This document shows positions 1-64,000 of a DNA stretch of 64,000 nucleotides, piece by piece. A program made the translations under genes and the position numbers. Under the pieces are notes generated by a model, which made no database searches, was not told the DNA's origin, and worked only from the letters and a program-made list of their open reading frames with translations. Source of the DNA: Candidatus Methanoperedens sp. GTDB lineage: Archaea > Halobacteriota > Methanosarcinia > Methanosarcinales > Methanoperedenaceae. The DNA lies in the NCBI GenBank assembly GCA_027460525.1, contig JAPZAS010000014.1, forward strand, positions 1-64,000. Reading direction: 5' to 3'. Numbering within the stretch: position 1 is the first letter of the stretch; each line of letters opens with the position of its first letter.

Positions 1-932
1 TTGTGAAGGATTTCCTGCAGCCGGGCCTGCGTTATGAACCTCCGTACGGGCCACTGGACCTGATCTCTCTGGGCATGGCACTGATCTTCGGCACTGCGGG
101 GCTTCCCCATATTCTCGTCCGCTTCTACACCGTGCCTGACGCCAAGACCGCTCGCCACAGCGTGGTGTGGGCGATGGTGCTGATCGGCAGCTTCTACATC
201 ATGACTACATTCCTTGGATTCGGAGCGGCTACAATCGTCGGCCCGGACTTCATCAAGGTCCATGGCGGCACGAACATGAGCGCGCCCCTGCTGGCACAGG
301 CGCTGGCAGGAAATGTTTTCTTCGCCTTCATCTCGTCGATTGCGTTCGCCACGATCCTCGCCGTGGTTGCGGGATTGACCATCAGCGCGACCACTTCGTT
401 CTCGCACTACTTTTGGACGAACGTCATCCATAACGGAGTGGAGCGGAAGCCCGGCGAGGAAGTGATGGTGGCGCGGATTTCGGCATTCGTAGTGGGCGCG
501 GTAGCGATCGGGATTGCGATCGTGCTCGGTCCAACGGCGAACGTCGCATTCCTGGTGGCGCTGGCATTTGCGGTCGCGGCGTCGGCGAATCTGCCGGTGA
601 TTGTGCTGTCGATCTTCTGGCGGCGCTTCAACACGGCGGGAGCCGTTACGGGCCTGGCGGTGGGCCTGCTCGCGTCGATCGGGCTGATTCTGGTAAGCCC
701 GAGTTTGATGGCCGTCGATCCCCCGACAGTGGTTGGAACGGCCCGTCACCTGATCCAGGCAAAGGCCTGGTTCCCGCTGGAGAATCCCGGCATCCTGAGT
801 ATTCCGTTGGGATTCATTGGCGCCATCATCGGGACGCTGGTCAGTTCGGAACCGTCTTCGCAAGAAAAATTCAACGAACTGCTGGTGCGCTCCAATACCG
901 GTCTGGGCGCGGAGAAAGCGACGGCCCACTAG
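1..932 (+). CDS. actP: Cation/acetate symporter, ActP-like (3' part, 5' end outside the window)
   Basis: Sodium:solute symporter family protein that would import acetate or a similar short carboxylate together with a cation across the inner membrane. About 310 residues are visible and the frame is open to the left edge, so the N-terminal half of the usual ~550-residue protein is missing; the in-frame GTG at position 3 is not a credible start. The visible part has several long hydrophobic segments, a segment reading FGTAGLPHILVRFYTV, which is typical of ActP around the middle of the protein, and a polar C-terminal tail. GC-rich and bacterial in codon use, like the rest of the first kilobase and unlike the archaeal DNA after 10.2 kb. 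Substrate is inferred from family only. Confidence 0.85.
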   Translation, partial: VKDFLQPGLRYEPPYGPLDLISLGMALIFGTAGLPHILVRFYTVPDAKTARHSVVWAMVLIGSFYIMTTFLGFGAATIVGPDFIKVHGGTNMSAPLLAQALAGNVFFAFISSIAFATILAVVAGLTISATTSFSHYFWTNVIHNGVERKPGEEVMVARISAFVVGAVAIGIAIVLGPTANVAFLVALAFAVAASANLPVIVLSIFWRRFNTAGAVTGLAVGLLASIGLILVSPSLMAVDPPTVVGTARHLIQAKAWFPLENPGILSIPLGFIGAIIGTLVSSEPSSQEKFNELLVRSNTGLGAEKATAH

Positions 933-1081
933 ACCAAGACAAGGGGCCAGAGGTGGGAGTTCAGTCGAAGCAGTCTTCGTTCGTCGGACTCTGGGATCAC
1001 TGGCCTCCGCTCTTTGGGCTCTTCTCTTTCCGAGCCTCTGCTCCCTGCCCCCTGCTCTTGATATGCTAGAGCCAGCCCAGC

Positions 1082-1157
1082 GGGCCCATAGCTCAACGGT
1101 TAGAGCAGCAGACTCATAATCTGTTGGTTCCAGGTTCAAATCCTGGTGGGCCCACCA
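1082..1157 (+). tRNA. tRNA with CAT anticodon (Met or Ile2), CCA encoded
   Basis: Full cloverleaf: acceptor GGGCCCA pairs with TGGGCCC, D arm GCTC...GAGC, anticodon stem GCAGA/TCTGT around a CTCATAA loop, T arm CAGG-TTCAAAT-CCTG, then ACCA. The CAU anticodon fits elongator Met or, if the C is modified to lysidine, Ile2; sequence alone does not settle which. The encoded CCA is typical of bacteria and contrasts with the archaeal tRNAs later in the window, which lack it. Confidence 0.93.
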
Positions 1158-1344
1158 CCTCGTTGGAAAATTGCTCGTCCCGCTCACTTCCATAAATCGG
1201 CCCATCACGCCAAAAAGCACAACAGCCTGGGTGGGCCAAGAAAAACCATGTAGGGACAGCCGCCTCGGCTGTCCGGCGGCCCAGGTGTGTCGGGCCGCGG
1301 AGTTTTCTTTCGCCCGTTCAGGGCTTGTGTCTCCTTTCTCGCGT
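1158..1344. other. Intergenic stretch containing the probable join between two bacterial pieces
   Basis: No gene is visible. The left part carries the hairpin-like GGGACAGCC...GGCTGTCC at about 1254-1273, and the right edge meets a truncated kinase gene on the other strand. Gene content changes from a transporter/tRNA context to a signalling and lipid context. I infer a contig join somewhere here but cannot point to a single base. Confidence 0.4.
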
Positions 1345-2379
1345 CTAAGCACGGCTTCCGCTGTTGGCTGTGGTCTTGCGCTCCTTCGGAGCTGGTTTCA
1401 CCATTGCCGGGGGCTTGCGGTGGGCGTCGCCGATCTGCCCCGGGACCTTCCGGGCCGGCGGCCGGCGGACAAATTCCCGCATTTCCGCCACCATGGCCTC
1501 CAGCTGGCTCACCTCTTCGGCGATGATGGACAGCTTGTGGCGAGACTTGTCGTCCAGGCCCGGGACCTTGAGGAGCTGCCGGGCGAACCCCCCGATGATG
1601 AGCAGCGGATTTTTGATTTCATGGGCGATATGAGTCATGGTGTTGCCCACCGCCGCCAGGCGTTCGGTATGGAGCACCCGGTCTTCCATCTCCTTATATT
1701 CGGTGATGTCCCGGATAATGCCGGTGAAATAGAGGTTGTCCCGAATCTCGGCCACGGAAAAGGAGATGCTGATGGGGAATTCCCGGCCGTCCCGGCGCAG
1801 GGCGTTGAGGCGGGCGTGCTTGCCGATCATCCGGGCCTCCCGGGTGGCCACATAGCGGCGCACGTAATCCCGGTGTTCGGCCTTATAAGGCGGCGGAATG
1901 ATGATGGTTAAGTCCTGCCCCAGGGCTTCTTGCCGGGTGTAACCGAACATCTGCTCCGCCCCGCGGTTGTAGCCGACAATCACGTGGTCCTCGTTGATGG
2001 TGATAATGGCGTCGGTGGCGCTGTTGATGATGCGGGAGTTGATCTCCTGCTTCTGGCGCAACTCCTGGAGCTGGCAGACCAGGGTTTTCAGGAAACGGGC
2101 CACAGGACCGGTGATGAGGTGGTCCACCTGCTCCCGCGCAAAACCGGCGAGCCCCGCGGTCATAAACTGGCCGTCCAGGATGAGATCGAAGGCCCCGGGG
2201 TCCAAATCGGGCAAGGAGTTCACCTGACAGCCGGCCGCGACCTCGGGTTTGGTGCCGTACAAGACCAACTCCACCGGCGGGTAGCCCTCTACGGAGAAGG
2301 GCAGGGTGACCGCGTGGCAGATGAATTCCTGGCCGTTCAAGACGATGGCGATGCGGATGGGTTTGGGCGCGGTGGTCAT
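1345..2379 (-). CDS. PAS-domain histidine kinase-like protein lacking the ATPase domain
   Basis: Tandem paralogue of the complete kinase just upstream on the same strand. In order it has an N-terminal domain beginning with APKPIRIAIVLNGQEF, a short coiled-coil linker (QLQELRQKQEI), a PAS domain with a PAC-type DITEYKEMEDRV end, and a dimerisation/phosphoacceptor helix with HIAHEIKNPL. After FVRRPP...PGQI the similarity to the paralogue stops and a basic, proline-rich tail of about 30 residues follows, so the N, G1, F and G2 boxes of the HATPase domain are absent. It can carry the phosphorylatable His but cannot phosphorylate itself; it might act with its neighbour, or it may be a gene cut by the nearby join. 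ATG at 2379 matches the paralogue start; a TTG lies three codons earlier. Confidence 0.75.
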   Translation of the reverse strand: MTTAPKPIRIAIVLNGQEFICHAVTLPFSVEGYPPVELVLYGTKPEVAAGCQVNSLPDLDPGAFDLILDGQFMTAGLAGFAREQVDHLITGPVARFLKTLVCQLQELRQKQEINSRIINSATDAIITINEDHVIVGYNRGAEQMFGYTRQEALGQDLTIIIPPPYKAEHRDYVRRYVATREARMIGKHARLNALRRDGREFPISISFSVAEIRDNLYFTGIIRDITEYKEMEDRVLHTERLAAVGNTMTHIAHEIKNPLLIIGGFARQLLKVPGLDDKSRHKLSIIAEEVSQLEAMVAEMREFVRRPPARKVPGQIGDAHRKPPAMVKPAPKERKTTANSGSRA

Positions 2380-2393
2380 CGCAATCAATCCGG

Positions 2394-3812
2394 TCAGGTC
2401 GCCTGGCGGGGCGGGCCGCCCGCCTCAGCCGGAGAGGTCTCCTTTAAGGGCAGTTGGATGGTGAAGGTGGCCCCCCGGCCCGGGGCGCTGTCGGCCAGGA
2501 GGCAGCCGCCGTGCTCCTGCACGATATTCTGGCAGATGGCCAGGCCCAGGCCGGTCCCCTTTTCCTTGGTGGTGAAATAAGGCTGGAAAATATTGGCCGC
2601 CACCTCCGGCGGCATACCCTCGCCGGTGTCGGTGACGCTGATTTCCACCTGGTCCCCTTTAAGCCGGCTGGTGATGGTGATCTCGCCGCCGCCGGGCATG
2701 GCCTCCAGGGCGTTTTTCAATAAATTGATCAGCACCTGGTGCACCTGCTGGGGGTCGAAGGCGATGAGCGGCAATGACTTCTCCTCCACCCGGCGCACCT
2801 TAACATGGTGCTCCTTAAAGGTGTCCCGGAACAGTTCCAGGGCCTCGTCAAGCACCGCGTTGATCTGCCCCGGGCGCTTCTGGGTTGACGGCCGGCGGAC
2901 AAAATCCCGCATCTCCGCCACCATCTTCTCCAGGGAGCTCACCTCTTCGGCCATGGTGGACAATTTCCGGCGGGCCTTCTCGTCAAACTCCGGGACCTTC
3001 TGAAGCTGCCGGGCGAACCCCCCGATGATGAGCAGGGGATTTTTGATTTCGTGGGCGATATGGGCCACGGTGTTGCCCACCGCCGCCAGGCGTTCGGACT
3101 GGAGCAATCGGTCTTCCATGGCGGTATATTCGGTGATGTCCCGCATGATGGCGGTAAAATACAGGTTGCCCTGAATTTCGGCCACGGAAAAGGAGATGCT
3201 CAGGGGAAATTCCTGTCCGTCCCGGCGCCGGGCGATGAGACGCCGCTGCCGGCCCAGGACGTGGGCCTCCCGGGTAGCCAGATAGCGCCGCACATAGTCC
3301 CGGTGGACCTCGGTGAACGGCGGCGGGATGATGAGTTTCAGATCCTGGCCCAGGGCTTCGGCGCGGGAGTAGCCGAACATCTGCTCGGCTCCGAGGTTGT
3401 AACCGACAATGATGTGGTTCTCGTCGATGGTGATGAGGGCATCGGTGGCGCTCATGATGATGCCGGCGTTGATCTCCTGCTTCTGGCGCAACTCCTGGAG
3501 CTGGCACACCATGGTTTTCAGGAACCGGGCGGCGGGTCCGGTGATGAGGTTGCCCGCCTTCTCCGGGGAAAAGTCGGCCATCCCCGCGGTCAGGAACTGG
3601 CCGTCCAGGATGAGATCGAACGCCTCCGGATGCAAATCCGGCAGGCCTGCCACCGTCAGGCCGGGGGCCGGGGTCTCGGGCCGGCGGCCATACAGGACCA
3701 GGTCCACCGGCGGGTAACCTTCCAGGGAGAAGGGCAGCATCACCGCGCCGCAGACGAACTCCTGCCCGTTCAAGACGATGGCGATGCGAATGGGTTTGGG
3801 GGCGGTGGCCAT
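2394..3812 (-). CDS. Cytosolic PAS sensor histidine kinase, complete
   Basis: Two-component sensor kinase without membrane segments, so probably a cytosolic sensor. Domains in order: an N-terminal domain of about 110 residues that I do not recognise (starting APKPIRIAIVLNGQEF), a short helix, PAS (about 120-230), HisKA with HIAHEIKNPL, and HATPase_c with N box NLLKNALEAM, G1 DTGEGM, F/G2 YFTTKEKGTGLGLA. It lies downstream of fabF and a small ORF on the same strand, and its stop is close to the start of the truncated paralogue. I chose ATG 3812 because the paralogue also starts at MxTAPKP; a GTG 19 codons upstream (3869) is possible. No response regulator is visible in the window. Confidence 0.88.
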   Translation of the reverse strand: MATAPKPIRIAIVLNGQEFVCGAVMLPFSLEGYPPVDLVLYGRRPETPAPGLTVAGLPDLHPEAFDLILDGQFLTAGMADFSPEKAGNLITGPAARFLKTMVCQLQELRQKQEINAGIIMSATDALITIDENHIIVGYNLGAEQMFGYSRAEALGQDLKLIIPPPFTEVHRDYVRRYLATREAHVLGRQRRLIARRRDGQEFPLSISFSVAEIQGNLYFTAIMRDITEYTAMEDRLLQSERLAAVGNTVAHIAHEIKNPLLIIGGFARQLQKVPEFDEKARRKLSTMAEEVSSLEKMVAEMRDFVRRPSTQKRPGQINAVLDEALELFRDTFKEHHVKVRRVEEKSLPLIAFDPQQVHQVLINLLKNALEAMPGGGEITITSRLKGDQVEISVTDTGEGMPPEVAANIFQPYFTTKEKGTGLGLAICQNIVQEHGGCLLADSAPGRGATFTIQLPLKETSPAEAGGPPRQAT

Positions 3813-3843
3813 TTTGTCAGTCAGCAGTGAACCGTCAGGACTT

Positions 3844-4062
3844 TCAGGAACCGACCGCGGATGGGTCACGGCAATTCAGCCAACCCGTCAAGTTCCGTAA
3901 GTCAGGCCAGATGCCGCCCACGGGAACGCCGAAGTCCTGAAACCACTTCAGGAATCGGGTGATCACCGCAATGGGCAAGGCCTCGGGCAGGGTGACGAAG
4001 AAAAAGGCCGTGAGGGCCGGGAGCAAGTTGCCCTGCCTCTGGCGGTGGGTGCGTTGGTTCAC
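3844..4062 (-). CDS. Possible small hypothetical protein between fabF and the kinase
   Basis: A 72-residue reading frame that would start 14 bases after the fabF stop, on the same strand. It has one moderately hydrophobic stretch (about residues 14-30) and no recognised domain. Its position in a run of same-strand genes is the only support; it could be chance in GC-rich DNA. Confidence 0.25.
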   Translation of the reverse strand: MNQRTHRQRQGNLLPALTAFFFVTLPEALPIAVITRFLKWFQDFGVPVGGIWPDLRNLTGWLNCRDPSAVGS

Positions 4063-4076
4063 GACCTCAAGTTGAT

Positions 4077-5393
4077 CTACCCTTCATAGCGCTTGAACAC
4101 CAGGGCCGCATTGGTGCCGCCGAACCCGAAGGAATTGGACAGGACGTAGCGGATATCGGCAGACCGGGCCTGGCCCGCGACGAAATCCAGGCCGACACAT
4201 GCCGGGTCGATGTTATCCAGGTTGATGGTGGGCGGCACCTTGCCGTCCCTAATGGACAGGACCGAAAAAATGCCCTCCACCGCCCCGGCCGCGCCCAGCA
4301 GGTGGCCGGTCATGGACTTGGTGCCGCTGACCAGCAGCCGCGAGGCCTCATCGCCGAAAATCTCTTTCAAGGCCAGGGTTTCGTTGCGATCGCCCACCGG
4401 CGTGGCCGTGGCATGGGGGTTGACGTAATCGATGTCTTTGTAAGTGACGCCACCGTCTTTCATGGCCTGCTGGATGCAGCGCTTGGCCCCCTCTTTGTCC
4501 GGATCGGTAATGTGGTGGGCGTCGCCGGTCATGCCGAAGCCGATGATTTCCGCATAAATATGGGCATTGCGGGCCAGGGCGTGGTCCAGTTCCTCCAGCA
4601 CCAGGATGCCGGAGCCTTCCGACATGACAAAACCGCTGCGTCTGATATCAAAGGGACGGCTGGCGGCCTCGGGGTGGTCATTGTAGCCCACGGCCAGGGC
4701 CCCCATGCGGTAAAAAGCCGTCATGGTCAGGATGGTCACCGCGGCCTCGGTGCCCCCCGCGGCCATGAGGTCCGCTTCCCCCAGTTGGATGGAGCGGTAG
4801 GCCAGGCCGATGGCATGGGCCCCGGCGGCGCAGGCGGTGGATAGGGCAATATTGGGACCCTTGGCCTTGAAGCGGATGGAGACGTTGCCCGCGGCCAGGT
4901 TGGGAATCATCTTGGGTACCAGGAACGGGGAAACCCGGCGCACCCCTTCGGCCAGGAGCTTCTGAACCCCATCCTCCCAGGAGCTGACCCCGCCCATGCC
5001 ACTGGCAATGATCACCCCAGCCCGCTCCGGATCCTCCCCCTCCAGGTTGAGACCCGAATCATGCACCGCCTCCATGCTGGCGGCCAGGGCAAACTGGGTG
5101 AAGCGGTCGGTGTACTTGATTTGTTTCAGGTCTTCCTTGGTGACTTCTTTTTTGCGGGCCTGCAAAATTTCCTTCAGATCAAAATTCTGGATGGCGCCGC
5201 CGATGACGGGAAAATCTTCCGGAATGCGGTAGCGCGCCATAAGTTCGTCATCAAAGCGGCTCAGGCGTCTCACCCCGGATTCCCCGGCCAGCAGGCGATT
5301 CCACACGGTGGGCACATCGAGCCCCATGGACGTCACCATACCTACGCCGGAAACCACCACCCGCCGCATTCCCATGTTTTTGCTGAACGACAT
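4077..5393 (-). CDS. fabF: 3-oxoacyl-[acyl-carrier-protein] synthase II
   Basis: Condensing enzyme that elongates acyl-ACP with malonyl-ACP in type II fatty acid synthesis, in the cytosol. At 438 residues it has the KAS fold throughout and the catalytic triad: Cys at about 188 in STACAAGAHAIG, His in NPHATATPVGD and His in KSMTGHLLGAAGAVE, plus the glycine-rich FGFGGTNAAL end. The second active-site His motif has Ala where many FabFs have Gly (HAT instead of HGT), which also occurs in the family. The start at 5393 has a GAGAGG ribosome site about 9 bases upstream; MGMRRVVVSG six codons later is an alternative. An acyl-CoA ligase lies nearby on the other strand, giving the region a lipid theme. 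Confidence 0.93.
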   Translation of the reverse strand: MSFSKNMGMRRVVVSGVGMVTSMGLDVPTVWNRLLAGESGVRRLSRFDDELMARYRIPEDFPVIGGAIQNFDLKEILQARKKEVTKEDLKQIKYTDRFTQFALAASMEAVHDSGLNLEGEDPERAGVIIASGMGGVSSWEDGVQKLLAEGVRRVSPFLVPKMIPNLAAGNVSIRFKAKGPNIALSTACAAGAHAIGLAYRSIQLGEADLMAAGGTEAAVTILTMTAFYRMGALAVGYNDHPEAASRPFDIRRSGFVMSEGSGILVLEELDHALARNAHIYAEIIGFGMTGDAHHITDPDKEGAKRCIQQAMKDGGVTYKDIDYVNPHATATPVGDRNETLALKEIFGDEASRLLVSGTKSMTGHLLGAAGAVEGIFSVLSIRDGKVPPTINLDNIDPACVGLDFVAGQARSADIRYVLSNSFGFGGTNAALVFKRYEG

Positions 5394-5639
5394 GTATAGA
5401 AACCTCTCCCCCGGTCAATGTGATATATTACCCGGGCGCCCCTCAACGGGCCTTGGTTGTCGGCCCCCCGCCGGGAGCCAAATACACCATTAGGTTAATG
5501 ATTCATTGCCATTGTAGATTACTCGTGTTACTATTGCAACGGGTTTCCGGCCTGCAACTGACAGCCGACACCGGCCGGGATTTCAGGGACGGGCCCCCGT
5601 CCGCTTTTTCGCAGGATCGCGTTCAACAGCCGCCGACCG

Positions 5640-5900
5640 ATGGATTGCCAGGTAGAGACATACTCTGGGTTTCGACTCCATGAACGCCCCCGGCGTTTCA
5701 CCTGGGGCGGGGCCTGGCTGGAGGTGCACCAGGTCCTGGACCAATGGGTGGCTCCAGGTCAGCTCTGCTTCAAGGTCAAGGTGGCGGACCACGTCTATCT
5801 ATTGAAATACCATCTAGCTCAGGATACCTGGAAGGTAGAATTGGTGAGGGCCGGAGCCATGCCCCCGGCCGGCGGCGAAAATTATCGATTTACTTTTTAG
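5640..5900 (+). CDS. Small conserved-looking hypothetical protein (DUF6504-like)
   Basis: An 86-residue protein with many aromatic and charged residues (RRFTWGGAWLEV, FKVKVADHVYLLKYHL). The pattern resembles the DUF6504-type small cytosolic proteins of unknown function, but I rank that as a resemblance only. No signal or membrane segment. It stands alone between divergent fabF and the methyltransferase. Confidence 0.5.
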   Translation: MDCQVETYSGFRLHERPRRFTWGGAWLEVHQVLDQWVAPGQLCFKVKVADHVYLLKYHLAQDTWKVELVRAGAMPPAGGENYRFTF

Positions 5901-5996
5901 GGACCTGTGGGGTAAAATTGGATATTTTTAGCCGATTCGCATGAGATTTTGTATTAGCCCAGCGGCTCAGCCCATATCCTAAAAGAGGATTTCATA

Positions 5997-6629
5997 ATGA
6001 AATGCCAAGTCAATCCGCGTTATATGGAACAATTATATTCCTTTTATTCCCCCTTCTATGAATACGTTTTCGGCAAACTCCTGGGCCCCGGCCGCCGTAA
6101 GGCGTTTAAATACGTGCCCCGGCGGCCTGACCAGAAGGTCCTGGAAATCGGCGTGGGCCCCGGCTCCACCCTGGATTTTTACCCTCCCCGGACCAAGCTG
6201 GTGGGAATCGACATTTCCCGGGCGATGATCGAACGGGCCAGGGAAAAAGCCGCCAATATCAATAGTGGCTGCCGCTTCGACCTGCACGTCATGGACGCCG
6301 CCCACCTCAACTTTCCCGACAATCATTTCGACCTCGTCATGGCCGCCTACGTGATCACCACGGTCCAGGATCCCTATAAAGTGTGCCGGGAGATCTACCG
6401 GGTAGTCAAGCCCGGCGGCCAGGTCATCGCGGTTAATCACACCCGCTCTCAAAACGGCAGCCTCTGGGGCCGCGTCGAGGACGTGATGGCCCCGGTATTC
6501 GTCCGCATCGGCTTCACCACCGACCTGGATGTCATCCGGGTCATGAAGGATGTGGGCATTACCGTACACAAGACGGTGCCGTGCAATCTGCTCAATACCG
6601 GCCGGATCATCATGGGCACCAAGCCCTAA
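5997..6629 (+). CDS. Class I SAM-dependent methyltransferase (UbiE/PmtA-like)
   Basis: A 210-residue SAM methyltransferase. Motif I is VLEIGVGPGSTLDFYP (about residues 48-63), the acidic end of strand 2 is GIDISRAMI, the motif IV region is FDLVMAAYVITTV, and the post-motif VVKPGGQVIAVNH follows. N-terminal YSFYSPFYEYVFG and overall length fit small-molecule or phospholipid methyltransferases of the UbiE/PmtA group; the substrate cannot be read from sequence. An AGAGGA ribosome site lies about 6 bases before ATG. It is the first of a same-strand set (methyltransferase, isomerase, acyl-CoA ligase, DUF2062, rsmA). Confidence 0.85.
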   Translation: MKCQVNPRYMEQLYSFYSPFYEYVFGKLLGPGRRKAFKYVPRRPDQKVLEIGVGPGSTLDFYPPRTKLVGIDISRAMIERAREKAANINSGCRFDLHVMDAAHLNFPDNHFDLVMAAYVITTVQDPYKVCREIYRVVKPGGQVIAVNHTRSQNGSLWGRVEDVMAPVFVRIGFTTDLDVIRVMKDVGITVHKTVPCNLLNTGRIIMGTKP

Positions 6630-6768
6630 GGGAGAGCCGGTGCCAGCCTCTGCTCCAGGCGTCCTCCCAGCCAACTGACCGGGAGCGGACCGCCGGCCGG
6701 GGTTCTGGACATAATGCCTGGTCCGCCCGACTCAAGGGCTAGAGTGCTGCCTTTCTCAGGAGAACACC

Positions 6769-7272
6769 ATGAACATCGATAAGAATTCCTTTGTTACCAT
6801 TGACTATCTCATCAACCTGGGCGAGGCGGAGACCTATCCCCCCGATGGGAAACCGGAGGAGATCTCTTTCTGCATGGGCTGGGGCGCCATGCCTCCGGGG
6901 CTGGAAGAAGCCCTCATCGGCATGAAAGTCAATGACGCAAGAGTTATCAAACTTGCGGCGGAACAAGCCTACGGCGAATTTGACGACGAACTGCTCATGG
7001 AAGTCCCCCGCTCCGACTTCGGCCTCGAAGTGGAGTTGCGCCAGGGCCTGGTATTCGAAACCGAGAACGAAGACGGCCAGGCGGTGTATTTCATCGTCCA
7101 AGAGGTGCGGCCCGAAACCGTGCTCATCGACTTCAACCATCCCCTGGCGGGCAAAGACCTGGAAGTCTCCTTCACTATCCGCCAGGTGCGGGAGGCCACC
7201 CCTGAGGATCTCAAAGAGCATCATGCCTGTACCTGCTCTGAATGCCAGGAAGGAGGCTCCCACCAGCATTAG
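6769..7272 (+). CDS. FKBP-type peptidyl-prolyl isomerase, SlyD-like
   Basis: A 167-residue protein folding factor. It starts with NSFVTIDYLINLGEAE, the first strand of the SlyD FKBP domain, followed by PPGLEEALIGMKVND and the insert-in-flap region EQAYGEFDDELLMEVPRSDF. The C-terminal tail ends in ACTCSECQEGGSHQH, a small Cys/His cluster reminiscent of the metal-binding tail of SlyD. Good AGGAG ribosome site ahead of ATG. It lies 9 bases upstream of the acyl-CoA ligase, so probably the same operon. Confidence 0.88.
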   Translation: MNIDKNSFVTIDYLINLGEAETYPPDGKPEEISFCMGWGAMPPGLEEALIGMKVNDARVIKLAAEQAYGEFDDELLMEVPRSDFGLEVELRQGLVFETENEDGQAVYFIVQEVRPETVLIDFNHPLAGKDLEVSFTIRQVREATPEDLKEHHACTCSECQEGGSHQH

Positions 7273-7281
7273 AGGAGGATC

Positions 7282-8961
7282 ATGATGACCTTGCCCTGGG
7301 CGCCGCACTATGACCCGGGAGTGCCTCTAACGGTGGGGCCGGTCACCACCTCCTTGCCCTGGTTGTTGCTCGAAGCGGCGGAAAAGTCTCCCCAGGCCCC
7401 GGCCTTGGTGTTTTTCGGCCGGATTACCACCTATGGCGAACTCGACGCCCGGACTGCCAGTCTGGCCGGCGCCCTGCGGCAACTGGGTCTGGCTCCCGGG
7501 GAACGCCTGGGCATTTTCCTCCCCAATTGTCCCCAACTGGTGATGGCTTACCATGCCGCCCTGCGCCTGGGCGCGGTGGCGGTTATGCTCAATCCCCTCC
7601 TCAGCCCCAAAGAACTGGCCTATCAACTGGCCGACTCCGGCGCCACCCGGCTGGTGCTCCTGGACCACTTCCTGCCCCGCCTTACCGAGATTCGCGCCCA
7701 GGTCGACCTGACCCATATTATCATCACCAGTCTCACGGAGGCCCTCCCCTGGCCCCTGCGCTGGCTCTATCCCTTCAAATCCAGGCGGGACGGCCTGGCC
7801 ACGGGGTTTGCGCCGGGGCCGAACCGGTACGCCTTTAGGGAGTTGTTGAAACATCCCCCCGGGACCATCCTGCCCCTGCCGGAACCCGGAGACCTGGCGG
7901 TGCTGCAATATACCGGCGGCACCACCGGCATCCCCAAGGCGGCCAGGTTGACCCACGGCAACCTCATGGCCAACGTGGCCCAGATCAACGCCTGGCTGCC
8001 CCAGGTGCGGTACGGGGCCGAACGCCTCATGGGTCTGCTCCCCTTTACGCACTCCTTAGGTCTCACCGCCTGTCTCAACTGGCCCATGTCCCAGGGAGCC
8101 ATGATCGTCGTGCTGCCCCGCTTTGAGATCGGCAACTTTATCAAGGCCATGCAGAAGTACCGGCCCACTATGCTTCCTGGCGTCCCCACCCTCTTTGTGG
8201 CCCTGATCAACGACCCCCGCCTGCCCAGCCTCGACCTGTCCGCCCTCTGGGCCTGCATCAGCGGTTCGGCGCCCCTGCCCCTGGAAGTCCGGGACCGCTT
8301 CGAGGCCCTCAGCAACTGCACCATGATGGAGGGCTACGGCCTGACCGAAGCCGCCCCCATAACCCACTTCAACCCCGTCCAGGGGAAGCGGCCGGCCGGC
8401 AGCATGGGCATCCCCCTGCCCAGCACCCAGGTCAAGGTGGTGGACCAGGAGGACGGCGCCCGGGAACTCCCCCCCGGCGAAGTGGGTGAGCTGATTATCC
8501 AGGGCCCCCAGGTCATGGAGGGGTACTGGCGGAACCCGGAAGAGACCGCCATGGTCCTTAAGGACGGCTGGCTCCATACCGGGGATTTGGCCCGCATGGA
8601 TGAAGACGGCTATTTTTACATCGTGGAGCGCAAGAAGGATCTCATCATCGCCGGGGGCTACAAGATCTATCCCCGGGAGGTGGAAGAGGTGCTCTATCAG
8701 CTTCCGGGCGTGAAAGAGGCCGCGGCCCTGGGAGTGCCCGATGCTTACCGGGGGGAAACCGTGAAAGTGGTGATCGTGCCCCAGGATGGGGTAACCTTAA
8801 GCGCCGCCGACGTCGAGGCCCACTGCCGCCACTTGCTGGCGGTTTACAAGGTTCCCAAGATCATCGAGTTCCGGTCCGAATTGCCCAAAAGCGCGGTGGG
8901 CAAGGTGCTGCGCCGGGCCCTCAGAGAAACCGGGGCCGGCCCCGGCCCTTTGTCCCCTTAA
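7282..8961 (+). CDS. fadD: Long-chain fatty acid-CoA ligase (AMP-forming)
   Basis: ANL-superfamily adenylating enzyme of 559 residues that activates a carboxylic acid, most likely a fatty acid, to its CoA thioester. Motifs: P-loop YTGGTTGIPKAARLTH (about 211-226), GYGLTEAAP, the hinge/ATP-binding DGWLHTGDLARMDEDGYF, ERKKDLIIAGGYKIYPREVEE and the catalytic-Lys region KSAVGKVLRR near the C-terminus. AGAGGAGG ribosome site directly before ATGATG. Chain length preference is not visible; the neighbourhood (fabF, methyltransferase) fits lipid metabolism. Confidence 0.92.
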   Translation: MMTLPWAPHYDPGVPLTVGPVTTSLPWLLLEAAEKSPQAPALVFFGRITTYGELDARTASLAGALRQLGLAPGERLGIFLPNCPQLVMAYHAALRLGAVAVMLNPLLSPKELAYQLADSGATRLVLLDHFLPRLTEIRAQVDLTHIIITSLTEALPWPLRWLYPFKSRRDGLATGFAPGPNRYAFRELLKHPPGTILPLPEPGDLAVLQYTGGTTGIPKAARLTHGNLMANVAQINAWLPQVRYGAERLMGLLPFTHSLGLTACLNWPMSQGAMIVVLPRFEIGNFIKAMQKYRPTMLPGVPTLFVALINDPRLPSLDLSALWACISGSAPLPLEVRDRFEALSNCTMMEGYGLTEAAPITHFNPVQGKRPAGSMGIPLPSTQVKVVDQEDGARELPPGEVGELIIQGPQVMEGYWRNPEETAMVLKDGWLHTGDLARMDEDGYFYIVERKKDLIIAGGYKIYPREVEEVLYQLPGVKEAAALGVPDAYRGETVKVVIVPQDGVTLSAADVEAHCRHLLAVYKVPKIIEFRSELPKSAVGKVLRRALRETGAGPGPLSP

Positions 8962-9424
8962 TCGGTTCCTATGGCTCTCAAACGCGTGCTGCGCTACCAC
9001 TGGCTGAGATTCCGCCGCCTCCAGGAAGATCCCTGGAAAATCGCCGGGGGCATGGCCCTGGGGGTGTTCGTCGGCATCACCCCCACCATCCCCTTCCATA
9101 CGGTGGCGGTCCTGTCTCTGGCCGCGCTCCTGCGGGTCTCTCCGGTTACCGCCTTCATCGGCATCCAGATCGGCAATCCTCTCACCATTCCGGCGATCTA
9201 TCTGGCCGCCTACAAGGTGGGCAGATTGCTGTTGCACGGCGGCGCGCCCCTGGTGTTTCCCGAGGCCTTCAGCTTTAAAGCGTGGATCAATGTGCTCTGG
9301 CAGGGGGGTGTGGCCTTGCAGGTGGGAGGCGTCATCCTGGCCCTGCCCCCGGCCATCGCCACCTATTTTCTGACCCTGTGGATCGTCCAGCGCTATCACC
9401 GGCGCAAAGCGGCAAAGGCTCTCA

Positions 9425-10370
<946 letters not shown>

Positions 10371-10465
10371 AAAGCAGCATGCAAAAGCATGCTATGTATC
10401 TATCGATTGGAAACCGAAAAACTGTCACGTCGAAGACGATTCGTGGGCCATACGAGACCACGAGA

Positions 10466-10538
10466 GGGCTCGTAGATCAGTTGGAAGATCGCCGCCTTTG
10501 CAAGGCGGAGGCCCTGGGTTCGAGTCCCAGCGAGTCCA
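10466..10538 (+). tRNA. tRNA-Ala (TGC)
   Basis: Lies in the 16S-23S spacer, the usual place for tRNA-Ala in Euryarchaeota. Acceptor GGGCTCG pairs with CGAGTCC (one G-T), D arm GATC...GATC, anticodon stem CCGCC/GGCGG around TTTGCAA, T arm CTGGG-TTCGAGT-CCCAG, discriminator A. No encoded CCA and no intron. Confidence 0.95.
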
Positions 10539-10691
10539 TTAGACCATGGACTTAAGTCCATGGACTTACCAATGCACTCAGCGGTGTAATGCCGTTGCGG
10601 AAGGGTAGATTAGCAATTTTGGACCAAAATCATGCTAAATGAAACCGTGTATAAGCGCAACCCGGACGCTAACTGAATGTAGTGAAGCGTG

Positions 10692-13604
<2,913 letters not shown>

Positions 13605-13695
13605 CTAGATTTTGCTTCACTGCATTCGGGCGATATTCAGGTTGCGCTTATATATGGAATTTTGTTCCATCCAAGAAGGATGGATTTTACCGTCA

Positions 13696-13832
13696 TAAGC
13701 GAGTATAGCGGCCAAAGCGGCGGGGAAACACCTGTACCCATTCCGAACACAGCAGTTAAGCCCGCCCACGTTTTGCATTGTACTCAGATGTGCGAACTCT
13801 CGGGAACTGCAGAAAGCTGCTATGCTCACTTA
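13696..13832 (+). rRNA. rrf: 5S ribosomal RNA
   Basis: Terminal helix TAAGCGAGTATAGC pairs with GCTATGCTCACTTA; the core GCGGCGGGGAAACACC, CCCATTCCGAACAC and AGTTAAGCCCGCC is canonical for 5S. It follows the 23S by about 90 bases, completing a 16S-Ala-23S-5S operon. The last ~95 bases are present again 697 bases downstream, after the RelE/ParE module. Confidence 0.92.
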
Positions 13833-13837
13833 TTACT
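13743..13837 (+). repeat. Direct repeat, left copy (3' part of the 5S gene)
   Basis: From CCGAACACAGCAGTTAAG to the bases just past the 5S 3' end. The right copy is 14439-14534. The two copies differ only by CA versus TTA in the middle, and both end in CTTATTACT. They bracket the RelE/ParE-type toxin-antitoxin module. Confidence 0.95.
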
Positions 13838-13935
13838 TTTTATTTCATTTCTTCCATGTTTTTTATATCAGGCAAACTTCATATACCTGCAAACATAAAT
13901 TTACTTTAAAAATTCTGAATATCGAGGTATCAATA

Positions 13936-14121
13936 ATGACCCAGCTAAAAGAAGCAACCATAGAAACTATAAAACGATTGCCTGATGAGAGTTCATTAGA
14001 AGATATCATGTACGAGATAAACTTTGTCGCGCAGGTTCTCGAAGGACTTAAGGATGCCGAGAAAGGAAAGCTGCTGACCACAGAGGAGCTTCTTGACAGA
14101 ATCGAGCAATGGGCAAAGTAA
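13936..14121 (+). CDS. Antitoxin of a RelE/ParE-type module
   Basis: A 61-residue, highly acidic, mostly helical protein (RLPDESSLEDIMYEINFVAQVLEGLKDAEKG...) of the small antitoxin type that binds a ParE/RelE toxin and probably represses its own operon. A frame open further upstream is not used: ATG 13936 has a GAGGTAT ribosome site 5 bases before it, and a TATA-like TTTTTTATATC sits at about 13859. Its last 13 bases overlap the toxin start, typical of these pairs. Confidence 0.85.
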   Translation: MTQLKEATIETIKRLPDESSLEDIMYEINFVAQVLEGLKDAEKGKLLTTEELLDRIEQWAK

Positions 14122-14426
14122 AATGGACAAAAAAGGCAAGCAGCAATCTGCAGGCGATTCATGATTATATTGCTAAAGACTCAAAAACATATGCCGCACG
14201 TTTCATAAAATCTCTTATCAGAGCAACCACAAAGCTTGAGCAAATGCCTCTCTGCGGGCGCATGGTTCCAGAGCTTGAAGGTTATGGATTTAGAGAGGTC
14301 GTTTACCAGAATTACAGAATCGTTTATCGGCTTGTAGAAGGTAGCGAGGATGTTGAAATACTTGCTGTGGTGCATAGTGCCCGTGAGATAAATAAAGCTG
14401 TTCGCAAAGAGTGGGAGCTTAATTGA
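14109..14426 (+). CDS. RelE/ParE family toxin
   Basis: A 105-residue RelE/ParE-superfamily toxin: KVKWTKKASSNLQAIHDYIAKDS at the N-terminus, TKLEQMPLCGRMVPEL in the middle and the conserved strands REVVYQNYRIVYRLVE and VEILAVVHSARE at the end. Such toxins cleave ribosome-bound mRNA (RelE) or poison gyrase (ParE); this sequence reads more like ParE/plasmid-stabilisation members. The stop lies 12 bases before the second 5S fragment. Confidence 0.9.
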   Translation: MGKVKWTKKASSNLQAIHDYIAKDSKTYAARFIKSLIRATTKLEQMPLCGRMVPELEGYGFREVVYQNYRIVYRLVEGSEDVEILAVVHSAREINKAVRKEWELN

Positions 14427-14438
14427 GATGGATTTATC

Positions 14439-14534
14439 CCGAACACAGCAGTTAAGCCCGCCCACGTTTTGCATTGTACTTTAGATGTGCGAACTCTCGG
14501 GAACTGCAGAAAGCTGCTATGCTCACTTATTACT
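14439..14534 (+). pseudogene. Duplicated 3' fragment of 5S rRNA
   Basis: A copy of the last ~95 bases of the 5S gene at 13696-13832, nearly identical, without the 5' half needed for a functional 5S. It starts 12 bases after the toxin stop codon. Same orientation as the intact gene. Confidence 0.95.
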
Positions 14535-14558
14535 ACTTATTTTCCTTTATTTTGGAAT

Positions 14559-15311
14559 TTACCTCAAAATCAAATATTTTATAAACTCAGTAATCAAATC
14601 TCCATAAAAAACTGCCACGAAAAACCCCAAAGTTATTGGAATCATAAAAGGCAATCCCGGGGTCACCCAAACCTCCTCTTTAATCAAACCTTTTTCGGAT
14701 AGAGCTTTAAGCTCTGAAATAAGCTTCTCATCAATTTCCACGCCTCCTCGTTTGAAATGGAACTTAACTTCGCCGTTTAATACTTCAAAATTTTGAATCA
14801 ACTTGATATGTTTATTGGCAAGTTCTGAAATTTTAGCTCTGTAGCCTATGAAAATATAAAGCGGATTTTCGATATGCAATCCCATTTTCATTATATTATA
14901 CAAAGCTAACCCTATGGGAACAATGACTGTCAAAAGCACGGCATTGCCGAATATGCCGAAGGCGAAAAGATCTATCAAAGGCTTATTCAGAGGAAAGGCA
15001 TACCCATAAGCTTGCAATTTCGGATAGATCGGGAGGATTATGGATAATACGATAAGTGATTTTGCATCAGCCCCCCCGAATACCCCGAGCTGAAAAAGGA
15101 TATACACGAATACAAAGATGAATCCTGCTGAAATGAATAAGCGAGGAAGATATGCCGCACCGTATATTGAAATATCATACAAGATAAAAAAAATAGCGCC
15201 TGTGAGCATAACCAGCCACACGTTATTTGATACCCGGCGCGTTTTAATATCCGAATAACACGAATAAATCAAAAACGGTATACAGAATAATATCTTCAGG
15301 ATGTCCAGCAT
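14559..15311 (-). CDS. Archaeal type IV prepilin/prearchaellin peptidase (A24 family)
   Basis: Membrane aspartic protease that cleaves class III signal peptides of pilins and archaellins. In its 250 residues the two catalytic Asp are visible: SDIKTRRVSN (about residues 20-29) after the first membrane helix, and FGGADAKSL (the GxGD-type motif) near residue 100. Several more membrane segments follow, then a soluble insert of about 60 residues rich in Lys/Glu and a last membrane helix. No pilin genes are next to it. It lies between the 5S fragment and tRNA-Thr. Confidence 0.87.
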   Translation of the reverse strand: MLDILKILFCIPFLIYSCYSDIKTRRVSNNVWLVMLTGAIFFILYDISIYGAAYLPRLFISAGFIFVFVYILFQLGVFGGADAKSLIVLSIILPIYPKLQAYGYAFPLNKPLIDLFAFGIFGNAVLLTVIVPIGLALYNIMKMGLHIENPLYIFIGYRAKISELANKHIKLIQNFEVLNGEVKFHFKRGGVEIDEKLISELKALSEKGLIKEEVWVTPGLPFMIPITLGFFVAVFYGDLITEFIKYLILR

Positions 15312-15386
15312 ATTCTTTTAATTGTTCTGTATCCTTAAAAAATAATACGATAGCTATTTAGTCAAAAATACCAGTATACGTTCTGC

Positions 15387-15460
15387 GCCGTCGTGGCTTA
15401 GCTCGGCAAAGCGGCTGATTCGTAATCAGCAGATCGAGGGTTCAAATCCCTCCGGCGGCT
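15387..15460 (+). tRNA. tRNA-Thr (CGT)
   Basis: Acceptor GCCGTCG pairs with CGGCGGC, anticodon stem GCTGA/TCAGC around TTCGTAA, T arm GAGGG-TTCAAAT-CCCTC, discriminator T. No encoded CCA and no intron. The AT-rich ACCAGTATACG just upstream may hold the promoter. Confidence 0.94.
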
Positions 15461-15554
15461 TATTGTTTTTAATGTAAATCCGATTACCTTCTGGATTCGC
15501 CAATATTCAATTTTCTCATTGAATTTAGCTTCTCCCGAAGGAGAGTTCCCTTTT

Positions 15555-15702
15555 AGTGTCTCCTCAATCTTACCCGCATCCGTTCCCTACCCACGAGCTT
15601 TGACATCTAGCGCACGATAGCGCCAGAATTGGATACCCATTTTCTTAGCGTGCTCACTTGCTGCAACCACGAGTTTTACGCCGCTGAAATCGCTATTGTA
15701 GC
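15555..15702 (-). pseudogene. Decayed copy of the 3' end of alaS
   Basis: On the minus strand it matches the last ~190 bases of alaS (17159-17345) with a short deletion: CCCACGAGCTTTGACATCT, GCGCACGAT and TGCTGCAACCACGAG are shared on the + strand. The frame is broken: a GVKLVVAASEHAKKMG stretch is readable but then shifts frame and stops, and a GAG codon in the REMSK region has become TAG. The stop of the neighbouring vapC lies inside this remnant. It is the far boundary of a VapBC-containing insert behind alaS. Confidence 0.8.
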
Positions 15703-16139
15703 TCTAACCACCTAACTATCTCCTCGACAGTCCATCTTTTAATTCCTGAATCATCAAAATGCCTATCGTTGCTGAAAATACCATCGTTTTCAAGAGACAT
15801 GGCAAGCGCCACAAATTCCGAGTCCTTAACATCGATCTTTTCCATTACGGTCTTTGCTTTTTCCAGATTCTCTGAAAAGGCTTCTTTTTTTACGATTTCT
15901 ACTTTGCTGAGAATATAGAAAATCGTGAAAAATACTTCTTTCCGGTTCAAACCTGTTTTTTTGCAAAGAAGTTCTTTGTGTTTGAGCAATTCAGCCAAAA
16001 CCAATTCAGGCAGGTAAAAAGTGATCTTATCTGTGAGCAGGATATCTCTTATAGTGGATTTTTTGTTAACCAGAGCCGAGATGATGATATTGGTATCAAG
16101 AACTAACCTTAGTTTTGTAGTACTTTTCAAATAGACCAC
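15693..16139 (-). CDS. PIN-domain ribonuclease (VapC-like toxin)
   Basis: A 148-residue PIN nuclease. The acidic, metal-binding residues are visible in LVLDTNIIISAL (N-terminus), VLAELLKH, KDSEFVALAM and FSNDRHFDD. These proteins cut specific RNAs, often tRNA or rRNA. The upstream gene overlaps it by 44 bases and is a plausible antitoxin. The C-terminal end runs about 10 bases into the alaS remnant, suggesting the present stop was created when the module joined that sequence. Confidence 0.86.
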   Translation of the reverse strand: MVYLKSTTKLRLVLDTNIIISALVNKKSTIRDILLTDKITFYLPELVLAELLKHKELLCKKTGLNRKEVFFTIFYILSKVEIVKKEAFSENLEKAKTVMEKIDVKDSEFVALAMSLENDGIFSNDRHFDDSGIKRWTVEEIVRWLELQ

Positions 16140-16332
16140 GCTTGATGATATTATCGATTTCTTCTACATCCTTTTCTTTTAGTTTGCTTCTCACCAATAT
16201 AGATTCCACTATCTCTCGCTCATTCAAGAAGAATAAAATATCTTTGACTAATTTTTCATTCCAGTTAATGAAGCGCGCTCTCTTCATTTCTTTTGCGATG
16301 TCATTCGGAATGTCGATGACTAATTCTGTCAT
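16096..16332 (-). CDS. Antitoxin-like partner of the PIN toxin
   Basis: A 78-residue protein starting MTELVIDIPNDIAKEMKRA, a ribbon-helix-helix-like beginning seen in many archaeal VapB-type antitoxins, followed by charged helices. It overlaps the PIN gene and shares its strand. A TATA-like CTATATAAAG on this strand (16363-16372) lies about 30 bases before ATG, fitting a nearly leaderless transcript. Confidence 0.8.
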   Translation of the reverse strand: MTELVIDIPNDIAKEMKRARFINWNEKLVKDILFFLNEREIVESILVRSKLKEKDVEEIDNIIKRGLFEKYYKTKVSS

Positions 16333-16564
16333 ATCTTGTCAGTAATCTAATTGGATTCGGGACTTTATATAGATTTATATGGGCTGGATGTGTTTATTAT
16401 TTTATATCTAACTGCAATTAGAGCAGATGAACTCGAATTTCAGGCGAACTTAGTGGCTTTCTACAGTGTAGTCGAGGAAGGTTGGGAGAAAAATAGTAAT
16501 TACAAATCTCAAAATTAAACGCCATACATAAGTTTTTATTCTTTAAAGGCTTTTTAAAATTATA

Positions 16565-17071
16565 ATGACTGAGGAAGATAAAATTCAGCAGACATCAGAA
16601 GAGTTTAAATTACCTCGAGAAATTAGCAATATTGCCACTTTTTTAACGGCAATAGTAAATATTATTAGTGCACTATCTGTAGCATCCGGCAAAATAACAT
16701 TAGAAATTGGATTGTTGATAGTTATTCCTGTTCTAGTAACATATTTAGTTTGGATGTTTTATAAAATCAAAAGAAGTTCGATTATTGATTGGGGAAAATT
16801 TTATAAAATGCTAGTCCTAGAAAAAGCAAAACTTGAGTATACACGCTCTTTTGTCAAAGGACCTGCATATGATAAATTATTAACTGATGAGGTATATAAT
16901 AATTATATAGCTTTTTTATATTTGGCAGCACTATATGAAGGAAAAGAAAAATTTGCACAAGAGCTTTGGGATAAGGCGAGGATATTAGACACATTTGATG
17001 CGATTGAGGACGAACAAAAAAATAAAGAAAAGAAGATGATACAGGCGCATTATGCGAAGGTGAATCAATAG
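16565..17071 (+). CDS. Hypothetical membrane protein
   Basis: A 168-residue protein with two adjacent membrane segments (about residues 25-42 and 46-68), an acidic N-terminal tail and a helical soluble C-terminal half rich in Lys, Glu and Tyr. Not recognised. It is very AT-rich, unlike alaS next to it, and lies inside the segment bounded by the alaS 3' end and its decayed copy, so it may have arrived with VapBC. It faces the opposite way to its neighbours. Confidence 0.65.
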   Translation: MTEEDKIQQTSEEFKLPREISNIATFLTAIVNIISALSVASGKITLEIGLLIVIPVLVTYLVWMFYKIKRSSIIDWGKFYKMLVLEKAKLEYTRSFVKGPAYDKLLTDEVYNNYIAFLYLAALYEGKEKFAQELWDKARILDTFDAIEDEQKNKEKKMIQAHYAKVNQ

Positions 17072-17112
17072 ACATCAAAAACCTAATTATTGAATTGTTG
17101 AACTAATAGCAT

Positions 17113-19860
17113 CTATCCCATCGCTCTCCTCACCATCTCCACCCCTCTCGCCAGCGCCTCCTCAATCTTCGTAACATCAGTCCCCCCGCCCTGCGCTATC
17201 CCCGGCTTCCCTCCCCCGCCGCCTCCCACGAGCTTTGACATCTCGCGCACGATTGCGCCTGCATTCACTCCGAGCTTCTGCGCCCGCTCACCTGCTGCAA
17301 CCACGAGCTTCACGCCATCAAGGTCGCTTGCAAGAATAGCAACAACATCGTCGTTCTTGCTGAACTCCGTAGCTGCTTTTATAAGCTCCTCCACGTCTGC
17401 ATGCGGAATCTTTCGCGAAATCACTTTCAAGCCGTTTATGCTAACTGCGTCGCTCATCATCGCCTTTACTCTCGCCTCCGCCAGCTCTGCTTTCAGCCGC
17501 TCGTTCTCTTTCTTCAGATCCTTCCATTCATCGAAAAACCGGTTAACGGTATCAGGAAGCTGCTCAGGAGATACCCGCAGCGCCTCCGAGGATTTATTCA
17601 GCAATTCATCCCTTTCCTGCCACCGCTTTATCGCAGCCTCGCCTGCCGAGAACTCTATGCGCTCCACACCATCCTGAATCCTCTCGGTCTTGATTAGCTT
17701 GATAGGTCCGATTAATCCGGTGTTTGAAACATGTGTCCCACCGCAGGCTTCCACGTCATTACCCACCCGCAGGATGCGTATCTCCTTTCCAGGAGGCACG
17801 CCGCCCTGGTACAGCGTGAAACCATATCTTCGCTCAGCCTCAATCCGATCCATCCACTCAATGAACACAGGCAGGTTTTGCATCACTACTTTATTTGCGA
17901 GCAATTCAATTTCTCTTTTCTCCTCATCGTTAATCCGCTTGTAATGCGTGAGGTCAAGCCTTGCCCTGTCTGTGGACTTCTGAGCCCCGGTCTGCCAGAT
18001 ATGGTTTCCAAGAACAGATTTGGCAGCCTCGTTCACGATATGCGTGGCTGTATGATGGCGGGCGTGTGCAAGCCGCCTTTCCCAGTCTATTTTGCCTTTT
18101 ACGGTATCTCCCTTCTTAAAACCGAAATCGGAATCGGTTTCATGGATTATAACACCGTTGATATTCTGGGCATCAGTAACATTCGCAATATAATCATTCA
18201 CCGACAAAGTGCCGTGGTCGGCAGGCTGTCCTCCCCCTTCGGGATAAAACAGCGTCTGGTCAAGGATTATCCTGTTCTCAATAACAGAAAGTACCTGAGC
18301 CTCAAACTCAAAGCGCTCGGGATATTCGTAATAAAGCTTCCGCGTGAGTGGAAGTTCAAGCGGCAGCGCTAGGGTTTCCTCCTCTTCCGCCTTGCTGTGT
18401 TTTTTTGCTACAAGCGAGTAGAAGGTATCATGCAGTTCGGTGTCAACGCCAATTTCTTTTGCTACTTCGCGTGCAATTTCCGGAGGGATACCGTGTGTAT
18501 CGTACAGCTGTATCAGCTCAGCAAGCGGTATTTTCTGCTTTTTTTCCTTGAAATGCGCTGCAGTCTTCCTGACGAGTTTTGTCCCGCGCTCTATGGTATC
18601 TGCATATTTTTCTTCTTCAAGCGCAACGATCTCATGAATAGTACCAAGCCGTTCCTTAAACTCTGGGTATTCAGGGAAGTTCCTTATCTGCATCTCTATG
18701 ATTTCAATAAGTGGCTCCTTTATCTCCAGTTCCCTCATCAGGCGAAGCGTCCTTCGCAGCACGAGCCTTGCGAGATAACCTGCCTTTACGTTAGAAGGGA
18801 TGATGCCGTCCCCAAACATGAACGCCAGGCATCTTGAATGGTCGGTGATAGCATAGATTGCCTCCACGGGCACCATAAGCTTCTGGAGTTTCTCAACAGT
18901 TGTGCCTATGCTGTCTGCAACCTTCTTTCTTAACTGCAGGAGATTTGCCTGCCCGCTGATATCCATCACGCCTGCGAACCTTGCATTCTGTGAGAAAATA
19001 TTGGCGTATTCCTGATTCTCTATCGTGTGTTCGATGCCTGCCAAGTCCATCAGTTCATTTACTATCTTCGGGAACACGGCATCGTATATCGTTGGCGAGC
19101 CTCTGGATGCCCAGACAAACCTTTCTAAACCATAGCCTGTGTCCACGATATAATTATCCATCTTCTCGTAGGTTTCCCCTTTGATTTCTATAGAGCCGCC
19201 TTTTGTCTGCTGCAAGTCCATGAAGACAAGCGTGGCAAGTTCAAGACCGCCAACGAGCACTTCCACGCTGGGACCTGCGTTTCCCCCTCCTGCCCATGGT
19301 GATTCCTTATACGTCACCGCATTCAGGTCGCATCCGAGTTCTGATAACAGGGTATCGCATAATTCCACAGTTCTATCCTTCCAGTAAATCTCTTTATCAC
19401 GGGAATTGAAAGCATGGTGCGCCATCATCTCAAAGGTAGTAAGATGCCTGCCGCTTCTTCCGACCGCATCGAGGTCATCGAGGCGAATGCACGGCTGCGA
19501 AATAGTGAGGGGATTCGCAGGCGGCGGGACAATCCCAGACGTTACAAAAGGCTGGAAATCAGCAATGGATGCGATGGTAAGGTAGATATCATCGCGCCAG
19601 CGTGCAATCACTGGATAACGCTTCACCCGTGTGTGCCCATGCCTTTCGAAAAATGATAAGTATGCCTCGCGCATTGAAGAAATGTCGAACTCTTTTTTGA
19701 ACACAGGGCTGCCGATGAATGAATAATACACGCAGGGCGCATCCCCGCAAAACTCGGTTTCGGGATTACGTGTCCAGAAGTTCTCGCCACATTTTGGACA
19801 CTGCTTTCGCACAAATCCATTCTCTTTAAAATAATCCAGCTGGTACTCGTCCTTTAACAT
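17113..19860 (-). CDS. alaS: Alanyl-tRNA synthetase, archaeal type
   Basis: Charges tRNA-Ala. At 915 residues it has the archaeal-specific N-terminal zinc element (CPKCGENFWTRNP...FCGDAPC from about residue 20), the class II core with HHAFNS and the GLERF motif, the editing domain with RHHTATH (about 600) and CGGTH (about 706-710), and the C-terminal DHHA1 domain ending in SKLVGGGGGGKPGIAQGGG. ATG 19860 is the natural start. Its 3' end is repeated, in decayed form, at 15555-15702. Confidence 0.97.
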   Translation of the reverse strand: MLKDEYQLDYFKENGFVRKQCPKCGENFWTRNPETEFCGDAPCVYYSFIGSPVFKKEFDISSMREAYLSFFERHGHTRVKRYPVIARWRDDIYLTIASIADFQPFVTSGIVPPPANPLTISQPCIRLDDLDAVGRSGRHLTTFEMMAHHAFNSRDKEIYWKDRTVELCDTLLSELGCDLNAVTYKESPWAGGGNAGPSVEVLVGGLELATLVFMDLQQTKGGSIEIKGETYEKMDNYIVDTGYGLERFVWASRGSPTIYDAVFPKIVNELMDLAGIEHTIENQEYANIFSQNARFAGVMDISGQANLLQLRKKVADSIGTTVEKLQKLMVPVEAIYAITDHSRCLAFMFGDGIIPSNVKAGYLARLVLRRTLRLMRELEIKEPLIEIIEMQIRNFPEYPEFKERLGTIHEIVALEEEKYADTIERGTKLVRKTAAHFKEKKQKIPLAELIQLYDTHGIPPEIAREVAKEIGVDTELHDTFYSLVAKKHSKAEEEETLALPLELPLTRKLYYEYPERFEFEAQVLSVIENRIILDQTLFYPEGGGQPADHGTLSVNDYIANVTDAQNINGVIIHETDSDFGFKKGDTVKGKIDWERRLAHARHHTATHIVNEAAKSVLGNHIWQTGAQKSTDRARLDLTHYKRINDEEKREIELLANKVVMQNLPVFIEWMDRIEAERRYGFTLYQGGVPPGKEIRILRVGNDVEACGGTHVSNTGLIGPIKLIKTERIQDGVERIEFSAGEAAIKRWQERDELLNKSSEALRVSPEQLPDTVNRFFDEWKDLKKENERLKAELAEARVKAMMSDAVSINGLKVISRKIPHADVEELIKAATEFSKNDDVVAILASDLDGVKLVVAAGERAQKLGVNAGAIVREMSKLVGGGGGGKPGIAQGGGTDVTKIEEALARGVEMVRRAMG

Positions 19861-19926
19861 AAGGGTTAATAATTGTAAAGGGAATACATAATCATATCTG
19901 GAAAATATCCCAGCTTTAAAATGCGA

Positions 19927-21390
19927 TTAATCCGGCTCTTTCTGCATCCCAACAACTGAAAGGAAGCGCTTCACCACCGCTTCTTCAGCAAGTTTCAGGA
20001 GCGTCTGCTTATCCTTCGTGCCGCTGAACACCCCCAGCGGAATCTGTGCGCCGGCAAGCGTGGCATGCCCCCCTGCTTTATCTTCCCCAAAAGCATCCTG
20101 CATCACTTTGCCTATATTGACTCTGTCGTCCCTGCTCCTGCCTGAAATATATATCCTGTCCTCGCCAAGCCCAAATACCAGTGTTGTGGTTATTCCCTCA
20201 AGGGTGAGCAGGTAATCAGCAGCCTGGGCAAGTGCATCCCTGTCGCCAATCGTACCCACGTTTGAGATGAGATAACTGCCCTTTACACGCCTGTTCTTAA
20301 TGGCTTCACCGAGAATATCAATCGATTCAGTGGATCTGGAAGGCGTTTCTATCCTGCTTAATATGTCATGGTTCGCAAGAGGGTAGAGGTATGCCGCTGC
20401 CATTAAATCCTCGGGATCGGTGTTTCTCCGAAAATCACTGGTATCCACTTTTATGCCGTATAAAAGGGCTGTGGCAAGCTCTGTTTTGGCAGGTATTTCA
20501 AGTTCCTGGAGATATTTTGTCATTATAGTGGCTGTTGCCCCTATATTCGGTCTTATGTCCACGTATTCTGCTTTTACCTCATGAACATTGGTCTGGTGAT
20601 GGTCTATCACGATGCTGATTTTCGTATTGTGAGGAAGCATGTTATTTACGCCGGGTGATGAACATTCTATCAGGGCAATTTTCTTATAATCAGAAGCAGA
20701 AAAGTCCTTTGACTGGTCCATTTCGATATCGAGCAGGTTTACAAATGCCTTGTTTTCATGATGCCCTATCTTTCCCCTGTAAAGTATTTCTGCCTTTACG
20801 CCCACGCTGCTGGCTATCTCTTTTAATCCCATGGCGCTTGAAATTGCGTCCGGGTCAGGACTGTCGTGCACCACAATAGCCATTTTCCCGTCGCCTACTG
20901 TATTTATTAATTTTTTTAATTCCTGGGCAAGTTTTACCGATGTAATTCTCTCGATATACTGGACGATTGCAGAGGCAATTGCTTTTATAGGAAGATTTGA
21001 GGGGAGAACAACAAGGTCTGCTCCAGCAGCTTCCATCTCTTCCTTCTGCTGATAATTATTGGCTCTGGCAACAATCTGTACATCCGGAGCTACTTTTTTT
21101 ATGATTTCTAATGCCTTTTTATTAGCCTCGATGTTCGAACTCACTATAAAAACAGACTCGATATTTTTTATATCGAGTCTTGAAAGAACAGAAGCGTCGC
21201 CGATATCGCCCTGTAACGCATTCAGGTTCTGCTCTTTTAATGTTTCCACTTTTGCAGAATCAATATCTACGAGGATGATACTCTTATTCCTTGTTTCAAG
21301 CTCTTTTGCCAGAGCAAGTCCTATGCCGCCGCTTCCCAGAATAGCATATGTAACACTGGCTGGTTTTGAATCGTTTGTGCTCTCCTCTAT
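19927..21390 (-). CDS. DHH-family phosphoesterase with N-terminal NAD-binding (TrkA-N-like) domain; near-cognate start
   Basis: A bifunctional-looking cytosolic protein of about 487 residues. The N-terminus reads YAILGSGGIGLALAKELE, a Rossmann nucleotide-binding motif with VDID at the end of strand 2. After it come a DHH phosphoesterase domain with DSPDPDAISSAMG and VIDHHQTN and a DHHA1 domain with GGHATLAGAQIPLG. This suggests a cyclic dinucleotide or nanoRNA phosphodiesterase gated by a nucleotide, by family analogy. No ATG, GTG or TTG lies between the upstream in-frame stop and the Rossmann motif; AGGAGG followed 8 bases later by ATA (21390) is the likely start. GTG 21249 would delete half of the Rossmann fold. 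Confidence 0.85.
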   Translation of the reverse strand: MEESTNDSKPASVTYAILGSGGIGLALAKELETRNKSIILVDIDSAKVETLKEQNLNALQGDIGDASVLSRLDIKNIESVFIVSSNIEANKKALEIIKKVAPDVQIVARANNYQQKEEMEAAGADLVVLPSNLPIKAIASAIVQYIERITSVKLAQELKKLINTVGDGKMAIVVHDSPDPDAISSAMGLKEIASSVGVKAEILYRGKIGHHENKAFVNLLDIEMDQSKDFSASDYKKIALIECSSPGVNNMLPHNTKISIVIDHHQTNVHEVKAEYVDIRPNIGATATIMTKYLQELEIPAKTELATALLYGIKVDTSDFRRNTDPEDLMAAAYLYPLANHDILSRIETPSRSTESIDILGEAIKNRRVKGSYLISNVGTIGDRDALAQAADYLLTLEGITTTLVFGLGEDRIYISGRSRDDRVNIGKVMQDAFGEDKAGGHATLAGAQIPLGVFSGTKDKQTLLKLAEEAVVKRFLSVVGMQKEPD

Positions 21391-21501
21391 ATTGAAAGCC
21401 TCCTGTATACCCTATATTAAGTAACACATATTAAAATACATTGGCCAACAAATCGTAACTGCAAAACGTATATCCAGAGGAATATCAATATAAGCAGTAA
21501 A

Positions 21502-22504
21502 ATGTTCGAGAGTTTTTCTTTCTGGAAGCGGCGGGCTTTTAAGAAATTATTGTCACCGGGGAGGAGGCTTACAATCTACACCAGAAACAACCCGGATTCG
21601 GATTCGCTTGCAAGCTCACTTGCGTTGAAACGAATCGCAGAGTATTACAATATGGATGCAGACATATACTATACAGGGACAATCCAGAATAAGACCCTTC
21701 TTAATATACTGGTGGATGATGTGACGAAAGCCGAGGAAATCTCACAATCCCAGAACCTGACTGCTTTTGTAGATTTTCTGCCCACAGAACTGACAGGCGA
21801 AAAATTCACCCCGGCAATAGTAATCGGGCACACCTTGGGCAAAACAGAAGGAATACGCGCCGCTTACCGTGATATAAGAGCCACCGAAACCACATCAAGC
21901 ATTATGATTGAATATATAAAGAGACTCGGAGTGGCAATAGACAAAAAACTGGCTACGATTCTTCTTTTTGCGATCAGAGACAAAACCAAGACACTGACAA
22001 CCAACTTCATGCATGATGACATCGAAGCATACTGGTTTATCCATAAATATGTGGATGTGGAGTTACTATTGAGCCTCGAGCATCCCTCGGTCAGGCTTGA
22101 AACCTTCACTGATTTATCCCGTGCAATCGATAATAAAATGATAAAAGGAGCTTATCTTTTTACAACAGTGGGTTATGTAAAAGACCCCTCTACCATTCCC
22201 AAGGTATGCAGGTACCTGCTGGATATTGAAGGGGTTTCAACCGCTCTTGTGTTTGCTGTGGATTCAGCGAAAATCCATATCTATGCAGAGTCTGAGAATA
22301 TGGAACTTAAATATGAAAAATATCCTCAGGAAAGCATTCGAGGACTGGGGTGAAGTAACAGGCGGACCTTTCCATGCAAGCATCTCAATATCTCTTGGCA
22401 TATTTGGTATTGTCGCGGAGGATGAAAAATCAAGAAACCTGCTTCTAAAATCTATCACCGATTCCATATCTTCAAGATATTTCTATGCTCTCGAAGCCGA
22501 ATAG
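21502..22504 (+). pseudogene. DHH-like protein with degenerate active site and a frameshift
   Basis: Divergently transcribed paralogue of the preceding DHH gene. The N-terminal motif is NNPDSDSLASSLAL, but where the intact protein has DHH this one has VIGHTLG, so two of the metal-binding residues are gone. The frame beginning at 21502 stops at 22353; the DHHA1 homology (FEDWGEVTGGPFHASISISLGIFG) continues in another frame to 22504. Deleting one A from the AAA at 22309-22311 restores the match to the paralogue. It is either a base-calling error or a genuine frameshift in a non-catalytic, possibly regulatory, DHH protein. Confidence 0.8.
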
Positions 22505-22638
22505 ACCCTGCCGTGCGAGCAGCGAACGCAGACACCCTCTTTTGCAAGGCATCGTGAACATACAGGACTTCCGCACAGCATGCATGTGAATAGCTTTCCC
22601 GGACGTCCACAGATACTGCAAACTCCCGTTACCTCCAT
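22483..22638 (-). CDS. Small zinc-finger protein with four CxxC pairs
   Basis: A 51-residue protein with C-S-I-C, C-M-L-C, C-S-R-C and C-V-R-C pairs, enough to hold two zinc ions in a cross-brace arrangement. Starts at ATG 22638 (MEVTGVCSICGRPGKLF). Its 3' end overlaps the end of the frameshifted DHH-like gene on the opposite strand by 22 bases. The regular spacing of Cys pairs makes chance unlikely. Function unknown. Confidence 0.75.
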   Translation of the reverse strand: MEVTGVCSICGRPGKLFTCMLCGSPVCSRCLAKEGVCVRCSHGRVYSASRA

Positions 22639-22665
22639 TCTATCACTCCATACAATTAACTTTTG

Positions 22666-22794
22666 TTACGATGCCTGATATGGAACGAAGTATTCTTCGA
22701 TCATCCATGCTTCAAGCGCTTCAGATTCTTTTTTTCCCCCGGTTTTTATCAATACATCTCGCTTTTGGTGGATTTCTGATATTTTCTTATTCAT
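22666..22794 (-). CDS. Possible 42-residue hypothetical protein
   Basis: Reads MNKKISEIHQKRDVLIKTGG..., charged and helical, ending EYFVPYQAS. It lies just upstream of the zinc-finger ORF on the same strand. No recognised domain; support is the sensible amino-acid composition and position only. Confidence 0.4.
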   Translation of the reverse strand: MNKKISEIHQKRDVLIKTGGKKESEALEAWMIEEYFVPYQAS

Positions 22795-22933
22795 TTATAT
22801 CTATGGCATCCTCTCAGGATGACAGTCTCCAATTATGATGGAGTCTTATAAGCATTTAAAGTTATCGATTTCGTCGCTGTGGGAGCCAGACACCTGTACA
22901 GGTTAAAGCGTACCAGACTTTTAGCCTTGGTAT

Positions 22934-25900
22934 TCACATAAAGTCCGCCAGCCCCTTCTGCTTTACCTTATCGCTCTCAAACAGCGAACTCATCTCAAGC
23001 TCAAGCAGCTCCAGCCGCTGCTTCGTATAATGCCTCACATTGTACTCATCCGCTATGCGAAGTGAGGTCTCAAGGTACTTCCTCACAGAACCTTCATGCA
23101 CCGTAAGCACGATATTCCCGCCGCACTTCGGGCAGCTTCCGCGCAGCGGCGGGCGTCTGTACTTGGCATTGCACTTCGTACACCTCACCTTCTGCTTTGA
23201 GAACGAGCGCAAATTTCCGATAAGGTCGGGCAGGAAATGCGAGTTTATAATCCTCTCTGCAACATCCTGAGCATCCACAGCCTTTATTTTCCTTGCAAGC
23301 GCAAGCTGCGCATCCATTTTATCTATCATGCTCCCGAGCGTCTTGTATGCGCTGTTCCTGGGCCCGGCTGCGATATCCGCTGTGTCATGGGTGAAGCCGA
23401 AGCCCTCATACTGCGCTGGCTTGCCAAGCCTTCCGCTAACGGTATCCATGAGCTCCACGATATCCTTGGGGTTTTTGTATCCGAGCGTGGCTTCATAGAA
23501 CTCAAGCGGATACCTGAAAAGGACATCTATATTATGCGCCTCCTTGTCGATTTCGTTGGGGTCTATGCGCGTGGTCAGCACAAGAGGCGCGTCCATCTGT
23601 CCCCCGCGCTTATCGGGAAGGTACGAGCGCGAGAAATTCAAAAGACCGTCCATCAACAGCATCACGCAGTCCTCGTCACCATCGCAATTGCGGCGCTTTG
23701 CGGCATGAAAGTAGGGATGGGCATAGCCCACGGATGCATTGGTGAACCCGATCAGGCGCCCCAGTACGCCAGCCGAGGTATGAGGAGCAAGACCGATTAC
23801 CAGTTCTCCTATAAGACCGTCTGCGCTGTTTGTATTGTAATATGGGCTTACTCTATAGTATTTTATCAGAAGGTCGTCGATGAACCTTGCGGTCTTTAAC
23901 AGGTATTCGGCGCAGTCCTTTGAGACCACAATGTCCTGCACCTTGAGTTCAAGTATTTGATTTTCTTCGGTTAGCGGTTTTCCATATATATCACTCACAT
24001 ATCCCAGTTCTTTTAATTTTTCCACATCAGCGCCTATCTCTTTTGGCTTGATATGGGTAAGAGGCAGGTCAGAGAGGTCGTATCTCACCGTTCCGTCCTT
24101 GAACATCACGATATCATGTTTTGCGCGCAGAATGCCTTTTTCCAGGGGCTCAGGCGTTTTGTTTTTTGACATGAGACCGAGCACACCTTTTATTGATTCA
24201 AAGTTATCCCTCTCGCCCACGTTATTCAGGGCAAGCTGGTATTCTGATTTGAAATCTATCTCCATCTCGGTGACAGACGAGGTCTCTTTTTTGCATTTTG
24301 GGCATAAACGTGTCTTTACCTCGATCCCGCAGGATTTGCATTTAAGCACAGGTTGCGTGAATTTACCGCACGTGCACCTGTTCTTGAAAGTCCTTGTTTT
24401 ACACGATGGGCAGATTCGCTCTCCTACCTGGACTTTTATTGTCCCGATCTTTTCTTTCTGGAAAGATAGCCCGGCTCTCAAATCTGTACTTTTCTCCCCA
24501 CCGTTGTCGTTGTCAATATATTCTTTTGCGCTTTTCAGAGAACGCTTTCTTCCTCCAGCGTCACCGATAGGGAAAAGCACATGCGGCGCAGGTTTCATTT
24601 CGCGCTTATCCGATTTTTCAGGTCTTCCCATCCTGCCGCCGATTCTGATTGGAGCGCGGCTTCGAATAGTTATTCCGCTGATTTTTGAGACTGTATCCAT
24701 GATAGTGGGCTCAAGCCCTGTCCAATTCTTTTTCAGATTGGAGTCAAGCCCAAGACATCTCATTAGAGGGAGCGGCTCTTCGATGTGGATTTGCCCCTCA
24801 CGTACGATATGGGGCACAAGAAGGGTTTCAAGGATGTTTTTTATTTTATCATCGAGCGGGAATGAAAGCTTTTCGCCATATATACCGTTCTTCTGGATAT
24901 ATTCAGCCAATGCTGTATACTCATCAAGAGAAATATCATGCCAGAGATATGTGTATTTTGGATGAAGCGGCACTTTATGGGTATCCGATAACGAGAGTGC
25001 TGTTTTTTGATCCGGGTTTTTGAGTTCAGGTGACTCCTTTATAGAAGTTTTTGCGGCAAGTTCCTGTACCCACCATTCGTAGCAGTATGAAGAAGGCACA
25101 AGGGGATGATTGTTCTCAAGAAAATCCCCGTAATTTATTAAAATCTCACCGATATCGAGAATCTTCTGTACAGATGGTCTTATCCTGAGAGCTTCGATGG
25201 CAGTATCCGCCCTCAGAACATCACCGTTGAATAAACGTACCGTAGGTCCCTCGATGGTATCCACAGGCGCTATACCGGCGGCTTTTCCCGGGCGCTCAAC
25301 CTTGATCTGGGTACCAGCCGCTATGAAATCATCCATCAACACCATCGTTGCAGGACTGATACCAGCCGCGGCAAAACTCGTGTTCCTGCTTCTGCCGTAC
25401 CTGAGCCTGAATCCCCCGGGTCGTGAAGGATAGGAAAAAACAGGTCTGCCTGCGATTAAATCCTGCAGGTATTTGTCCTTTGGTTTTAGCTGCGCTGAAG
25501 CGTCATCGCTTTTAACGGTAACATTGAATTTATCAAGCCACTCCCAGCCGCCAAGCCTGAGTTTATCCACGTGTTTTTTCACCTTCGGGGCCTTGAGCGC
25601 AATGCCTTCTGCTATGACAAGCGCCATGCCGCCGCGTATTCTGTTCGTTTCGATGCGCGCAAGATCGCGCCGCCCCTCTACCTCTGCCTCCTCCGTGGGC
25701 TCGCCGTCGATGCAGATGGGGCAATTTTTCACGATGAGGCGTATTTCGTCTTCGGTTGGAAGGTACTGGAGATTGGCAACCCGCCTGTATGCGGTGATCT
25801 CTTCAACGTACCGCTCAATTTCTTCAGGTCTTGGTATAAAACGTGCAATACCGAGGTTTGCACGCACATAATCCGCAGCAAGTACGGATAATGCCTGCGC

Positions 25901-26359
25901 TGTACCGCCGGCACTTCTTATGGGTCCGGCATAATAAATCCTGATGTAATCCGAGCCGTCATCGTTTTTTGCAAGGTCGATCCTGGCAATCCCTTCTATC
26001 GGTGCCGCCACAACTCCTTCGGTGAGAACAGCCATTGCCACCCTTATAGCAGCCTCGATGGCATCTTTTTTGGATTCAAAGTGTACAATTTCATCTTTAG
26101 CCACAGCAAGAGCAAGCTGCAGGGCAGCCTCTTCGCGTCCCATGGTGGTCTCAAGTTCACGAAGCCTTTTCGCAACACCCTCGATGGCAAGGAGTTTTTC
26201 AACCCTGTCCGCCAGGTCTTTTGCTATTGGTATTTCCACATTCGGAGAAGGGTCGGCGCCGTTTGCGCGCGCGCGGTTTGCGAGGTCGATTGCTCGTCCA
26301 AGCTCGATTTCAAGCCCGTTAAAATACCCCAGCATCGCATCGCTGGCGGCGAATTTCAT
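22934..26359 (-). CDS. polC: DNA polymerase D large subunit (DP2)
   Basis: Catalytic subunit of the archaeal replicative polymerase PolD. At 1141 residues it has the DP2 layout: N-terminal dimerisation/oligomer region, a central zinc cluster (CPSCKTRTF...CTCGKF, then CKSCGIEV...CPKCKK, about 640-680), the catalytic NCDGDED acidic motif at about 888-894, and a C-terminal zinc ribbon [12 protein letters not shown]...CPKCGG. No intein interrupts the catalytic region, though inteins are common in this gene. Start ATG 26359; its first four bases overlap the end of hisD on the same strand, so hisD-polC are co-transcribed. The small subunit DP1 is not in the window. Confidence 0.97.
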
Positions 26360-27642
26360 TTATCGTACTCCTTGTTCCCGGTGTTATTTTTTCTTATCCT
26401 TACAGCATTTGCATGGGCAGAAAGCCCTTCAGCTTCGGCAAGACCGATAACCGTCTCGCTTATATTCTCAAGCCCTCTTTTTTCGATTATCTGGACGCTT
26501 GATTTTACCACGAAATGATCGGTGTTCAAGCCTGAAAACATTCGTGCATATCCCGCGGTGGGAAGCACATGGTTGGTGCCAGAGGCGTAATCCCCGGCTG
26601 AGACAGGCGCATGAGAGCCGATAAATATCGAGCCGGCATGCTTTATCCTGGAAAGGATATCCTTCTCTGTGATTATTTCAAGATGCTCAGGCGCGAACTT
26701 GTTTGAAAATGCAATACACTCGTCAAGATTTCCCGTGAGTATGGCTGCATTTTCCAGGGATTTTCTTATGATTTCGATTCTCGCTTCGCTTTTCATCTGC
26801 AAATCTATTTCCTGTTTTACCTTTTCTGCAAGGTTTTTTGAGGTAGTAACAAGGATGGAGATCGCATTCGGGTCGTGCTCTGCCTGGGCAATCATATCCG
26901 ATGCAATAAAAGGGGCTCTGGCAGAGCCATCCGCTATTATCAGAACTTCGCTCGGTCCTGCGGGAAAATCTATCGCAGTCCCGCACGCCATCTTGGCTGC
27001 GGTAACATATACATTGCCTGGTCCCACGATTTTATCCACCTTCGGTATGGTCTCGGTCCCGTATGCCATGGCTGCGATCGCCTGCACACCCCCGACGCGG
27101 AATACCCTGTCAGCACCTGCAATATGAGCAGCCGCAAGGGTTAGAGGGTTTACTGTTCCATCAGCCCCCGGCGGGGTGCATACTACGACTTCCTTTACAC
27201 CAGCCACTTTTGCGGGTATCACGGTCATGAGGGCTGTGCTGGGATACGAAGCCCTGCCGCCCGGGACGTATGCACCTATGGTTTCAAGAGGAGTAACCCG
27301 CTGCCCCAGCCTGATTCCCGGGGAGAATTCCTTTATCCAGTCTTTTGAGACCTGCGCTTCATGGAATGCACGGATATTGGAAGCTGCTTTTTTAAGATGT
27401 GAAATAAGTTTCTTATCAACCGACGCAAGTGCGGAATCAATTTCATCATGTGGAACTTCAATTTCGCTTATGCTTGCATTATCAAACCTGAGCGTGTATC
27501 GCCTGAGGGCTTCATCGCCATTTTCCTTTACATCCCTGAGTATTGAAATTACAGGCTCCATCACATCCTGAAGCCCTGTCCCGCGGTTAAACAGCCCTGA
27601 CTTTTCTTTAGCTGAAAGTTCAGAAATAGGCTTGATCAACAT
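26356..27642 (-). CDS. hisD: Histidinol dehydrogenase
   Basis: Last two steps of histidine synthesis: oxidises L-histidinol to histidine via the aldehyde using NAD, with one zinc. The 428 residues include [45 protein letters not shown] (zinc/catalytic region), and [18 protein letters not shown] near the C-terminus, all diagnostic. ATG start at 27642. The partner gene hisH is also in this window (42.1 kb) but not adjacent, as is usual for scattered archaeal his genes. Confidence 0.97.
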
Positions 27643-27799
27643 TACATGCTGATTTCAGGCTGGAATTAGATAAAGATTGTTATTCAAGATAGCATCATAA
27701 TGAATCATTATTGTAATAATTTTTATAATTTTTGAACAGCGATAATTTTATATAGCGATAAAATCAACTAACTTATTGTGGTTTCCGAGAGGTGTGTCT

Positions 27800-28051
27800 A
27801 TGCATAAGTTAGGTGGTATTAAGTTTTGTACAGATATCAATTCGCCCGAAGTGTTGCTTACCCTTCTCATGCCTTTGGTCTTCATTTATTATTCTTTGAT
27901 TAAGGGTATCGAATCTGGAAATGCAATAACTTATAGCTTGATTTTGGGGGCTAGTATATATTTAGCTATTACATTTTTGAAAAACGTAGTGGCATGGTAT
28001 TTGGATTCGGAGCAAGCATCCCAAATCAATAAATGTGGAATTGAGAACTAA
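27800..28051 (+). CDS. Small hypothetical membrane protein
   Basis: An 83-residue protein with two hydrophobic segments (about residues 16-35 and 44-66) and a short polar tail. ATG 27800 is preferred because GAGAGGTG lies 6-7 bases upstream; the frame is open a little further. A TATA-like TTTTATATAGCG sits at about 27747-27758. AT-rich, in an accessory stretch; not recognised. Confidence 0.55.
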   Translation: MHKLGGIKFCTDINSPEVLLTLLMPLVFIYYSLIKGIESGNAITYSLILGASIYLAITFLKNVVAWYLDSEQASQINKCGIEN

Positions 28052-28080
28052 AAGCGGTTTTTTTTATTTAAGGTGAAAAA

Positions 28081-28524
28081 ATGCCGATTATACTTGAAGG
28101 TGCTATAACAATAGCTGGTGTTGCTCTTCTAGCATTAACATTTCAGATATTATTTCACAGCAGAGGAGAATCCGCTAAAGGAATACAAACAACTGATTTA
28201 ATGATTAGAAACATCTGTGATCGACTAAATCAAAGCGAACAAACCCGTGATGATGATATACTGGAATTAATATGTAAATTGCGCAGAAGAAAAGCGCATA
28301 TGCAAAAAGATATTCAAAACTTTTTTGCTTTATTTGTAGTGGCGTCTGCAAGTCTTATTATTATAGGTGTATCTGGCTATCTAGGACTAGATGAAAGTAA
28401 TGTGCTCTTAATCAAAACGGTTGCCATATGGTTATTTCTTTTTTGTTTTGTATATGGTATTTTCTTTATTTATAGGCTATATCTTGAATTGCATAAAATC
28501 GATATGGAAAGCAAGACAACATGA
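28081..28524 (+). CDS. Hypothetical membrane protein with central charged loop
   Basis: 147 residues: an N-terminal membrane helix (about 4-25), a soluble stretch of about 70 residues rich in Asp, Glu, Arg and Lys (DRLNQSEQTRDDDILELICKLRRRKAH), then two membrane helices near 90-112 and 120-140. It starts 29 bases after the previous small membrane protein, so the two are probably co-transcribed. Not recognised; AT-rich. Confidence 0.6.
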   Translation: MPIILEGAITIAGVALLALTFQILFHSRGESAKGIQTTDLMIRNICDRLNQSEQTRDDDILELICKLRRRKAHMQKDIQNFFALFVVASASLIIIGVSGYLGLDESNVLLIKTVAIWLFLFCFVYGIFFIYRLYLELHKIDMESKTT

Positions 28525-28713
28525 TAAAGCCCTATGTAATAATCTGTTAAGCAAATTCACCGTTTTGGGCAATCCAGCAACCTAAACAGACGAATTTTGA
28601 CAGCAATTCTAATCAGACGCAGACTTGACAGAACCTTATTCCAGGCTTTTAGTCGTCAGAATGAAAACTATTAATACGGATTGAAATATTAAGTGAATGC
28701 CCCACTTCGGTTT

Positions 28714-28785
28714 GCGCCGGTAGTGTAGTGGTTATCACTGAGCGTTGCCAACGCTTAAACTCGGGTTCGAGTCCCGACCGGCGCA
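28714..28785 (+). tRNA. tRNA-Gly (GCC)
   Basis: Acceptor GCGCCGG pairs with CCGGCGC; anticodon stem GAGCG/CGCTT around TTGCCAA; T arm CGGG-TTCGAGT-CCCG; discriminator A. No intron and no encoded CCA. It lies inside an AT-rich accessory stretch. Confidence 0.94.
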
Positions 28786-29043
28786 TAAACCCCGTACATG
28801 CGCTTACCTCCGAAGGGCTATTCTTGCGCGGTCGTGCGCACATTCGCTTTTGCGTGCTCACTTTAGGGCGGGGGCGCAATCCTCATTATTGCTTTGATGG
28901 CTCTATCTCGGCTCATATACAATAATTGACCGTTAATATTGGGAAATGGTTTTTTATGAGAGGTGTATAATATCTTAATTCAAGAGAAACTAATAGGTAT
29001 CAAATCGTTAAAAGAAGTTAAATTGTTGAGTTAAGGAGCTTAT

Positions 29044-29916
29044 ATGAACATAGGAAATATATTGAAGGCTTTTGATATTAATTTCGATTATGAAAATGTA
29101 AAGATAATAAGACATGTAATAAAAGAAGATAGTGAGTTGGAATTAATTAGAAATGGAATGTTTGATGTATATCAATCAATTCAAAGAAATCCTGTTTTTA
29201 ATGGATGTGATGCTATTATTTCTTTTCTTGTCGATGAGTATTCGAAAAAGACAATATTCAAAGGTATATATGAAGTAAAAGGCAAAAAGAAGTATGAACT
29301 TACTGATGTAGTGAAGGAATGCAGTGATGTTTGGAAACCAGATGGAAAAAGGATATTCTACACACTTGAAAAAACAAAATATCTTGAAAGCCTTACCGAT
29401 AGGTTAGTAATTGATTGGGGAGGAGGTGAAAGAAAGTGGCATCAATGGTATATAAAGAAAAAAGAGAAAGGAGAGAAAGGAGAGAAAAAAATTGTTGAGA
29501 TTCTTCCAAAAGGATTTTTTACGAGATTTCCTGGATTCTTAGATTTTTCCCTTAAATGGCATGATCTAGAGCAAATAATAAAAAACGAAGAGGCTCACCA
29601 AGATTGGTATCATGCTTTATCTAAAGTAAAGGGTGTATATTTAATAACCGATGAAACAGATGGAAAACAATATATTGGTTCGGCTTATAATGAAAAGGGT
29701 ATATGGGGACGTTGGAAAAATTATATAGAAACAAAAGATGGAGGAAACAAGAAATTAATTGAAATATTAAAAGCTAACCCAGAAAAGTATAATTCTTTTA
29801 GATTTTCTATCCTAGAAATACTTCTATATAGTTCTACAAAAGATGATGTTATACATCGGGAAAAGAGAGCAAAAGAAAAATTAGGAACAAGATCATTTGG
29901 TCTAAATTTAAATTGA
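29044..29916 (+). CDS. GIY-YIG nuclease-domain protein
   Basis: A 290-residue protein. The C-terminal ~100 residues form a GIY-YIG domain: GVYLITDETDGKQYIGSAY (about 199-217), then the Arg/Trp helix IWGRWKNY and a late Glu-containing strand FSILEILLY. The N-terminal ~190 residues are an unrecognised, Lys/Glu-rich domain that could determine targeting. GIY-YIG enzymes cut DNA in repair, homing or restriction; nothing next door identifies which. Strongly AT-rich compared with polC and ahcY, suggesting acquisition. AAGGAG ribosome site just before ATG. Confidence 0.8.
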   Translation: MNIGNILKAFDINFDYENVKIIRHVIKEDSELELIRNGMFDVYQSIQRNPVFNGCDAIISFLVDEYSKKTIFKGIYEVKGKKKYELTDVVKECSDVWKPDGKRIFYTLEKTKYLESLTDRLVIDWGGGERKWHQWYIKKKEKGEKGEKKIVEILPKGFFTRFPGFLDFSLKWHDLEQIIKNEEAHQDWYHALSKVKGVYLITDETDGKQYIGSAYNEKGIWGRWKNYIETKDGGNKKLIEILKANPEKYNSFRFSILEILLYSSTKDDVIHREKRAKEKLGTRSFGLNLN

Positions 29917-30136
29917 CTAAACAGGGGGTTATTATGATATATTATATCCTGACAAAATTACCAACAAAAAAGTTAATGCAATGAAAGTATATGCGAAATA
30001 TAGCTTGTTTTTAGGTTCAATCAATTAAGATGTGCAACACATCAGGATAACTATCAATACGAATTGAAACGTCTTTTTCTTTGGATATATCACCAGAAGC
30101 AATATATATTTGAATAGATATATAAGTTGAGAGAAT

Positions 30137-30616
30137 ATGTTTAATGTTTTCAATATAGAGAGAAGCGAATCTGAAATAAGAGATTTGAAGAGATTCTGGA
30201 ATGAACTTAGTTATAAGGATAGGGATAATTCAATAGGTCATGCGTCTATATTTATAGGTGATTATCCCTCCAGCCTTCCATTATCACTTATTCCCAAACT
30301 TGGAGATATTCCAGGAGATATAAAAACAAGAAGAGATAAGGTTATGGAGGAGATTGAGAAATTGAAAATTTTGAATTCAAAATCAAAATGGAAGTATATG
30401 CTGAAACTTGTGCCTGAACCCTATAAACCCAATCTTCTTGGATGTATATTTAAATATTTATCATTATCTAAAAACGATGAAACTAAATTAATTGATTATT
30501 TAGGTATAACGGATTTTGATGAATATAATGACATATACGATTTTTGTTCAAATCTTTTTTCCCAACGCACAAGTGCAATGTCTTCCGCATTTAGGAACTA
30601 CTTAGGAAAGCAATAG
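30137..30616 (+). CDS. Hypothetical protein
   Basis: A 159-residue soluble protein, not recognised: a charged helical N-terminus (RSESEIRDLKRFWNEL), a GHASIFIGDYPSSLP segment, a Lys/Glu helix and an aromatic-rich acidic stretch (DYLGITDFDEYNDIYDF). AT-rich like the GIY-YIG gene before it. The TATA-like ATATATAAG at about 30117-30125 and GAGAATATG before the start support expression. Confidence 0.55.
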   Translation: MFNVFNIERSESEIRDLKRFWNELSYKDRDNSIGHASIFIGDYPSSLPLSLIPKLGDIPGDIKTRRDKVMEEIEKLKILNSKSKWKYMLKLVPEPYKPNLLGCIFKYLSLSKNDETKLIDYLGITDFDEYNDIYDFCSNLFSQRTSAMSSAFRNYLGKQ

Positions 30617-30684
30617 ATCAATCATCAGGAATATATTGTATATTGGAATAAATACGTTTATAATTTCCTATGCGTGCACAAATC

Positions 30685-30903
30685 CTAAAGATTATTCTCG
30701 TCCGCAAACTTCATAAGCGCCTCTCCCAGCGCTCTTACATACTTCGGGTTAAGATTGAACCTTCCGCGCTTCTGCCCGCTTCTTTCCTTGGCTATCTCCA
30801 CATACTCCTTCCCTTCCTCAAACCTGTCGCTTTTCGCAAGTGTGATGGTCATAAACCAGCCGGAGCTCATTTTTATTTCCATAAAACCTTTTTCGTCGCT
30901 CAT
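30685..30903 (-). CDS. Small conserved-looking hypothetical protein
   Basis: A 72-residue basic protein (MEIKMSSGWFMTITLAKSDRFEEGKEYVEIAKERSGQKRGRFNLNPKYV...) with a strand-rich first half and a helical end. Its start overlaps the stop of the upstream dehydratase subunit by 4 bases, so it is translationally coupled to it. Function unknown. Confidence 0.65.
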   Translation of the reverse strand: MSDEKGFMEIKMSSGWFMTITLAKSDRFEEGKEYVEIAKERSGQKRGRFNLNPKYVRALGEALMKFADENNL

Positions 30904-31301
30904 AGAATCTCCACGCTTCCTACAATCGCATCCACTAAAACCTTATCCCCGGTCTTTATCGCAGCAAGAGGGTTCTTTTCCACCCTGTCCACAAGCGGGA
31001 TATCGGAGATGATGGCGCCCACTGCAACAATGGGCTCGGCTTTGATATTTATCATGGCGCAGGGAGAAGCGCCGTTCTTCTTGAGCTGGTAAATCGCATA
31101 CGAGCCCACAGTCGAACCTTTCCCGCCCGGAAATACAAGCACTTTTCCTTTTATGCTCTTTCCAGCAAGTTCATGCCCTTTTTCAATCACAATGCCGGTT
31201 TTCGTATCTATGCTGCCAAGGAATGAAATAGGCTGGGTGGTAACGAGAGCTTCACCTTGCGCTTTTCCGCGGGAGACTGTGTGGGCTTTTAGTTTAATCA
31301 T
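30900..31301 (-). CDS. Phosphomevalonate dehydratase small subunit (aconitase X swivel domain, DUF126)
   Basis: 133 residues of the DUF126 swivelling domain, recognisable from VLVFPGGKGSTVGSYAIYQLKKNG and IISDIPLVDRVEKNPL. In archaea with the modified mevalonate pathway the AcnX small and large subunits dehydrate (R)-5-phosphomevalonate to the anhydro form, on the way to isoprenoid lipids. The large subunit is not in this window, so the complex is inferred from family knowledge. It heads a two-gene unit with the 72-residue protein. Confidence 0.85.
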   Translation of the reverse strand: MIKLKAHTVSRGKAQGEALVTTQPISFLGSIDTKTGIVIEKGHELAGKSIKGKVLVFPGGKGSTVGSYAIYQLKKNGASPCAMINIKAEPIVAVGAIISDIPLVDRVEKNPLAAIKTGDKVLVDAIVGSVEIL

Positions 31302-31335
31302 TAAATCCGCCTAAATATCGAAGGCAGGCATAACT

Positions 31336-31776
31336 TTAAGCAATTACTGCCGATGCCCCCGAAATCGGTATCGTCACATGCACAGCATCATAATCCACAG
31401 TCGGCTTCTTAGCTCTCTTAGCTTTCTTTTCATCCTCAAAATCCACAAATCCCAGCCCTTTAAGGTATGTAAGGTCGTGGATAACATTCCTTCGATCCCT
31501 GCCCAGAAGAACAGCAAGTTCGCTTATAGACTGCGGTTCGGATTCGCGTATTGTCTGGAGTATTTTCACACGTTCCGGTGTAAGGATGCTGTTGAGGTCA
31601 TTGATGGAACTCACGACTATCTGGCGCGGCTGAGGTTTTAGTTTACCTTTATGAGCCTGTTCGAATAAATCATTCAATCCTTTGAAGTATTCCTCTTTTG
31701 GAATAATGATGACTTCAACATACTGCGCTTTCAATGTTCCTGAGAGTTTAGCCCTTTGATCTTCTTTTAATTTCAT
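31336..31776 (-). CDS. HTH regulator, probable antitoxin partner of the TumE-like protein
   Basis: A 146-residue protein with a central winged-helix domain: TPERVKILQTIRESEPQSISELAVLLGRDRRNVIHDLTYLKGLGFV, similar to the HVO_A0114-type putative DNA-binding family. The N-terminal half (VIIIPKEEYFKGLNDLFEQA) may bind the toxin. Its start overlaps the end of the upstream TumE-like gene by 29 bases. By analogy with known TumE pairs the HTH protein neutralises the toxin and represses the operon. Confidence 0.8.
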   Translation of the reverse strand: MKLKEDQRAKLSGTLKAQYVEVIIIPKEEYFKGLNDLFEQAHKGKLKPQPRQIVVSSINDLNSILTPERVKILQTIRESEPQSISELAVLLGRDRRNVIHDLTYLKGLGFVDFEDEKKAKRAKKPTVDYDAVHVTIPISGASAVIA

Positions 31777-32068
31777 CTATCTCGCTTCTCCTTTCATTTA
31801 TTATCTTTATCATCTCATTAATTATTTTTTCAGGATGAATGGTTCCCGTAGGTTTTATCTCGCCGAACATGTGGCGGTGTTCACCTATACCATGTGCATT
31901 ATCGTATCTGATTAACTCGATCCATTCATGCCCTGCAAAAACACGGTAGTTTATTCCATACTTAACACCATTTGGAAACTGTTTAGACTTCGGGACAGTG
32001 ACAATCATGATATCTATGAATTCATCCTCAGCGATTTGATAAGACTTGTTTATCAGATATTTTGCCAA
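31748..32068 (-). CDS. TumE-like toxin (DUF6516)
   Basis: A 106-residue protein with the DUF6516 pattern: strands around DIMIVTVPKSKQFPNGVKYGINYRVF, then WIELIRYDNAHGIGEHRHMFGEIK with conserved His/Asp, and a basic helical tail. Family members are annotated as toxin of HTH-linked toxin-antitoxin pairs; mechanism not established here. The unit order is toxin first, HTH second. An inverted repeat lies just upstream. Confidence 0.78.
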   Translation of the reverse strand: MAKYLINKSYQIAEDEFIDIMIVTVPKSKQFPNGVKYGINYRVFAGHEWIELIRYDNAHGIGEHRHMFGEIKPTGTIHPEKIINEMIKIINERRSEIDEIKRRSKG

Positions 32069-32082
32069 TAATTCACCAATAC

Positions 32083-32113
32083 ATGTGTGTTTTAATCACA
32101 CATATATTTTATC
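32083..32113 (-). promoter_or_regulatory. Promoter with inverted-repeat operator for the TumE/HTH pair
   Basis: Inverted repeat ATGTGTG-7 bases-CACACAT at 32083-32103, directly downstream of an AAAATATATG TATA-like element on the minus strand (about 32101-32110) and 14 bases before the toxin ATG. The position between TATA box and start is where an archaeal repressor would block transcription; binding by the HTH partner is inference. Confidence 0.55.
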
Positions 32114-32196
32114 ATTACAGTCCAAGAAATGACTAAAATACTGCCCAGCTCGAAGATGTTAACGTGAACGCGAAAAGAGATACCCAAATTCCACTC

Positions 32197-33501
32197 TCAA
32201 AGTAACCTCGCAGGAAGCCTCTGCTTAGCCATCAGCTCCTCAACATCCTCCCTCTCCCTTATGACATCGGCTTCCCCGTCCTTCACAAGTATCTCGGCGC
32301 ACCTTGGTCTTCCATTATACTGGCTGCTCATGCTGAACCCGTATGCACCAGAGTCCAGAAGGGCTATCAGATCCCCCTTTTCAATATGCGGAAGTTCCCT
32401 GTCATGGGCAAGAATATCCCCTGTTTCGCATATCGGTCCAGCGATGGTGTATGTATCCCCGGGAGGCGAGGCTGCCTTATTTGCCACGACAGCATAATGG
32501 TAGGATTCATACATCGAAGGTCGGATTAAGAGATTAAAACCTGCATCCACCCCCACAAAATTCTTTGCCGCCTTCTTCACTGTATTAACGCGGGTTAAAA
32601 GGATAGTGGTGTCGCCCACTATATAGCGCCCGGGCTCAAGGATGAGTTTCGGGGAGATTCCCAGTGCGCCTGTTCTTTCCTCGAATACGGGGAGAATAGC
32701 ATCAGCATGGTCCTGCGGCGTAGGCGCACGTTCATCCTTCTTATATGGTATGCCAAGACCAGAGCCCATATCAACGAAACTGAGGTCGATCCCAAGTGCG
32801 GTCACTTTTTCCACGAGGTCCATCATTTTGTGCATCGCTTCTCGAAAAGGCGCAGTATCCAGTATCTGCGAACCGATATGGCAGTGCATACCGCATGGAG
32901 AGATTCCCGGAAGTTCTGAGGCTTCTCGATAGATGTCCACGACCTCCCCTGATGGTATTCCAAATTTGGAAGTCCGAAGTCCGGTTGAGATTTTGGGATG
33001 CGTCTTTGGTGAGACATCAGGATTCACGCGAAATGCAATCTCCACTTCCTTCTTCGCTTTTTGTGCGATTTGAGATAAGGTATGCAGTTCATCCCTTGAA
33101 TCCACGGATACCTTTACGCCTATCTCCACTGCCTTTTGAAGCTCAAAGTCTGTCTTTGAATTGCCGTTAAAGAGGATTTTCTCCCTCGGAATTCCGGCAA
33201 GAAGCGCCATATAGAGTTCGCCGTAGCTAAAGACATCTGCGCCGGCTCCCTGTTTTGCCAGTATCCTTAAGATCGCAAAACTCCCATTGGCTTTGGCAGC
33301 ATAATATATGTCTGCATGCGGAAATGCTTTCTTATACGAAGAGAAATTCTCAATGACGCGTGACTCATTGGTGACATAAAGCGGTGTGCCGTATCGTTCT
33401 GCAAGTTCTGTGGTATCAGCCCTGCCGATGATAAGATGATTGTTTCGGATTTCAAGATGATTTTCCATTGTGAACATAGGTGCACAATTGGCTGATATCA
33501 T
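32197..33501 (-). CDS. lysA: Diaminopimelate decarboxylase
   Basis: PLP-dependent, converts meso-diaminopimelate to lysine. The fold-III signature is present: PLP lysine in YYAAKANG, HCHIGSQI, the glycine-rich phosphate site SFVDMGSGLGIPY, LEPGRYIVGD and GPICETGD; CSTS-like end GAYGFSMSSQYN. 434 residues from ATG 33501, which lies one base after the stop of the methyltransferase gene; MFTMENH a few codons later is an alternative start. Aspartate-semialdehyde dehydrogenase for the same pathway is at 44.3 kb. Confidence 0.95.
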   Translation of the reverse strand: MISANCAPMFTMENHLEIRNNHLIIGRADTTELAERYGTPLYVTNESRVIENFSSYKKAFPHADIYYAAKANGSFAILRILAKQGAGADVFSYGELYMALLAGIPREKILFNGNSKTDFELQKAVEIGVKVSVDSRDELHTLSQIAQKAKKEVEIAFRVNPDVSPKTHPKISTGLRTSKFGIPSGEVVDIYREASELPGISPCGMHCHIGSQILDTAPFREAMHKMMDLVEKVTALGIDLSFVDMGSGLGIPYKKDERAPTPQDHADAILPVFEERTGALGISPKLILEPGRYIVGDTTILLTRVNTVKKAAKNFVGVDAGFNLLIRPSMYESYHYAVVANKAASPPGDTYTIAGPICETGDILAHDRELPHIEKGDLIALLDSGAYGFSMSSQYNGRPRCAEILVKDGEADVIREREDVEELMAKQRLPARLL

Positions 33502-33502
33502 A

Positions 33503-34534
33503 TTATAGTTTTATCTTCTCGCACACCACTGCCTCATCCCCGAACCCGAACACATGCAGTGTCCTGCTGCCAGTCAATCCCTTCTCAAGCATCTTTCTGT
33601 ACTGCCAGTATTTTTCAGGTTCAATATCAAGACGCAGGACGACATTTCTTGCCTTTTCTGAATTCAGAATCTCTTTCAATGTCAAAATATCCTTTTGTGT
33701 TTTGCCAACTGCCCTGTACCTGTCCTTAAAAAATGGCGATTCAATAAGTTCGGAGGATGTCAGAAGGGTGCGTCTCTCGTCACTTTTAAAACAGAAAATT
33801 TCCCTGCCCGCTTCTGCTATTGTCTGAGCCAGCTCATTCAAAAGCAGTGCCTTCACGACAGATGGCTGCGGCTCATAAACATACTCTTGCAAAGAGCACT
33901 TTTTGATCACAGGCGCATCCGAAGAAGAGAGCCATGCGTTTTCAGGAAGAACTGCGGCGCTTCTCTCGCATCTTTTGAGAACGCCAGAATATAACGTCAG
34001 CCTGTTTAACTGCCCGTTCAACGAAAGATACTCACGCTCGCAGTCAAGAGTTATCCGCTCATGCGGCATCTGCGGCGGGGCATGGAACGCAAAATTTTGT
34101 GTTACGTCCGAATACATTTTCAAAATTTCGATGGGCGGCGGCTCAAGGTTCTCAAGTGTACGAACTTCCTCGGATAATGCACGTGCCGGGTCTGAGAAGA
34201 TAATATCAGTGTCGGATACCCTTGCTTTAACATCTTCCGAAAGTGCATCGCCCAGGATGAATTCAACATTGCTGACGTTGTATAAGCTGCAATTTTGCTT
34301 CGCGTACTCAAGCTTTTTCGGATTTCTCTCAACTGCATATACCTTTTTACATTCCTTTGCAAAAAAAATAACCTGCCCTCCGATTCCGCATCCGAGGTCT
34401 GCGATTACATCAGTCTTTAACCTTTTTGCAATGTATTCTGCCACGATTTCAGGAGTGGCAAGCTGCAAACCCTCCTTATTTGATACAATCGGTTTTGAGA
34501 ATTTAATCGTGTGTTTATCGCGGGTCATTGGCAA
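33503..34534 (-). CDS. SAM-dependent methyltransferase with THUMP-like domain
   Basis: A 343-residue putative RNA methyltransferase. SAM motif I is VIADLGCGIGGQVIFFA, acidic VYAVERNPKKLEYA follows, and motif IV reads IIFSDPAR. The second half contains REYLSLNGQLNRLTLYSG and a long alpha/beta region matching the THUMP-like class, where it may position RNA. Substrate is unknown. It is immediately upstream of lysA on the same strand; the pairing is probably incidental. Confidence 0.78.
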   Translation of the reverse strand: MPMTRDKHTIKFSKPIVSNKEGLQLATPEIVAEYIAKRLKTDVIADLGCGIGGQVIFFAKECKKVYAVERNPKKLEYAKQNCSLYNVSNVEFILGDALSEDVKARVSDTDIIFSDPARALSEEVRTLENLEPPPIEILKMYSDVTQNFAFHAPPQMPHERITLDCEREYLSLNGQLNRLTLYSGVLKRCERSAAVLPENAWLSSSDAPVIKKCSLQEYVYEPQPSVVKALLLNELAQTIAEAGREIFCFKSDERRTLLTSSELIESPFFKDRYRAVGKTQKDILTLKEILNSEKARNVVLRLDIEPEKYWQYRKMLEKGLTGSRTLHVFGFGDEAVVCEKIKL

Positions 34535-34576
34535 TCATATTTGATGGATTAATATTTATGTTGTATCAAAAAGAAT

Positions 34577-34606
34577 TTCGTACAAAAGCGAACATTATTT
34601 ATATAA
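34577..34606 (+). promoter_or_regulatory. Promoter and candidate MsvR operator
   Basis: TTCGTA-N4-AGCGAA at 34577-34592 is an imperfect match to the TTCGTA-N4-TACGAA palindrome reported for MsvR (from memory). It is followed at once by the TATA box ATTTATATAA (34597-34606), about 20 bases before ATG 34626. A regulator bound here could block the TATA-binding factor, so the gene is probably autoregulated. Confidence 0.6.
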
Positions 34607-34625
34607 CTAAGACTATTTACAAATC

Positions 34626-35366
34626 ATGGAGACGGACAGGACTACGGCACTATTATCGACCGATAATGGTATGGTAGCCCTGGACAGCCCTGTTAAGTTG
34701 AAAATACTTGAACTTCTCTCAAATGGCACTACATCCTTTGATGAGCTTGTGGAAAAATCCAAAAAAGCCAAGTCCACAATTTCTGTGCATTTGCACGACC
34801 TTGAGGAATTAAACCTGATACATGAGAAAACATTCCTGAACGATAAGCGCAAAAAATATTTTGTATTGAATGCTCTCTATCTGGCATATTCTGAGCGTCC
34901 CTTACATGATCAATATAACAAGCATCTGGATGAGATCGCAGCATCCATATTGAGAGGAGAATCATTGAAAGAAAAACTATTTTGCAGTTTTCGATACGGC
35001 ATGGAGGCATATGGCATTGACCCAAAACCGATTTTGAAAAAAATGGGAAATGATCTAGGAACAAAGATCGGGGCGGGGTTTAAATCAAAGAATTATGAGG
35101 ATATTTTAAACGAAATTTCTTTTTTCTGGGAAAATCATAAGCTGGGGGATATGACCGTTATCGAAGGTAGAAAGCCTGCATTACTCGTTAATAATTGTCA
35201 CCACTGCAGTAAAATGCCAGATGTGGGAAAAACGCTGTGTTCTATGGATGAGGGGATTATGGAAGGGGTTTTTTCAAGCAGATTGAACCTGGCTTACAAC
35301 GTTAGAGAAACAGAATGTCACGGAACCGGGTATCGTCACTGTAAATTTGTGGTTGAAGAAAAATAA
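34626..35366 (+). CDS. MsvR-like redox regulator (ArsR HTH plus V4R domain)
   Basis: A 246-residue regulator. Residues 18-75 form an ArsR-type winged helix (SPVKLKILELLSNGTTSFDELV...TISVHLHDLEELNLI). Residues ~110-246 form a V4R domain with Cys at 120, 191, 194, 205, 231 and 239, in the places expected for the redox-sensing cysteines of MsvR, a family found in methanogens that controls oxidative-stress genes. No obvious target operon is next door except its own promoter. Supports a methanogen-type host. Confidence 0.85.
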   Translation: METDRTTALLSTDNGMVALDSPVKLKILELLSNGTTSFDELVEKSKKAKSTISVHLHDLEELNLIHEKTFLNDKRKKYFVLNALYLAYSERPLHDQYNKHLDEIAASILRGESLKEKLFCSFRYGMEAYGIDPKPILKKMGNDLGTKIGAGFKSKNYEDILNEISFFWENHKLGDMTVIEGRKPALLVNNCHHCSKMPDVGKTLCSMDEGIMEGVFSSRLNLAYNVRETECHGTGYRHCKFVVEEK

Positions 35367-35445
35367 ATTATAACCATAAACGATATATTGCTTGAATAAT
35401 TAACAGGCATATGAGTTCTTGCGGTTGTCAGAATGGAAACAATCA

Positions 35446-35461
35446 TGCGGCTGTGGTCCAG
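35446..35461 (+). repeat. Partial copy of the tRNA-Gly(CCC) 5' end
   Basis: TGCGGCTGTGGTCCAG is identical to 35546-35561, the 5' acceptor strand and start of the D arm of the downstream tRNA, exactly 100 bases earlier. No matching 3' half follows, so it is not a second tRNA. A CCAGAG...CTCTGG hairpin can form right after it. Confidence 0.85.
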
Positions 35462-35546
35462 AACGGCCAGAGTCACGCCTCTGGAGGGCGTGTCCATCTC
35501 GCCTCCGGCTCGATTGGACTAAGGAAAAATCAAAGAACCAAAATGT

Positions 35547-35659
35547 GCGGCTGTGGTCCAGCGGTTATGACAGGGGCTTCCCAACAACCTTTTGCAGGCA
35601 AAAGCCTGATCAAAGGAGGGAAACAGCCTCTAACCCGGGTTCGAATCCCGGCAGCCGCA
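35547..35659 (+). tRNA. tRNA-Gly (CCC) with a 41-base intron
   Basis: Acceptor GCGGCTG pairs with CAGCCGC; anticodon stem GGGGC/GCCTC; anticodon loop TTCCCA|A. The intron (35584-35624) sits between positions 37 and 38, the canonical archaeal site, and can form the bulge-helix-bulge fold needed by the splicing endonuclease (CTTCCC with GGGAA, and CCTTT with AAAGG). T arm CCGGG-TTCGAAT-CCCGG; discriminator A. Confidence 0.92.
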
Positions 35660-35754
35660 CTTCTAACGAAGTTCAATTGTTATGGCATAGTATTTATATA
35701 ACCAATGCAATATCGCAGTTACTGACTGCTTAGCAAAGAAAGTGGTGATTTATT

Positions 35755-36249
35755 ACGGCTTTAAAATGTATCAAATGCGGGAAAGAGGCTGAATATGTTG
35801 TTAATGGGAACAGCTTCTGCAGCGAGCATCTACCTTCCGCTGCCCAGGGGATAATTACCGAAAACGAGCGAAAACCAGCACCATTTATACAGGCTGAATC
35901 TCCTCTGGAACCTAAAAAAGAAGACATTCAAATTCATGCAAGCCCAGTTCCTTTAGTGCCAGCAGGGGTAGAAGGAACAAGCGAGCAAAAACCAACACTA
36001 CTTCTTAAACAGCCGGAATCTCCTTTAGAATCTAAAAAAGAAGACATTCAAGTTCATGCAAGCCCCGTTCCTTCAGTGCCGGCTGAGGCTAAAGGAACAG
36101 GTGAGGCAGAAAAAATCCAGATAAAAACCCATTGGAGCCGCTATTTAATAAAAACCCCGATAAGAAACCATTGGAACTATTATTTAATTATCGCGCTCCT
36201 TATTATAAGTATTATTTTATTCACGTTATATTTTACCCAGCCTAAGTAA
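35755..36249 (+). CDS. Zinc-ribbon protein with tandem 40-residue repeats and a C-terminal membrane anchor; near-cognate start
   Basis: About 164 residues. An N-terminal zinc finger CIKCGKEAEYVVNG...CSEH is followed by two tandem 40-residue repeats (each ESPLExKKEDIQxHASPVP; DNA repeats from 35896 and 36016) rich in Pro and Glu, then a C-terminal membrane helix YYLIIALLIISIILFTLYF. It looks like a tail-anchored adaptor exposing a zinc finger on a flexible stalk. No ATG/GTG/TTG lies before the zinc finger in frame: an upstream TGA closes the frame, and GGTGAT is followed 5 bases later by ACG GCT TTA AAA. An ACG (or ATT 35752) start is assumed; ATG/GTG starts further in would lose the finger. 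Confidence 0.7.
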   Translation, partial: TALKCIKCGKEAEYVVNGNSFCSEHLPSAAQGIITENERKPAPFIQAESPLEPKKEDIQIHASPVPLVPAGVEGTSEQKPTLLLKQPESPLESKKEDIQVHASPVPSVPAEAKGTGEAEKIQIKTHWSRYLIKTPIRNHWNYYLIIALLIISIILFTLYFTQPK

Positions 36250-36349
36250 TTTCGAAAGCCGCATAATCCTGATAATCCAAAATAAAAACCAACAGATTTA
36301 ATAAGTATATCGGGCATTTGGCATCTGTTTTACAAATAAAGGGATTTTG

Positions 36350-37606
36350 ATGAAAAATTATGTTATAAAAGATATAAAACTTGCAGGCGCCGGGAAACAG
36401 AGAATCGAATGGGCAAGAAGACACATGCCTGTACTTTCGAAAATCAAAGAGCAGTTCGAGAAGGAAAGACCGCTTGAAGGGATAAACGTTGTGGCGTGCC
36501 TTCACGTCACGGTCGAAACAGCCAATCTCATCCATGCGTTGAAAGCCGCAGGTGCGAATGTCGCGCTCACAGCTTCAAACCCTTTGAGCACTCAGGACGA
36601 CGTGGCTGCCGCCCTCGCAAGCGAGGGAATAAAGGTTTTTGCAATAAAAGGAGAGGACGAGAAACAGTATTACGAGTGCCTTGAAGAAGCGCTCAGGATA
36701 AAGCCCCACATCACCCTGGATGACGGCGCGGATACCATAGCACTTGTGCATTCAAAGCACCAGGAAATGATAAAAGGCATATTAGGCGGGTGCGAAGAAA
36801 CAACCACAGGTGTAATCAGGCTGCGGGCAATGGCTGCAGAAGGCGCCCTGAAGTACCCTGTAATCGCAGTAAACGATGCTGAGACCAAGATGATGTTCGA
36901 TAACCGCTACGGCACAGGTCAGAGCACCATACATGGTATAATGAATGCCACCAACATCCTTTTTGCAGGAAAAACAGTCGTTGTGGCTGGCTATGGCTGG
37001 TGCGGCAGAGGTGTAGCTTCGCGGGCGCGAGGTTTGGGGAGCAATGTAGTCGTGGTCGAAGTAGAGCCGAGAAAAGCTCTCGAGGCTGTCATGGACGGAT
37101 TCAGGGTCATGCCCATGAAGGAAGCTGCAAAAGTCGGGGATTTATTCATTACAGTCACTGGCGATGTATCTGCCATCCGGAAGGAGCATTTCGAAGCCAT
37201 GAAAGACCAGGCAATAGTGTGCAATTCGGGGCATTTCAATGTGGAAGTTGACATCCCGGCACTTACGAAGTTATCAACAAAGGTCAACCAGATCAAGAAC
37301 GATGTGCAGGAGTATGTCCTGAAAGACAACCGCAGGATATACCTGCTTGCAGAAGGCAGGCTTGTAAACCTCGCAAGCGCATTCGGGCATCCGCCTGAGG
37401 TCATGGATATGAGTTTTGCAAACCAGGCACTTGCTGTTAAATACATTGCTGAAGAAGGCAGGACACTTTCGAACCAGGTTTACAGAGTTCCGGTCGAAAT
37501 CGATAGCCGTGTGGCTAAGCTCAAGCTTGAGGCAATGGGCATTGAGATAGAGACGCTGACTGAAGAGCAGGATAAATACCTTCATTCCTGGACTCTGGGA
37601 ACATGA
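36350..37606 (+). CDS. ahcY: Adenosylhomocysteinase family; in methanogens S-inosyl-L-homocysteine hydrolase
   Basis: 418 residues of the SAH hydrolase family: N-terminal [32 protein letters not shown], and the NAD-binding [20 protein letters not shown] followed by [13 protein letters not shown]-dependent cleavage releases homocysteine. In methanogens with a 5'-deoxyadenosine deaminase, SAH is first deaminated and the relative of this enzyme acts on S-inosyl-homocysteine; such a deaminase gene is at 47.8 kb. ATG 36350 is preferred over the TTG one codon earlier. It is the first gene of a tight four-gene run. Confidence 0.93.
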
Positions 37607-38685
37607 TTTTAAAGAAACAAGCTGTTGAGAAATATTTAACAGGATTATACGGCGAAGCAAGAGTAACCGGCATCCGCGAGCTGGGCGCCGTACCTTCCGA
37701 GATCGAGGAAGGCATAAAATGGTTCGGCTACGGCAAGCCTTATCTTATTGAATTCGAAGCAAACGGGAAAAAGCACTCTATCGTGCTCTCATCCATGCGC
37801 GTGCAGAAGGGCTTTGGGCATGACCATTTTTCAGACAGGGCGGCGATTCTCATCTGGCAAAACTCGACTTTCAATGAATTACCGAAGCATGTACGCTCGC
37901 TTGACGTGGGATATTTTACGCATGAAGGTGAGCTTTTCTCGGCAGGGAAAGCAGAGGAATATTTCATTTTAATGGATAAAATAGAGGGAAAAGAGTATTT
38001 CCTTGACCTTGAGAGAATAAAGAAGGAAGGGCTTAAGTCTCTTGATATGGAAAGAGCTCTGGCAATGTCCACTTATCTTGCCGGAATCCATGCCAGCAAG
38101 CACGATGACCGCGAACTGTATCTTCGGAAAATCAGGGATATTGTGGGGCACGGGGAATGCATCATGGGATTGCTGGACAGCTATCCTGATAACCTCGATT
38201 TTGTGGGCTGGGAGGCGCTTTGCGAAATCGAAAAGAAATGCGTTGACTGGCGCTATAAAATCAAAGGGAAGACCCATCGCCTGTGCATGACACACGGTGA
38301 CTTCCATCCCTGGAATATCATGTTCCGCGAAGGCACGGATTTTACCGTGCTTGACCGAAGCCGCGGCGAATGGGGTGAGGCGGCGGATGATGTTTCTTCC
38401 ATAACAATGAACTATATTTTCTATTCCCTGCAAAAGTATGGAAAGCTTGACGGAGCTTTTAAGGAACTGTATGAAATCTTTTTCAAGAATTACCTTGAAA
38501 AAACAGGCGACGATGAACTATTGCGGGTAATCCAGCCTTTTTATGTATTCCGCAGCGTTGTGGTGGCAAGTCCGATCTGGTATCCCAATCTCGAACCAAG
38601 CGTGCGGACAAAAATTTTTAATTTTATCCATAATATACTTGACAGCGAAGAATTTGATTATCAGAATGTGAATTCATATTTGTAG
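37603..38685 (+). CDS. Aminoglycoside-phosphotransferase-fold small-molecule kinase
   Basis: A 360-residue protein of the APH/protein-kinase-like fold. The catalytic loop reads [15 protein letters not shown] with Brenner-type HGDxxxxN, followed by the metal site [18 protein letters not shown], where Arg/Ser replaces the usual DxD pattern partly. The first ~150 residues include the nucleotide-binding lobe. Substrate unknown; despite the family name, resistance is not implied. It overlaps ahcY by 4 bases and precedes cysC-like and IMPase-like genes, suggesting a common pathway. Confidence 0.8.
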
Positions 38686-38695
38686 GATAAAAGAA

Positions 38696-39250
38696 ATGGC
38701 TTTTGCGGTCTGGTTCACAGGTCTTCCGGGAAGCGGGAAAACGGCGATTGCCCACCGGACAGCGGCTTTACTTAAGAAAAAAGGTATTGATGTCAAGCTC
38801 CTTCAGCTTGATGAAATTCGACGTGTTCTTACTCCAGACCCTAAATACACGGATGAAGAGCGGGACATTGTATATCTGTCACTTGGCTATATGGCAAAAC
38901 TCCTTGTTGAGAGCGGGGTCAATGTTTTTATCGATGCCACAGCGAACAGGAGAAAATACCGTGATGCTGCGCGCAAAATGATCCCTCGTTTTGCCGAAGT
39001 GTTTGTCAGATGCTCACTTTCCGTATGCATGGAACGTGAAGCCCATAGAAAAGCGGTTTTTTCGCCAAAGGGAATATATGAAAAATCAGTACGCACAGGC
39101 GCAACCGTCCCGGGCGTCAATGTCCCTTACGAAGAGCCTATGAAACCTGAAATAGTGGTCGATACCGATAAAATGAAGCCTGATGATAGTGCAAGAAAAG
39201 TTGCCGATGCCATTATGGCGTTATTCGGGTCGCATGAGGGCAGAAGCTGA
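38696..39250 (+). CDS. cysC: Adenylylsulfate kinase-like protein
   Basis: A 184-residue P-loop kinase. Walker A is FTGLPGSGKTAIAH (about residues 7-20); LDEIRRVLTPDPKYTDEERD matches the APS-binding region of CysC (usually LDGDxxR), and VFIDATANRRKYRDAARK corresponds to the core after it. The D-G-D to D-E-I change and the extended PDPKY segment are typical of archaeal CysC-like proteins whose substrate is not settled. No ATP sulfurylase or PAPS reductase is in the window. It lies 10 bases after the APH-like gene. Confidence 0.82.
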   Translation: MAFAVWFTGLPGSGKTAIAHRTAALLKKKGIDVKLLQLDEIRRVLTPDPKYTDEERDIVYLSLGYMAKLLVESGVNVFIDATANRRKYRDAARKMIPRFAEVFVRCSLSVCMEREAHRKAVFSPKGIYEKSVRTGATVPGVNVPYEEPMKPEIVVDTDKMKPDDSARKVADAIMALFGSHEGRS

Positions 39251-40044
39251 TGAAAATTGAAACCCTTGTTGAGATAGGACTTGAAATCAGGGATGTTATC
39301 TCCTCTTTCATACGTGAGCATGTAGATTACGGCGAGATGATTGCGCAGCGCCCCAAGGATATAACGCGCAAAATGGACATGGCTGCTGAACGTGCGCTTG
39401 ATGAGGCGCTTTTAACCCGCGGGCTTTCTGCACGAATAATATCAGAGGAACTCGGCGACCGCATCGTCGGCAAGCGCCCTGATTTCATGCTGATTTTTGA
39501 CCCGATAGACGGCTCTACCAACGCCACCTGCGGTATTCCTTTTTTTTGTACCTCGCTTGCATACACGGAAAAAACCGATATTGCGACCTTCGATGATATC
39601 AAAATGTCGGTGATTTGCGATATACAGGGGAATATTTACTGCGCAGAGAAGGGAAAAGGCGCCTTTTTAAATGGTAAACTGGTGGAGAGCAAGAAACCCG
39701 GCACACGACCAAAACCCGTGGTATCGGTATATTCTTACGGCGTACCTCGTGTGCCGGCAGGACTTATAGAGCTTGAAAAATCAATCATAATGAGGGCGCT
39801 TGGGAGCATCGCGCTTGATATGTGTTATGCGGCTGACGGAACGCTTGACGGGGTTATTGATACAAGAGGGCTTGTGAGCGGTTATGATATCATGGCCTCC
39901 TCTTTGATACTGAAAGAGGCGGGAGGTTTCCTGACCGACCTTGAGGGTAATAATCTTAACAACGATGTGAAGGCTTCAGGCATGTCGATAATCGGGACGA
40001 AGAACAAAGAACTTCATGATAAAGTTGTGAGAACATTGGCATAA
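39250..40044 (+). CDS. Inositol monophosphatase/FBPase family phosphatase
   Basis: A 264-residue Mg-dependent, lithium-sensitive-type phosphatase. Metal-binding motifs: IISEELGDR, FDPIDGSTNA (about residues 82-92, the DPIDGT hallmark) and SGYDIMASSLILKEAGG near the end. Members hydrolyse inositol phosphate, fructose bisphosphate or PAP (CysQ). The 1-base overlap with the cysC-like gene makes a nucleotide-sulfur or PAP-clearing role attractive, but this is inference. The repeat at 40046 begins right after its stop. Confidence 0.85.
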   Translation: MKIETLVEIGLEIRDVISSFIREHVDYGEMIAQRPKDITRKMDMAAERALDEALLTRGLSARIISEELGDRIVGKRPDFMLIFDPIDGSTNATCGIPFFCTSLAYTEKTDIATFDDIKMSVICDIQGNIYCAEKGKGAFLNGKLVESKKPGTRPKPVVSVYSYGVPRVPAGLIELEKSIIMRALGSIALDMCYAADGTLDGVIDTRGLVSGYDIMASSLILKEAGGFLTDLEGNNLNNDVKASGMSIIGTKNKELHDKVVRTLA

Positions 40045-40045
40045 C

Positions 40046-40070
40046 GCCTATGAACGGCGCCGCCCATGAG
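40046..40070. repeat. Short direct repeat, left copy, flanking AbrB/DUF433
   Basis: GCCTATGAACGGCGCCGCCC plus TGAG context matches 40738-40762 at 23 of 25 positions, same orientation, 692 bases apart. The right copy contains the stop codon of the PurM-like gene (CTA on the + strand). A second short match (TTTGAC) occurs further in. A palindromic GGCGCC core means a REP-like element is an alternative. Confidence 0.6.
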
Positions 40071-40162
40071 AGGAGGGGTGCTCCTTTCTGTTTGACGAAC
40101 CTGGATGCGCCAGCCACGAAGAAGCTGACGCTGGCTTTCTGGTATGTTCTCATCCAGAACGT

Positions 40163-40417
40163 TCATGCGCAGGCAGGCTCCGGCATCAGTTCAGGTGCAT
40201 GGGTAATCAGAGCTTCACGAGCCAGTCGTATAGCTTCAGCAATCGCCTCTCTGCTTAAGGCTCCATGCCACTCCTCGATAATTGCCTCCCATGCCATGCC
40301 GTTCTCCACCTGTTCCAGCACATCTTTTACTGAGATGCGTGTTCCCCTGAAGGTCGGCGTGCCGTGGCAGATAGCAGGGTCGGTTACGATGTATCGCCAT
40401 AAGTATTTTTGTTTCAT
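40163..40417 (-). CDS. DUF433 protein (toxin-antitoxin-associated)
   Basis: An 84-residue DUF433 protein: CHGTPTFRGTRISVKDVLEQVENG and AIIEEWHGALSREAIAEAIRLAREAL are the family signature, an HTH-like fold often found with toxin genes. The partner here is the overlapping AbrB gene rather than a nuclease, so the pair may be a remnant or a compact module. Start overlaps the AbrB stop by 4 bases. Confidence 0.85.
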   Translation of the reverse strand: MKQKYLWRYIVTDPAICHGTPTFRGTRISVKDVLEQVENGMAWEAIIEEWHGALSREAIAEAIRLAREALITHAPELMPEPACA

Positions 40418-40677
40418 GAAGCCACCGGCATATCTTTTTTGCCTGCTTTATCAATGTTGCGCTCAAATATCAGGGCTTTTTTGAGTGTACCTTTTGCCAC
40501 TTCTTTTAGCTGAAGGTCGAACACGCTTGTCTCTTTTTTGGCGAGGATGAGAGTGTGGTTTTTTACTCCAAGGATTAATTTGTCATGGGGATGGATACCG
40601 ATTTCTTCACGAACTTTTTCGGGTATCAGTATCCTTCCTTTGGCATCCACCTCTGCGATTTCGACTTCGGAACTCAT
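40414..40677 (-). CDS. AbrB/SpoVT-type DNA-binding protein
   Basis: An 87-residue swapped-hairpin AbrB domain: VEIAEVDAKGRILIPEKVREEIGIHPHDKLILG, followed by a Lys-rich tail that ends at the junction with DUF433. AbrB proteins of this size act as transcription repressors and antitoxins. It lies directly downstream of the PurM-like gene on the same strand, inside a pair of short direct repeats. Confidence 0.87.
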   Translation of the reverse strand: MSSEVEIAEVDAKGRILIPEKVREEIGIHPHDKLILGVKNHTLILAKKETSVFDLQLKEVAKGTLKKALIFERNIDKAGKKDMPVAS

Positions 40678-40737
40678 ATTATCAATATTATGAGCGGCGG
40701 GTGTATAAATAAATGGTGCACTCCATCGGTAGATTAT

Positions 40738-40762
40738 GCCTATGAAAGGCGCCGCCCTTGAG
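40738..40762. repeat. Short direct repeat, right copy, at the PurM-like gene 3' end
   Basis: Right-hand partner of 40046-40070. It encodes the last residues and stop (GRRLS*) of the PurM-like protein. Confidence 0.6.
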
Positions 40763-42113
40763 GCGCTGGCTCGTGGGTTTGGCTCGATGTTTGACAGATT
40801 CCACTCCGCATCCTCTCAACCACCCTCCATTTCTTCTCAACCGCCTGCGCCGCCGCCCTATTCACAGCCTTCTTCATAGCCTCAAAATTCCTCGGGGTTT
40901 TCTCACCCACGAGCTTCTTGATGGGAGTATAGGCAGACTCCCTGAACCTCGGCGTAAAATCATGAACTTCCCCATTAATAATCAATTCAGCTCCCTTACC
41001 CTCCTCGACTTTCCCCACAACATCGATAGCCACGCCCTTTCTGTGCACACATTTCATAATCTCATCCGCATGCTCAGGCGGTGCGATTATCAAAAGCGCA
41101 TCCAGCGATACTCCAAGGTAATCTATCTCAAGTGAATCGAGCATTTCAAGCACCTTTTTATTCACAAGCGAGCGCATCTTTTCTTCCTCGAAGACAAGTT
41201 TAACGCATGCCGTCCTTGAAATCTCCTTCGCATCACCCCTGACGCCTCCGTTTGTCACGTCCGTCATTGCATGGATTTTCCCGATCAACCCCGCCTCTAA
41301 CAGCGCCTCGCAGGCATCGATGAACTTGAGATTAATCGTCTCATCCACGATATCGTGCATCCCGTAATAAAGCGCAGCCGTCGAGACCGTCCCCCCTCCG
41401 GCGCCTTCTGTCATGAGTATAATATCTCCTGGCTTTGCCTGTATGCGCGCAGTCAGACTCTCTGCTACCCCGACGGCGCCCACGCCGCCTGTCATCCGCT
41501 CTCCAATCACCATATCGCCGCCAATCCGAAGCGTGCTGCCTGTGATCAGGGGCACACCTGTCAGTTCCGAGACTGTCGTGATGCCTGCGATATGGTCGAA
41601 TATCTTTGCCACATCGCCATCATCAGCCACATGTATGTCCGAGAAAAGGGCGACAGGGCGCGCGCCCATGACATACACATCACGAAGGGCTGCGCGCGCC
41701 ACATGGAAGCCGGCAAGGAAAGGGAAGTCCGAGAGCCTGGAATGCATGCCGTCTATGGTCACCACAAGATACGTACCTTTGGCACGAACAACGCCCGAAT
41801 CGTCAAGATGCGAGGAATCCACGACTGCGGAAGTTTTACCTATTACCTCCGCAATTTTCTCATGGGTATAGAAATCACCGCCGCCGCGTGAGCCAACGCC
41901 GAATTCTCCCATTGTAACGCCGCTGCTTATAGACGTGAGTATATCGCCTTTTGGGTTCATGGTGGCGTTTGCTTCCACAATAACTGCATTTGCTATCTCC
42001 TCAGCATGCTTTCGCGAGATGTTTTTTATCTCAAGTATCCTGTCGGCTAACTTCGCCTTGAGAGCCTTATCATTTCTCAGGATACCCCGTCTGGCATAGC
42101 CTTCAAGGTCCAT
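40740..42113 (-). CDS. AIR synthase-related (PurM/SelD/HypE-like) protein
   Basis: About 457 residues of the PurM superfamily: N-terminal Gly-rich SSGVTMGEFGVGSRGGGDFYTHEKIAE, the ATP-phosphate site SSHLDDSGVVRAKGTYLVVTIDGMHSR, ARAALRDVYVMGARPVAL, and the C-terminal domain with GGTVSTAALYYG and AMTDVTNGGVRGDAKEIS. It resembles the selenophosphate synthase-related group of archaea whose role is not established; it lacks the Cys/Sec of SelD. ATG 42113 is chosen (MDLEGYARR); the frame is open to 42134. The last ~20 residues look foreign and are encoded by the repeat at 40738. Its start overlaps the hisH stop. Confidence 0.82.
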   Translation of the reverse strand: MDLEGYARRGILRNDKALKAKLADRILEIKNISRKHAEEIANAVIVEANATMNPKGDILTSISSGVTMGEFGVGSRGGGDFYTHEKIAEVIGKTSAVVDSSHLDDSGVVRAKGTYLVVTIDGMHSRLSDFPFLAGFHVARAALRDVYVMGARPVALFSDIHVADDGDVAKIFDHIAGITTVSELTGVPLITGSTLRIGGDMVIGERMTGGVGAVGVAESLTARIQAKPGDIILMTEGAGGGTVSTAALYYGMHDIVDETINLKFIDACEALLEAGLIGKIHAMTDVTNGGVRGDAKEISRTACVKLVFEEEKMRSLVNKKVLEMLDSLEIDYLGVSLDALLIIAPPEHADEIMKCVHRKGVAIDVVGKVEEGKGAELIINGEVHDFTPRFRESAYTPIKKLVGEKTPRNFEAMKKAVNRAAAQAVEKKWRVVERMRSGICQTSSQTHEPAPQGRRLS

Positions 42114-42714
42114 AACTCTCCACAAAATTCGCAATCATGCGAAGCCCAATTATCCCGCTTTTTTCAGGGTGGAACTGCGTGCCTACAACGTTTCCGGCTT
42201 CGTTTGTGATAATTGCAGGGAACTCGAACCCATAATCGCACATTGCAGCCTCATATTTCTCTTCCGTATTTGCATGGTAGGAATGTACAAAATACACGAA
42301 TGAGCCGTTATCCACGCCTTTTAGCAATGGAATATTCTTTTTGATAATAATCGAGTTCCATCCCATGTGGGGAACTTTCAGTTCGGACGATGGAAACCTT
42401 GTCACCCTTCCCGGGATTATACCAATGCCCCTGTGCAATCCTCCTTCCTCGCTCTCGGAAGCCAGCATCTGCATGCCAAGGCATATCCCCAGAAGCGGTT
42501 TTCCCTCTTCCACAGCATCCTTCACCACGCGCTCAAGCGTGGAAAAATGCAGCATCGCATCGCGGAATGCTCCAACTCCAGGGAGTATCAGGGCATCGGC
42601 GCGGTCGATTGCCGAGGGTTCGTTTGAGATTTCAACGTCTGCACCTACGTATTGGAGGGCTTTTTCGATGCTCCGAAGGTTTCCGAGTCCGTAGTCTATG
42701 ATTACGATTTTCAT
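42103..42714 (-). CDS. hisH: Imidazole glycerol phosphate synthase glutaminase subunit
   Basis: A 203-residue class I glutamine amidotransferase that feeds ammonia to HisF in histidine synthesis. N-terminal IVIIDYGLGNLRSIEKAL, oxyanion region LPGVGAF, nucleophile in LLGICLGMQML (Cys about residue 79), and His/Glu in GTQFHPEKSG (about 180). hisF is not in the window. It is translationally coupled to the PurM-like gene. Confidence 0.96.
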   Translation of the reverse strand: MKIVIIDYGLGNLRSIEKALQYVGADVEISNEPSAIDRADALILPGVGAFRDAMLHFSTLERVVKDAVEEGKPLLGICLGMQMLASESEEGGLHRGIGIIPGRVTRFPSSELKVPHMGWNSIIIKKNIPLLKGVDNGSFVYFVHSYHANTEEKYEAAMCDYGFEFPAIITNEAGNVVGTQFHPEKSGIIGLRMIANFVESYGP

Positions 42715-42732
42715 TTTGCACTAAATAACTTT

Positions 42733-43950
42733 TTAAATACTTAAACCCTCAAGCCTTCGCGCCGCCTCCATCAACGTCTCATCCTTTTTCGAGAACGTAA
42801 AACGAAGCTTATGCTTTCCCGCCTCGCTCCTGTAAAAACTGCTTCCCGGAACAGCTGCCACTCCAACTTCGCTCACCATGTATCTTGCAAAAGCTACATC
42901 ATCCATCTCAATGCCCTGCGGAATATCAGCCAGTATGTAGTATGCCCCTTCAGGCATGCTGCAAGCGAATCCTGCCTTTATTAAAGCCTTATAGAGAAGT
43001 TTTCTTTTTCCGTCGTACATTTTTGCAAGCTCTTTGTAATAGGAATCCGGGAACCTAAGTGCAGTGACGCATGCATGCTGAAGCGGCGCAGGCGCTCCAA
43101 CGGTGAGGAAATCATGCACCTTCCTTATCCCAGATGTCAGAGTTTTTTCTGCAAGCGCATAGCCGATGCGCCATCCTGTGACGCTGTACGTCTTTGAGAA
43201 TCCGCTTATGGTAATAGTCCTGTCCTTCATATCGTCAAGAGAACCGATGCTGACATGCTCTCTGTTGTCGTACAGGATATGCTCGTAAATCTCATCTGTC
43301 ACTGCAATAACATCAAAGTCAACACAGAGGTCTGCAATCAACTTTAACTCGTTTTTCGTAAAAACTCTGCCGCAGGGATTATTCGGGGTATTAAGGATGA
43401 GAGCGCGCGTCTTTTTATTAAAAGCGGAAGTAAGGGCATCTTCATCGATACTGTAATCCCCGTTTAAGGGTACAAAACTGGGGACTGCACCTGAGACTGC
43501 AGCGTCGGGTCCGTAGTTCTCATAAAACGGCTCGAATACCACGACCTCATCGCCTTCGTTTATTATGGCAAGCATGGAAGCCATCATGGCTTCGGTCGAG
43601 CCGCAGGTTACCGTTACCTCGCTCTCAGGGTCTGCCTCTATTCTGTTATATTCGCGGGCTTTTCGGGAAATCTCCCATCGCAGGTCTTTTGCGCCCCAGG
43701 TAATGGAATACTGGTTGTAATCTTCCATGATTGCAGAAGCTGCGGCGCGCTTTAGCTCCTCAGGGGCAGGAAAATCAGGAAAACCCTGGGCAAGGTTGAT
43801 GGCATCATGCTTTAATGAGAGGCGTGTCATGTCGCGAATTACCGACTCTACAAAATGATCTACACGGTGGGATAACATGGACGTATCAAAAGACTTTGGT
43901 ATATATTTAACTTCTGTGGCTACTTCCTCCAGTGGAAATAAAGGGGTCAT
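42733..43950 (-). CDS. PLP-dependent aminotransferase, class I/II
   Basis: 405 residues of the aspartate/kynurenine aminotransferase type. LNTPNNPCGRVF, VTDEIYEHILYD, the PLP lysine in SGFSKTYSVTGWRIGYA and a C-terminal LRFTFSKKDETL are all in place. The cofactor lysine lies about residue 255. Amino-acid specificity cannot be read; aromatic or aspartate aminotransferase is likely. Another start (MLSHRVDHF at 43878) would give a length closer to the family average; the first 24 residues are poorly typical. Confidence 0.9.
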   Translation of the reverse strand: MTPLFPLEEVATEVKYIPKSFDTSMLSHRVDHFVESVIRDMTRLSLKHDAINLAQGFPDFPAPEELKRAAASAIMEDYNQYSITWGAKDLRWEISRKAREYNRIEADPESEVTVTCGSTEAMMASMLAIINEGDEVVVFEPFYENYGPDAAVSGAVPSFVPLNGDYSIDEDALTSAFNKKTRALILNTPNNPCGRVFTKNELKLIADLCVDFDVIAVTDEIYEHILYDNREHVSIGSLDDMKDRTITISGFSKTYSVTGWRIGYALAEKTLTSGIRKVHDFLTVGAPAPLQHACVTALRFPDSYYKELAKMYDGKRKLLYKALIKAGFACSMPEGAYYILADIPQGIEMDDVAFARYMVSEVGVAAVPGSSFYRSEAGKHKLRFTFSKKDETLMEAARRLEGLSI

Positions 43951-44050
43951 GATAATGAGGGGATATATGTTCTAAACAGCATCGAATAATCCACCGTAAA
44001 CCGTTACTTTTATATTTCACTTATCCAATGGTAGGCAAAAGGTGACAAAA

Positions 44051-44224
44051 ATGGTAGCAAAAGTAAATACCGAAGAATGCACAGGATGCGGAATATGCGT
44101 AGACGAGTGCCCTGCAAACGCAATAGAACTGAAAAACGAAAAAGCAAAAGTGGATGAGGTGGAGTGCACGGACTGCGGTACATGCGTTGACGCATGCCCG
44201 AACAGTGCGATCAAGGTAGAATAA
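44051..44224 (+). CDS. 2[4Fe-4S] ferredoxin
   Basis: A 57-residue electron carrier with two clusters: [12 protein letters not shown] and [12 protein letters not shown], each CxxCxxCxxxCP. ATG 44051 is chosen because GGTGA lies 5 bases upstream, the standard archaeal ribosome site; a GTG three codons earlier is possible. Probably serves oxidoreductases such as the Por complex at 54-57 kb (inference). Starts a run with asd. Confidence 0.95.
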
Positions 44225-44261
44225 TCAATAGTAAACCAGAACATAAAAACTGAAACAATCT

Positions 44262-45290
44262 ATGTCAAAAATAAGGGCAGGAGTACTCGGTGCAACAGGA
44301 AATGTAGGTCAGAGATTCATAGAGCTTCTGAGCAATCACCCCTGGTTTGAATTAACGTCGCTGGCAGCCTCAGACAGGAGTGCAGGCAAGAGATACGGCG
44401 ATGCAGCGAGCTGGAGGCTTGAAAGTAAAATCCCGCAAGATGCTGCTGATATGACTGTGGTGCCCGTCGACCCGAAGAAAGTGGATGCTGACATCGTTTT
44501 CTCCGCTCTCCCCGCCGACCTTGCCAAAACCGTTGAGCCAGAGTTTGCCAAAGCAGGTTTTGTGGTAGCAAGCAATGCCAGCGCTTTGCGGATGGTGAAA
44601 GACATACCGCTTGTCATCCCTGAGGTGAACCCCGAGCACCTCGGTCTGATAGATGTCCAGCAGGACAGGCGCAAATGGGATGGCTATGTGGTCACGAATC
44701 CCAACTGCACAACTATTATGATGACTGTGACACTGAAGCCGCTCATGAGGTTCGGGATTGAAAAAATCTATATAGCTTCTATGCAGGCAATCTCAGGAGC
44801 AGGATACGATGGCGTACCCTCGATGGCGATCCTGGATAACGTGATTCCATATATCGGTCAGGAAGAGGAAAAAGTGGAGACCGAGACCAGGAAGCTTCTG
44901 GGTGAATTTAATGGGAGCGAGGTGATTGATGCGCCGTTTGCTGTAAGCGCAAGCTGCAACCGGGTAATGGTAATGGATGGGCATACCGAAGCTGTCTGGG
45001 TAGAAATGGCAGACGCTCCTTCGCCTGAAGATGTTAAAGACGCCTTCCTTAAGTTTGACCCGGGTTTGTCCGATTTACCTACAGAACCCAACCCTGTAAT
45101 CGAGGTTAAGGAAGAAAAAGATAGACCCCAGCCGCGAATGGACAGGAATCTTGGCGGCGGGATGACAGTTTCAGTTGGACGAATCCGCCCCGGGATACGC
45201 TACATCTGCATGGGGCATAATACCATAAGAGGCGCAGCAGGGGCAAGTGTGCTGAATGCTGAGCTTCTTAGAAAGAAAGGGAAGCTTTAA
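44262..45290 (+). CDS. asd: Aspartate-semialdehyde dehydrogenase
   Basis: 342 residues of the archaeal/fungal Asd type. NADP site [17 protein letters not shown] at the N-terminus, active-site Cys149 in [28 protein letters not shown] and C-terminal [24 protein letters not shown]. It reduces aspartyl phosphate to the semialdehyde, the branch point to lysine, threonine and methionine; lysA for the lysine branch is at 32-33 kb. Confidence 0.96.
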
Positions 45291-45448
45291 AATAAAACCA
45301 AGTCAGCAGTGCTTTATTTTTTCATTCTCATGATAATCAATTTTACAGACAGCGCACAGCAATAAAGAGGCGCATATAGGGTTATAAATAAGCACAGATA
45401 ATATATAAAATACCGCGCAATTATTAACATACCGGTGAGGTCGTAAAC

Positions 45449-45658
45449 ATGACAGGAATAGCAGCAGTAGAAGGTACATTATTGGAAGGTTTACATAAAC
45501 TTGGATTAATAAAAAAAGAGGAAGATATCATTAAAGATGCTCTAAGCGAAATGCTCATAAAATACGGAAGATTTCCGAAAGAAACTGCTCGTGGTATTTT
45601 AAACTCAAAAATATCCGGAAAGCTCAGTGACACTGTTGCAGAATTGAGAAGTGAATGA
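45449..45658 (+). CDS. Antitoxin-like small protein upstream of a PIN gene
   Basis: A 69-residue acidic helical protein (LLEGLHKLGLIKKEEDIIKDALSEMLIKYG...) with the look of UPF0175-type or other VapB-like antitoxins. A TATA-like ATAATATATAAAA lies at about 45398-45410 and GGTGAGGT precedes the ATG. Its stop overlaps the PIN gene start by 4 bases. Confidence 0.75.
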   Translation: MTGIAAVEGTLLEGLHKLGLIKKEEDIIKDALSEMLIKYGRFPKETARGILNSKISGKLSDTVAELRSE

Positions 45659-46084
45659 ACATATACATCGACACCAGCGCTTATGTAAAAGAATATCACG
45701 ATGAGTCAGGCAGTGAGTTGGTTCATTCAGTTTTTGAGAGCGCAAAAAATGGGGACAATAAGCGAGACCATAAACACAATAGACCGGCATTTCATGCGCC
45801 ACGAATTAAATAAAGAAGAATATAATAACGTCTTAGGTGCTATTTTTACAGATATGTTTGAGATGCTTGATAATAAAAATTTAAAAATTGTTGACATTGA
45901 TACAAACCTCGTCAAAATGTCATGGGAATACATTTCATCCGAGCATTTATCTGCGGCGGATTCTCTCCATCTTGTAACCGCAATGAAATCAAACGCAGAT
46001 ATATTTTATGCAGCAGACAAAAAGTTGATCGGCGTTGCCAGAAAAAGAAATCTGAATGCGGTGGATGTAGAAGAGCTAACCTGA
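45655..46084 (+). pseudogene. PIN-domain (VapC-like) gene with an internal frameshift
   Basis: From ATG 45655 the protein starts correctly (MNIYIDTSAYVKEYHDESGSELV, catalytic Asp in IDTSAYVKEY) but stops at 45811. The rest of the PIN domain (TISETINTIDRHFMRHEL, then LSAADSLHLVTAM and IFYAADKKL) is in another frame to 46084. The shift lies near AAAAAATGGGG at 45742-45752, where a few codons also appear to be missing compared with relatives. If the frameshift is real the toxin is dead and the antitoxin is an orphan. Confidence 0.8.
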
Positions 46085-46098
46085 TTCTGTCAATTTAT

Positions 46099-47703
46099 TC
46101 AATGCAGGAAATGTCTCATCCCTGTGAACACAAGTGAAACCCCGAGCCTGTTCGCGGCATCGATCACTTCCTTATCCCTTATCGAACCTCCTGGCGACAC
46201 TATGTACCTTATGTGGTTCTCTGCTGAGTAAATGATGCTGTCATCGAAGGGAAAGAAGGCATCGCTTGCAAGAACGCATTCACTCATGATGCTTTTAATA
46301 TACTCCTGCTCGCTCATGTCAGGTTTTTCCCGCATGTACAGCATTTTCAGATTCTCAACAGCTTTTGTTGCAGCGAGTTTACGTATCGCATCCACCCTGT
46401 TCGGCTGACCTGCTCCAATTGCGAGTATCTGGTAAAATCCCTTTTCATACTCCCATGCAATAACCACAGCGTTGGATTTCGTGTATTTGCAGATAGTAAG
46501 CGTAAACTCAGCCAGCCCTCTTTTCTCCTCAGGGAATGGAAGCTCAGTGACCACATCCCATTTCTCATACATTCCCCTGTTCCTTGACTGCACAAGCATT
46601 CCTCCAACGATATAATGGTACGTATTCTCAAGCGGCACACCGTTCTCCATGGAGAGTTCAAGGATTCGGAGGTCTTTGCTCTTGTTCTTAAGGAAGAAAA
46701 GCGCATCCTCATCATAGCCTGGAGCCATTATCATTTCCACGAACTTGCCCTTCAGGAATTCCACAGTCGCAAGGTCGGGTTTGCGCGTCATGCATATTAT
46801 GCTGCCGAACGATGACATCGGGTCGCCTTCCCATGCTCTCGAAAGTGCCCCGGTGAGTGTTTTCCCTGTTGCAAACCCGCAGGGGTTACAGTGTTTGACT
46901 ACAACGACGGAAATACTATCTTTAAATTCAAGAGCCACGTTCAACGCGCTCTCAGCATCCAGGTAATTGTTGTACGACAGCGCCTTTCCATGCAGTTGCT
47001 TTGCATTTGCAACAGAAGGTTCGCTAACATCGGGCTCTTTATAGAATTTGGCACTCTGATGCCAGTTCTCCCCGTACCTCAGCGTTCTTCCCTCCACGAA
47101 TTTCAGGCGCAGGATATCTTCGCTGACGAGCTTGCGGCTCAGGTACGTGTCAATTGCACAGTCATAATCCGCTATCCTGCGAAATGCCTTGACCGCAAGA
47201 TGCTCTCTTGTTTCCAGGCTTATTTCACCGTGTTCAAGTTCTTTTAGAATCGAAGGATAATCAAGAGGGTCGGTTATTACAGCCACATGCCTGTAATTTT
47301 TTGCTGCAGCCCTCACGAGAGCAGGTCCTCCTATATCTATATTTTCGATGGCATCGTCGAGACTGCCTCCCTCGGCTATTGTTTCCTCAAATGGATAGAG
47401 GTTCACGACCACGATATCGATGAGTTCGATGCCCTGCTCTGCTGCTTCCTTCATGTGTGATGGATTTTCCCGAAGTGCGAGAATGGCGCCGTGAATTCTG
47501 GGATGAAGCGTCTTTACCCTGCCCTCCATCATCTCCGGGAATCCTGTTATCTCACTTACATCTTTTACTTTTATGCCTGCATTTTTCAAAACCCTGGATG
47601 TCCCGCCTGTGGAAACTATCTCAAAACCAAGACGAATGAGCCCTGTTGCAAAATCAATTATTCCGTTTTTGTCAGAAACGCTTATTAAAGCTTTCTTGGG
47701 CAG
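46099..47703 (-). CDS. purH: Bifunctional AICAR transformylase/IMP cyclohydrolase; near-cognate start
   Basis: Last two steps of IMP synthesis. About 534 residues: the N-terminal cyclohydrolase begins PKKALISVSDKNGIIDFA with STGGTSRVLKNAG and VKTLHPRIHGAIL; the transformylase half contains LRYGENWHQSAKFY, VVVKHCNPCGFATG, DAFFPFDDSI and VSPGGSIRDKEVIDAA. The frame upstream is closed by TAA at 47709; between it and the SVSDK motif there is no ATG, GTG or TTG. GGTGAT is followed 5 bases later by CTG (47703), which is taken as start; ATT 47706 is the alternative. A TTG at 47589 would delete the conserved N-terminus. Confidence 0.93.
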   Translation of the reverse strand: MPKKALISVSDKNGIIDFATGLIRLGFEIVSTGGTSRVLKNAGIKVKDVSEITGFPEMMEGRVKTLHPRIHGAILALRENPSHMKEAAEQGIELIDIVVVNLYPFEETIAEGGSLDDAIENIDIGGPALVRAAAKNYRHVAVITDPLDYPSILKELEHGEISLETREHLAVKAFRRIADYDCAIDTYLSRKLVSEDILRLKFVEGRTLRYGENWHQSAKFYKEPDVSEPSVANAKQLHGKALSYNNYLDAESALNVALEFKDSISVVVVKHCNPCGFATGKTLTGALSRAWEGDPMSSFGSIICMTRKPDLATVEFLKGKFVEMIMAPGYDEDALFFLKNKSKDLRILELSMENGVPLENTYHYIVGGMLVQSRNRGMYEKWDVVTELPFPEEKRGLAEFTLTICKYTKSNAVVIAWEYEKGFYQILAIGAGQPNRVDAIRKLAATKAVENLKMLYMREKPDMSEQEYIKSIMSECVLASDAFFPFDDSIIYSAENHIRYIVSPGGSIRDKEVIDAANRLGVSLVFTGMRHFLH

Positions 47704-47810
47704 AATTTATCACCTTACCTCAATAGAAAAAGGAAGGTATAAGTTTTTCTAATCTATTGAAGCTCGATTTTTAGAAACCTTATTTTATATCCTCAGCCTA
47801 CTACTATTTC

Positions 47811-49088
47811 ATGGCAGACCTGATAATCAAAGGCGGCAGAGTGCTCACCATGAACGGCGGGATTATCGATGGCGGGGTGATAGCAGTAGAGAGCGGTTTA
47901 ATAACTTTCGTGGGGAAGGGTACGAAAGAGAGAGCACAGGAAGTGATTGATGCAAAAGGCTGCGCCGTCATGCCAGGTCTTATCAATGCCCATACCCATC
48001 TCCCCATGACTCTTTTCCGGGGAGTTGCTGACGACCTTGCTTATGAGGAATGGACAAAAAAGATTCAGAGAGCAGAGGCGAAACTGAGTCCCAAAGATGT
48101 AAGGGCTGGCGCATATCTTGGCGTGCTTGAGATGATTAAGACAGGCACGACATCCTTTGCAGACATGTATATCCATATGGATGAGGTAGCGCAGGTAGTG
48201 GAAGAAACAGGTATGAGAGCCTCATTAGGATACGGGATGATTGAAGGGCGGAACGAGGATTCAGAGACAAAACTAAAGAGCAGGGCGGATTTTGTGAGAA
48301 AATGGAGCGGCGCAGGATTGAGCAGGATTACGACCATGTACGCGCCGCATTCAGCGTTATCATGTTCAAGAGAGTTTTTGATTAAAGTCAGGGAAAAGGC
48401 GAGAAAGGATATGGTAGGGATTCATATCCATGTGCTTGAAACAGAAGATGAGTTGAATTTAATGAAAAAGCGATACGGGATGTGCTCCATAAAATTTCTC
48501 GACAGCATTGATTTCCTCGGTTCAGACGTTCTTGCTGCACACTGCGTCTGGCTGTCGGATGACGATATTGGTATCTTGAAAGGCAAAAATGTCAATGTCG
48601 TCCACTGCCCGACAAGCAACATGGCTCTTGGCGTCGGCATTGCGCCTGTGCAGAAGATGCTTGAGCGAGGCATAAACGTAGCGCTTGGCACTGACAGCGC
48701 AGCGTCAAGCGGGAGTCTTGATATGTGGAAGGAAATGCGGATGGCGTCGTTGCTTCACAAGGTCAAAGACCCCGCTGCGATGCCAGTATCAAAAGTGCTT
48801 GAGATGGCGACCGTGAACGGCGCGCGGGCGATGGGGATAAACGCAGGAGCGCTTGCGCCCGGATATCTGGCAGATGTTATTATTGTTGATATTAAAAAAC
48901 CCCAGTTTACATCTTCGAATCTGATTTCGGCTCTTGTTCACGGCGCTTCGGGATGCGATGTAAAAACAACGATAGTTGACGGAAAAATATTGATGGAAGA
49001 TTATGAGATAAAAGTGCTTGATGAGGAAAAAATAATCGAGGATGCTATTAATGCAATGTTAATAAATATCAGAGATTTTGCTGAATAA
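47811..49088 (+). CDS. dadD: 5'-deoxyadenosine deaminase / SAH deaminase (amidohydrolase)
   Basis: A 425-residue amidohydrolase of the MTA/SAH deaminase group. Metal ligands: GLINAHTHLPM (HxH), HIHVLETEDE, AAHCVWLSDDDI and GTDSAASSGSLDM. In methanogens this enzyme deaminates 5'-deoxyadenosine and SAH, feeding methionine salvage; the product S-inosyl-homocysteine is split by the ahcY-type enzyme at 36.3 kb. C-terminal APGYLADVIIVDI is the usual end of the amidohydrolase beta-sandwich. It is divergent from purH. Confidence 0.9.
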   Translation: MADLIIKGGRVLTMNGGIIDGGVIAVESGLITFVGKGTKERAQEVIDAKGCAVMPGLINAHTHLPMTLFRGVADDLAYEEWTKKIQRAEAKLSPKDVRAGAYLGVLEMIKTGTTSFADMYIHMDEVAQVVEETGMRASLGYGMIEGRNEDSETKLKSRADFVRKWSGAGLSRITTMYAPHSALSCSREFLIKVREKARKDMVGIHIHVLETEDELNLMKKRYGMCSIKFLDSIDFLGSDVLAAHCVWLSDDDIGILKGKNVNVVHCPTSNMALGVGIAPVQKMLERGINVALGTDSAASSGSLDMWKEMRMASLLHKVKDPAAMPVSKVLEMATVNGARAMGINAGALAPGYLADVIIVDIKKPQFTSSNLISALVHGASGCDVKTTIVDGKILMEDYEIKVLDEEKIIEDAINAMLINIRDFAE

Positions 49089-49152
49089 AAATTTAAGCGG
49101 ATGCAGAAGGCATGGAACGAGACAAGCTCTTTCTCAGGTGAAAGTTAAATCA

Positions 49153-50613
49153 TTATGTATCTGATTTCTTAATTGTTGTAAAATAGTAATGGAGACCTTC
49201 AGCCAGTGCAACTGCTCCAGCGGGAGAAAAATTGTTAATATTGAGATTTTTATTTAAAAATTCTGCAAAATCGTCCGATTCTATATCAAATTCTAGGACA
49301 TGTCCTTCCCAGTTTCCTTCGATGTTTTCTTTTCCTTCAATGATCTCTTTACTCTTCCTATAGACCTCAATATCCTTTATGAGCAATAACACGGTTAATT
49401 CTGGTTTTAAAGTTACCAAATCAATTAAAAAACCTGTAGGAATAATTTCATATATATTATCCTTTTTAGATGGAATATCCCTATTTTTTATTTCCTCATC
49501 GGTTAGTAGGTATTTACCTGGAGTAAAATTTTTCCGTTTTTCTAATCTGAATATATTAAAAGGGTCTGCACTCCTATTTTTCCAATCAGCTTCTTCAAGG
49601 TCATAAACTTCTTCTAAGAATTCTCTTAAAACAGTATATTGAAAGTGGCATTGTTCCTCAATAATCTTTTCATGAAAATCACTCAAAGGCTGAAATGCTC
49701 CTGCTGGAGCTACACTATAAAAACCCGGCTGTTCAACCTGTAATTCTCCTCGTTTTTGAATGAAAGTGCAGTATTTATTTTCATCCTTTTTCATGAGCAC
49801 AAAAACATTAATGCCAAGCTTAACAGGTCGTCCTTTAAACTCGAAAATTTGCTCTTTGAGCAGAGACTCCCGAACCCTAAATTTTAATAACAGAGGCTTT
49901 AATAGCCATATTAAAAATTTTTCAGATCTTTTAATATAAAGATGAAAATAAAGTTCCTTTGCGATAAGGTCATAGTATTTGACATAGTTGAAATAACGCC
50001 CAAGAATAAAATGAAGCTCTAATGCTTTTATTTCTGGTTTTGGATCAATTTTGCACAGGTCGAATGTCCTACCGTTCCACATTTCCTTATTACTAATAGA
50101 ACCCAAAAAATCTGGATAATTTTCTATCTGAAATAAATTTAAAAAATTTGTAGACATTTTAAGCTTATCATCCGACAGCGAACCCTCAGACAGTTTGCCG
50201 TTGTTTTCTTTTTCTAGCCCACAATTTTTAATTAGCAGATTTGGGCATTTGCTCTTTAACCACCATTCCTCGCAAATCAATGGGAATTTATAATTATGTT
50301 CCCCAAACATATCAAATTTTATTTTATTATTATACAATTTCTCAATAGATTCTGATAAATATTGTATATCTATAACGAATAGACTACTATCAAGCGTATA
50401 GTAAGAAAATATCTTGTCATGCACTTCATTATATTTAGCCACTTCAGGAGCAGGGGACCTGCATACTGTTGAAAAAATACTGCGAAGTTGTCGTTTATAT
50501 AACGATAAAACAGTAAAAGGAATACCAAAAACTACTATGATAGACGCGAACAAATTTACGCTTTCGATGAATCCAGCCCACGAGAAGCCGCTTTCCATAT
50601 AGTTTCTATCCAA
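49153..50613 (-). CDS. Membrane-anchored protein with a C-terminal Nudix-like domain
   Basis: 486 residues, AT-rich. One N-terminal membrane helix (about 18-38, VNLFASIIVVFGIPFTVL) is followed by a ~250-residue unrecognised region and then a Nudix-like domain: FYSVAPAGAFQPLSDF with a late REFLEEVYDLEE (about 325-345) resembling the Nudix box RExxEExG with Gly replaced by Tyr, so catalysis is uncertain. C-terminal GAVALAEGLHYYF is unusual. The region between dadD and enolase shows no partner gene. Could be a nucleotide-sensing membrane protein; function not known. Confidence 0.6.
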   Translation of the reverse strand: MDRNYMESGFSWAGFIESVNLFASIIVVFGIPFTVLSLYKRQLRSIFSTVCRSPAPEVAKYNEVHDKIFSYYTLDSSLFVIDIQYLSESIEKLYNNKIKFDMFGEHNYKFPLICEEWWLKSKCPNLLIKNCGLEKENNGKLSEGSLSDDKLKMSTNFLNLFQIENYPDFLGSISNKEMWNGRTFDLCKIDPKPEIKALELHFILGRYFNYVKYYDLIAKELYFHLYIKRSEKFLIWLLKPLLLKFRVRESLLKEQIFEFKGRPVKLGINVFVLMKKDENKYCTFIQKRGELQVEQPGFYSVAPAGAFQPLSDFHEKIIEEQCHFQYTVLREFLEEVYDLEEADWKNRSADPFNIFRLEKRKNFTPGKYLLTDEEIKNRDIPSKKDNIYEIIPTGFLIDLVTLKPELTVLLLIKDIEVYRKSKEIIEGKENIEGNWEGHVLEFDIESDDFAEFLNKNLNINNFSPAGAVALAEGLHYYFTTIKKSDT

Positions 50614-50836
50614 TTTGTTGCATTACTGATTTTAATTGCACTTAACCCAATAATATGCAGTGCAGTCTATATATACCTATTTTTAAGACGAATTATGCAA
50701 CCTTTAAGATGAACCTTCCAGTTTTCTGCAAAATAGTCTTTCCTGTCATCCTGTTGGGATAATTCCGCATTTTAACATGAGGAAGTAATTAAAATTAAGT
50801 ACAACCATAACCATTCAGTTCAACAGGTGATATTCA

Positions 50837-52084
50837 TTGTTCGCAATCGAAAACATCCATGCGCGGGAAATACTTGATTCACGGGGAAACCCCACAGTCG
50901 AAGTCGATGTTTTTACAGAAATCGGATTCGGGAGAGCAAGCGTACCCTCGGGGGCATCCACAGGGACAAACGAGGCGCTTGAGCTGAGGGATAAAGACAA
51001 ACGGTATCATGGAAAAGGCGTAAAGATAGCGGTAAACAATGTCAATACAGAAATAAAAAAAGCCCTTCTTGGCATGGACGCTCGAAACCAGCGCGATATA
51101 GACAGACTCATGCTTGAACTCGATGGAACCCAGAATAAATCACGGCTTGGCGCAAACGCAATTCTCGGGGTCTCACTTTCGGTAGCACATGCGGCAGCGG
51201 ATTCGCTCGGGCTTTCTCTTTACCGCTACCTGGGCGGCACGAACACATTCACACTTCCATGCCCGACAATGAACGTGATAAACGGGGGAAAACATGCAGG
51301 CAACGAGCTTGCAATACAGGAATTCATGATCCAGCCAGTTGGGGCAAAGACATACTCAGACGCCCTGCGCATGGGGGTTGAGACATACCACATGCTCGGC
51401 ACCGTGCTTTCGAAAAAATACGGTACTTCTGCTGTCAACGTGGGGTACGAAGGGGGTTATGCCCCGCCACTTAAGAATACAAAGGACGCACTTGATTCCC
51501 TCATCTATGCCATTGAAGAAACAGGATACGATAAAAAAATCACCATTGGTTTGGATGCGGCAGCTTCCGAGTTCTTCAAGAAGGATAAATACAGTATAGA
51601 CGGAAAAACATTGTCAAACGATGAACTTGCGGATTATTATGCCGACCTTGTCAAGACCTATCCCATCCTTTCCATCGAAGACCCGTTCCATGAAGAGGCG
51701 TTCGATGATTTTGCGGCATTGACAAAAAAACTTAAGGACAGGATAATCGTGGGCGATGACCTCTTTGTGACAAATGTAAAGCGGCTTGAAAAAGGCATAA
51801 AGATAAACGCTGCGAATGCGCTGCTGCTGAAGGTCAACCAGATAGGCACGTTATCCGAGGCTTTTGACGCTGCAAGGCTGGCGCAGAAGAACAGGTTCAA
51901 AGTGGTCGTCAGCCACAGGTCAGCAGAGACCGAGGATACTTCAATTGCGGATATTTCAGTTGCTCTCGGCGCCGAGATGATAAAGACAGGAGCGCCTGCA
52001 CGAAGCGAGCGCAATGCTAAGTACAATCAACTGCTGAGGATAGAAGAAGAACTTGGGAAAGCGGCAAGATATATTCAGCTTTGA
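50837..52084 (+). CDS. eno: Enolase
   Basis: 415 residues. ENIHAREILDSRGNPTVEVDV at the N-terminus, SGASTGTNEALELRD, the metal ligands in GLDAAASEF and SIEDPFHEEAFD, then GDDLFVTN, catalytic Lys in LLKVNQIGTLSEA and SHRSAETEDTSIAD. Starts at TTG 50837: GGTGA lies 6 bases upstream and no ATG fits the conserved start. Interconverts 2-phosphoglycerate and PEP in gluconeogenesis. Confidence 0.97.
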   Translation: MFAIENIHAREILDSRGNPTVEVDVFTEIGFGRASVPSGASTGTNEALELRDKDKRYHGKGVKIAVNNVNTEIKKALLGMDARNQRDIDRLMLELDGTQNKSRLGANAILGVSLSVAHAAADSLGLSLYRYLGGTNTFTLPCPTMNVINGGKHAGNELAIQEFMIQPVGAKTYSDALRMGVETYHMLGTVLSKKYGTSAVNVGYEGGYAPPLKNTKDALDSLIYAIEETGYDKKITIGLDAAASEFFKKDKYSIDGKTLSNDELADYYADLVKTYPILSIEDPFHEEAFDDFAALTKKLKDRIIVGDDLFVTNVKRLEKGIKINAANALLLKVNQIGTLSEAFDAARLAQKNRFKVVVSHRSAETEDTSIADISVALGAEMIKTGAPARSERNAKYNQLLRIEEELGKAARYIQL

Positions 52085-52152
52085 GTTCTTTCAATTTCAG
52101 GAAAAGGATTAAATCAAATGATAAGCAATGATAATACAGGGAGAAACAAAAT

Positions 52153-52548
52153 ATGGAACCCAAGAAAGTAATCAAAAGCATAGACGATAAAATGGGATTT
52201 ACGCCGGAGATCATGAACATGATGGGTGAAATGAACCCCGAAATGTTCGACCATTACAAAAAATGCGATGACGGCATACAGGAAGACGGTGCACTTTCAG
52301 CAAAAGTAAAGGTACTGATGTCCCTGGCTGTTATGGCTGCACAGAGGTGCGAGCCTTGCTGCGAATCCCAGTTGAGGAGTGCGCTTAACCACGGTGCCAC
52401 GAAGGAAGAGATAATGGAAACAATGAATGTAATTTTCATCACATCCGGAGCACCTGGCGTAGCTGCATGCAGAAAAGCCCTTAACATGTTACAGGGTAAA
52501 GAAGGTGTGGGCGGGCATGGCTGCGTACCTGGAAGAAGACCGAGATAA
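52153..52548 (+). CDS. Carboxymuconolactone decarboxylase/AhpD-like protein
   Basis: A 131-residue protein of the CMD/AhpD fold with the redox-active Cys pair in [27 protein letters not shown] (about residues 72-90). Such proteins act as peroxidase partners or thiol-disulfide enzymes. C-terminal tail [12 protein letters not shown] carries an extra Cys. It is the first of a co-directional set (CMD, ferritin-like, McrC) that looks like an oxidative-stress/metal group. Confidence 0.85.
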
Positions 52549-52609
52549 ACTAAAAAGGTTAAAATAGTTTTGTGTTCATTGATTCATCAATGAAACTTAA
52601 GGAGGAGTT

Positions 52610-53029
52610 ATGAGCAACAAAATAATAGACGCATTGAACAAAGACCGCGAAGATGAATTGAGCGCCATAATACAATACATGAAGCATCATTATGAGGGAG
52701 AAGGGATGGAGAGCCCGGAAATCCTTGACATATTCGAAAACACAGCAAAGGACGAAATGAAACATGCTGAAAAGCTGGGTGAGCGCATCAATTACCTTGG
52801 CGGAGTACCCACAAAGAAGCCATCCATGATAGTGGAAGGCGGTGACTTAAAGAAGATGATTCAGGACGACCTCGCAAAAGAGAACGGGGCAATCAAACAA
52901 TACAAGGAACATATCAAGCTGGCGGCTGAAGAGGGCGACCCTACCACGAGGCTCATGCTGGAAGAAATCCTCTCAGAAGAAGAGGGACATGCCGATACGT
53001 GGGAGACCACGCTTGGAATAAGAAAATAA
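52610..53029 (+). CDS. Ferritin-like/bacterioferritin-family protein
   Basis: A 139-residue four-helix protein: LNKDREDELSAIIQYMKHHYEGEG, ENTAKDEMKHAEKLGERI (ExxH di-iron ligands), KENGAIKQYKEHI and ILSEEEGHADTWE (second ExxH). Di-iron ligands are complete, so it probably stores iron or removes peroxide. GGAGG ribosome site before ATG. It ends one base before mcrC. Confidence 0.88.
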   Translation: MSNKIIDALNKDREDELSAIIQYMKHHYEGEGMESPEILDIFENTAKDEMKHAEKLGERINYLGGVPTKKPSMIVEGGDLKKMIQDDLAKENGAIKQYKEHIKLAAEEGDPTTRLMLEEILSEEEGHADTWETTLGIRK

Positions 53030-53030
53030 C

Positions 53031-53720
53031 ATGTTTGGAAGAGAGACCCAGTTAGTGGATTGCAGGGAGGCGATGGGGCTCGGGCGCGGAGGGGGTCTTG
53101 CCCAGCGCGGAACCCTTTCGGAAGCAGCAAGACCCGATGTGGTTGCAATTGCCATGACGCCGGGCAGGCGCCATATTACAAAGCCCGTATGCGAGATTAC
53201 ACAGGGACTGCGCAGGGAAGGAGTACAGGTAAGCGTTCTTGTGCTCGAGGCAGGGGCAGGCGTCCCGATGGATGAAGTCGGAAGCTCCACGGTTTCAAGA
53301 GGCTACGGCTCTTCCTTCGGTATATCTGCAAAGGAAATAGAACAGATAGCAAGGCACAGGCTTGTGTTATTGCATATGGGAAATGTCAATTCTCACATAC
53401 TTTTGAAAACAAAGAAAATCCTGAAGTATATCAATATACCCGCAGTCATCGCCTGCGAATACCCTATTGATTTTGAGGATTTCGCAAAAGCCGGCATAAA
53501 GACTAAAATAATAAAACCAAAAACCCCTGAAACCGAAGGTACTGTGGTTGCGATCGTGAGCGGCATAACCAGGGGTGAAACATGTTCAAGGATTAAACTC
53601 AATGAACTGGCTAAGGAGATACGGTATATACTGGGTCAGATGGCAGAAGAGGCTCATGCGGTCAGAAGCGATCTACTGATAAGTGAAGGGCTTATGGCTA
53701 ATATGGAAGAAGGTGAATGA
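53031..53720 (+). CDS. mcrC: McrC family protein (methyl-coenzyme M reductase operon protein C)
   Basis: 229 residues matching McrC across its length: GRETQLVDCREAMGLGRGGGLAQRG, AIAMTPGRRHITKPVCEIT, VLVLEAGAGVP, IEQIARHRLVLLHMGN and YPIDFEDFAKAGIKTKI. McrC belongs to the ATP-dependent activation complex of methyl-coenzyme M reductase, so its presence is strong evidence for a methanogenic or methane-oxidising host. The other mcr genes are not in this window; stand-alone mcrC copies also occur. It begins one base after the ferritin-like gene stop. Confidence 0.88.
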   Translation: MFGRETQLVDCREAMGLGRGGGLAQRGTLSEAARPDVVAIAMTPGRRHITKPVCEITQGLRREGVQVSVLVLEAGAGVPMDEVGSSTVSRGYGSSFGISAKEIEQIARHRLVLLHMGNVNSHILLKTKKILKYINIPAVIACEYPIDFEDFAKAGIKTKIIKPKTPETEGTVVAIVSGITRGETCSRIKLNELAKEIRYILGQMAEEAHAVRSDLLISEGLMANMEEGE

Positions 53721-53721
53721 T

Positions 53722-53934
53722 TTGAAATGTTATATATGTGCTAAAATGGGAAAGGATGAGGATGCGGTGGCAGCCTGTATAGTATGCGGAATGGGTGTGT
53801 GCATGGAACATGCAATCTATGAAACAACCCCGGTCTGGAAGGGTGATTACCCTGTAAGACTTGAGAAAGACATAGAGAACCTGAGAAGGATAATGTGCCC
53901 GCCGTGCCATGAAGCTTTAAAGGAGAACTGGTGA
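53722..53934 (+). CDS. DUF2180 zinc-binding protein, copy 1
   Basis: A 70-residue protein with CYICAKMGKDEDAVAACIVCGMGVC and a later CPPC: two CxxC pairs plus a Cys/His end. TTG 53722 is preferred because it aligns with the MLKCYEC start of the next gene and has AGGTGA 4 bases upstream; GTG 53713 is an alternative. Overlaps nothing and is 6 bases upstream of its paralogue. Family function unknown; seen in archaea. Confidence 0.82.
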   Translation: MKCYICAKMGKDEDAVAACIVCGMGVCMEHAIYETTPVWKGDYPVRLEKDIENLRRIMCPPCHEALKENW

Positions 53935-53940
53935 TATTTT

Positions 53941-54162
53941 ATGTTGAAATGTTACGAATGCGCTGAACATGAATCCGCTGAAGAAGCCGTTGCCCTGTGC
54001 ATAATGTGCGGCAAAGGGCTCTGTATGGAACATGCCCACAGGGTTGACCTTCCGATATGGACGGGAGGATACCCTGCACCTGTAAAGATGCTTAAGAAAG
54101 GTCTTCCGAGGTTCGTATGCCGCGAATGCGGCAATATCCTGATGCCCGGAGCATGTGAGTAA
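53941..54162 (+). CDS. DUF2180 zinc-binding protein, copy 2
   Basis: 73 residues, paralogue of the preceding gene: [27 protein letters not shown] and [13 protein letters not shown]. CxxC pairs match the same zinc sites. Its 3' end overlaps the start of porGD by 8 bases. The tandem pair upstream of the pyruvate oxidoreductase suggests a role in assembly or redox sensing, which is inference. Confidence 0.85.
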
Positions 54163-55066
54163 TAGTGTGTACGAAATACGCTTTCACGGCAGGGGGGGTC
54201 AGGGTGCGGTTATGGCTGCCCAGACACTTGCTGAGGCAGCCGTAATAGAAGGGAATTATGCTGTTGCATTTCCATTTTTTGGAGCCGAAAGAAGGGGCGC
54301 CCCTGTTCTTGCCTTTACCAGGATAGACGCCAAAAAGATATACAGCAAGACACAGGTCTATGCACCCGACTGCGTGGTTGTGCTTGACGATTCGCTTCTC
54401 GATACCATCGATGTGGTGTCGGGGTTAAAACCAGATGGGGCAGCGGTTATAAACTCGAAAGAAAAACCTGAGGATATTGACCTTGGAAAGGAAATAAGAA
54501 CAGCGACTGTGAATGCAACCTCTGTGGCACTCGAGATTTTAAAAGCCCCGATTACCAATACGGCAATCCTCGGGGCATTCGCAAAAGCCACAGGGGTTGT
54601 TAAGCTTGAATCCCTGGAGGAGGCTATCCGCAGAAGATTCGGTGAGAAACTCGGTAAGAACGTGGGGGAAAGAAATGCTCTTGCAGCGAGGACTGCTTAT
54701 GAGAAAACCGTTATCGGGAAAAGTAAGGGGATAAAGAAGCTTGAACCCAGGAAGCAGTGGCTCCCCGCATATCAGCAAATGCCAATCGGCGGCGCCCTCG
54801 TTGAGGGAAAAACAGAGGCAGGTCTGATAGGACCGGGCAGTTTCATTGAGAATAAGGTGTCGGGATGGGCAACCTTCCGTCCTGTGCGCGACAGGGATAA
54901 ATGCACCATGTGCCTATTATGCTGGTTCTATTGCCCCGAAGGTACCATCGTGCGCATATCAGACAGGGGAGACCTGTTGACCAATTACGACTACTGCAAG
55001 GGCTGTGGCATATGTGCCAACGAATGCCCCGTGGATGCAATAAAAATGGTGAGGGCAAGGGTTTGA
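54155..55066 (+). CDS. porG: 2-oxoacid:ferredoxin oxidoreductase gamma and delta subunits, fused
   Basis: A 303-residue fusion. The gamma domain is recognisable from [20 protein letters not shown] and [14 protein letters not shown]; the delta domain (from about residue 215) carries two 4Fe-4S motifs, [12 protein letters not shown] and [12 protein letters not shown]. With porA and porB it forms pyruvate (or related 2-oxoacid) synthase, converting pyruvate, CoA and ferredoxin to acetyl-CoA. GTG start 54155 overlaps the DUF2180 gene. Often gamma and delta are separate genes, so the fusion is worth noting. Confidence 0.93.
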
Positions 55067-56250
55067 TGAATCCAGAAAGTGTGAAAGTAATCACCGGAGA
55101 CCATGCGGCTGCAATAGGCGCAAAACTCTGCCGCGTTGAGGTGGTGCCAGCGTATCCGATTACTCCGCAGACGCTTATCATCGAACACATTGCGGATTTT
55201 GTGAACGACGGGGAAATGGATGCCAAGTTCCTTACAATGGAGTCGGAGCACAGTGTGATGAGCGCAGCCGCCGCCGCATCAGCAGCAGGTGCAAGGGTAT
55301 TTACGGCAACCTCATCCCAAGGATTGGCGTTCATGTACGAGATGCTCTATGCAACCGCGCCGCTTCGCCTTCCAATAGTCATGGTAAATGCCAGCCGGAC
55401 GCTTGGAGCTCCTCCCGGTATATGGTGCGAGTATAATGACTCCATGGGTGTAAGGGACTCAGGATGGCTTCAGGTATATGTGGAAGATAACCAGGAAGCG
55501 CTTGACATGGTTATCCAGTCTTACAGGATTTCTGAGGATAGGCGCGTCCTGCTTCCGGTAATGCCGTGCCTTGACGGTTTTGTACTCACACACACGGTCG
55601 AACCAGTGGAAGTTCCGAAGCAGCAGGATGTAGATTCCTTCCTGCCGCCTTATACGCCAGATATTATTCTTGACCCATCAAGACCTGCGATGATAGGGAT
55701 TTTCATGCCCGCAGAGTACATAATGGAAATGCGGCGGCAGACTGCAGGTGCTGTGGAATCAGCCAGGAGCGTCATCCAGGATGTTAATGATGAATTTGCT
55801 CGACTCTTTGGAAGAAATTACGGCGGATTGATAGATACGTATCGGATGGAGGATGCTGAGGCTGCATTGATAACCATGGGCACTGTTACAAGTACGGCGC
55901 GGGAAGTTGTGGACGAATTGCGTGGAGAGGGAAAAAAAGTGGGTCTTGTCAAGCTTCGATTCTTCAGACCATTTCCAGCAGAGGAATTGAGGAAAGTATT
56001 ATCGGGCGTAAGTGCAGTCGGGGTTTTTGACCGTTCAATATCCTACCACGGCGGTGGACCAGCCTACAACGAGATTCGCTCGGCGCTCTATGGCGCGACA
56101 ATGCCTGTGGTCAATCATCTCGCAGGTCTGGGGGGAAGGGATGTGACCAGAGAGCAGATAATAAAAATGTTCGAGATAATACTGAAAGCAGCAAAGGGCG
56201 AAAAAGTGAAGGCAGTGAACTGGCATAACACGAGGGGTGAGGCTGTATGA
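55066..56250 (+). CDS. porA: 2-oxoacid:ferredoxin oxidoreductase alpha subunit
   Basis: 394 residues. N-terminal VITGDHAAAIGAKLCRVEVVPAYPITPQT and EHSVMSAAAAASAAGARVFTATSSQG are typical of PorA; further on come GPPGIW-type and FEIILKAAKG regions. ATG 55066 overlaps the porGD stop (ATGA), so the subunits are coupled. The frame is open upstream but that part lies inside porGD. Specificity for pyruvate versus other 2-oxoacids is inferred from gene order and similarity only. Confidence 0.94.
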   Translation: MNPESVKVITGDHAAAIGAKLCRVEVVPAYPITPQTLIIEHIADFVNDGEMDAKFLTMESEHSVMSAAAAASAAGARVFTATSSQGLAFMYEMLYATAPLRLPIVMVNASRTLGAPPGIWCEYNDSMGVRDSGWLQVYVEDNQEALDMVIQSYRISEDRRVLLPVMPCLDGFVLTHTVEPVEVPKQQDVDSFLPPYTPDIILDPSRPAMIGIFMPAEYIMEMRRQTAGAVESARSVIQDVNDEFARLFGRNYGGLIDTYRMEDAEAALITMGTVTSTAREVVDELRGEGKKVGLVKLRFFRPFPAEELRKVLSGVSAVGVFDRSISYHGGGPAYNEIRSALYGATMPVVNHLAGLGGRDVTREQIIKMFEIILKAAKGEKVKAVNWHNTRGEAV

Positions 56251-57206
56251 GGCTCAAAGATTTACCCGATGATAATTTGTTCACGGCAGGACATACCGCA
56301 TGTCCTGGATGCGGGGTTGCGATGTCCATCAGGAATGCGATAAGGATACTGGGAAAAGATACAGCTGTTTATGTACCGGCAAGCTGCGCCGTGGTTTTTG
56401 GCACCACATTCCCGTACGGAGCGTGGAAAGTGCCTTTTTTCCACACGGCATTTGAAAACACCGGGGCATGCCTGACAGGCATGCAGGCGGCATTCGAGAA
56501 AAAAGGAAAAAAGGTCATTGCTGTCGGGTTTGCCGGGGACGGCGGGACGTACGACATAGGTTTGCAGAGCATGTCAGGAGCAGCAGAGCGCAATGATGAT
56601 ATCCTTTATATCTGCCTCGATAACGAGGCGTACATGAACACAGGGATACAGCGAAGCGGAGGCACGCCCTTCGGGGCATGGACGACCACCACGCCAGTGG
56701 GAAAGATGTCACAGGGAAACCGCCGCTTTAAGAAAAACCTCGGCGACATCGTGGTAGCGCATGAGATACCTTATTATGCAACGCTATCCATCGGTCATCC
56801 TCTTGATTTCATAAGGAAAGTGGAGAAGGCAAAAGATATCAAAGGCTTCCGCTTTCTTCACATGTTCACCCCATGCATCCCGGGCTGGAAGATGGACCCG
56901 GCAAAGACCGTGGAAGTAACAAAACTGGCTGTGGAGAGCGGGATGTGGACCCTGTACGAGGTCGAGAACGGTGAGAAAAGAATTACCTACAAGCCAGGAA
57001 AAATGAAAAGAGTGAGGGAATACCTGATGATGCAGGGGCGTTTCCGACACATGAACGAGGAGGATATAAAGACGCTCCAGACGTGGGTGTGCAGGAAATG
57101 GAACCTGCATTACAAGGAAAAAGGCGCTCCTGAGGTATGCGAAATCGAGATGCCTGAGGAGCATCATGCTGTTACAGAGGAACACAGAGAGATGCATGGA
57201 CCATGA
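56247..57206 (+). CDS. porB: 2-oxoacid:ferredoxin oxidoreductase beta subunit (TPP-binding)
   Basis: 319 residues with the N-terminal ACPGCGVAMSIRNAIRIL (cluster-associated Cys pair), PCHTAFENTG region, the TPP motif GDGGTYDIGLQSMSGAAERNDD...DNEAYMNTG and C-terminal CIPGWKMDPAKT. Overlaps porA by 4 bases and the next gene by 4 bases. Completes the complex. Confidence 0.95.
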   Translation: MRLKDLPDDNLFTAGHTACPGCGVAMSIRNAIRILGKDTAVYVPASCAVVFGTTFPYGAWKVPFFHTAFENTGACLTGMQAAFEKKGKKVIAVGFAGDGGTYDIGLQSMSGAAERNDDILYICLDNEAYMNTGIQRSGGTPFGAWTTTTPVGKMSQGNRRFKKNLGDIVVAHEIPYYATLSIGHPLDFIRKVEKAKDIKGFRFLHMFTPCIPGWKMDPAKTVEVTKLAVESGMWTLYEVENGEKRITYKPGKMKRVREYLMMQGRFRHMNEEDIKTLQTWVCRKWNLHYKEKGAPEVCEIEMPEEHHAVTEEHREMHGP

Positions 57207-57457
57207 AGAAGATAAAACCAAAACTCTACACGCTGAGCACCTGCATGCATTGCAGTGCAACAAAGCGCTTTTTAAAAGAACATGGGATTGATTATGACTA
57301 TGTGGATGTGGATAGATTAAACGGTAAGGAAAAAGAAGAAGTTCGCCAGGAAGTGATGAAACTCAGCGGGGGTTTGAGGTTTCCGACCATAGTGGTGGGA
57401 AAGAAAGTAATCGTGGGGTTCTATGAGGATAAGTTGAGAGAGGCGCTGGGGTTATGA
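57203..57457 (+). CDS. Glutaredoxin-like protein
   Basis: An 84-residue thioredoxin-fold protein: KLYTLSTCMHCSATKRFLKEHGIDYDYVDVD, with the CxxC at about residues 14-17, then GGLRFPTIVVG (cis-Pro) and KVIVGFYEDKL. A thiol-disulfide carrier; coupled by 4-base overlaps to porB upstream and to the FTR gene downstream, suggesting a redox relay around Por. Confidence 0.9.
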   Translation: MKKIKPKLYTLSTCMHCSATKRFLKEHGIDYDYVDVDRLNGKEKEEVRQEVMKLSGGLRFPTIVVGKKVIVGFYEDKLREALGL

Positions 57458-57951
57458 GAACCGTTGCCGAAATGTTCGCCGAGATGAAGAAAATCGCTGA
57501 AGAGGAAGGCTACCAGTTCAATCCGGTAAAGGAGGAACTTGACGACATCCTCCATGGGCTGTGGGATAACGAGCACCGCTATGGCTATATGTCGTGTCCC
57601 TGCCGCATGGCAAGCGGCGTGCTGGCTGATGACATGGATATAATCTGCCCGTGCAACTATCGAGATGCGGATGTTGAGGAGTTCGGCTGCTGCCTTTGCG
57701 TGCTTTATGTGAGCGATGACTGGATAAGCGGGAAGAAGAAGCATGAACCTATTCCGGAGCGGCGCCCGCAGGAGTATTATTTGAAAGGTTATCCGAGTAT
57801 AATAGAACAGAAAGGAGCAGGAGGAAAAGAAATGGAGCAGGTTTACAGGTGTACGGTGTGCGGCTATCTCTGCGCAAGGGAAGAGCCGCCTGATCTTTGT
57901 CCGATTTGCAGGGCGAAGAAGGAGATGTTCGAGAAGTTTGAGATGGGGTAG
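57454..57951 (+). CDS. ftrB: Ferredoxin:thioredoxin reductase catalytic subunit fused to a rubredoxin-like domain
   Basis: 165 residues. The first ~115 form the FTR catalytic chain with the cluster and disulfide cysteines in YMSCPCRMASGV, IICPCNYRD and FGCCLCVLYV. The C-terminal ~40 residues form a rubredoxin-like zinc/iron knuckle, [13 protein letters not shown]...[10 protein letters not shown]. It takes electrons from ferredoxin and reduces disulfides of thioredoxin or glutaredoxin partners. The rubredoxin domain is duplicated as a separate ORF at 58731-58850, after the MNT/HEPN module. Confidence 0.92.
   Translation: MRTVAEMFAEMKKIAEEEGYQFNPVKEELDDILHGLWDNEHRYGYMSCPCRMASGVLADDMDIICPCNYRDADVEEFGCCLCVLYVSDDWISGKKKHEPIPERRPQEYYLKGYPSIIEQKGAGGKEMEQVYRCTVCGYLCAREEPPDLCPICRAKKEMFEKFEMG
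57838..57945 (+). repeat. Direct repeat, left copy (rubredoxin-domain coding end of FTR)
   Basis: Matches 58737-58844 at an offset of 899 bases with 6 mismatches in 108; the block 57849-57925 (77 bases) is identical. Same orientation. The copies bracket the MNT/HEPN module. Confidence 0.95.
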
Positions 57952-57973
57952 GCGCATGCGCAGATATATATGT
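57952..57973 (+). promoter_or_regulatory. Palindrome and TATA-like element ahead of MNT/HEPN
   Basis: Perfect 10-base palindrome GCGCATGCGC (57952-57961) directly after the FTR stop, next to AGATATATATG (57962-57972), about 30 bases before the MNT start at 58002. This is a likely promoter with an operator for the module; binding protein unknown. Confidence 0.5.
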
Positions 57974-58001
57974 CCAATACTCTCTAAATAAGTACAGGAA
58001 T

Positions 58002-58334
58002 ATGAAAGAGATAAAAAGTGCTGAAGGGATTATAAAAAAGCAGATTTTTGAAATATTACAGAATATAGGATATTCGGCAAAGAAAATAATTCTTTTTGGT
58101 TCCAGAGCACGAAAGGACTTTACTCGATTCAGCGATTACGATATTCTCATAATAACGGACAGGACAGTTGAAATTAAAGAGAAAATGAGCCTGTCTAAAA
58201 AAATAAGGGAATATCTGGCAAAATCAGGGTTTGATGTGGATGTGATAATAAAATCGGACGTTGAGGTTCAATTTTTAAGAGATAAGCCTGGCAGCATTGT
58301 GAAGAACGCCTTAAAAGAGGGCGTTGCGTTATGA
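58002..58334 (+). CDS. MNT-type minimal nucleotidyltransferase (antitoxin of MNT/HEPN)
   Basis: 110 residues of the DNA polymerase beta-like minimal nucleotidyltransferase family: FGSRARKDFTRFSDYDILII gives the GSxxR and DxD-type motif (DYDI), and DVDVII is the third acidic site. In characterised pairs the MNT protein modifies (AMPylates) the HEPN RNase and so silences it. Its stop overlaps the HEPN start (ATGA). Confidence 0.9.
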   Translation: MKEIKSAEGIIKKQIFEILQNIGYSAKKIILFGSRARKDFTRFSDYDILIITDRTVEIKEKMSLSKKIREYLAKSGFDVDVIIKSDVEVQFLRDKPGSIVKNALKEGVAL

Positions 58335-58729
58335 ATGACGATTATATCCAGAAGTGGATTATAAAAGCGAAAAACGATTTTAAAATAGCAGGACACGAAC
58401 TTGCTCAATCTGATGACGAAATGGTTACGGATGCTGTATGTTTTCACTGCCAGCAAGCTGTTGAAAAATTATTTAAAGCATATCTCGCCTCAAAAAACAT
58501 AGAATTTGGAAAGACACATAATCTTGAGTTTTTGCTGGAACTCTGTAAAGCACATGACCCAGATTTTGAAAATTTAAATGTGGGAAACCTTTCGTTTTAT
58601 GCGGTAGAAATCAGGTATCCTGATGAGTTTTACATCCCTTCGGTGGCAGAGGCTAAAGAGTGTTTTAAGATTGCTTCTATTGCCAGGGATTTTATGTTAG
58701 GAAAGCTGGAATCCGAGGGGGAGGGATAA
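58331..58729 (+). CDS. HEPN-domain protein (toxin of MNT/HEPN)
   Basis: A 132-residue HEPN protein: [44 protein letters not shown] and the [10 protein letters not shown] helix, with RYPDEFY in place of the RxxxxH-like site near the end. HEPN toxins are RNases or, in MNT pairs, targets of modification. Its stop (58727-58729) is followed at once by the copied rubredoxin sequence. Confidence 0.9.
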
Positions 58730-58730
58730 A

Positions 58731-58850
58731 GTGGTTCAGGTTTATACGTGTACGGTGTGCGGCTATCTCTGCGCAAGGGAAGAGCCGCCTGATCTTTGTC
58801 CGATTTGCAGGGCGAAGAAGGAGAGGTTTGAGAGGTTTGAGATGAAGTGA
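58731..58850 (+). CDS. Stand-alone rubredoxin-like mini-protein, copied from the FTR C-terminus
   Basis: A 39-residue ORF from GTG 58731: [17 protein letters not shown] and [10 protein letters not shown], with two CxxC pairs. Nearly identical to the last 39 residues of the FTR fusion. It may be translated with HEPN or be a relic of the duplication; its Cys pairs are intact. Right copy of the direct repeat (58737-58844). Confidence 0.7.
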
Positions 58851-58874
58851 GAATTAAATGAAGGAGGATAAACG

Positions 58875-59147
58875 ATGTCAAAGAGTATGTATTGTCCCAA
58901 TTGTAGCGCTTACATAGGGGACTGTGGTCATGTTCCTGGAGGTTTTTCCGGTCCTACTACGCTGTCTGGAACATGCGGCAGTTGTGGACAGGAGTTCAGC
59001 GTTACCTGCGACGGCAACTGCATTAACCGTTGTCACATATGTGGGGCCACCGACTATCTAATAACTTGCTCGATATGTGGCAACTTCTGCTGTTCAAAGG
59101 ATCGCAGCCAGTTTAACAAGCAAGTATGCAGGACGTGCGCACCGTAG
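58875..59147 (+). CDS. Cys-rich multi-zinc-ribbon hypothetical protein
   Basis: A 90-residue protein with about 16 Cys in CxxC pairs: CPNCSAYIGDCG, CGSCGQEF, CHICGATDYLITCSICGNFCC and CRTCAP. Would bind three or four metal ions. Not recognised as a family. GGAGG ribosome site before ATG. Lies after the MNT/HEPN module. Confidence 0.75.
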   Translation: MSKSMYCPNCSAYIGDCGHVPGGFSGPTTLSGTCGSCGQEFSVTCDGNCINRCHICGATDYLITCSICGNFCCSKDRSQFNKQVCRTCAP

Positions 59148-59373
59148 ACTCTTCTGATTAGCGTGAACATGGGGGCAGTCCTTCAATTATACAATAACAT
59201 TAGCTGAGGACCAAAGACCACAGGAGACACAAAAGAGAATACAATTTTTGCCCAAAATGGCAATCCAGCCGACCTGCAAAAGCAGGCGGCGCCGATGTTC
59301 ACGTGTAAACTTACATGACTGCGCATCGTTAAGAGTTAACATTAAATCTTTAACGACTAATATATAAATAGCC

Positions 59374-59694
59374 ATGCAAGCGAATATCAAACCAATCATA
59401 GAAGAATTCAAAGTCAGAGTCCAAAAATTATATGGAAAAAGATTAAAAAATATCATCCTTTACGGCTCATGGGCAAGAGGCATGGCAAAAGAACATTCCG
59501 ATATCGACCTCGTTGTAATTCTTGAAGGAATGGTTCGCCCTGGAAAAGAAATCGACAGGATGATAGACATAATCACAGACCTTCAACTGAAGTACAATGC
59601 CCTGATATCCGTGTATCCCGTATCTGAAAAAAAGTACATGACCGTTAAAAGTCCTCTATTGTTAAATATACATAGAGAAGGCATCCCTGCATGA
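59374..59694 (+). CDS. Solo MNT nucleotidyltransferase, partner lost
   Basis: 106 residues: LYGSWARGMAKEHSDIDLVVIL carries the GSxxR and DxD motif and LQLKYNALISVY the third site. A TATA box (CTAATATATAAATAG, about 59355) sits 18 bases upstream, implying a leaderless transcript. A following ATG overlaps its stop but that frame closes after 14 residues (59691-59735), so a HEPN partner is absent or reduced to a remnant. The 59148-59373 spacer holds no other gene. Confidence 0.85.
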   Translation: MQANIKPIIEEFKVRVQKLYGKRLKNIILYGSWARGMAKEHSDIDLVVILEGMVRPGKEIDRMIDIITDLQLKYNALISVYPVSEKKYMTVKSPLLLNIHREGIPA

Positions 59695-59792
59695 AAGAGA
59701 TAGTTGGCTACTTGGAGAAGAAAGAGATGCTATAAAAAGATCACAACGTAAATATCGAAATCTTTATTGATTTTCAAATACTTCAATCGATT

Positions 59793-60269
59793 ATGTCCGA
59801 AATCCTAATAGTCTATTACTCCCGTTCAGGCAACACGGAAAAGCTCGCAAGAGCAGTCGCAGAGGGCGTGCGCGAAGGCAGAGGAGCTCCAACACTAAAA
59901 TCGGTAGATGAAGTTGATATCAATGAACTTCCCAACTATGACGGCATCATAGCAGGCTCTCCGGTCTATTATGGCATGATGGCTGCCGAACTCAAAAAAT
60001 TCTTTGACGAATCAGTTGTGGTGAGGAGAAAGCTCTTCAATAAAGTGGGCGCAGCATTTGCCACAGGCGCCCACAGGACAGGAGGAAAGGAGACAACGCT
60101 CATCTCGATTCTCCAGGCAATGCTCATAGCCGGGCTTGTAGTGGTGGGCGACCCTTTCGAGACTGGCGGGCACTACGGCGCCGCTGGCTCTGACGAGGTC
60201 GGGTTGAAAGAAGGAAGGGCGCTTGGGAAAAGAGTGGCTGAGCTTGCCGAACAATTAATGAAAAAATGA
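59793..60269 (+). CDS. Flavodoxin-like NAD(P)H:quinone oxidoreductase (WrbA-like)
   Basis: A 158-residue flavodoxin-fold protein: ILIVYYSRSGNTEKLARAVAEGV (FMN phosphate loop), IIAGSPVYYGMMAAELKKFFDE and GAAFATGAHRTGGKETTL. WrbA-type enzymes reduce quinones by two electrons and protect against oxidative damage; the short length fits archaeal members. GPVYYG region contacts FMN. 19 bases upstream of the hydrolase. Confidence 0.88.
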   Translation: MSEILIVYYSRSGNTEKLARAVAEGVREGRGAPTLKSVDEVDINELPNYDGIIAGSPVYYGMMAAELKKFFDESVVVRRKLFNKVGAAFATGAHRTGGKETTLISILQAMLIAGLVVVGDPFETGGHYGAAGSDEVGLKEGRALGKRVAELAEQLMKK

Positions 60270-60288
60270 ACGCAGATTTGCTATAAAA

Positions 60289-61233
60289 ATGAACTCAAAA
60301 AAGCGTCAGCCGAAGACAAAATCAAAGGAAATCGAGAAAAAATCAGGGATAAAATTAAAAATTCTTATTGCCATCATTGGCGCCATTTTACTTCTGGCTG
60401 TTGTTTATTTTCTCTTCGCACAGGGAAGTGATACGTGGACTGTGAGCAAGGATGGTATTCTTTCGTATCCTGAAAACCGGGGTAAAGTTGATGTCAAAGT
60501 GCTTAATACCACCAAGGGAAGCAACTACACCCTTGAAACCATATCTTTTGCAAGCAAGGATTATACAGTAGAGGGACTCCTTCGCATCCCATCCTCCGAC
60601 AAAAAAATGCCTGCCGTTGTTATTCTTCCCGGCGCCACAGTTCCGAAGGAAGGAACACAGGGGCTGGCTGAGCTTCTTTCCAATCTCGGATATGCAAGCC
60701 TCGGCATAGAGCAGCGCAACCGCGGTGGTGTGAATCCCCAATACGATTACGAGTTATTCAAAGCTGGAGAAGAGCCCATAGAGCATAAGATGGTGTTTGA
60801 TGCCCTGCGTTCAGTGGATGTTTTGAAGCAGGATTCGAGGATCGAAGCTAAGAGGATCGCTATTATCGGAGAAAGCAACGGCGGGCGCTTCGCTATTATC
60901 GCAGCAGCGATTGACCCCGAAATCGAGGGCGTTATCGGCATCAGCACAAGCGGTTATGACACGGAATCGCAGACTGCAGGTATAAATGATGAAACTCTTA
61001 TCAGGTTTTACCGTTCCATAGACCCCGATACCTATCTTGGCTTTCTCCCCCCGCGCAAACTCGTGATGCTGCATTCGGACAATGATAATATTATCCCTAT
61101 TGACCTTGCAAAAAAAACCTTTGAAAAGGCAAAAGAGCCGAAACAGTTTTATAACGTAACAACTGGAACACACGGCTTCAGCGAGGGCATGAGAGAGCCT
61201 ATTGAGAACGAAATAAGGCAGATGCTTGGATAG
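60289..61233 (+). CDS. Membrane-anchored alpha/beta hydrolase
   Basis: 314 residues with a Lys-rich N-terminal tail, one membrane helix (about 23-44) and an extracytoplasmic-type alpha/beta-hydrolase domain. Oxyanion region PAVVILPGATVPKEGTQG, nucleophile elbow GESNGGR (about residue 200), Asp in LHSDNDNIIP and His in TGTHGF. Resembles dienelactone-hydrolase/prolyl-oligopeptidase-like esterases. Substrate unknown. Confidence 0.82.
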   Translation: MNSKKRQPKTKSKEIEKKSGIKLKILIAIIGAILLLAVVYFLFAQGSDTWTVSKDGILSYPENRGKVDVKVLNTTKGSNYTLETISFASKDYTVEGLLRIPSSDKKMPAVVILPGATVPKEGTQGLAELLSNLGYASLGIEQRNRGGVNPQYDYELFKAGEEPIEHKMVFDALRSVDVLKQDSRIEAKRIAIIGESNGGRFAIIAAAIDPEIEGVIGISTSGYDTESQTAGINDETLIRFYRSIDPDTYLGFLPPRKLVMLHSDNDNIIPIDLAKKTFEKAKEPKQFYNVTTGTHGFSEGMREPIENEIRQMLG

Positions 61234-61295
61234 TTTCGATTCCAGACGCAAAACCTTAAAATAGCATCGCCTCCAACTTAAATAGGGTGAGTTTT

Positions 61296-62780
61296 TTGCA
61301 GGAATATAAGCTTTTCATAAACGGAGAATGGGTAGAATCGGGCACCGGGGATACGTTCGATGACCTCAATCCCGCAACGCTTGAGCTAATAGGGAAGATC
61401 CATAAAGCATCGGAGGAGGACGTGAATCGTGCGGTGGAAAGCGCGCAGGATGCCTTTGATTCATGGAGCAGCACACCAGCACCAATGCGCGCCAAGATAC
61501 TCTTCCGTGCCTCAAGGGTGCTTGAGGAGAGAAAGGAAGAGCTTTCGCGTTTATTGACCGCTGAGATGGGAAAGGTGCTGGAGGAAGCGCGGGGTGATGT
61601 CCAGGAAGCCATAGATATAGCGTATTATGCCGCAGGTGAGGGAAGGCGGCTTCTTGGCGAGACCACGCCGTCTGAGCTTCCGGATAAATTCTGCATGACG
61701 GTTCGAAGACCCATAGGCGTTGTGGGGCTGATTACACCCTGGAATTTCCCACTGGCAATCCCTGCATGGAAGACAATGCCAGCACTTATCTCTGGAAATA
61801 CACTGGTGTTGAAACCAGCAAGCGATACCCCTATTATGGCTATCGAGCTTGTAAAGATACTCGCCGAGGCTGGGCTTCCAAAAGGCGTTTTAAATCTTGT
61901 AATGGGCGAAGGGAGCACAGTGGGCAGTGCGATTGTCCATAACAAGAAAATCCGTGCCATATCCTTCACGGGCTCTCTTGCCACGGGCAAATGGATACTC
62001 GGGGAGGCGGGCAAGGACATGAAAAGGGTATCACTTGAGCTTGGAGGAAAAAATCCCATTATTGTGATGGACGACGCTGACCTGAACCTTGCCCTTGATG
62101 GCGTGCTGTGGGGAGCATTCGGAACCACAGGACAGCGGTGCACGGCTGCAAGCCGCGTTATTGTGCATGAAAAAATACTGCCCCTATTTGCGAAGATGCT
62201 TATCGAAAGAGCAGCAAAGCTCAGGCTCGGAAATGGGCTTCTTGAGAATACCGATGTCGGTCCTGTAATTAATAGTTCACAGCTTCAAAAAATCGCAAAA
62301 TACGTTGAAATTGGAAAGAATGAAGGCGCCAAACTCGTACTGGGAGGGAAGATTGTTAAACCCCTCCCAGGCTACTTTTTCGAGCCAACGATATTTACGG
62401 ACGTTACACCTGAAATGCGGATAGCCAGCGAGGAGATATTCGGTCCTGTCGTGTCCTTGCTCAGCGCTGGCAGTCTTGACGAGGCAGTACGGATCGCCAA
62501 CTCCGTGGAATACGGGCTTTCATCCTCGATCTATACAGAGAACATGAAAAATGCCTTCAGGGCGATTGAAAAAATAGAAGCAGGTATCACGTACATAAAT
62601 GCAAGCACCATAGGCGCTGAGATTCACCTACCTTTTGGCGGGGTGAAATCCACAGGAAACGGGACGCGCGAAGCCGGAACAACAGCGATAGACGAGTTCA
62701 CGGAGTTAAAAACTGTTTATATCGATTACAGCGGAAAACTCCAGAAGGCGCAGATAGATATAGAACAGGAGGAACTATGA
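61296..62780 (+). CDS. NAD(P)-dependent aldehyde dehydrogenase (succinate-semialdehyde type)
   Basis: About 494 residues: NAD-binding TPWNFPLAIPAWK and SFTGSLATGKWI, catalytic Glu in ELGGKNPIIVMDDADL, catalytic Cys in GTTGQRCTAASR (about residue 285), and EEIFGPVVSLL. TTG 61296 is preferred since GGTGA lies 5 bases upstream; GTG 61287 is also in frame. It overlaps the aminotransferase start (ATGA), so the two form a transaminase plus aldehyde oxidation pair, as in GABA or beta-alanine breakdown; substrate inferred. Confidence 0.92.
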   Translation: MQEYKLFINGEWVESGTGDTFDDLNPATLELIGKIHKASEEDVNRAVESAQDAFDSWSSTPAPMRAKILFRASRVLEERKEELSRLLTAEMGKVLEEARGDVQEAIDIAYYAAGEGRRLLGETTPSELPDKFCMTVRRPIGVVGLITPWNFPLAIPAWKTMPALISGNTLVLKPASDTPIMAIELVKILAEAGLPKGVLNLVMGEGSTVGSAIVHNKKIRAISFTGSLATGKWILGEAGKDMKRVSLELGGKNPIIVMDDADLNLALDGVLWGAFGTTGQRCTAASRVIVHEKILPLFAKMLIERAAKLRLGNGLLENTDVGPVINSSQLQKIAKYVEIGKNEGAKLVLGGKIVKPLPGYFFEPTIFTDVTPEMRIASEEIFGPVVSLLSAGSLDEAVRIANSVEYGLSSSIYTENMKNAFRAIEKIEAGITYINASTIGAEIHLPFGGVKSTGNGTREAGTTAIDEFTELKTVYIDYSGKLQKAQIDIEQEEL

Positions 62781-64000
62781 AAATAAAAAGCCAGAAATCA
62801 AAAGAAATCATAAGGCGCGATAATAAGGTGGTATCCCCATCCCTCACGCGCTCGTATGAATTGGTGGTTGACCGCGCCGAGGGCTCAACCATATTCGATA
62901 TTGACGGCAATGCTTACATCGATTTTGCGGCAAGTGTGGCTGTCATGAATATCGGGTATAATTGTAAGAAGGTAAAGGAAGCGGTCTGCGCCCAGATGGA
63001 AAAAATGGTTCACTGCGGTTTCTCGGATTTTTATTCTGAGATGCCCGTGAGACTATCCGAGAAACTCTGCGATATGGCGGGGTATGAGAAGGTGTTTCTC
63101 TCAAATTCAGGGGCAGAGGCAGTTGAAGCTGCCATGAAGCTTGCATTCTGGTACACGAAGAAAAGCAGCATGCTTGCCTTCTACCGTGCCTTCCACGGCA
63201 GGACGCTTGGTGCGCTCTCTCTAACGAGTTCAAAAATCAAGCACAAGGAGCATTTCCCCTCGCTTCGCGTTGTGCACTCACATTATGCATACTGCTACCG
63301 CTGCCCTCTTAACCTTGAATACCCGCAATGCGGAATCTCATGCGCCCTGGAAATAGAACGCACTCTCTTCAAAAGGGAACTCTCGCCAAAGGATACGGCT
63401 GCCATCGTGATCGAGCCCATACAGGGGGAAGGCGGGTTCATCGTTCCGCCGCCCGAGTTTCATAAGGAGATTAGAAGGATATGTGATGAGAACGACGTGC
63501 TTCTGATTGCGGATGAAATCCAGAGCGGGGGTTTCCGCACCGGGAAATTCATGGCAATGGAGAACTTCGACGTGAGAGCCGATATTGTGTGCATGTCAAA
63601 GTCCATAGGCGGAGGCATACCTCTTGGCGCCACGCTGTCAAGCAGCGAGATAATGAGCTGGCCCCCCGGAGCCCATGCCAACACCTTTGGGGGCAACCTG
63701 CTTGCGGCTGCAGGAGGGCTTGCCACGCTTGAGTTCATGGAAAGCCGCAGGCTCGGTGAAAAGGCAGTTGAAAAAGGAAATTACATGCAGAAGTGCCTGA
63801 ATGAACTCAAAGATGAATATCCCGTAATCGGGGATGTAAGAGGTATAGGTCTCATGATAGGCGTGGAACTTGTAAAAGCCAATAAAGACCCGGCGATCGA
63901 AGAACGTGAAGCCATAGTCAAAAAAGCGCTGGACGGCGGATTGATATTGCTTCCAGCAGGGGATTCGGTCATAAGGTTCGTTCCGCCTTTGATTATAAAA
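62777..64000 (+). CDS. Class III aminotransferase, 4-aminobutyrate/acetylornithine type (3' end outside the window)
   Basis: The first 408 residues are visible; the frame is open to the right edge. Class III signs: STIFDIDGNAYIDFAASVAVMNIGY, LSNSGAEAVEAAMKLA, AFYRAFHGRTLGALSLT, IVIEPIQGEGGF, LIADEIQSGGFRTGKF and PLP lysine in VCMSKSIGGGIPLG. A Cys-rich insert (YCYRCPLN...CGISC) after the HGRT region is typical of archaeal members. Overlaps the ALDH stop by 4 bases. Substrate could be GABA, ornithine or another omega-amino acid. Confidence 0.92.
   Translation, partial: MKIKSQKSKEIIRRDNKVVSPSLTRSYELVVDRAEGSTIFDIDGNAYIDFAASVAVMNIGYNCKKVKEAVCAQMEKMVHCGFSDFYSEMPVRLSEKLCDMAGYEKVFLSNSGAEAVEAAMKLAFWYTKKSSMLAFYRAFHGRTLGALSLTSSKIKHKEHFPSLRVVHSHYAYCYRCPLNLEYPQCGISCALEIERTLFKRELSPKDTAAIVIEPIQGEGGFIVPPPEFHKEIRRICDENDVLLIADEIQSGGFRTGKFMAMENFDVRADIVCMSKSIGGGIPLGATLSSSEIMSWPPGAHANTFGGNLLAAAGGLATLEFMESRRLGEKAVEKGNYMQKCLNELKDEYPVIGDVRGIGLMIGVELVKANKDPAIEEREAIVKKALDGGLILLPAGDSVIRFVPPLIIK

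Follow-up and report, generated by a model that had tools for sequence, protein, structure and literature searches.

A predicted membrane-anchored, NUDT22-like Nudix protein at a variable cargo site of a Candidatus Methanoperedens genome

Positions 49153-50613 of the 64,000-nucleotide stretch of contig JAPZAS010000014.1 analysed here (the window) encode a 486-amino-acid protein of Candidatus Methanoperedens sp. for which Pfam, PADLOC and NCBIfam returned zero matches at E ≤ 10 and PHROGs a single match at E = 1. The initial annotation, made from the sequence alone, had described a membrane-anchored protein with a separate 250-residue unrecognised domain and a Nudix-like box, and had suggested nucleotide sensing or a role as a defence effector. 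From the predicted models, we propose that it is a membrane-tethered hydrolase or sensor of UDP-hexose on the cytosolic side, a prokaryotic Nudix protein resembling human NUDT22, and we put the probability of this reading at about 0.6.

The gene and its variable cargo site

The coding sequence (49153..50613, minus strand) was delimited by its open reading frame and supported by relatives and fold matches, with 486 codons open from a TTG at 50613. An in-frame ATG at codon 6 (position 50598) is an alternative, and it is uncertain which of the two is the start. A candidate archaeal TATA box, TATATATA (50668..50675, minus strand), was found by eye about 54 nt upstream of the TTG. A pseudogene was considered and dropped, the frame being intact and every invariant residue of the family being retained. 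The gene is present as a single copy in the host genome, where mcrA (methyl-coenzyme M reductase subunit A) scores above its curated cut-off, indicating a host that is a methanogen or is closely related to methanogens. As had been noticed, the gene is AT-rich, with a GC content of 32.7% versus a mean of 49.5% (SD 9.0) for the 41 window ORFs that reach 150 amino acids and do not overlap, itself included. Three of the 41 lie below it (29044-29913, 30137-30613 and 16565-17068; GC fraction 0.30-0.31), and these were possibly imported too.

By reading of their translations, the flanking genes are an SAH-deaminase-type amidohydrolase and an enolase, both core-type and both on the plus strand, in agreement with the earlier description of a single gene between core genes with no partner adjacent to it in the window. 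A defence system with its partner inside the window was dropped on the latter ground. The amidohydrolase was matched in all 31 genomes of the genus (G023 by a weak partial match only) and the enolase in 30 of them (G011 and G019 by short pieces only). The two genes are adjacent on one contig in 10 of 30 relatives of the genus, while in the remaining 20 they lie on separate contigs or far apart, or one of them is incomplete or missing. Six of these ten (L023-L028) have an empty site, with a gap of just 57-64 bp between the two genes. The other four carry different cargo: a DUF3368 and UPF0175 pair read as a VapBC-like toxin-antitoxin in L019, a PHB-depolymerase-type esterase in L020, and a membrane protein with a metallophosphoesterase in L021 and L022. 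All cargo genes at the site, including the gene at 49153-50613, run opposite in strand to both flanks. Given these alternative cargoes and empty sites, the gene is one among several cargoes at a variable site, the segment between the two core genes spanning 49089..50784 in the window (no strand assigned; edges approximate, from comparison with relatives of the genus). It matched none of the 59 other nearest-relative genomes (30 of them of the same genus; the 60th genome searched was its own) and, with the single protein and a five-row profile as queries, none of 391 further genomes sampled across the phylum (392 including its own). The gene is probably accessory and horizontally acquired.

Predicted fold and the conserved RExxEE motif

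Structure prediction with fold searching had been proposed as a check on the initial annotation. AlphaFold gave the 486-residue protein a pLDDT of 64.6 and a pTM of 0.67, a model of medium confidence in which residues 181-340 and 390-486 are predicted best, and gave a planctomycete relative (L009) values of 88.9 and 0.87, both models being built from the same 15 family rows. Foldseek ranked human NUDT22 first for both models (E 1.2e-6 and 5.8e-9, respectively), in superpositions that are loose (TM 0.52-0.62 by NUDT22's length, rmsd 6.8-9.0 Å). In VIA-align 2, the model of the archaeal protein matched NUDT22 with a Z of 15.3 (4.5 Å, 260 residues aligned, model 104-478 to chain −2..287) and the L009 model with a Z of 18.9 (3.8 Å, 261 aligned of 290), whereas the best row other than NUDT22 reached 10.2 for the former (2fkb of E. 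coli) and 12.8 for the latter (IPP isomerase of human). Rows for NUDT22 (PDB 5lor, 5lou, 5lf9, 5r50) aligned 249-261 residues, covering nearly the whole protein, while others among the matches listed aligned at most 202; the 202-residue row, 3dup, is a Rhodospirillum Nudix protein reaching also into the N-terminal part. With the predicted models as queries, the rows among the matches listed all bear names of Nudix or Nudix-fold proteins, so the Nudix-like assignment was upheld. A viral structure library gave no match at E ≤ 0.001. The models thus make a NUDT22-like fold of the 486-residue protein very probable.

Sequence comparison, by contrast, does not detect this kinship, which is therefore drawn from predicted structure only. 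Run against the PDB at E ≤ 10, the 32-row family profile did not retrieve NUDT22, phmmer against the PDB gave no match for the 486-residue protein and chance-level rows only for L009, the Pfam NUDIX model is absent among the matches of 17 family members (E ≤ 1), and identity to NUDT22 in the VIA alignments is 12-14%. A Nudix-type domain was placed by AlphaFold and the fold searches at residues 263-480 (49174..49827, minus strand), and residues 104-262 (49828..50304, minus strand), which contain W118, Y207 and E220, align with the part of NUDT22 ahead of its Nudix domain, both boundaries being approximate. Because the fold alignment spans this pre-Nudix part, the supposedly separate unrecognised domain belongs, from about residue 104, to the NUDT22 fold; most of it and the Nudix-like box are, as modelled, one NUDT22-like unit. 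The archaeal protein differs from NUDT22 in having about 100 extra N-terminal residues, which make up its membrane anchor and the linker. The NUDT22 structural paper of Carter from 2018 is said to ascribe UDP recognition to the N-terminal domain.

Conserved residues were read from a 32-row alignment (A13), which omits some further Streptomyces members (L065, L066, L069, L070), fragments or split frames (L073, L075, L076 and two of the three L064 pieces) and the N-terminal piece of L017, whose contig has a frame change. Y207, P303, R330, E331, E334, E335 and E436 are invariant in 32/32 rows, and Q308, R288 and E220 (31/32), F307 and P309 (30/32) and G305 (29/32) are nearly so. The box noticed earlier, RE-FL-EE-V-Y, is present at residues 330-337 and forms the end of an extended non-canonical box, P303-A-G305-A-F-Q-P309 ... 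R330-E-F-L-E-E335 (49609..49707, minus strand), which takes the form PxGxFQP-x(~20)-RExxEE in the family, where the Arg comes 21-25 residues after the Gly position, versus 14 in the canonical box. Compared with the canonical Gx5Ex5[UA]xREx2EExGU, REx2EE was found in 32/32 rows and the terminal Gly in 1/32, while the Gx5E half was missing, by eye, in 32/32. The Tyr at the terminal Gly position had been pointed out as well; it is no peculiarity of one protein, the site holding Gly in one row and Leu in 25 of the 32. RExxEE occurred in 283 of 20,000 shuffles of the 486-residue protein and in 2 of the 41 window ORFs (its own included), and being so common in shuffles it is weak evidence by itself; it becomes strong evidence because R330, E331, E334 and E335 are invariant. 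The PAG/FQP stretch is conserved partly by selection in L007-L018, since the pattern [VLA][AIV]PAG[EA]FQP was the query that found them, while RExxEE, Y207 and E436 lie outside that pattern. By its residues RExxEE is a motif of the metal-binding type, and E436, in E436-G437 (49303..49308, minus strand), is a candidate further metal ligand or base.

With the canonical Gx5E half missing, catalysis could be lost, and the protein could be a dead scaffold or a regulator, its Nudix fold serving for ligand binding alone; the N-terminal modules of the family, helix-turn-helix (HTH) domains and membrane anchors, are of the kind that regulators carry. However, invariance of RExxEE and E436 would be unusual were metal binding dispensable, and NUDT22 provides a precedent. 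It 'lacks a conventional NUDIX box' according to PMC5688067, as the box is non-conventional in the present family, and yet it converts UDP-glucose to UMP and glucose-1-phosphate according to PMC10101856. Given this precedent, the departure from the canonical box lowers the label of 'canonical Nudix' and not the fold assignment, and we consider a dead scaffold doubtful. Both papers describe NUDT22 as a significant outlier among human Nudix proteins, and an earlier screen of 52 substrates (PMC5688067) found no clear substrate for it. For the archaeal protein, we judge from this analogy that the chances of hydrolysis are evenly balanced.

Scattered relatives with exchangeable N-termini

The first relative, on a Ruegeria plasmid, came from a tblastn search (E 2e-3; pairwise 1e-13) and led to further relatives on plasmids of Amycolatopsis and Streptomyces. 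A first pattern scan of genome contigs gave 0 confirmed loci from 135 matches, and a scan of GTDB species genomes gave 12 from 253, in Woeseiaceae, Krumholzibacteriia, Planctomycetota, Competibacteraceae and actinomycetes. A profile of 17 rows, with the seed genome included in each count, matched 4/199 genomes of the planctomycete's phylum, 16/101 Streptomycetaceae and 1/299 Pseudomonadota. The relatives found are thus sporadic, distant (about 19-31% identity in local alignments) and bacterial. Closest to the 486-residue protein by BLAST are those of Ruegeria (L002; 25% over 310 residues) and a planctomycete (L077; 25% over 253 residues), near which it also falls in the tree, on the second longest end branch (2.41) and with its placement unsure. 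Phage records held no match to it or to the Ruegeria relative, and the only match in scans of viral contigs was the same Streptomyces plasmid: L006, a contig from a viral collection, shares both its family genes and its length (151949) with a plasmid of Streptomyces sp. NA02950 (L004) and is therefore probably a plasmid, not a virus. Pif-type proteins, as described in PMC3218068, are likewise Nudix proteins on actinobacterial mobile (integrative) elements, some with XRE genes nearby; unlike them, 17 members of the present family are without a Pfam NUDIX match, the comparison with Pif being by description and not by sequence.

The N-terminus of the archaeal protein contains a hydrophobic segment at residues 21-39 (LFASIIVVFGIPFTVLSLY; 50497..50553, minus strand; mean Kyte-Doolittle hydropathy 2.22), followed by KRQLR. 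Given one Lys or Arg before the segment and four within the 15 residues after it, the positive-inside rule predicts an Nout/Cin orientation, and the helix resembles an anchor, with the remainder of the protein in the cytosol. Residues 40-103 (50305..50496, minus strand) were modelled as a helical linker of low confidence, and in the L009 model residues 2-61 form one helix, anchor included. Similar N-termini recur in L009, L016, L010 and L011 (hydropathy 2.2-2.7 with the archaeal protein included) and, by eye, in L068, L071, L072 and the frame-broken L017, which bears out the claim of membrane anchoring.

By contrast, Pfam detected an XRE-type HTH in L003, L060, L061, L062 (below cut-off) and L063, and XRE-type models matched full-length L015 and L018 below their cut-offs in an NCBIfam scan, whereas the 486-residue protein has no HTH match in Pfam (E ≤ 10) and an anchor in its place. 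On the tree, three N-terminal labels require 8 changes, versus a possible minimum of 2 and a mean of 15.3 for shuffled labels; L012, L014 and L006_7647 (HTH) and L017, L068, L071 and L072 (anchored) were labelled by eye, and Pfam matches are absent for L012 and for the L004 copy of the L006_7647 protein. N-terminal parts in this family therefore swap between membrane anchors and DNA-binding domains. In Streptomyces L061 (5143-7998), L062 (1345-4232) and L004 (3409-6053; HTH by eye), an HTH copy is directly followed by an HTH-less copy on one strand, and L064 and L073 show a similar tandem with broken frames; the two copies could be a pair of subunits. A member from the planctomycete's phylum, L079 (5065-7104), is 680 residues long, with a long C-terminal extension and AQMEV replacing the FQP motif.

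Candidate ligands, neighbours and proposed function

The HTH-bearing relatives resemble NrtR, a sensor of ADP-ribose, and this bears on whether the ligand might be another dinucleotide (ADP-ribose, NAD-type or CoA-type), with the likeness to NUDT22 being merely general. Many Nudix structures match the C-terminal half of the model at Z 8.5-10, including NrtR with ADP-ribose, the TRPM2 chanzyme and ADP-ribose pyrophosphatases. NrtR and AraR (PDB 3gz5, 5bs6) share with the HTH-bearing relatives the combination of a Nudix fold with a DNA-binding domain. However, their Z is only about 9, the XRE-type HTH of the relatives precedes the Nudix domain while that of NrtR and AraR is C-terminal to it, and the archaeal protein has an anchor and no HTH match. 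Moreover, NUDT22 leads the next row by 5 to 6 Z units, with a longer alignment, and the few telling neighbours of the relatives favour hexoses over NAD. A hydrolase or sensor of another dinucleotide is therefore unlikely in our judgement, and a UDP-sugar, by analogy with NUDT22, has somewhat better than even prospects of being the ligand.

These neighbours came from a survey of 35 loci with short flanks, carried out as the initial annotation had proposed, using models built from the same neighbours (epimerases and HADs). A GalE-like epimerase lies near the family gene on the same strand in 4/35 loci, 31 bp from the HTH-bearing gene in L060, overlapping it in L063, at 117 bp in L018 and at 819 bp, with an ORF between, in L015. 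The top NCBIfam match of the three scanned is galE, below cut-off (E 1.2e-57 to 2.2e-63). L015 and L018 are near-copies and L060 and L063 sisters, so that the epimerase loci are perhaps one clade. A HAD-type phosphatase lies within 730 bp in another 4/35 loci (L003, L008, L012 and L014), representing three lineages at most, as L012 and L014 are near-copies; the L014 call is based on 67% identity to the HAD of L012. For L008, glucose-1-phosphatase ranks first among the named matches (E 6.8e-14, below cut-off), although Pfam returned no match at 0.01; for L012 the matches include glucose-1-phosphatase (3.4e-9) among other HAD families, and for L003 the best named matches are other HAD families. 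L007 adjoins an IMPase-like gene (E 0.0017, below the Pfam cut-off) and L074 a cytidylyltransferase-like gene. All four epimerase matches and four of five HAD matches fall within 0.82 kb of the family gene. Given the short flanks and the origin of the models, this tells no more than that the flanks do not hold additional copies at scattered positions. In 27 of the 35 loci the scan found neither neighbour, and no sugar gene lies beside the gene at 49153-50613 in the window. All-against-all comparisons (15 loci with part of the window; 35 loci) mostly returned antisense ORFs of high-GC genomes and the shared neighbourhoods of close species, with no conserved partner gene among the matches listed. 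The epimerase and HAD neighbours fit UDP-hexoses as ligand, through the metabolism of hexose-1-phosphate and UDP-hexose. Beside the family gene of two Streptomyces loci, a pentapeptide-repeat membrane protein is conserved (11231-12316 in L012, 10993-12072 in L014).

Some neighbours are of a different kind. Three non-actinobacterial relatives (Ruegeria L002, L016 and L007) have defence-like neighbours, namely an OLD/GajA/AriA-like ATPase, an Mrr-type nuclease and a PDC-S37/Hhe-like protein, in a small sample chosen after the fact, with PADLOC run on 10 chosen neighbours. In L007, a protein of 2000 residues (12275-18277) with PADLOC matches to PDC-S37 (E 0) and Hhe lies about 1.1 kb from the family gene, and a Fic-like gene lies on the other side. 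Such neighbours, together with an accessory, AT-rich and sporadic gene, the toxin-antitoxin-like pair at the cargo site of L019 and the plasmid location of some relatives, are what might be expected of a membrane-tethered immune effector that hydrolyses a nucleotide sugar or another nucleotide after sensing phage. However, PADLOC (2023 library) gave 0 families for the 486-residue protein at E ≤ 10, the window holds no partner, neighbourhood comparisons showed no conserved defence partner among the matches listed, the site elsewhere carries an esterase or a metallophosphoesterase, and a phage sensor would be required. The suggestion of a defence effector is therefore not borne out; we regard such an effector as distinctly improbable and give a putative defence role of any form equally little credence. 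The suggestion of nucleotide sensing fits when taken as sensing or hydrolysis of a nucleotide sugar (UDP-hexose).

The preferred reading, a membrane-tethered hydrolase or sensor of UDP-hexose, may work as follows. The N-terminal helix would tether the cytosolic NUDT22-like domain to the inner face of the membrane, where the domain might bind UDP-glucose or UDP-galactose with Mg2+, as NUDT22 does. The pyrophosphate would then be cleaved to give UMP and hexose-1-phosphate, or the same chemistry would serve as a sensor. Anchoring may place the protein beside glycosylation enzymes that use UDP-sugars at the membrane. In actinobacterial relatives, by contrast, the same domain on a DNA-binding module would couple the expression of sugar genes nearby, at the level of transcription, to the amount of UDP-sugar. 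A bolder extension would have the family as a modular device for UDP-hexose control, with repeated N-terminal swaps directing a NUDT22-like core to one of two places: the membrane, where it would act on UDP-sugar pools at sites of glycosylation, or DNA, where it would switch neighbouring sugar genes. In the archaeon and some bacteria the gene would be kept as accessory cargo for the protection that depleting or monitoring UDP-glucose gives against phages or other elements; this whole extension we find quite unlikely.

A prior description of a prokaryotic NUDT22-like family was not found in the open-access literature, a scope that mostly excludes subscription papers, so this absence is no proof of novelty. 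Taken together, the results suggest a so far undescribed family involved in the sensing or breakdown of nucleotide sugars, the core of which has no curated model in the libraries searched. They provide a label for proteins annotated just as 'hypothetical protein' or 'XRE family transcriptional regulator', and the relatives would represent an experimentally easy set for studying the NUDT22 fold. If the proposal is true, a prokaryotic family with the predicted fold of NUDT22 would give this human outlier an evolutionary background, together with a testable idea of how microbes might sense UDP-sugar levels.
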